Positions 1 to 25,423 of a stretch of DNA of 25,423 nucleotides are shown here, piece after piece. This DNA is from a virus. Each line of letters opens with the position of its first letter. Positions within the stretch are counted from its first letter, which is position 1. The position numbers and the translations under genes were made by a program. The stretch is taken from IMG/VR virus record IMGVR_UViG_3300048028_000022, positions 1 to 25,423 of that record. One strand, 5' to 3'. Below the pieces are notes generated by a model that ran no database searches, was not told the DNA's origin, and saw only the letters and a program-made list of their open reading frames with translations.

Positions 1-469
1 AAAAATCGCCAACAGGCAAAGATATAGTCGTTGTATTACCATCACTATCCGTTATGTTTAAAGTTATTATTCCATCGACAACACTATATTCTATTCTGTT
101 GCCTTCTAATTCTAGTACTCCACTATCGCTAGGAGTCTCACCAAACAAATTATCTACAAGCTGTCTAGATAACTGTGCATATATTCTAGACTCTAAGTTC
201 CTTATAAACCTTGCAAGTGTTGTGTTCTCTTTGTCTCTTTCTATCTCATCTTGTAATGCTTTTATCTCTGCAGCCAAAGCTTGTTTACGATTGAACTCTT
301 GGTTCTGGATTGTAAGATAATGTGAAGATGAATTAATACCGCTAAAGCTAGGACTCTTAAACTTATGTACCATTTCATCAGCTCTTAATAAACTAATTGA
401 AAACAGTAATACAAAAATAGTAATTACTGAAAATTCAAACTTAATCTTTTCTTTGGTCTTTCTTTCCAT
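1..469 (-). CDS. csgF: CsgF-like curli secretion pore accessory protein (3' end cut by window edge)
   Basis: The frame starts at an ATG (467-469) inside the end of the upstream gene and is open for 156 codons to the left edge. Residues 1-10 are basic, about 13-28 are hydrophobic, and a cleavage site is likely near Ala30, so it should be exported. The mature part begins with HKFKSPSFSG (35-44), matching the FxFxNPxFGG start of CsgF, the segment that plugs into the CsgG pore. A charged helix (60-85) leads to a second helix, LARFIRNLESRIYAQL (85-100). The end has NRIEYSVVDGIITLNITD (124-141), then DGNTTTISLP, equivalent to the CsgF G-x-T-x-I-x-V-P tail. E. coli CsgF has 138 residues, so little is missing. 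In bacteria CsgF is secreted and forms the outer constriction of the CsgG outer-membrane channel. Overlapping a phage membrane-protein gene by 29 bases shows it belongs to the phage operon. Role here (lysis, release or surface change) is inferred. Confidence 0.82.
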   Translation of the reverse strand, partial: MERKTKEKIKFEFSVITIFVLLFSISLLRADEMVHKFKSPSFSGINSSSHYLTIQNQEFNRKQALAAEIKALQDEIERDKENTTLARFIRNLESRIYAQLSRQLVDNLFGETPSDSGVLELEGNRIEYSVVDGIITLNITDSDGNTTTISLPVGDF

Positions 470-722
470 CTGCTCTAGCTATCCTATCTATATCAGGTTT
501 TAAACCCATTGCTGCCCGACACATGGCATCTATTCTAATCATGTCGTTATCCATCTGTCTTATTCTATCTATCAATGCAACTATCATGCCTTGTTGAGTA
601 TCTAACTTCTTATGTATGTCTGCTATTAAAGACTTGAAAAGTACCCATACTAAGTACCCTAAACCTGCTGCACCTGCTGCCGGTATACCTATAGTCTCTA
701 TAGCTTGTACCCAATCGTTCAT
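441..722 (-). CDS. small single-TM protein, UviB/BhlA-like holin candidate
   Basis: 93 residues. One hydrophobic, Gly/Ala-rich segment lies at about residues 12-32 (GIPAAGAAGLGYLVWVLFKS), followed by a long charged helix with heptad-like spacing (residues 35-65) and a very basic tail ending GKKDQRKD. This layout, a single N-terminal membrane helix and a cytoplasmic coiled coil, is that of small holin-like proteins of the BhlA/UviB type and of many unassigned phage lysis-region proteins. It starts one base after the stop of the 3-TM holin-like gene, and its last 29 bases overlap the start of the CsgF-like gene. Position in a membrane-protein cluster after the virion genes supports a lysis or envelope role. 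The sequence alone does not prove holin activity; it could be a holin regulator. Confidence 0.6.
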   Translation of the reverse strand: MNDWVQAIETIGIPAAGAAGLGYLVWVLFKSLIADIHKKLDTQQGMIVALIDRIRQMDNDMIRIDAMCRAAMGLKPDIDRIARADGKKDQRKD

Positions 723-723
723 A

Positions 724-1158
724 TTACTTCTTAACTAAACTACCACCAAAGTACATACCTATGATAGCTGATACTAGATTAGTATCTAGTTGTGTTATTA
801 CCAAGCCTTGAAAAGTTATCCACTCAAATACATCTCTACCTTCTTTGAAGAACCAGAATCCCGGTTGAAAGTTTGTATAACCTACAGTAACATCTACATT
901 AGGATAGTACACAGCTACAAGTTTAGGTAACACTACTATAGCAAACACTGATGTTAGTGCTATGATTCTTCTTGTCCACTGGAATCCTTTATCTTTAACA
1001 TCTCTTGCAGCTTTACGAGCTTTCATTTCAAACTCGCCACGTGTTATAAGTAACTTCTGGTTGTCTTGTTTAGCCTTACGACTCTCTGCCCAGACACTCA
1101 TAACTCCACCAAGTACAGTAGAGCCAAGCATAGTTATTATCTCAAACGGAAAACCCAT
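724..1158 (-). CDS. three-TM holin-like protein
   Basis: 144 residues. Three hydrophobic segments are visible: about 4-24 (EIITMLGSTVLGGVMSVW), about 65-86 (IIALTSVFAIVVLPKLVAVY) and about 119-140 (VITQLDTNLVSAIIGMYFGG). A strongly basic amphipathic stretch with KARKAARDVKDKG sits between the first and second. This resembles the 3-TM holin family found in phages and gene transfer agents, whose role is to open the inner membrane at lysis. The start ATG overlaps the stop of the preceding 45-residue ORF as TAATG, so translation is probably coupled. No endolysin or classical spanin pair is visible beside it in this window. The family call is from topology and composition, not from an alignment. 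Confidence 0.62.
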   Translation of the reverse strand: MGFPFEIITMLGSTVLGGVMSVWAESRKAKQDNQKLLITRGEFEMKARKAARDVKDKGFQWTRRIIALTSVFAIVVLPKLVAVYYPNVDVTVGYTNFQPGFWFFKEGRDVFEWITFQGLVITQLDTNLVSAIIGMYFGGSLVKK

Positions 1159-1295
1159 TACACTACATCCGCCATCAAGTCTTCGTATAGTATTCTAAAA
1201 TCTTCTAACTGCATAAAGCCTAAGTCTTTTTCTATCTGGTGTATTCTGTAGACTTTATAAGCCTTTTCAAGTTGTATCTCTGTGTAAAGTATCAT
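1158..1295 (-). CDS. 45-residue small protein between the ejection-type protein and the holin-like gene
   Basis: A complete ORF shorter than the usual 60-codon cutoff. Its ATG shares bases with the TGA of the 1252-residue gene (ATGA overlap) and its TAA shares bases with the ATG of the holin-like gene (TAATG), so it fills the gap exactly. The product is MILYTEIQLEKAYKVYRIHQ followed by IEKDLGFMQLEDFRILYEDL and MADVV. It is mostly helical in character, mixed charged and aromatic (five Tyr, two Phe), with no membrane segment or signal. No Shine-Dalgarno is visible at its start, which fits re-initiation after the upstream stop. Function unknown; the tight overlaps at both ends are the main reason to accept it. 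Confidence 0.7.
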   Translation of the reverse strand: MILYTEIQLEKAYKVYRIHQIEKDLGFMQLEDFRILYEDLMADVV

Positions 1296-4200
1296 TGTAC
1301 AAGTTGTTGTTGTAATAAAATTTCTTTTTCTTTCTGTGCTTTATTCCACTTATCTTCCATTACCTGCCTATCAGGTCCTTGATTCCAATGTTCCATCCAA
1401 GCTGTTTTACTATCTAACTCTCCTGTCGCTAACTTATCAAGTGGTAAAGTTCCTCTCTCTGCATCCATATAAAATAAAGTATCTTGTGTTGCTTCTGATA
1501 AAGTTGAAAAATCTAAATCTTTACCTTGTTGAGATAAAGCATATTCAATTTCTTTTGGTTTAGGAGCATTGGGATATTCTTCATAAAAGTTTTTAGCTCT
1601 TTGTAAAATAGTTTCGTTTCTACTGCTTCCCTCTCTTCCTTCTACTTGATAGCTTCCTCTTGCTGGTCCGTTGTTATTTTGAACTGTTGTTGGTCCTGCA
1701 CCTCTAACTTCTTGCCACTTAACATCATCGGCATATTTTTTTAAAAATGAAGGGTCTTTATAACCTCTAGCTTGTGCAATAAAAGATAACACATCTTGAG
1801 CTATTCCACCTTCAGCTAATCCTAATCTAGCCATTTGGTCAGAGTAAGGTTTACCTGTGTTAGGGTCTATTCTATCAGCAGGGTTTTCTTTAGTATATGG
1901 TACATCGTCTTTGCCTTTTACTAATCCGCCTGTTGCAAAGAAATTTTTACCGCTAGAAATAATTTCTGGTTCTTTTTCTTCTACTCCAGTAGGAGCTAAT
2001 GGAGATTCTTTATCTAAACGTCTAGCTTCTTTTAACCATGCATTATATGTTTCAGGGTGTAAACTTTTTAAAGTGACGCTAAAAGGACTTCTTCTTAAAG
2101 CTGTTTCTGCTAACACTCCTCTTTCCATAAATTTAGTTGTATACTCAATTAAATCTGGTAAATTTGGTCCGACTACTGAACCTATTGCAGCAGCAAATTT
2201 ACTCTCATATTGTGCTGCCTTAGTATATCTAACATAATATTCAGCAGGTCCTAACAAACCAGAATATTGTAGACTACGTTCAAGCATGTCTTTTTTAGTA
2301 ATCTCTCCGTTTTCTAACTGTTCCCAGTTTTTACCTCCTGTTCTTAGTGTATAGTTTAATAAACCAACACTAGCCATGAAGGTTGCTCCTGTTACAGCTC
2401 TTCCAGAAGATAATCTTTTACCTCCAGACATAAAAGTATTTTTATCTCTAGTTAAATTTCTTATTGTTTTCCTCATTGGTCCGTTTGCAAATGCAGTTGG
2501 GAAACCCATAAGTCCATATATCCACTTAGTTCCTGCAAGAGAATGAACTAAAGGTTTTTGCCCTGAAGCTGCTGTTGGATTCATTACTACTTCATTAGTG
2601 TACCTATTAGCTCCAGCTCTTACATCTTGCATAAAAAATCTGTCTGTATGTAAGCCTCCTCTATCTAACCAGTTTAATCCTTTTTGATAATCAACTCCTA
2701 ATTCAGCTAACTCATCTTGTAATCTTTTAATATCTGCATTAGGTAATTTATTTTTTCCTGTTAAATTAGAATTATCTGCTATAGTTTTTAAGTTTTTATA
2801 TATTAAATTCTTACCACTATCATAACCTACTAACTGTACAAACCTTGTCCAATCATGTAGTCCAATAGTTTTAAAAAACATGTTTTGTATTTTTGTAGCA
2901 TTTTTACCTACAGCTTGACCGTATATAGCTATGGCTCTATCTTCAGCACCTAAATTAACAGAAGACATAAAAGCATTTAAGTCTTGTCTATTAGCACTAC
3001 GAACATCTATGTTCATGTCTCCTACACCAAAGTTTTGTTTTTGAGTTTTCCACCACTCTCCGGCACTATCTACTATTGCATTTCCTATAGCTTTACCACC
3101 TATTTTACTTTCTGTTCCTAATAATAAAGGCACTCCTATTTCAGCAAAACTTGTAAGTGTAGACAGCCCTAACATAGAGGTTTGCATTGTTACTGTTAAT
3201 GTATCATGTATTCCTGCACCTATTTTTCCAGTAGGAATCATACCAAACATATCTCTACGGTTTCTGTTTATTCTTCCTTTTTGTCCAGTTGTAACACCAT
3301 ATAAAGTTTTTAAATAAAGTTCTTCTTTTGGACTTAAATCTAATCCTGCATCTTTAATAGGATTTATCCATCTTTTTATAAAGTCTTCTTCTGTTTCTCC
3401 AAATAATTTTGTACGTGTTATAAGTGCTGAAGATTCAGTGTAGTATTGTTTTAATATACCCTCAACATCGTTACTTAAAAACTTTGAAAAGTCTTCGTCT
3501 TTTATATTTTTTAAAAGTCTTTCTGATTGCAATCTACTACTAAGACCTGCTGCTGTACTAGATTCTTGAGTTCCTTCTGTAGTTAATTTTAACCATAATT
3601 TTTCAGAAGCTTCTTGAGTAGCTCCTTCAGCTTTCATTATCTTTTCAATAAACTCTTTTTTATTATTTTTAATAACATCTATTCTCCACATACGAGGAAA
3701 ATAATTATCAGCTCTGTTAGGATTTAAACCTGCTTTTTTTGCTTTACTATGAATGTCATTTAATTCTCTTCTTATTTCTTGACCAGCTTTAACAATATTT
3801 TTTTCTATAGGAACTTGTACACCATCTATAACTTTAAAAGATTTACCAGACCTTAAAAAATATGCTAAGTCATCATTAACTGAATCACTTAATCCCGGAT
3901 TCATAAAAATATTTTTTCTCTCTTTAGAAGTAAGTCTATTTTGAGCAGTAAATAATTTATTTTTTCTTAATATTTTAGATAGTTTTTCTGTTTTATTTCC
4001 CCAAAACTGTCTAAGTTGTAAATCATAATCTGCTTGTAACCTTTCTTGTTTACCTAAAGTAGGTGCTACAAAACCCTCCATAGCATCATATCTTATAAGT
4101 TTTAAAAGTTTTTGAAGTGGTTCATTTTCTTTAGCTTTCTTACGTAAAAAAGTTGTTGGTCTCATAGGAAGAGTAGTAAGTTTTAATACATCTGTAAGTC

Positions 4201-5050
4201 CTGTAATTTTTTCTGCTGTACCTTCTATAAAATTACTTTTATAATTTTCATTGTCATCTATTTTAGCAATTCGTTGTTCGTTTACAGATTTAATTAATTT
4301 AGGAGTTTGACTTACTGCTTTAAAACCTCCAACAATTGCTGGTGCTAAAACAGCCCCCATAGCTCCAGAAGTAGTTGTTTGTAGTAAATCTCTTTCTTCT
4401 CTTTTATCTAAAGAAATATCTATAGATTGATTAACATAGTCATATGTACCTGCATAAATAAAACCTTCTGCAGAAGCTACACCTAATAATTGTTTAGTAG
4501 TTAAAGGTCCATTTTTTAAAACTTGACCCGGAGCATTTAAAACAACTTTACCTAAAGACTGACGTATACCTGCTTTAGTAGATTCTTTTAAAGCTTGTTT
4601 AGCAGCTTCTCCTCCTGCTAATCTACCTACCGCAGACGTTCCTCCAGTCCAAGGAATTAATAATGCAGAAGCATAATTTATAGGGTCTGTTAATAATTCT
4701 TGAGTATAATCTAAACCTAACTGTGCTTTTTCTCTAAAACTGCCTACATCAGCACCATCAAATTTAGTACGTAAATAATTATAATCTTTTAACTGTTCAT
4801 CTGTAAAAGTTTTAGCTTGTTTACTAACTTTTCTAATGTCTCTAATACTTGCATCTGCACCTCTAAAATATTGATACATGTCAGCTACGCTTTCTCCTTC
4901 ACCTAAAGATTCTAAAAATCTTTCAGAAGTTTTAACAAACTCATCATCGTTTCTTAAATCATTTAAAGTATAAGTATCTTCTTCTTTTTTTAATTTAGTG
5001 TAGTCGTAAACAGTAGAAAAATTATTGTTTGTTCTATTAGATATTGGCAT
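1292..5050 (-). CDS. large internal virion / ejection-type protein with possible C-terminal lysozyme-like domain
   Basis: 1252 residues. The N-terminal third has Ala/Gly-rich hydrophobic stretches (for example residues about 118-150 and 225-245, GAMGAVLAPAIVGG) between charged helices, as in internal core proteins that podoviruses eject into the cell envelope. The middle is long and helical. Around residues 1020-1085 is a Gly/Pro linker (DVPYTKENPADRIDPNTGKP) also seen in other marine phage virion proteins. The C-terminal about 170 residues (from 1081) hold GPARGSYQVEG (1128-1138) and a later QDTLFYMDAERG; the G-x-Y-Q-x-E pattern recalls transglycosylase/lysozyme-like domains of virion proteins, so local peptidoglycan digestion at DNA entry is plausible. 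No ribosome-binding site is obvious; the upstream nine bases are all A/T. It follows the 580-residue gene by nine bases. Virion role is likely; enzyme activity is a guess. Confidence 0.66.
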   Translation of the reverse strand: MPISNRTNNNFSTVYDYTKLKKEEDTYTLNDLRNDDEFVKTSERFLESLGEGESVADMYQYFRGADASIRDIRKVSKQAKTFTDEQLKDYNYLRTKFDGADVGSFREKAQLGLDYTQELLTDPINYASALLIPWTGGTSAVGRLAGGEAAKQALKESTKAGIRQSLGKVVLNAPGQVLKNGPLTTKQLLGVASAEGFIYAGTYDYVNQSIDISLDKREERDLLQTTTSGAMGAVLAPAIVGGFKAVSQTPKLIKSVNEQRIAKIDDNENYKSNFIEGTAEKITGLTDVLKLTTLPMRPTTFLRKKAKENEPLQKLLKLIRYDAMEGFVAPTLGKQERLQADYDLQLRQFWGNKTEKLSKILRKNKLFTAQNRLTSKERKNIFMNPGLSDSVNDDLAYFLRSGKSFKVIDGVQVPIEKNIVKAGQEIRRELNDIHSKAKKAGLNPNRADNYFPRMWRIDVIKNNKKEFIEKIMKAEGATQEASEKLWLKLTTEGTQESSTAAGLSSRLQSERLLKNIKDEDFSKFLSNDVEGILKQYYTESSALITRTKLFGETEEDFIKRWINPIKDAGLDLSPKEELYLKTLYGVTTGQKGRINRNRRDMFGMIPTGKIGAGIHDTLTVTMQTSMLGLSTLTSFAEIGVPLLLGTESKIGGKAIGNAIVDSAGEWWKTQKQNFGVGDMNIDVRSANRQDLNAFMSSVNLGAEDRAIAIYGQAVGKNATKIQNMFFKTIGLHDWTRFVQLVGYDSGKNLIYKNLKTIADNSNLTGKNKLPNADIKRLQDELAELGVDYQKGLNWLDRGGLHTDRFFMQDVRAGANRYTNEVVMNPTAASGQKPLVHSLAGTKWIYGLMGFPTAFANGPMRKTIRNLTRDKNTFMSGGKRLSSGRAVTGATFMASVGLLNYTLRTGGKNWEQLENGEITKKDMLERSLQYSGLLGPAEYYVRYTKAAQYESKFAAAIGSVVGPNLPDLIEYTTKFMERGVLAETALRRSPFSVTLKSLHPETYNAWLKEARRLDKESPLAPTGVEEKEPEIISSGKNFFATGGLVKGKDDVPYTKENPADRIDPNTGKPYSDQMARLGLAEGGIAQDVLSFIAQARGYKDPSFLKKYADDVKWQEVRGAGPTTVQNNNGPARGSYQVEGREGSSRNETILQRAKNFYEEYPNAPKPKEIEYALSQQGKDLDFSTLSEATQDTLFYMDAERGTLPLDKLATGELDSKTAWMEHWNQGPDRQVMEDKWNKAQKEKEILLQQQLVQ

Positions 5051-5059
5051 ATATAAATT

Positions 5060-6802
5060 TTAATTAGTCCCTACGTATTCGTAATCCCATATATATTCAG
5101 GCGTTTCATTTTCTTTAGAAATATTTTTTACAGAAAACTCATATCCATCTTCTATAAAAGTTGCGTTAGGTTTAGGAATCATATCAAAATTATTTTGTAT
5201 GTATTTATAATTATTTGCATAGTAAGCAACTAATTTTGCATCGTTATTATTTTCTATTTTTTTATTCATTTGACCTATAACATTAGCATCTACATACTCG
5301 TGTTGATGAGTTACATCACTACTAAACATTTCTAATCCTAGAACAGTAGGGTCTTCTTGAAATTGATAAAAACCTTGAAGCTGCATAGGTATAGCTTGTT
5401 TTATTGCATCATTAAAATTAATAGCGTTTCCTCTTTCTTCCTGAAATGCTTGTATTTGTAAAGCACTTTCAATAACATTTTTTTGAAAATATTTTTGAGT
5501 TTCTGAGGTTATATTTTCAGAATATAATTTTTTAAACATAAGATTATCAGACATTGTAGTCTCAATATTTTTTTCTAATGTTGCCATGAAAGTTGTATTT
5601 TCTTGATATTTTAAAACTTTATTATAGTCTACATTAATAACAGGTTTCATTTTTGCTTTGTTTAAAGTTATTTCGTTAGCTTGTAATTTGTTTAAATCTT
5701 GATTAGTAGCTATACCCCATACTCTTCTTTCAGAAGGATTTAATACTCCTTCATTCCAAGCATTTAAACCTTTTTCATTTGCAATTTTTACTTTAGCTAC
5801 TGTGTCTATAAGAATTTCTCTATCGTTCACAAGTAAACTTTTTAAACCTGTAAATCCGGGAATAGCATAATTCATTTCTACAGCTTTATTTATATCTTTT
5901 AAAGTAGGTTCATAACCTTTTGAATTTACAGTTTTAATAAAATTATCTTTTTCAAGTTTTAACATAGTACTATTAGTTTGAAAATTAAAAGTAACAGGAA
6001 CATCCGTGCCTTGAAAATATTCTATTTTATTATTAGCTTTTTGATTTACATTTATAGTTGAAGTATTTTTAATGTCTTCTTTTTGTTTTAAAGTTAAAGC
6101 AGTTGTAATATCTACTTGTTGGTATTCATATTTATCTTTAGATGTTTTTACATTTAATTCTAGCTCTGCTTTTTCAGCCATTCCAGTACCAAAAATTTTA
6201 CTAAAAGCACTACGTATAATTCCTTTTTGTGTAGGGTCATCTTGAACTAAAGATAATTCTGCTTTATATAGTTCCATAGCAGGTCTATTAAATTTTGTAA
6301 AAGTAGTTTCTTTAACTGCAGGATTTTCTGATTTAGCTAATATATTTTCTTCTGCTATATCTTTATAAGAATTATAAATTTTAGTAGCATTAGCATAGCT
6401 ATCAGGAGATAGAGATTCTTGATTTACTGAACTCCAAGCATTTTCTCCTAATTCTTTTCTTATAATAGGGTCTTTATTAAACATTTTAACAGCTTCGTTA
6501 TGTTTGTATTCTTCTGGATTATCTACATAAGAACGATATTTTTTTCTTGTTGGTTCTGCTAAATTAAAAATTTCTTCGTTATCTGTAAATATTTCACTAT
6601 ACTTTTCTTTAACATCGTTAGCACCGTCAACAATAGTTTGCTTTTGTTGGTTTTGTAAAGCTCCAAAAGTATTCATAACTACAGAAGCTAGTAAAGCTTT
6701 TTTAGCTTGTTTCTTATCTTCTTTTCTTCTACCTGCTAACAGAGAACCTGCTAACTGTCCGTATGCTTGACTACTGCCTTTAAAATAATCTTCTATAGCC
6801 AT
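5060..6802 (-). CDS. putative internal virion protein (580 residues, unknown)
   Basis: Not recognised as a named family. Residues 1-30 are YFKGSSQAYGQLAGSLLAGR-like followed by a Lys-rich stretch (RKEDKKQAKKAL) and a short hydrophobic helix (LLASVVMNTFGAL, about 38-50). The rest is polar, charged and Asn/Lys-rich, probably alpha-helical, with no signal peptide, no Cys-rich motif and no known catalytic motif. It starts by TAATG overlap with the preceding 242-residue gene and has a good Shine-Dalgarno (AAAGGAG) inside that gene's end. It sits directly before the 1252-residue ejection-type protein, so it is likely a partner in the internal core or ejection apparatus, as in the gp14/gp15/gp16 sets of T7-like phages. 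That parallel is from position and size only. Confidence 0.55.
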   Translation of the reverse strand: MAIEDYFKGSSQAYGQLAGSLLAGRRKEDKKQAKKALLASVVMNTFGALQNQQKQTIVDGANDVKEKYSEIFTDNEEIFNLAEPTRKKYRSYVDNPEEYKHNEAVKMFNKDPIIRKELGENAWSSVNQESLSPDSYANATKIYNSYKDIAEENILAKSENPAVKETTFTKFNRPAMELYKAELSLVQDDPTQKGIIRSAFSKIFGTGMAEKAELELNVKTSKDKYEYQQVDITTALTLKQKEDIKNTSTINVNQKANNKIEYFQGTDVPVTFNFQTNSTMLKLEKDNFIKTVNSKGYEPTLKDINKAVEMNYAIPGFTGLKSLLVNDREILIDTVAKVKIANEKGLNAWNEGVLNPSERRVWGIATNQDLNKLQANEITLNKAKMKPVINVDYNKVLKYQENTTFMATLEKNIETTMSDNLMFKKLYSENITSETQKYFQKNVIESALQIQAFQEERGNAINFNDAIKQAIPMQLQGFYQFQEDPTVLGLEMFSSDVTHQHEYVDANVIGQMNKKIENNNDAKLVAYYANNYKYIQNNFDMIPKPNATFIEDGYEFSVKNISKENETPEYIWDYEYVGTN

Positions 6803-7530
6803 TACTCTTCTCCTTTACTTAATAAACTTTTAATCTCTGGACCTTTCTCTTTTACCTGTGCTAGTATGCTTTCAGGAACTACATTAGTATTAATCTTAGA
6901 AGGTTCTATATTTTTAGTAGCTCCTTTTTTAATATCAGTTAATACGTTTCTAAATTCATTTACTTTATTATCAAAATCTTCAGCATCATCTTCGTCATCA
7001 AACTCATCTAAGTCGTTACCTTCTATGTTATATTTAATGTTAGCTTCTTCACCAATAGCCATGATAGTATACATTACTGGTTCAGCTAACAACATCATAA
7101 CATCTGGAGATAGTTTACCTTCGTTAAGTTTAGCATATAAAATAGCAGTACCTAAGTCTGCAACTGCTGCACCTTGAGCTAAAGCAGAAACAATGTTCTT
7201 CATAGCTTCAGGTTGCATTATAGAACCTACAACATCATCTAAAGCTTCTCTAGGGTTTGCAAACTCTGGTGGAGTTTCCCAAGGATAAGGGTTTTCAGAA
7301 TCTCTTGTCAAACTTTGTCCCGGTATTGGTCCGCCTTTATTTGACAGGCTTACAAGTTCATCTAACTTTTCTTGACTAAACTTAGCTTCACCTCTTATCT
7401 TAGGACCTTTATCAGGTGCTATATCTTCTATATCAAATCCAGCATCTAATCCATCTAATACTATTTGACCAGCAGCTTCACTTAAGTTTGATGAAACTAC
7501 AGGATTGGCTTGTCTTTTAGGTGTTCCCAT
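6802..7530 (-). CDS. unknown virion-region protein (242 residues)
   Basis: The N-terminal 90 residues are Pro/Gly/Asp-rich and probably extended. Residues about 95-155 form two moderately hydrophobic Ala-rich helices (NIVSALAQGAAVADLGTAIL and MMLLAEPVMYTIMAIGEEA). An acidic run follows (DLDEFDDEDDAEDFDN, about 174-190) and then a Lys/Glu tail. There is no signal peptide and no recognised domain. Both ends overlap neighbours as TAATG (with the 288-residue gene upstream and the 580-residue gene downstream), and an AGGA box precedes the start. The context between probable ejection proteins suggests a virion or core-assembly role. I cannot name a family. Confidence 0.5.
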   Translation of the reverse strand: MGTPKRQANPVVSSNLSEAAGQIVLDGLDAGFDIEDIAPDKGPKIRGEAKFSQEKLDELVSLSNKGGPIPGQSLTRDSENPYPWETPPEFANPREALDDVVGSIMQPEAMKNIVSALAQGAAVADLGTAILYAKLNEGKLSPDVMMLLAEPVMYTIMAIGEEANIKYNIEGNDLDEFDDEDDAEDFDNKVNEFRNVLTDIKKGATKNIEPSKINTNVVPESILAQVKEKGPEIKSLLSKGEE

Positions 7531-8396
7531 TATGCTATTCCTACTGTTTGTTGTCTATATAATTCATTACCGTACATACTACTTGGGTCTGCATTACCAT
7601 ACATCATATGTTGATAAATACTATCTGTACTAATTCCTTGTTGAGCTGCATAAACTTTTAAAGGGTCCATAAATTCTGCACCTTCATAAGCTGCACCAGA
7701 CATTGACCCTCTTAACTCAGGTTCTCCTTGTATAGCTTGTATAGCTGCTCCAGTAAGTACATTAGTTCCTACATTAGAAACAACTTTACCTGCAGTTGTA
7801 TCAAAGAAACCTGTTTTAGCTGTTTCAATTCCTGTACTAGGATTTACTACAGTTTCTGCAAATGAAGATGCGTCTTTAGCAGCTACAGAACCTTCTTGTG
7901 CTAAAATGTCTTCTTCATTAAAATAACTAAGCTCTTCTGTGCTTAATCCTGTTCTACTTGCTTCAGTTGTAAGACCTGTAAAGTCTGTAACTCCTGCAGC
8001 AATATTACCTGCAGTAGTTCCTACAGCACCAAAAGGTTTAGCAACAGTTTTAGTAGCAAAATTTCCTGCTTGAGTTAAAAACTTTGAAACTCCTTTTTTA
8101 CCAGCAGCACTACCAAATAAAGAACCACTAGTTACAGTTTTACTTGCATTCATAGCCCAATTAGCAAACTGTCCAAGTTTTGTAGCTCCAGCTACACCAG
8201 CTCCTCCAGTAAATGCTCCAATAGCAGCACCTCCTGTGACTACGACTGTAGCAGCAATTGCTAAAGCTTTAAGAATTTTACTAGAACCAATTTTCTTAGC
8301 TACTTTCTTAACTCCTTTAACTACTTTCTTAACTACTTTTTTCACAGCACCTGTAACTTTTTTAAATGCCTTTTTTAATTTTTTAAATAATCCCAT
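7530..8396 (-). CDS. small internal/ejection-type protein with Lys-rich amphipathic N-terminus
   Basis: 288 residues. The first 40 residues carry 16 lysines and no acidic residue, with K-K pairs every three to four residues between Val, Leu and Phe (KKLKKAFKKVTGAVKKVVKK), an amphipathic basic helix. A Gly/Ala/Val-rich hydrophobic stretch follows at about 43-70 (LKALAIAATVVVTGGAAIGA). The remainder is Ala/Gly/Ser/Thr-rich with low charge. The combination fits membrane-active internal virion proteins such as T7 gp14-type ejection proteins or DNA-contacting core proteins, but I see no sequence proof of either. It starts 12 bases after the stop of the 1004-residue gene with an AGGA ribosome-binding site, and its stop overlaps the next start. 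Confidence 0.52.
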   Translation of the reverse strand: MGLFKKLKKAFKKVTGAVKKVVKKVVKGVKKVAKKIGSSKILKALAIAATVVVTGGAAIGAFTGGAGVAGATKLGQFANWAMNASKTVTSGSLFGSAAGKKGVSKFLTQAGNFATKTVAKPFGAVGTTAGNIAAGVTDFTGLTTEASRTGLSTEELSYFNEEDILAQEGSVAAKDASSFAETVVNPSTGIETAKTGFFDTTAGKVVSNVGTNVLTGAAIQAIQGEPELRGSMSGAAYEGAEFMDPLKVYAAQQGISTDSIYQHMMYGNADPSSMYGNELYRQQTVGIA

Positions 8397-8408
8397 AATA
8401 ATTCCTAA

Positions 8409-11400
8409 TTAAGTTATGTCTCCTACTATTGCACCTATTAAAGATTCTATACTTGAAATACTTGAACCATACTTAGAAGGGTCTGAAGCTAGTGCAGTAT
8501 TTACAAGCTGTGCAATTCTATTTTTATCGTTTGAACCACTTCTAAAATCATAATCTAAATTGTCTCTTAATTCTTGCATTAGAAAAGAAACTCCTGTTTG
8601 AGACATTGCAAAAGAGTTTTGAGCATTCTGTGCATTGATTTGATTTTGCATAGCAGTGTTTGCAGTGTTAAGATTTCTACGCCATTGAGTATTAGACTGC
8701 TCTACTACTGCTTGGTTCTGTGAATTCCATTGATTCCTTGCAAAGTCTTGGTTAGCGTTAAACTGGTCTACTTGAGTTTCAAGTTGAGTGTTAAACTTCT
8801 CAACGTCAGCAGCTCTACCAGTATCTCTAGCAGCAGCAGCGTTAGTCTGTGAATCATTAAACTGTTCCATTGCATTAATTTGAGCTACGTTAGACTGGTC
8901 AATCTGTGCAGCCATGTTAGCCATAAACTGATTAGTTTGATTTTCACTAGTAGCGTTAAACTGTTTAGAAGCATTAGTTGCTGCTTGGTCAGATAATAAT
9001 CTTTGTTGTTCTTGTTGACTCTGCATCATGTTAGCTTGTTGCTCATTGTTCATGTTAGCCATATCCATCGCTAAAAAGTTTTGTGCATTTTGTACAGCTA
9101 ATCTTTCTCTTGTATTTAAATTAGCAATATCCATTGAAGCCATAGCTGTAGCGTTTTGCATAATAGATTGTTGTTCTGCATTCATGTCTGTAAGAGCTAC
9201 TGTTTGCATAAATTTACTGTTAGCTAACTCTACTTGTTGAGCTGATGAAAACTTAGCCATGTCCATATTAGCTTTAGTAGTAGCGTTCTGTATAGCTGAT
9301 TGTTGGTCAACATTAAGTTGAGCTATTCCCATCTGTTGAGCTAACTGTGATTGGATTTGATTAGTTTGCATAGTCTTATTAAGATTAGCAAGTTCTATTT
9401 TTTCATCGTTACTTAGTGTTTCACTAGCTGCTAAATTACGAGAAGATAAATTAGCTAACCTCATCTGTTGGTCGTTAGAAAGATTTGCAAGTTCCATTTG
9501 CTGTTTAAATCCAGCATTCTTAGATAAGAAATCTGCAGCAACTTGCATCTCTGCTATCTTTTCTTGATTCTCTGCAGATTGATTAGCACCTTCAACATTA
9601 GCTTCTATTTGAAGCTCTGCCATATTTAACTGTTGTTCATTACCAAGATTCTGCATAGCCATTTGTTGTTGATTCTGTGATTGAATAACAGCAGCTTGTT
9701 GTTGGTTTTGTAAGTTTTGAGTACGTGTTTGTTGTTGTATTTGTGCAGAAGTCATTACAGCATCTTGTGTAAATTGACTCTGCATAACTCCCATCTGTTG
9801 TGCCATTTGAGCTGTTTGACTTTCAGCAGTTTGTCTATTAGCTAAGTTCTGTAATTTTAATTGTTGAGCTTGACTAGCCTGTTGCAAGTTAGCTTGTTGT
9901 TCGTTACTTAAGTTCTGTGTTGCTCTCTGTTGTAAAGCCTGTGCATTGCTTTGTGCCATTGGTAAAGCACTTTGAATAATAGCATTGAATAATGAATCTC
10001 TACCTACAGTAGAAACACTAAGACCTCTTCTAGCTAATCCAGAATTAACTGCATCAACAGCGGGTCTAGCCCACATAGGTATCTCACCATCTTCCATACC
10101 ACCTAACAACGTTTCCATTTGTGAGGATACTAAAGCTTCTTGTGGTAATGCAGCAACTGCAGCTTGTACTTCTACAGGCTGTGTATCTATTTGAGCTTCA
10201 ACTGTTGCAGGGTCTTGTACTATAGCAGCAGCTATATCTTGAGGTATTTCTGCAGTTTGTGCTATCATATTAGCAGCAGTACTTTGAGCAGCTTTACCTT
10301 TTACAGTTCTTTGTTTAGCAGCTTCGTAACCAACTGTCTGATTAATAGCAGCAGTAACACTAGCTGGAGCAGGTTCTCCTAATATTGTTTGACGTTCTGA
10401 CCTTTCTGCTTCTGGAGTAACAGCAACCGTTGTGTCTTCTCCTTCTACTTCTTTTACTAAGTAATCGTTATCTGGTCCTAAAACATCATCAATAGTTTGA
10501 GCCTGTGCAGCTTCAACTTGTAAATCATCAACAGTTGTAAATTTAACACCTGTTGTTATTTCACCCGGAGCTACATCTTCTATTTCTCTAGCCTGTCTTT
10601 CTTCTGCAGCTTGAACATCTACATCTTTATCAGCTACAGTAGCTACATCTCTTATCTTACCAGCTTCTATATCTTGTCCAATAGTTGTATCAGCTTGTGC
10701 AGCTTGTGAAGTTGCTACAGCTTCTGGAGCTTGGTCTTGAGCTTGTATATCGGTTCTAGCCCTAGTTACAGGGTCCATAGTTGTGACTTGTTGTTCTCTT
10801 AAAGGAATAGGATTTCCTTGATTATCTAAAACTAATTGTCCTTGTGCATCTCTTTGATAACCTACCTGTTCAGCATCAGGTATTTGTGCAGCTTCTGAAA
10901 CTTCACCTCTTGCAGCAGCTTCTGCAGATTGTCTAGCAAGTTCTTGTTGCCTAGTTTTTTCTTGAGCTGCTAACTCTTCAGCAGTGGGTTCAGTACCTTG
11001 GTCTTGTTGACCACCTTGGTCTTGTTGACCACCTTGGTCTTGTTGACCACCACCTGCAGGAATTCCACCACCCGGAGGAACCCATTGACCTATCTCTCCT
11101 TCATATGTCCATCCTGCAGCTTTTGCTTCAGCAGCACTGTTAAATCCTGCATTTTTCCACCAAGATTCTTCTTGATTCGGTTGGGGTTGAGGAACATTAT
11201 TACCACCAACACCACCTATTGACATTTGACCGTTACTTACAGGAGGCATTACAGGTTTATTTATAGGTTGAGCTATAGGTGTAGTAGACTTCAAAGTTTT
11301 ATTTAATCTATCATCAGGCTCAACACTTATAGTATTTACACCGCCTTTAGCTTTCTGTACTCTACCACCTTTACGATAGTCTTGTCTTTTAGATTTATAT

Positions 11401-11423
11401 GTTTGTTTGTATTTTTTTTTCAT
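8409..11423 (-). CDS. Gln/Asn-rich structural protein with about 41 tandem 11-residue repeats
   Basis: 1004 residues. Residues 1-30 are strongly basic with RKGGRV and AKGG boxes. Residues about 75-145 are Pro/Gly/Gln-rich, including a perfect triple DQGGQQ repeat. Residues about 145-450 are acidic, Ala/Gln/Val-rich and repetitive. Residues 493-943 are an unbroken series of 11-residue units such as NLSNDQQMRLA, NLSNEQQANLQ and NATAMASMDIA, with Asn at the first position of most units. This is a hendecad pattern, expected to form one long helix or a right-handed coiled coil. The end (about 944-1004) is globular-looking and Ser-rich. It opens the block of probable ejection proteins, so it may build an internal core or a trans-envelope conduit; a fibre or tape-measure-like role is the alternative. 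The ribosome-binding site is weak (AGG 14 bases upstream). Confidence 0.6.
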   Translation of the reverse strand: MKKKYKQTYKSKRQDYRKGGRVQKAKGGVNTISVEPDDRLNKTLKSTTPIAQPINKPVMPPVSNGQMSIGGVGGNNVPQPQPNQEESWWKNAGFNSAAEAKAAGWTYEGEIGQWVPPGGGIPAGGGQQDQGGQQDQGGQQDQGTEPTAEELAAQEKTRQQELARQSAEAAARGEVSEAAQIPDAEQVGYQRDAQGQLVLDNQGNPIPLREQQVTTMDPVTRARTDIQAQDQAPEAVATSQAAQADTTIGQDIEAGKIRDVATVADKDVDVQAAEERQAREIEDVAPGEITTGVKFTTVDDLQVEAAQAQTIDDVLGPDNDYLVKEVEGEDTTVAVTPEAERSERQTILGEPAPASVTAAINQTVGYEAAKQRTVKGKAAQSTAANMIAQTAEIPQDIAAAIVQDPATVEAQIDTQPVEVQAAVAALPQEALVSSQMETLLGGMEDGEIPMWARPAVDAVNSGLARRGLSVSTVGRDSLFNAIIQSALPMAQSNAQALQQRATQNLSNEQQANLQQASQAQQLKLQNLANRQTAESQTAQMAQQMGVMQSQFTQDAVMTSAQIQQQTRTQNLQNQQQAAVIQSQNQQQMAMQNLGNEQQLNMAELQIEANVEGANQSAENQEKIAEMQVAADFLSKNAGFKQQMELANLSNDQQMRLANLSSRNLAASETLSNDEKIELANLNKTMQTNQIQSQLAQQMGIAQLNVDQQSAIQNATTKANMDMAKFSSAQQVELANSKFMQTVALTDMNAEQQSIMQNATAMASMDIANLNTRERLAVQNAQNFLAMDMANMNNEQQANMMQSQQEQQRLLSDQAATNASKQFNATSENQTNQFMANMAAQIDQSNVAQINAMEQFNDSQTNAAAARDTGRAADVEKFNTQLETQVDQFNANQDFARNQWNSQNQAVVEQSNTQWRRNLNTANTAMQNQINAQNAQNSFAMSQTGVSFLMQELRDNLDYDFRSGSNDKNRIAQLVNTALASDPSKYGSSISSIESLIGAIVGDIT
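8595..9947 (-). repeat. coding hendecad repeat region (41 x 33 bases, degenerate at DNA level)
   Basis: This part of the 1004-residue gene encodes 41 consecutive 11-residue units, residues 493-943, from NAQALQQRATQ to NAQNSFAMSQT. The coordinates account for exactly 451 residues, so no unit has an insertion or deletion. The units are diverged in DNA sequence; the conserved features are Asn at position 1, often Asn/Gln at 4-7, and a hydrophobic or Ala residue at 9-11. Confidence 0.75.
10995..11048 (-). repeat. three perfect 18-bp tandem copies (GGQQDQ-coding)
   Basis: On the plus strand the unit accttggtcttgttgacc occurs three times without a mismatch. In the gene it encodes the (G)GQQDQ repeat of the 1004-residue protein, residues about 125-143. 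Perfect identity points to recent expansion by slippage, so copy number may vary between relatives. It is in frame and does not break the gene. Confidence 0.9.
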
Positions 11424-11441
11424 AGTACTTTTATACCTATT

Positions 11442-11684
11442 TTACTTAACTTCAAAGAGTTTGTCAAGCTTTTCTCCAATTTTATCTATCCTATCCATGA
11501 GTCTACCCATGTCATCTTTTAATTCGTTCTTTGTTACGTACTCTCTTGCTATCTCTTCACGAGTCTTGTTTAAGAGTATGTCAAGTCTTTTAGACTCTTC
11601 TGTGTTTTGTCGTATGCCGTAAAGCACCGGAGCTAACACCAAAGTTATAAATATATTCCAAAATAAATAAGGTGTTAGTTCCAT
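11442..11684 (-). CDS. small membrane-anchored coiled-coil protein (80 residues)
   Basis: One N-terminal hydrophobic segment at about residues 5-24 (PYLFWNIFITLVLAPVLYGI) is followed by a charged helix, REEIAREYVTKNELKDDMGR (42-61), and a short heptad-like coiled coil ending MDRIDKIGEKLDKLFEVK. The YVTKxEL plus coiled-coil pattern is common in small phage membrane proteins of unknown role. It follows the fibre-linked 120-residue gene by five bases, with GGAG ten bases before the ATG. Its topology resembles the 93-residue protein at 441-722 but it lies among structural genes, so it could be a holin-like, spanin-like or virion-assembly factor. I cannot choose between these. Confidence 0.55.
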   Translation of the reverse strand: MELTPYLFWNIFITLVLAPVLYGIRQNTEESKRLDILLNKTREEIAREYVTKNELKDDMGRLMDRIDKIGEKLDKLFEVK

Positions 11685-11689
11685 AGTAC

Positions 11690-12052
11690 TTAAGCTCCGA
11701 TTGTTTTAGTAACGCTTGTTGGTGTAATAGTCTCAGCTATTTTTCCATCTAATGCTGTTTTTAAGCTTGTTACTTCTTCTTCACCTAATCCTGCTTCTAC
11801 CCATGCTTGAACATCAGCAACTTCTAAATCTGCAAAAGCTGTAAAAGTTCCTAAGTCTGTAGTATCTAAACTACAAGTGCCATAGACAGATGCTGTTAGG
11901 TTGTTGCCGTCTGCATCTTGATTTCCATCATCTTCAGCGTTAAGCCTCCAATGAACATTATAAATAACATCAGTTGCAGTAACTGCGTTATCATCCGTTT
12001 TTGATGGGTAAGTATCAACTGTTGAAACGTCCCAAGTATATCCAATTGCCAT
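11690..12052 (-). CDS. conserved-type small protein following the tail fibre (120 residues)
   Basis: The sequence begins IGYTWDVSTVDTYPSKTDDN and continues with TDVIYNVHWRLNAEDDGN, a pattern I recognise from small proteins encoded next to tail fibres in many marine phages, function not established. It is acidic, largely beta-strand-like in the first 80 residues, then helical (DVQAWVEAGLGEEEVTSLKT). No signal peptide or membrane segment. The start has a strong Shine-Dalgarno (AAGGAG, 7 bases before the ATG), the best in the window, so high expression is expected. It begins 18 bases after the fibre stop. Possible roles are fibre decoration or fibre assembly; both are inferred from position alone. 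Confidence 0.6.
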   Translation of the reverse strand: MAIGYTWDVSTVDTYPSKTDDNAVTATDVIYNVHWRLNAEDDGNQDADGNNLTASVYGTCSLDTTDLGTFTAFADLEVADVQAWVEAGLGEEEVTSLKTALDGKIAETITPTSVTKTIGA

Positions 12053-12070
12053 AGTATTTCTCCTTTGTTA

Positions 12071-15000
12071 TTATATTGCTGCAATTATAAATGCTAGTAG
12101 TTCACTGTAGCGAACTCCTAACCTAGTTTGTTCGACTCCATCAGAGTCTTCCCAAGTTTGTGATGTGAACATAGCGTAGTCACCTGCGTCTAATCCTTCA
12201 GCAGTAAAAGCATCTTGCAAGTCTTGAGCTATTATACCGAAGTGAATTCTAGCTGTTTCATCAGAATCAGAGTTATCATCTTTTTCTGCTACAGCACTTT
12301 TCCATCTAAATTTTCTTATCAAGCCTTTACAAGCTACAGCAACTCTAGTCTCTGCATCTGTAATTTCTTCAATGTCTTGTTTGTCGTTCCTGTCTGAAGT
12401 TTGTATAGTTCCATTGGTTGCATAGATGTCATCGAATCTAGCATTTGATGAACCCAAATCAATTGCATTGTCTCGTAAAGCTCCTAAATTATCACACGGT
12501 ATTATTCTATTTACAGTTATATAACTCCAAAAAGCTAAACCAACTCCATTACCTGATGATTCAACTCCTCCATTAGCTATATAAAGTTCTGGTGCATTAT
12601 CTTCAGGTTCTTGGAAACCTATAATACCTCTACAGTCTGTAGAACCTGCACCTACAAACTCTATCATTTTACCAAAAGTTTCTGTAGTATCTTGTAAAGT
12701 TAATACGCTATCTGTTACAGATGACTTAGCTGTTGAAACGTGTAAAGGTGTTTCGGGTGCAGTCGTACCAATTCCAATGTTGCCTGAGGTATCTACAGCC
12801 AACCTATAAGAACTAGCAGTGTTATCATAAAGTCCAAAAAGACCGCTAGATGTTGCTGTAAGAAAATAATCTCTACCACCAGTTAAATGAAGTCTTGGTG
12901 AATTATCACTATTGGTAAATTTACCATACCCATTTACTTCAAGTTTTGCACTTGGCGAAGTCGTACCAATTCCAACCTTTGCACCTTTCAAAGTCATGGT
13001 GTCTGCATAAGCACCATCTGTGAATAGCATAGAATCATTAGAAGCATCATGTTGTATTTTAGCTTTTACATTATCATCTTCTTCAAAAAAGATTGAAGCA
13101 TCTGAGCCTACTGCATTTGCATTTATAAAAATATTTGCATTGCCAGAGTTGGTTACTTTCAAAACACCACCTGAAACTTCTAACTTAGCGTCTGGCGAAC
13201 TTGTTCCTATGCCAACGTTTCCTGATGAGTCTATTCTCATGCCCTCAGTACCACCCATGTTGAAATGAACATCAAGGGCATCAATATCTAATGATTTATA
13301 TCCACCACCTGTTCTATCATAACTAAACAAAATGTTCCTGTTATGTGCGTGTTGAGGGATAATTTCTACACCAGTATTACCACCATCAGAAACCGATAAC
13401 AAACTAGCAGGCGAACTTGTGCCGATGCCAACTCTGCCTAATGAGTTTAAGGTTATATCAGTAGTGCCTGCTCTACCTATTCTAAAGTCGTCTTGATGAA
13501 CGTCTATTCTATAAAAATCATAAGTACCATCATGGTCTGCTGCTGTATCTAAACGTATTTCACCACCTTCACTACTTCCAGTAGCACCACCCTTAATTTC
13601 TAAAACTGCAGAATTATTATCTTCTGTTCCAACTATTAGATTACCTGTTGTTGTAACACCATTAGTATACGCTGTACCTGAAAGGTGAAGGTCTTTAAAT
13701 TTAGCATCAGACTTACCTATATCAATAGCACTATCATTAACAGCATTGGTTGTAGTGTTCCAAGGCATAAGCTGCGAACCAGCTTCTCTAAATCTTAAAC
13801 CCGCAACACCTGTGCCTATAAATAAATCAGTAGCAGAAGTACCAATACTTCCAACTGATGAGCCATTTTTGCGGAATGAAACAATGTCTCCATCGCTATC
13901 AAGCCTGTTAAAATATGCAGTAGCATTGTTAGATTTAGCTAACTGTATAGTTCCATCTGATTCAATTACAGTTCCTGTATTGCCACCTGCACCATTATTC
14001 CAAAGAGAGGTATCAGTAGTTCCAACCAACAGATTGCCTGAAGTATCTACCCTAAGAACCTCTCCTGTTCCATCAGAATCGGATAAGGTTAATGCGTGTG
14101 AACTTCTAATATTTGTAAATGCCCAATCACCTGTATCTGAGCCAAATCTAATTGAGCAATCTGAAGAACCATTATCTAGGTCTAACTTAGCAGCAGGACT
14201 AGTCGTTCCAATTCCAACGTTTCCTGATGAGTCTATAGCAAGGCGTGTAGCTCCTGCTGTAGCATCGTAAACGCCAAACTTACCTCCAGCAAGGCTTCCA
14301 CTATTACCGCCAGAAATAATCATAAATCTACGACCATTAGTATTGGTATTATCTAACTCTAAAATAGTTTCACCAGAGGAGCTTTGAATACGACCAGTCA
14401 ATACACTGCTTGAGCTAACATCTAAAGAATAGGTAGGGCTACTAGTACCAATTCCAACACGACCTGATGAGTCTATTCTCATGCCCTCAGTATTAGCACC
14501 ATACTTAAATAGTAATTCATTAGAGGAATTAGAATGAATTCCTGCTCGCAATCCACCGCCTACAACTTCTCTAAAAGTATATGCACCTGCACTTCTACCA
14601 ATACCTATATCGCCATTTACTTCAAGTTTTGTACTTGGAGAATCAGTCCCAATTCCAACATTGCCGTTATCTCTTAGTATTGTAAGTCTTGTGGATAATG
14701 TTGTTGTACCAGTCTTTATTTTAAAAGCGTTACTTGCACCATCGTAAGCAACGTATGCTCCGTTTGTGTATGGGCTTGCAGCTGGAGCTTCTGTCATAAA
14801 AATACCATTATTTTCTGCTGCAGTATTTGAATTTAATATTATATTAGAGCCGTCTGTACTAACAATATGAAGTTTTTGAGCTGGTGTAGTTGTACCAATT
14901 CCAATATTTCCTGCAAATATAGCATTTTGAGAAGTATCTAGTGTTAAAGCAGTAGTATTATTAGACCTTAATATAACCTGAGATGCATCAGACTGAAGTT

Positions 15001-18000
15001 GTAAAGCACCACCTGAATTTCTAAGTATGCTTCCATTGGTAGACATGAAAATATTTCCACTACTTGTTACACCACCAACATTAGCTGTTCCTGAAAGGTG
15101 AAGGTCTTTGAATCTTATACCTGATTCACCTAAATTAACTGTGTTATCACTTTCAGCACCATTTAATCTTGGTGTAATACCTGCACTTGTAAATCTTAAA
15201 CCTGTATGTGCAGACTCACCATCAATATAAAAACCACTTGATTGAATACCAATAGAACCAACTGTTGTGCCACTTTTGCTAAAGTTAGCAATAGTGCCGT
15301 CTGTGCTTTGTCGATTTAGATATAGTGGAGTGCTTGTTCCCGCAACTTGAAGTTGACCATTAGAATTTAATACAACACCTGAACCAGTAGTATTATTAAA
15401 GACTGTAGTATCAGTAGTCCCGACAAGCAGATTGCCTGATGAGTCTATTCTCATGCGTTCTGTTGCACCACCTGAAGCATTATAGGTTGCAGTACCAAAA
15501 GTTAATGCTCCATCAGGCAAAGTACCATTACCAGTTTCATTTACACTTTTAATAAATGATGCAACATAAGGAGCATTGCCTGAAGCGTCAGATGTATAAT
15601 ATTGTATAGTTCCAACAACATCTCCAACATCCCAGTCTGCACTTTCTGTTGTGTTATTAATTCTGAATGTAGGCGAGTCTAGTGCTGCATCTCCTCCTGA
15701 ATTACCTGATGCAATTTCTAAAATAGTGTTAGGATTCTGAGTTCCAATTCCAACTTTGCCATCTCCTGTGAGTCGCATAATCTCAGCATTATTTCCTCTT
15801 GCTGTACTACTAGTTCCAAAAATTAAATCTGTTTCTGCCCCAGTATCGTTTCCAGATACAGCTTTTAAAGAACCACTAACACCAACACCTGCTCCTGATG
15901 CATCAGATTTGTAAAATTCTAAAGAACCAATAACATCTCCTTCAGTAAGACCAGTAGACGAATTTTCCAATCTAACTACCGCTTCATTGTCAGCACCGCT
16001 TAAATGAAGTTTTGTACTTGGCGAATCTGTGCCAATTCCAACATTTCCTGAACTAACAACTGTAACTTGACCTGTTGTTGAAGAAAGTCCGTTAGGTCTC
16101 AAGCGAACAGTTCCACCGCTTCCTGATGTACTTAAAGTTGTATTTGTATCAGAAGAAGTAAAATGTGTGTCTGCTGTTATTGTACCAACAACGTGCAAAG
16201 CGGTACTTGGCGAAGTTGTCCCCAAACCCAATCTCTCAGCACTAGCATCCCAAAATAAACCTTGAGTTGAGCCTGTGTCATCGTAGAAGGATATGTCTCC
16301 GTTGCCATCTATTTTTAATCTCTGTGTAGCTGTTCCAGAGCTGTCTGTGCCAAAAGATAAAGATTGTGAGGTTGTTGAATCATGGTTGGCTCTTATATAA
16401 CATGTTCTGCTTCTAACATCATTATTAAAGTTTAATCCTATATACTCGCCATTAGTGTTTGTACCGTTTCTTAATGTTAATATATCTGTACTAGCAAAAG
16501 TTCCTGCATCAAAAACACCAACACCATCAACAGTCAACCCATCAGCAGTAACTGTTCCTGTTACGTCTATACCTGTTGAGGTTGTGGCTAGTTTTTGGTT
16601 TGCATTGTGATATAGATTTACACTACCACCATCATAAGCTACCAAATAATTAGCACCCACTGAATTACTTACAACCAGTGACGTACCTGCTAAATACAAA
16701 TTACCTGTGCCATTTTCTTTTATATAACTATTACTACCATCATGGTAAATCTGTAAATCATTACTAGCACCAAACTGTGCTTTTTCGTTGTCTTCAAAGC
16801 TTATACCATTTCCACCGGCTGAACTAACTTGACTATCTACATAAGCTTTTACAGACTGTTGAGTCGGTACAAGCGTTGCAGAGTTTGAAGACATATTATC
16901 TTCATCGGCAAATCCTGTTATGGTTATTGTACCGTCTGAGAGGCTTCCGAAGTTTGCAACACCTGAAAGGTAGAGGTCTTTGAATCTTGTTCCTGAATCA
17001 CCCAAACCAATAGCATTGTCTCTTGGACCACCAGTAGCAGTAGCAGGATATATAGTATCAGTTGAGCCTTTAAATGTAATAAAAGTATCATCGTTACCTA
17101 TGTAGAATCTACCAGCAACAGTACCAATACTTCCAACTTGCGTTCCATTTTTTCTTAAAGAAACTATATCACCATCTGATGATGTTCTATTAAATATTGC
17201 AGAAACAACACCACTAGCTGCTGCTTGAACAATACCATTAGCACCATCAACTCTAAATCCTTTACCTGAAGTTGCACTACCAACAACTGTTGATGTAGTC
17301 CCAACAAGTAAATTACCACTACTATCAAACCTAGCAGACTCTTGCCAACCACTACTATAGTATCCAATAGCTAAAGTTGCAGAGCCTACTCTTGTTAAAG
17401 CAATATCTCTTGAGTTTTGACTGTTACCTAGAAAGTAAGAAGCACCAGCACCTACGTTACCAGTAGAGCCATAAGTTAAAGTGTTTCCGCCAACTGTTAA
17501 TTTTTCACCGGGTGAATCAGTTCCTATGCCAACTTTTCTGTCAACATTAAGATACATAATATTGCCATTACCATTCGCAAAGGCAATTTCACCACCAACA
17601 CTATTTGCTTTAATTGTATGTAAAGCACCAACACTACTTCCACTTGCTGTTGAGCTTGTAAATCTTAATGAACGTGCATTTGAAGCATTATCACCACCGA
17701 CTCTTAGATATTCACCTTCACTACCTTTGTTAATTTCTAAAAGAGCATCGGGTGAAGTTGTGCCAATTCCAACATTGCCTGAACTATCAATTAAAAGAGC
17801 ATCAGAATTATTTGTCACAACCCTGTATGTAGAAGTAGCTTCTAATCTAAGCTCATTACTGTTCCAACCTATTTTTGAATTAGTTGCGGTATCATCACTA
17901 TTCCTAAATTCTATAGCAGCAAAATTAGCATTAGTGCCTGTTCTTTGCATTCTTATACCTTCATCACCACCAGTATCTATATGAAGTTTTGCACTTGGCG

Positions 18001-19708
18001 AAGTTGTACCTATGCCAAGCGATTCAGCACTTGCATCCCAGAAAAGTTTTGCAGTTGTGCCTGTGTCTTCATAGAAAGAGATGTCTCCGTTGTCTTGAAA
18101 TCTTGCTCTTTGTTTTTCAGTTCCGCTAGAAGATGTTTTTATTATTAAGTCTGAGTCAGCACTACCTGAGCTTCCTGCTGTTAATATAGCACCAGTACCA
18201 TCAACTCCTAATCCTGCATATATAGTACCCGCACCAAACACTTGCATTATGTTATCTGAAGAAGAACCTGATGTAACAGTCAACCCATCACTTGTAACTG
18301 TTCCTGTTACTTCTATGCCTGAACTGGTTGTGGCTAGTTTAGCTGCATTATCATAGTAAAGACTTACAGCTCCATCTGTATTAGCTACAATTTTGTTTTC
18401 TGTTCCTGCTCCGTTTTGAATTTTAAAATTAGACGCAAGAATATTTAAATTGCCAGTCCCAACCTCGTGGATATATGATTGATTGTTTGCAGAATGATAA
18501 ATTTTTAAATCGTTTCCAGCACCAAATAACGCTTTGTCATCATCGCCAAAATTTATATCCGCTGAAGTTGTTAAGCCATCTGTTGTTATTACACCTGTTA
18601 CATCTATACCTGTTGAGGTTGTAGCTAGTTTTTCTGAAGCATTATAATAAAAAGAAACTTCTGCATTTGCTGTTGATGTAATTATATTTTCATTAGTACC
18701 ATAATTTCTAACTTGCAAATCACCAACTAAAATTCTTAAATTACCTGAACCGCTATCTTGTATATAACTATTACTACCATCATGATAAATCTGTAAGTCT
18801 TGAGAAGTTCCAAACTGTGCTTTTACATTGTCACTATACGTTACGTTACCTGTCATAGTTCCACCGGCTAGTGGAAGCTTAGTAGCTAATGCAGTTGTTA
18901 AAGTTGTATTATAGTTTGCATCATCGTTAATAGCTGCTGCAAGTTCGTTAAGTGTGTCAAGTGTTCCCGGAGCAGCACCTATTAGGTCTGTAATTTCTGT
19001 CTGTACGTAAGCTGTAGTCGCTACCTGCGTAGTATTAGTGTTAGCTGATGCAGTAGGAGCTGTTGGTATTCCTGTTAAGCTAGGAGAGCTTAGAGGAGCT
19101 TTAGTGTTTAATTGTGTTTGTATGCTTGATGTAACACCGTCAACGTAGTTTAATTCTGTAGTAGTTAGTGTAGCCCCGTCAAGTATTTCTAACTCTGTTT
19201 CGTTAATAGATGCATTACCAATTACAAAGCTTGTACCTGTAATAGTTGTACCTGTAATAGCTCCTGCAGAACTACCACCGATTGTAACACCGTCTATTGT
19301 ACCACCGTTAATATCTGCAGTATCAGCTACAAGACTATCAATGTTTGCAGTACCATTTATGTAAAGGTCTTTAAACTGTAAAGAACTTGTACCTAAGTCT
19401 ATGTCGTTATCTGTAACAGGTACTATAGCTCCATCAGCTATGTAAAATTGTTGTGTTGAAGTTCCTGATACATCTATCCAGAATTCTATGTGGTCATTAG
19501 TTGTATCTACTAAAATTTTGTTAAGTGGAGTTACTACACCTGCATCACCAATTAATCCTATAACTGGTCCTTCGCCTATAGTACCATCATGTTTATGACC
19601 TGTAGCATTATCAAAAGCATCTACTAATTTATTGTATTCGTTATTGAATAGTGAAGCAGTTATTAAATCTCCGTCTACGAATGTACTTTGTCTAACATAA
19701 CTTGCCAT
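12071..19708 (-). CDS. giant tail fibre/spike protein with C-terminal S74 intramolecular chaperone
   Basis: 2545 residues, very long for a podovirus fibre. The N-terminal region has GHKHDGTIGEGPVI (about 37-50), then DLIGAAPGTLDTLNELAAAI (about 237-256), both familiar from phage fibres. The body contains 14 copies of a (V/L/I)G(I/L)GTxxPxxxL(E/H/D) motif, three copies of an IYHDGSNSYI-type module, and three larger modules starting SGNLLVGTT (about residues 800, 1423 and 1890), ending in FKDLxLSGxA. The last 109 residues are a peptidase S74 domain: Ser2438 and Lys2443 in TSDRNDK form the expected Ser-x4-Lys dyad, with HFGIIAQDLQDAF and a VRYSELLAFIIAAI end. In this family the chaperone helps trimer folding and cuts itself off before the Ser. 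The protein should bind the host surface. It follows the nozzle-like gene by three bases. Confidence 0.9.
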   Translation of the reverse strand: MASYVRQSTFVDGDLITASLFNNEYNKLVDAFDNATGHKHDGTIGEGPVIGLIGDAGVVTPLNKILVDTTNDHIEFWIDVSGTSTQQFYIADGAIVPVTDNDIDLGTSSLQFKDLYINGTANIDSLVADTADINGGTIDGVTIGGSSAGAITGTTITGTSFVIGNASINETELEILDGATLTTTELNYVDGVTSSIQTQLNTKAPLSSPSLTGIPTAPTASANTNTTQVATTAYVQTEITDLIGAAPGTLDTLNELAAAINDDANYNTTLTTALATKLPLAGGTMTGNVTYSDNVKAQFGTSQDLQIYHDGSNSYIQDSGSGNLRILVGDLQVRNYGTNENIITSTANAEVSFYYNASEKLATTSTGIDVTGVITTDGLTTSADINFGDDDKALFGAGNDLKIYHSANNQSYIHEVGTGNLNILASNFKIQNGAGTENKIVANTDGAVSLYYDNAAKLATTSSGIEVTGTVTSDGLTVTSGSSSDNIMQVFGAGTIYAGLGVDGTGAILTAGSSGSADSDLIIKTSSSGTEKQRARFQDNGDISFYEDTGTTAKLFWDASAESLGIGTTSPSAKLHIDTGGDEGIRMQRTGTNANFAAIEFRNSDDTATNSKIGWNSNELRLEATSTYRVVTNNSDALLIDSSGNVGIGTTSPDALLEINKGSEGEYLRVGGDNASNARSLRFTSSTASGSSVGALHTIKANSVGGEIAFANGNGNIMYLNVDRKVGIGTDSPGEKLTVGGNTLTYGSTGNVGAGASYFLGNSQNSRDIALTRVGSATLAIGYYSSGWQESARFDSSGNLLVGTTSTVVGSATSGKGFRVDGANGIVQAAASGVVSAIFNRTSSDGDIVSLRKNGTQVGSIGTVAGRFYIGNDDTFITFKGSTDTIYPATATGGPRDNAIGLGDSGTRFKDLYLSGVANFGSLSDGTITITGFADEDNMSSNSATLVPTQQSVKAYVDSQVSSAGGNGISFEDNEKAQFGASNDLQIYHDGSNSYIKENGTGNLYLAGTSLVVSNSVGANYLVAYDGGSVNLYHNANQKLATTSTGIDVTGTVTADGLTVDGVGVFDAGTFASTDILTLRNGTNTNGEYIGLNFNNDVRSRTCYIRANHDSTTSQSLSFGTDSSGTATQRLKIDGNGDISFYDDTGSTQGLFWDASAERLGLGTTSPSTALHVVGTITADTHFTSSDTNTTLSTSGSGGTVRLRPNGLSSTTGQVTVVSSGNVGIGTDSPSTKLHLSGADNEAVVRLENSSTGLTEGDVIGSLEFYKSDASGAGVGVSGSLKAVSGNDTGAETDLIFGTSSTARGNNAEIMRLTGDGKVGIGTQNPNTILEIASGNSGGDAALDSPTFRINNTTESADWDVGDVVGTIQYYTSDASGNAPYVASFIKSVNETGNGTLPDGALTFGTATYNASGGATERMRIDSSGNLLVGTTDTTVFNNTTGSGVVLNSNGQLQVAGTSTPLYLNRQSTDGTIANFSKSGTTVGSIGIQSSGFYIDGESAHTGLRFTSAGITPRLNGAESDNTVNLGESGIRFKDLHLSGTANVGGVTSSGNIFMSTNGSILRNSGGALQLQSDASQVILRSNNTTALTLDTSQNAIFAGNIGIGTTTPAQKLHIVSTDGSNIILNSNTAAENNGIFMTEAPAASPYTNGAYVAYDGASNAFKIKTGTTTLSTRLTILRDNGNVGIGTDSPSTKLEVNGDIGIGRSAGAYTFREVVGGGLRAGIHSNSSNELLFKYGANTEGMRIDSSGRVGIGTSSPTYSLDVSSSSVLTGRIQSSSGETILELDNTNTNGRRFMIISGGNSGSLAGGKFGVYDATAGATRLAIDSSGNVGIGTTSPAAKLDLDNGSSDCSIRFGSDTGDWAFTNIRSSHALTLSDSDGTGEVLRVDTSGNLLVGTTDTSLWNNGAGGNTGTVIESDGTIQLAKSNNATAYFNRLDSDGDIVSFRKNGSSVGSIGTSATDLFIGTGVAGLRFREAGSQLMPWNTTTNAVNDSAIDIGKSDAKFKDLHLSGTAYTNGVTTTGNLIVGTEDNNSAVLEIKGGATGSSEGGEIRLDTAADHDGTYDFYRIDVHQDDFRIGRAGTTDITLNSLGRVGIGTSSPASLLSVSDGGNTGVEIIPQHAHNRNILFSYDRTGGGYKSLDIDALDVHFNMGGTEGMRIDSSGNVGIGTSSPDAKLEVSGGVLKVTNSGNANIFINANAVGSDASIFFEEDDNVKAKIQHDASNDSMLFTDGAYADTMTLKGAKVGIGTTSPSAKLEVNGYGKFTNSDNSPRLHLTGGRDYFLTATSSGLFGLYDNTASSYRLAVDTSGNIGIGTTAPETPLHVSTAKSSVTDSVLTLQDTTETFGKMIEFVGAGSTDCRGIIGFQEPEDNAPELYIANGGVESSGNGVGLAFWSYITVNRIIPCDNLGALRDNAIDLGSSNARFDDIYATNGTIQTSDRNDKQDIEEITDAETRVAVACKGLIRKFRWKSAVAEKDDNSDSDETARIHFGIIAQDLQDAFTAEGLDAGDYAMFTSQTWEDSDGVEQTRLGVRYSELLAFIIAAI

Positions 19709-19711
19709 GTA

Positions 19712-21310
19712 TTATCTCCTGCCTGAAGGTATAAAGTCTATATAAAAACCATTTACTATATATGGTGCTACTTTATTGTTTGTTGAAATTCTAAAAGAGT
19801 TACTGTGTCCACTTCCCTGTAATGCTACTCTAACCAATGGTTGCTCTCCTGCTCCAAAGACTGAAGAACCAAAGGTAGCTCCACCGAATAAAGAAGGAGC
19901 ATCTACATTAAATGTATAGTCTTCTGGTTGTGGTAAATCTGTACTATCATAATCATATCTAATTCTTAATGTAGGAGTTACATCCCCTTCTGGAGCTATT
20001 GACATTTTAATATAGTGCAAAGTTTTTAAAGTTCCTAAGTCTCCATAGTCATAGTCTGGAGTTTGATAAATTGCTTCTATATTATTAGTGTCAAAGTCAT
20101 TACCTGTATCATGAGTATATACATAACCATTACTATCTCCATGGTAATAAACTTCTACTCCATCTTGATTAAAGTTAGAGTTTACTGTTGTAACTTCTAA
20201 TCCTTTTGTTTCTGACCACTCAAATCCGTTTGGTCTAAGTGTTCCTATGATTCCTTTTTGTGAAGCATTAGGCTGACCTGTATTAGTATAGAATAATCTG
20301 TACTGTGACTTTTCCCTAATAACTAAACTATTAATTGTAAAGTTATCAATGTTTCTTGCTAAACTAACTATTACAGGCTGTATAGCTTTTGAAACTGTTC
20401 CTAACTCTACGTCACCAATTCTTGCTGTACCAGCTACTGTTCTTATTCCATCCGGTGCTAAGAACATTAAGTCACCACCAATCTCTTGAATACTGTAACC
20501 ACTTAAACAACCTACGTTTTCTGCGACAGGCACGATTGCTATGTTATTAGAATCATTTATATTTATAAGTTTATGAATACTATTCTCACAGAATATAAAT
20601 AAGTCTTCACGGAAACCTTTAATACCTACTATTTGGTCAGATATTGTTATTGCATTTGTACTTGGAAAAGATGAAAAAGTATTTTTAGAACTATAGTATA
20701 AAGTATTTAAGTTATCTTCAACTCCTGCTGCTATCAAATGATGGTCATGAACTGTTACATATTTAACAGCTTTAGTACTTGCTACCGCTAATTCACTAGT
20801 AAAAAAAGTTCTAGTGTTTAAATTACCAGTACCTTCCATTCTAAAACTAAAAACAACATTAGCTCCATCAGCTATGTTTAACTCACCATAATCAAATGTA
20901 GCACCTTCAAACAATGCAAAAGAACACTGTCCTTGATTAGTTCTAGCTGTTACAGCTTTACCTGTAAAGGTTGTGTGGTTGTCTCCAGAGCTGTGAGATA
21001 GTTTATTTATCTGTAACCAGTTAGCTCCATCGTTACTAAAGTATATGTCATCACTTACACAAACAACTACACCATCTGCATAAGGAAAAACTCCTAAGAT
21101 ATTTTCAGTTGTCCCTGAAGGTTGTGAAGCTGTGACACCATCAATTTTATATTTTGTATAACCGTTGATACGTCTGTAGCCACCTTCTGTAGCTACTTCA
21201 AAGTTTTGTAATGTCTTTGCTAATCCCGGAGTTTTAAGTAAGTCAATAGAGTTTACTGACTTTACCAAACCTCCGTTACAGGCAACGGTATAAGGTTGTG
21301 AACTTGGCAT
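19712..21310 (-). CDS. tail tube B / nozzle-like tail protein
   Basis: 532 residues, mostly beta-strand in character. The start, NGGLVKSVNSIDLLKTPGLA then NFEVATEGGYRRINGYTKY (about 37-55), matches the N-terminus of podovirus tail tube B or DNA-stabilisation-type proteins, where a loop describes the packaged-genome exit channel. Repeated short strands with Gly and Asp (for example FCENSIHKLININD and LAPDGIRTVAGTARIGDVEL) suggest a beta-propeller-like body, as in the T7 gp12 nozzle. The gene lies between the adaptor-like protein and the fibre, the usual podovirus order, and starts three bases after the adaptor stop. The exact family (gp12-like or gp10/stabilisation-like) cannot be settled by eye, but a tail-completion role is well supported by context. 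Confidence 0.72.
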   Translation of the reverse strand: MPSSQPYTVACNGGLVKSVNSIDLLKTPGLAKTLQNFEVATEGGYRRINGYTKYKIDGVTASQPSGTTENILGVFPYADGVVVCVSDDIYFSNDGANWLQINKLSHSSGDNHTTFTGKAVTARTNQGQCSFALFEGATFDYGELNIADGANVVFSFRMEGTGNLNTRTFFTSELAVASTKAVKYVTVHDHHLIAAGVEDNLNTLYYSSKNTFSSFPSTNAITISDQIVGIKGFREDLFIFCENSIHKLININDSNNIAIVPVAENVGCLSGYSIQEIGGDLMFLAPDGIRTVAGTARIGDVELGTVSKAIQPVIVSLARNIDNFTINSLVIREKSQYRLFYTNTGQPNASQKGIIGTLRPNGFEWSETKGLEVTTVNSNFNQDGVEVYYHGDSNGYVYTHDTGNDFDTNNIEAIYQTPDYDYGDLGTLKTLHYIKMSIAPEGDVTPTLRIRYDYDSTDLPQPEDYTFNVDAPSLFGGATFGSSVFGAGEQPLVRVALQGSGHSNSFRISTNNKVAPYIVNGFYIDFIPSGRR

Positions 21311-21313
21311 ATT

Positions 21314-22081
21314 TTAAAAGTAGGTTCTGTCGTCTGTCATATAATTAGGAGCTGGATTCATGAGGTTAGACTTCATGTATTTCATTCCTTTTTTAAAGTC
21401 TTCTAAAGCAAATGCTGCTTGTTGTGGACTTTCTTTAAACTGCCATACATAGTATCTTGCTTTAGCAGTTATAATGTTAGCATATTGGTCTGGTAATGCT
21501 ATTGTGTCACCATGTGCTACAAGCTCTACAGGCTTTGTAAAAGCATAAAAGTGTACGTTATAAACTTTGTCAGGTATTGGACTTAATCCAAACTTCCTGT
21601 TGTCTGGAGATTTAATTACGAATTTAGGCTCTCCGTATGCCTGTGTATTTGCATCGTCTGCATTTTCACTATCTCTATAATATCTTTTCCAGTCTGCATG
21701 TGAAATAAATTTTAAACCTTTAGAGACGTGAGGAGCTATTTCTCCACTTACGTTAATTGTTGTAGCGTAGAAATCATCCCAGTCTACAGAAGCATAGTCT
21801 GTAGTAATACTAGAACTATCAGCTTTTAGTAAGTACCATCGTTGTCCTGCTACACTAGGGACTGTTACGTTACCATAAAAAGGGTCAGTAGTTCCACTGA
21901 CTCCTGCTGAGAAAAAAGGTAGTTGTGGTTCTTCATTGGCTATATCAAACAAAGATTTATTAATTGAATCTTTTACAAACTTTTGAATACCTGCGGCAGC
22001 TCCAAAATTTGAAGACGTTAATGGAACTTCATTGAGTTCTCTTAGTACTTCGTTAGTTATGTCAAGATATGTTGTAGCCAT
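21314..22081 (-). CDS. tail tube A / head-tail adaptor-like protein
   Basis: 255 residues. The N-terminus, YLDITNEVLRELNEVPLTSS then a helix AAGIQKFVKDSINKSLFDIA (about 29-48), is the helical-bundle start of podovirus adaptor proteins (T7 gp11 / P22 gp4 type), which join the portal to the tail nozzle. The middle is beta-rich (YYRDSENADDANTQAYGEPK, FGLSPIPDKVYNVHFYAFTK) and the C-terminus is helical (FALEDFKKGMKYMKSNLMNP). Length and order, after the capsid gene and before the nozzle-like gene, fit this family. Its start overlaps the stop of the 57-residue basic protein (TAATG). Confidence in the role is good, with the subfamily open. Confidence 0.72.
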   Translation of the reverse strand: MATTYLDITNEVLRELNEVPLTSSNFGAAAGIQKFVKDSINKSLFDIANEEPQLPFFSAGVSGTTDPFYGNVTVPSVAGQRWYLLKADSSSITTDYASVDWDDFYATTINVSGEIAPHVSKGLKFISHADWKRYYRDSENADDANTQAYGEPKFVIKSPDNRKFGLSPIPDKVYNVHFYAFTKPVELVAHGDTIALPDQYANIITAKARYYVWQFKESPQQAAFALEDFKKGMKYMKSNLMNPAPNYMTDDRTYF

Positions 22082-22254
22082 TATTTAGTACCTTTAGCTT
22101 TTAACTTTGCTTTTTTACTTAAATCTTTAAAATGAAAAAGTTTTACACTGGTCTTACCGTGTGTCTTGCCAGAATGTAAATCTCCGTTAGGCATTTTATG
22201 AGAACCGCCTTTATGTAGTGTACCGTCTCTTTTATAGTGTTTTACGCCTTTCAT
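22081..22254 (-). CDS. 57-residue basic protein after the capsid gene
   Basis: A short complete ORF that fills the gap between the terminator and the adaptor-like gene and overlaps that gene's start as TAATG. The product starts MKGVKHYKRDGTLHKGGSHK and continues with MPNGDLHSGKTHGKTSVKLF; it is rich in Lys, His and Gly and has almost no acidic residues. The HKGGSHKMPNGDLHSGKTH stretch has histidines spaced as in a small metal-binding or nucleic-acid-binding protein, but no known motif is complete. Small basic proteins at this site recur in marine podoviruses as far as I recall. It may be a virion DNA-binding or head-decoration protein; that is a guess. AAGG lies a few bases before the ATG. 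Confidence 0.72.
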   Translation of the reverse strand: MKGVKHYKRDGTLHKGGSHKMPNGDLHSGKTHGKTSVKLFHFKDLSKKAKLKAKGTK

Positions 22255-22265
22255 TTTATTACCTT

Positions 22266-22296
22266 AAAAATAGTGGAGGAATCCGAAGACTCCTCC
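22266..22296 (-). terminator. rho-independent terminator after the capsid gene
   Basis: In the minus-strand RNA, GGAGGAGUC-UUCG-GAUUCCUCC forms a 9-bp stem (one G-U pair) closed by a C(UUCG)G tetraloop, one of the most stable RNA loops. It is followed by ACUAUUUUU. It begins 12 bases after the capsid stop codon. Capsid mRNA would end here in part, with read-through feeding the tail genes. Confidence 0.85.
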
Positions 22297-22308
22297 GAGT
22301 TTTGACAA

Positions 22309-23286
22309 TTAGTCAATGTGATAGAAAGCTGATACCAAAGCTTCATCTCTAAGAACTTTACATCCATAGACATGTAAGCCTCTAACAATATCACCAAACG
22401 ATGTTGGGTCTCTCAACACTTCTGTTGAAAGGATAGTGTTAGCAGTAGCAGTAGAACTCATATGACCAGCCAAACATTTACCTGTAACATTAGATGGAGT
22501 TACAATGTTGTTTGATTTGTACATATCAAATCCTCTTAGTTTTCCACTTGAAACTAAACCATTTCTGATTGAACCTTGACCAGCGTTAAAGTCAACAGAA
22601 AGAAGTTTAGACCCAGACTGTCCTAATTGCTCATAGAAGTCAGGACCAGCAACGAACCATCTACCTTCTTCAGGTACATTTTGTTCATCTAATAGTCTTG
22701 CCATTCTAGCCATTAAGTCTAGAGGGTCTGTTTCACCAGTTTGACCTAAGTCTACACCACCTGTTCCATCAAATACTCCAGCACCTAATTTGTCAGTAGC
22801 GTTCGTACCTAAAATGTGATTAGGTGTAGCTGCGGAACAACCAGTAAACATTTTTTCTATAACAGCAGCATCGTATGCATCTTTAAGAGCATATGCAGCC
22901 GAGCTAGAAGCAATTTCTTTGAAGTTCACATGTGACATGTTGCTTTCGATATCATCTACGATGAATTTAAAAGCTTTAGCACTGTCAACAACCAAAGATA
23001 TTTCTTGGTCGGTTAGTAGGGTCGCACTTGTATCTGCATTTCTTGTGTAATCAGACACAGAAATTACAGGTTCTTTTATTATTTTTACAGAGTCTCCGTA
23101 AGCAGATATTTCACCAGCATAGTCGGTGTTAGTAATAGCTTCTACCACTGAGGCTTTTCTAAAGAAGTTTAAAACCTTTTTAGAGTAAACCGATGGTAAA
23201 AAGAAACTATTAGTCTGTCCGGCTGTACCTGCGTCAAAGTTACTCGTTGCTGACCCGTCAGAGCCAGTTTGAAAAAATTGAGCCAT
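22309..23286 (-). CDS. major capsid protein (HK97-fold type)
   Basis: 325 residues, typical size for a podovirus capsid protein. Diagnostic-looking parts are NSFFLPSVYSKKVLNFFRKA (about 26-45), the AYGDSVKIIKEPVISVSDYT stretch (about 62-81), DIESNMSHVNFKEIASSSAA (E-loop/spine helix region, about 112-131), the spine helix with YALKDAYDAAVIEKM, and RWFVAGPDFYEQLGQSG (about 208-224) with a C-terminal P-domain strand set ending EALVSAFYHID. These match the T7/P22-type HK97-fold capsid layout. It follows the scaffold-like gene, has AAAGGA eight bases before the ATG, and is followed at once by a strong terminator, as expected for the most abundant virion protein. Confidence 0.88.
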   Translation of the reverse strand: MAQFFQTGSDGSATSNFDAGTAGQTNSFFLPSVYSKKVLNFFRKASVVEAITNTDYAGEISAYGDSVKIIKEPVISVSDYTRNADTSATLLTDQEISLVVDSAKAFKFIVDDIESNMSHVNFKEIASSSAAYALKDAYDAAVIEKMFTGCSAATPNHILGTNATDKLGAGVFDGTGGVDLGQTGETDPLDLMARMARLLDEQNVPEEGRWFVAGPDFYEQLGQSGSKLLSVDFNAGQGSIRNGLVSSGKLRGFDMYKSNNIVTPSNVTGKCLAGHMSSTATANTILSTEVLRDPTSFGDIVRGLHVYGCKVLRDEALVSAFYHID

Positions 23287-23313
23287 TTTATTTTCCTTTT
23301 AGTTAATTATAGT

Positions 23314-24195
23314 TTATTTTATGATTCTGCCTTCTTGCATTGCATCTGATATTTCTTTTTCAAATCTATCAAATTCAGCAACACTCATTGCAGCAATCTC
23401 TTTTTCTGACCATACTTTCTGTTGCGTAGGTTCTATACTTTTTGTTTTAGTAGAAACCATATCAGCAGCAGATTTTCTAGTCGGTTTAGAAGATGACTTA
23501 GCCTTTGGAGCATCAATACCAAAATCTTTTTTAAACAAATCTAAAGCACGGGAAGCTAGGTCAGCATCGTCAGCGTTTTTGTATATCCAATCTTGAATAG
23601 ACTTTGGCTGCTCTTTTGCCCAACCATGAAAGTCATCACTGTTTTTAATATCTTCAAAATCAGGATGTCTTTCCATTAACCTTTTTTCTGCACTCTGTCG
23701 TACTAATTGATTCTCACGTTCTTGGAGTTTACTAAGGCGTTCTTCTAGAACTTTTGCTTTAGTCTCCGATTGCATATGAGCAACAGTTTCTACAACTTCG
23801 TAAACATCAGGATAGTTATTTTTAAACTCTTCAAGTTCTTCTTCAGATTTAGGAGCTTTGTATTCGGTTCTATTGCTAGTAGCCTCTTCAATTAACTCTT
23901 GTTCTCTGCTTTTAAACTCGTTAAGTTTACTATCATAATGTTTTTTCAAATCATCGTATCTTTTTTTATAGTCTGGTTTTTTATAAGGAGTATCCTTTTT
24001 AGTTTCCAGTTCTTGAGCATTAACACTTCCTTCAGCTTCCACTTCAGTTATGTCGTTGCTGTTAAAGAGCTTATTCTGTGGCTCTTCAAAATACATATTT
24101 TCTGATGAGATAAAAGGTTTATCTTCTCCACCATGCCAATCTTTCTTTGCGTTATAAGGGTTTGGCGTTTCCTCTTTTTGGACTGTATTAGTCAT
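23314..24195 (-). CDS. scaffold-like capsid assembly protein
   Basis: 293 residues, highly charged (Glu/Lys/Asp/Ser) with no hydrophobic core, no Cys and a long central helix (about 75-180: KKRYDDLKKHYDSKLNEFKS, then LEERLSKLQERENQLVRQSA), predicted coiled coil. The C-terminus has a basic Ser/Lys stretch (KAKSSSKPTRKSAADMVSTK, about 229-248) and a short helical end. Position just before the capsid gene, length and composition match podovirus scaffolding proteins, which bind capsid subunits through a charged C-terminal helix and leave before DNA packaging. The Shine-Dalgarno AGGAG is eight bases before the ATG. Confidence 0.78.
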   Translation of the reverse strand: MTNTVQKEETPNPYNAKKDWHGGEDKPFISSENMYFEEPQNKLFNSNDITEVEAEGSVNAQELETKKDTPYKKPDYKKRYDDLKKHYDSKLNEFKSREQELIEEATSNRTEYKAPKSEEELEEFKNNYPDVYEVVETVAHMQSETKAKVLEERLSKLQERENQLVRQSAEKRLMERHPDFEDIKNSDDFHGWAKEQPKSIQDWIYKNADDADLASRALDLFKKDFGIDAPKAKSSSKPTRKSAADMVSTKTKSIEPTQQKVWSEKEIAAMSVAEFDRFEKEISDAMQEGRIIK

Positions 24196-24206
24196 TTTCT
24201 TTTCTC

Positions 24207-24329
24207 CTACTCAGGGCTTGTTTCACAAGGTAGCTCTATGTCGACTAGAGGGCTTGTTTGTAAAGGTAGCCTTTCGGTTATTAAAATGATAAAGGGCTGA
24301 GTAATTAATTCAGGTAGCTTTATCGTTAT
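24207..24329 (-). repeat. three related hairpin repeats between the 323-residue gene and the scaffold gene
   Basis: The 134-base gap 24196-24329 contains three imperfect direct copies, plus-strand 24213-24237, 24249-24273 and 24293-24321, each of the form AGGGCT-stem-loop-GGTAGC(T/C). In minus-strand RNA each reads CUAC - inner stem - CC, with inner stems CUUGU/ACAAG, CUU/AAG and CUGA/UCAG, so the pairing is kept while the bases change. The copy at 24288-24324 also has a perfect outer stem, GATAAAG/CTTTATC. No gene with a normal start codon fits the gap. Likely an mRNA structure acting on scaffold/capsid expression or RNA processing; a recognised family name is not known to me. Confidence 0.6.
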
Positions 24330-25301
24330 TTAGCTTCTTACGTGTGGAACTCTAGGGTCTAACATATTCCGTGTTACTTCTTCCTGTATCATGTTATCTT
24401 CTTTAGCACCTAGTGCTGGAGACATAGCATCTGCAGGTTTAGTAATACGAGTTTCTGTTGTTACAACTTTTTCAAGTTGGTCACCCATAACTCCTCCGCC
24501 ATAAGCTTGTTGCCTTTCTTCTGCTTTAGCTTCAGCGTCTTTCATCATTGACATTAAATTGTCAGCTCCGATTTCTTCTACAGCTTTTGCAGTAAAGACA
24601 AACTCTCCGTCAGATAACCTAGCAGGTATACTGTCAGAGACTCCCGAACCCGGACCTTCAACAGGACCAGACCCAGCAAATTCTTGAGCAACATCTATTA
24701 TCTTATCGAATAACATAGATAGTTGTTCATCTTGTTCTAGTTTGGAAGTTAGCATATCTTCTTCATCTTCACTTAATGCTTCTTCCATTATAAATTTTGT
24801 GTAGTTATCTTCCATGTTATCGTCAGTTTCCATTTCAGATTCTTGTGATGGTGTCATAACCATTAACATTTGGTCATCCATTGACCCACCTTCAGCTTTA
24901 GGATTTCTTACAACTCCTCCTTCTGCATATCCCATATACGTAGCTACTTTTCTTAAAGTAGGATTTTTAAAAACATCTTTTTCAAGTTTATCTCCAACTT
25001 GTTCGTAAACTATTAAACCTTCAGGTCTTCCATATTTATCAAGTTTAAATTCATAAGCCTGTTCTCCATTTTTTAAAGGTTCACCATTCCATTCTTTATA
25101 TCCATGTTCTTTAAAAAATTTTTCTGTATCATCTACTGATAATTTTTCAGAAGCTGAAGTACTTCCTAATGTATCTTTAAACTCATTTTTTTTACCAACT
25201 TTAGATTTAGAAAGTTTTTTACTAACAGCTTTACTTATAGCTGAAGAAATCCCACCAAACACATAGTTTTCTCTTTCGTCTTGTAATAATCCTTTTTTCA
25301 T
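24330..25301 (-). CDS. virion-associated protein with SDSIPARLSDGEFV motif (323 residues)
   Basis: The N-terminal about 60 residues are basic and Ser/Lys-rich (AISKAVSKKLSKSKVGKKNE). Residues about 85-125 are beta-like (YEFKLDKYGRPEGLIVYEQV). A long acidic, Met/Glu/Asp-rich region follows (about 140-205). Residues about 215-255 contain GPVEGPGSGVSDSIPARLSD then GEFVFTAKAVEEIG, a motif widely seen in phage virion or tail proteins, which I recognise but cannot assign a biochemical role. The C-terminus is charged. It sits directly before the hairpin repeats and the scaffold gene, the place where marine podoviruses often carry a head protein near the portal. Its ATG overlaps the stop of the 38-residue ORF (TAATG). 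Function unknown; virion or head-assembly role inferred. Confidence 0.62.
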   Translation of the reverse strand: MKKGLLQDERENYVFGGISSAISKAVSKKLSKSKVGKKNEFKDTLGSTSASEKLSVDDTEKFFKEHGYKEWNGEPLKNGEQAYEFKLDKYGRPEGLIVYEQVGDKLEKDVFKNPTLRKVATYMGYAEGGVVRNPKAEGGSMDDQMLMVMTPSQESEMETDDNMEDNYTKFIMEEALSEDEEDMLTSKLEQDEQLSMLFDKIIDVAQEFAGSGPVEGPGSGVSDSIPARLSDGEFVFTAKAVEEIGADNLMSMMKDAEAKAEERQQAYGGGVMGDQLEKVVTTETRITKPADAMSPALGAKEDNMIQEEVTRNMLDPRVPHVRS

Positions 25302-25417
25302 TATTGTTTTGCCTTACCTACGTTCAATGCACACCAGTCTAATATCTTGTAAGCTTTACCTACCCATGCATCATCTTTTGGTGTAGGTGTAAGAGAACAA
25401 ATTAAAGATGCTCCCAT
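25301..25417 (-). CDS. 38-residue ORF at right edge (possibly longer upstream)
   Basis: The frame ends in TAA overlapping the ATG of the 323-residue gene, which supports it as a real gene. From the ATG at 25415-25417 it reads MGASLICSLTPTPKDDAWVG then KAYKILDWCALNVGKAKQ. The frame stays open to the right edge, so the true start may lie outside the window. SLIC resembles a weak lipobox if a longer N-terminus exists, but this is not supported by what is visible. Two Trp and two Cys in 38 residues are notable. No function can be given; position suggests a small protein between the portal and head-assembly genes. Confidence 0.5.
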   Translation of the reverse strand: MGASLICSLTPTPKDDAWVGKAYKILDWCALNVGKAKQ

Positions 25418-25423
25418 TACTAT

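Follow-up and report, generated by a model that had tools for sequence, protein, structure and literature searches.

A csgF gene at the end of a phage late operon and the curli-type secretion cassette that it may open

Main finding

The 25,423-base stretch of DNA analyzed here (the window), which is a whole IMG/VR contig and probably a fragment, carries a genuine csgF gene at its edge. We consider it fairly likely that this gene opens a phage-carried type VIII (curli-type) secretion cassette, which would make a surface fibre late in infection. The window is another instance of a published phage curli module, and the csgF finding itself is not new: phage curli modules, their gene order and ocean spread, and the sibling capture and lysis hypotheses are found in papers published in 2020-2022 (PMC7029224, PMC9599517, PMC9004378), which agrees with the statement in the initial annotation that csgF and csgG homologues occur in a few marine phages. 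Phages that infect the most abundant bacteria of the ocean carry curli genes, and the anatomy of the cassette narrows its possible functions and speaks against a pore-only reading. Lysis genes can occur with or without the cassette behind them, and two targets stand out, a membrane protein of 93 aa and the curlin-like tail that ends a FecR-domain protein.

The csgF gene

The late genes of the window all lie on the minus strand, and csgF is the last of them. The genes at this end are:

2..469, minus strand: csgF, CsgF accessory/cap protein with an N-terminal signal peptide (Pfam, PHROG, identical copy in locus L001)
441..722, minus strand: mp93, 93 aa, a single hydrophobic segment, the rest coiled-coil-like, directly before csgF
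724..1158, minus strand: 144-aa membrane protein, holin candidate from position and hydrophobic segments only
1292..5050, minus strand: 1252-aa late-operon protein, the 3' end of its gene lying inside window 1-1936, which is 99.7% identical to contig G005

The frame 469..2 encodes 156 residues with a signal-like hydrophobic N-terminus, and contains both segments, HKFKSPSFSG and DGNTTTISLP, from which, together with the signal peptide, CsgF signatures at the two ends had been proposed. The Pfam CsgF profile (PF10614) matches residues 15-152 of the product over profile positions 2-132 of 132; since E is 1.4e-18 and the score is 67.8 bits against a curated cut-off of 25.8 bits, the match is not due to chance, and the profile search suggested in the initial annotation thus came out in favor of CsgF. 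PHROG 35372 also matches the product (2.5e-42). The HKFKSPSFSG segment, which follows the hydrophobic N-terminus, aligns with TFQFRNPNFGG of E. coli CsgF, the CsgG-binding segment of the FxFxxPxFxG type. Structural comparison was less informative: the AlphaFold2 model, too low in confidence to bear on the fold (mean pLDDT 50.7, pTM 0.27), has one long helix (residues 61-108) and a C-terminal sheet and does not confirm the two-helix middle proposed in the initial annotation, and a profile search against the PDB matched solved CsgF at E=0.4 only. The gene is open at base 1, with its last two codons and stop beyond the contig end; the copy in L001 is 100% identical and ends two residues later (158 aa, ...VGDFYF). 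The predicted 29-base overlap of csgF with the preceding gene was found at 441-469. We conclude that the window edge carries a genuine csgF gene.

Genes adjoining csgF

Locus L001, from a 47,686-base contig (G005; L001/L110), is 99.7% identical to window 1-1936. In it, csgF is followed by genes for CsgG, a 238-aa protein, a FecR-domain protein and a CHASE2-cyclase. CsgG (PF03783, E=5.5e-47) has the lipobox cysteine of a lipoprotein signal, and its profile matches solved E. coli CsgG over nearly the full length (1.4e-65). The FecR domain is matched at 2.8e-11, while CHASE2 (6.6e-28) and nucleotide cyclase (6.2e-20) domains are found in one protein. Because the window ends inside csgF, csgG is absent from it; given the 99.7% identity, we infer that the window phage continues into the same four genes. 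A csgG gene encoding a lipoprotein signal, expected by the initial annotation to the left of base 1, lies directly beside csgF in L001.

An IMG/VR scan with the window CsgF returned at least 578 relatives, and the best 80 were taken. Counted only at loci with enough contig room, the neighbors were mp93 (68/68), csgG (71/71), the gene for the fibre-like 238-aa protein (66/66), FecR (55/55) and cyclase (36/37), in fixed order. Median pairwise dN/dS was 0.16 for csgF, 0.13 for csgG, 0.13 for the fibre gene, 0.18 for FecR, 0.18 for cyclase and 0.26 for mp93. All module genes are therefore under purifying selection, and the fibre gene is no passenger. In L033 and L063, the cyclase gene appears to be in several pieces or on the opposite strand; this gene may be in decay, or have undergone rearrangement, in some of the phages.

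CsgE is the periplasmic gate of curli secretion and not an essential member of such a system. It was not found in the six phage records searched, four of which are IMG/VR records that may be fragments; the E. coli control was positive. The lack of a detected gate would suit an ungated CsgG through which a starving host imports larger nutrients or cofactors during infection, an idea put forward in PMC7029224 and PMC9599517. We regard such an uptake pore as very unlikely; it leaves csgF and the conserved fibre gene unexplained.

The fibre-like and FecR-domain proteins

The 238-aa protein encoded after csgG in L001 is secreted and beta-rich. Its match to the Pfam curlin repeat is below the cut-off (E=0.76), and that to NCBIfam CsgA is weak (E=0.003); the spacing G-x-[SDGHN]-N occurs 7 times, versus 1.2 expected from shuffles (p=0.0005), and the fibre of the window lineage has only two canonical Q-x-G-x-x-N motifs. 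The protein is homologous to proteins encoded at the same position in pelagimyophage HTVC008M and Methylophilales phage Melnitz. Three of the four fibre proteins of these two phages are above the Curlin_rpt cut-off (Melnitz gp101 and gp103 and the second HTVC008M protein), and the first HTVC008M protein is below it. The fibre HMM also picks up bacterial curlin-like genes beside csgFG. An AlphaFold2 model of moderate confidence (pLDDT 70.6) consists of a run of beta strands; a fold search with it gave no PDB match at E<=0.001, and PDB profile searches with the fibre and with mp93 gave matches at chance level only. By this indirect case, the 238-aa protein of the window lineage appears to be a curlin-like fibre subunit. 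In HTVC008M, a protein annotated as hypothetical (L081:10638-11960) joins a PA14 domain (2.7e-6) to curlin repeats (5.2e-8) and is possibly an adhesive fibre subunit.

The FecR-domain protein ends in [IV]x[IV]xQ followed by 0-2 residues in 64/64 copies, those of HTVC008M and Melnitz included, a count that covers one related family; the same end was found in 0/610 distinct background tails. The C-terminus of E. coli CsgB reads IRVTQR. In 56/64 copies, Q-x-G-x-x-[NST] precedes the terminal motif. When an HMM of the tail was run against 2010 proteins, a few curli proteins came out on top, with weak scores (E=0.055 and worse). The two motifs together suggest a curlin-like end strand and hence an anchor or nucleator; we treat the CsgB-like strand as a lead. 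A part in host iron regulation would be suggested by the domain name only.

mp93 and its two settings

PMC9599517 states that one or two short "histidine kinases" always precede phage T8SS genes. In the window, HTVC008M and Melnitz, the gene at that position is mp93 (one or two copies, about 85-116 aa), and by position, size and copy number mp93 is probably the "histidine kinase" of that paper. The window mp93 matched no Pfam family at E<=1, and no kinase family was found with 17 mp93 homologues; HATPase_c was found in 14/14 control genomes and in none of six phage records. We conclude that mp93 is without a kinase domain, which puts the published label in question.

Within the annotated phage collection, mp93 was found only in the HTVC008M and Melnitz records. 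A wider IMG/VR scan revealed two settings, T4-like contigs and podophages. Ten T4-like contigs of 168-349 kb carry Portal_T4 (10/10) and csgF (10/10), and mp93 pairs occur among them (L142, L152, L161 and others); on some of them the module occupies both strands, with, for example, cyclase opposite csgFG. At 11 podophage loci in IMG/VR, mp93 has no csgF nearby and is adjoined by holin, holin-like or endolysin genes (11/11), and CsgF was not found in six of these records, possibly fragments, when they were searched whole. We had considered that mp93 is confined to csgF neighborhoods; these 11 loci rule this out. Because mp93 stands beside lysis genes in all 11 podophage loci and occurs with csgF in all ten T4-like contigs, it appears to belong to the lysis cassette in podophages and, in the T4-like phages examined, to accompany the curli module throughout.

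Position of the cassette in the late operon

The 144-aa protein matched no Pfam holin family; its relatives in Skadi-type pelagiphages adjoin peptidase M15 genes. Beyond window 1-1936, the window phage and the G005 phage differ much more, and this indicates that the operon end was probably moved by recombination. A recent recombination joint inside 1292..5050 would thus probably carry the holin candidate, mp93 and the curli genes together.

A lysis or lysis-like gene was found within three ORFs of the module in 69/82 loci, which are related to one another and therefore do not represent independent events. Several arrangements were seen: a lysozyme (Pfam 2e-47) beside a membrane protein of 157 aa, an M15 peptidase (3.2e-13) together with a GTA-type holin (1.6e-17), the holin candidate of 144 aa, or two genes that resemble Rz/Rz1; the names of the 144-aa, 157-aa and Rz/Rz1-like proteins come from position and topology only. 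Neither HTVC008M nor Melnitz has a lysis gene of the tallied kinds within three ORFs. The claim of the initial annotation that csgF is an integral part of the phage late operon is borne out.

In L127, L131 and L132, a holin or holin-like gene is followed by mp93 and then by RNR on the other strand, with a 77-aa gene in between in L127 and L132. In some 18 other loci, csgF (and, in nearly all of them, the cyclase gene) precedes the same downstream genes. To judge from this gene order, a single cassette has its site at the 3' end of the late operon, apparently empty in the first set and filled in the second.

There is no proton gradient across the outer membrane on which a pinholin could act. 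The proximity of lysis genes, and the presence of mp93 in the lysis cassettes of podophages without csgF, could nevertheless mean that CsgG, alone or together with CsgF, now serves as a pore that helps to trigger or time lysis, the other genes being passengers or regulators; a pinholin hypothesis of this kind was published for Melnitz (PMC9004378), partly because this phage was described as lacking csgA and csgB. That premise conflicts with the Melnitz GenBank record, which contains two curlin-associated repeat proteins (L082 9291-10010 and 11069-12085), and with Pfam, which agrees with the record. The lipoprotein signal of CsgG would direct it to the outer membrane, related phages encode holins and endolysins separately, and the fibre-like gene, found at every locus with room, is subject to purifying selection of the same strength as csgG. 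HTVC008M and Melnitz, moreover, are without a tallied lysis gene close to the module. The constant fibre gene, the separate holins and endolysins and the outer-membrane location weaken the idea, and we consider a lysis pore improbable.

Host and bacterial loci

The window capsid protein is closest to that of pelagiphage HTVC115P (60.7% at the amino acid level). Of 297 genomes in the taxonomic family of a MAG titled Candidatus Pelagibacter, 2 contained csgF, both with mp93 and in phage order, so that these matches are probably phage contigs; in the class of a Rhodobacteraceae-titled MAG, 7/385 genomes had a csgF match. Curli genes are reported to be absent from Pelagibacter, and the scan result agrees. 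Five CsgG matches in GTDB were considered as host genes and rejected, as 5/5 show the phage-type order with mp93. Contigs of Maricaulis, Rhodobacteraceae, Flavobacteriaceae and Pelagibacter MAGs (L084-L088) carry a curli module of the phage type, mp93 included, and appear to be phage DNA that was binned in error. The bacterial loci without mp93 that were read contain csgF, mostly with csgG and curlin-like genes, and no homologues of mp93, FecR or cyclase were found in the listed middle part of the alphaproteobacterial 17 kb stretches. These bacterial loci are consistent with FecR and cyclase lying outside the standard set of curli genes.

Proposed function

The products of the module (CsgF, a CsgG that has a lipoprotein signal, a beta-rich secreted protein related to curlin-repeat proteins, a FecR-domain protein and a CHASE2-cyclase), encoded in a fixed order by genes that are all under purifying selection, would most likely serve to secrete a fibre late in infection, either onto the infected cell or onto its debris. 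As the cassette follows holin-type genes at the 3' end of the late operon, its products are probably made shortly before lysis, a timing deduced from gene position only. By analogy with the protein families, CsgG would form a pore in the host outer membrane late in infection, and CsgF would cap it and guide the fibre subunit outside. The FecR-domain protein may anchor, nucleate or sense the fibre, and the cyclase may signal. Least certainly, the fibre might hold neighboring cells, debris or progeny ("sibling capture") or shield against other phages. Against a fibre, Melnitz infections proceeded without clumping in cytograms or TEM, according to PMC9004378.

The initial annotation held that a phage does not need curli and preferred a pore. 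With a fibre-like subunit encoded after csgG in 66/66 loci, the argument for a pore-only role fails; a pore for progeny release is also unlikely, since the CsgG channel is described as too small for virions in PMC7029224. The lysis role suggested in the same annotation fared better in one part, as lysis genes are close in most related podophage loci, while a pore without a fibre is not supported by the 66/66 count.

A secreted surface fibre would also fit superinfection exclusion, put forward in PMC9599517, in which a layer of fibre over the infected cell or its receptors bars competing phages, aggregation being a side effect. If it formed only at the time of lysis, such a layer would be late for exclusion, and sequence does not separate this reading from sibling capture; we give it a low probability. 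Within the preferred reading of a late-secreted fibre, a more specific version can be drawn, in which the fibre is a lysis-timed amyloid, mp93 ties secretion to lysis, the FecR-domain protein is an exported, curlin-tailed anchor or nucleator, and the resulting net holds siblings and progeny. We regard this joint reading as doubtful, including the part of it in which the FecR-domain protein is not an iron-dependent regulator.

Comparison with known systems

In the literature searched, which included few subscription journals and preprints, we found nothing on mp93 in lysis cassettes, on empty sites, on the tail of the FecR-domain protein, on the HTVC008M protein that joins PA14 to curlin repeats, or on the module in jumbo phages or in phages of 168-349 kb. 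Curli genes are described in a T4-like Bacteroidetes virus (PMC7198788), and csgGF in sediment viruses (PMC9636769).

E. coli csgBAC/csgDEFG resembles the phage module in the aligned FxFxxPxFxG segment of CsgF and in the nearly full-length CsgG match. The phage module differs in that no csgE was found, in its degenerate fibre repeats and in the added FecR and CHASE2-cyclase genes. Alphaproteobacterial loci L105-L109 have csgF beside csgG in most cases and curlin-like genes close by, but, unlike the phage module, no mp93, FecR or CHASE2-cyclase homologue in the listed middle part of their 17 kb stretches.

Melnitz, whose csgF is 41.8% identical, has the same gene order; its GenBank record and Pfam contradict the absence of csgA and csgB given in PMC9004378, and the pore-only description of this phage is thereby questioned, as is the "histidine kinase" label. 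HTVC008M (PMC7029224) shares csgF (47% identical), csgG, two mp93 paralogues, fibre, FecR and cyclase, but is T4-like, has a second fibre gene (PA14 with curlin repeats) and has no tallied lysis gene within three ORFs. Podo-pelagiphages of the HTVC023P type, as given in PMC9599517, share the podophage context and the series of a short gene, csgF, csgG, a CsgA/B-like gene, FecR and adenylate cyclase. That paper, the main text of which does not mention holins, lysozymes or endolysins, labels the short gene a histidine kinase, whereas here it is without a kinase domain and occurs in the lysis cassettes of other podophages. Beyond these phages, csgF and its partner gene now extend to T4-like phage contigs of 168-349 kb.
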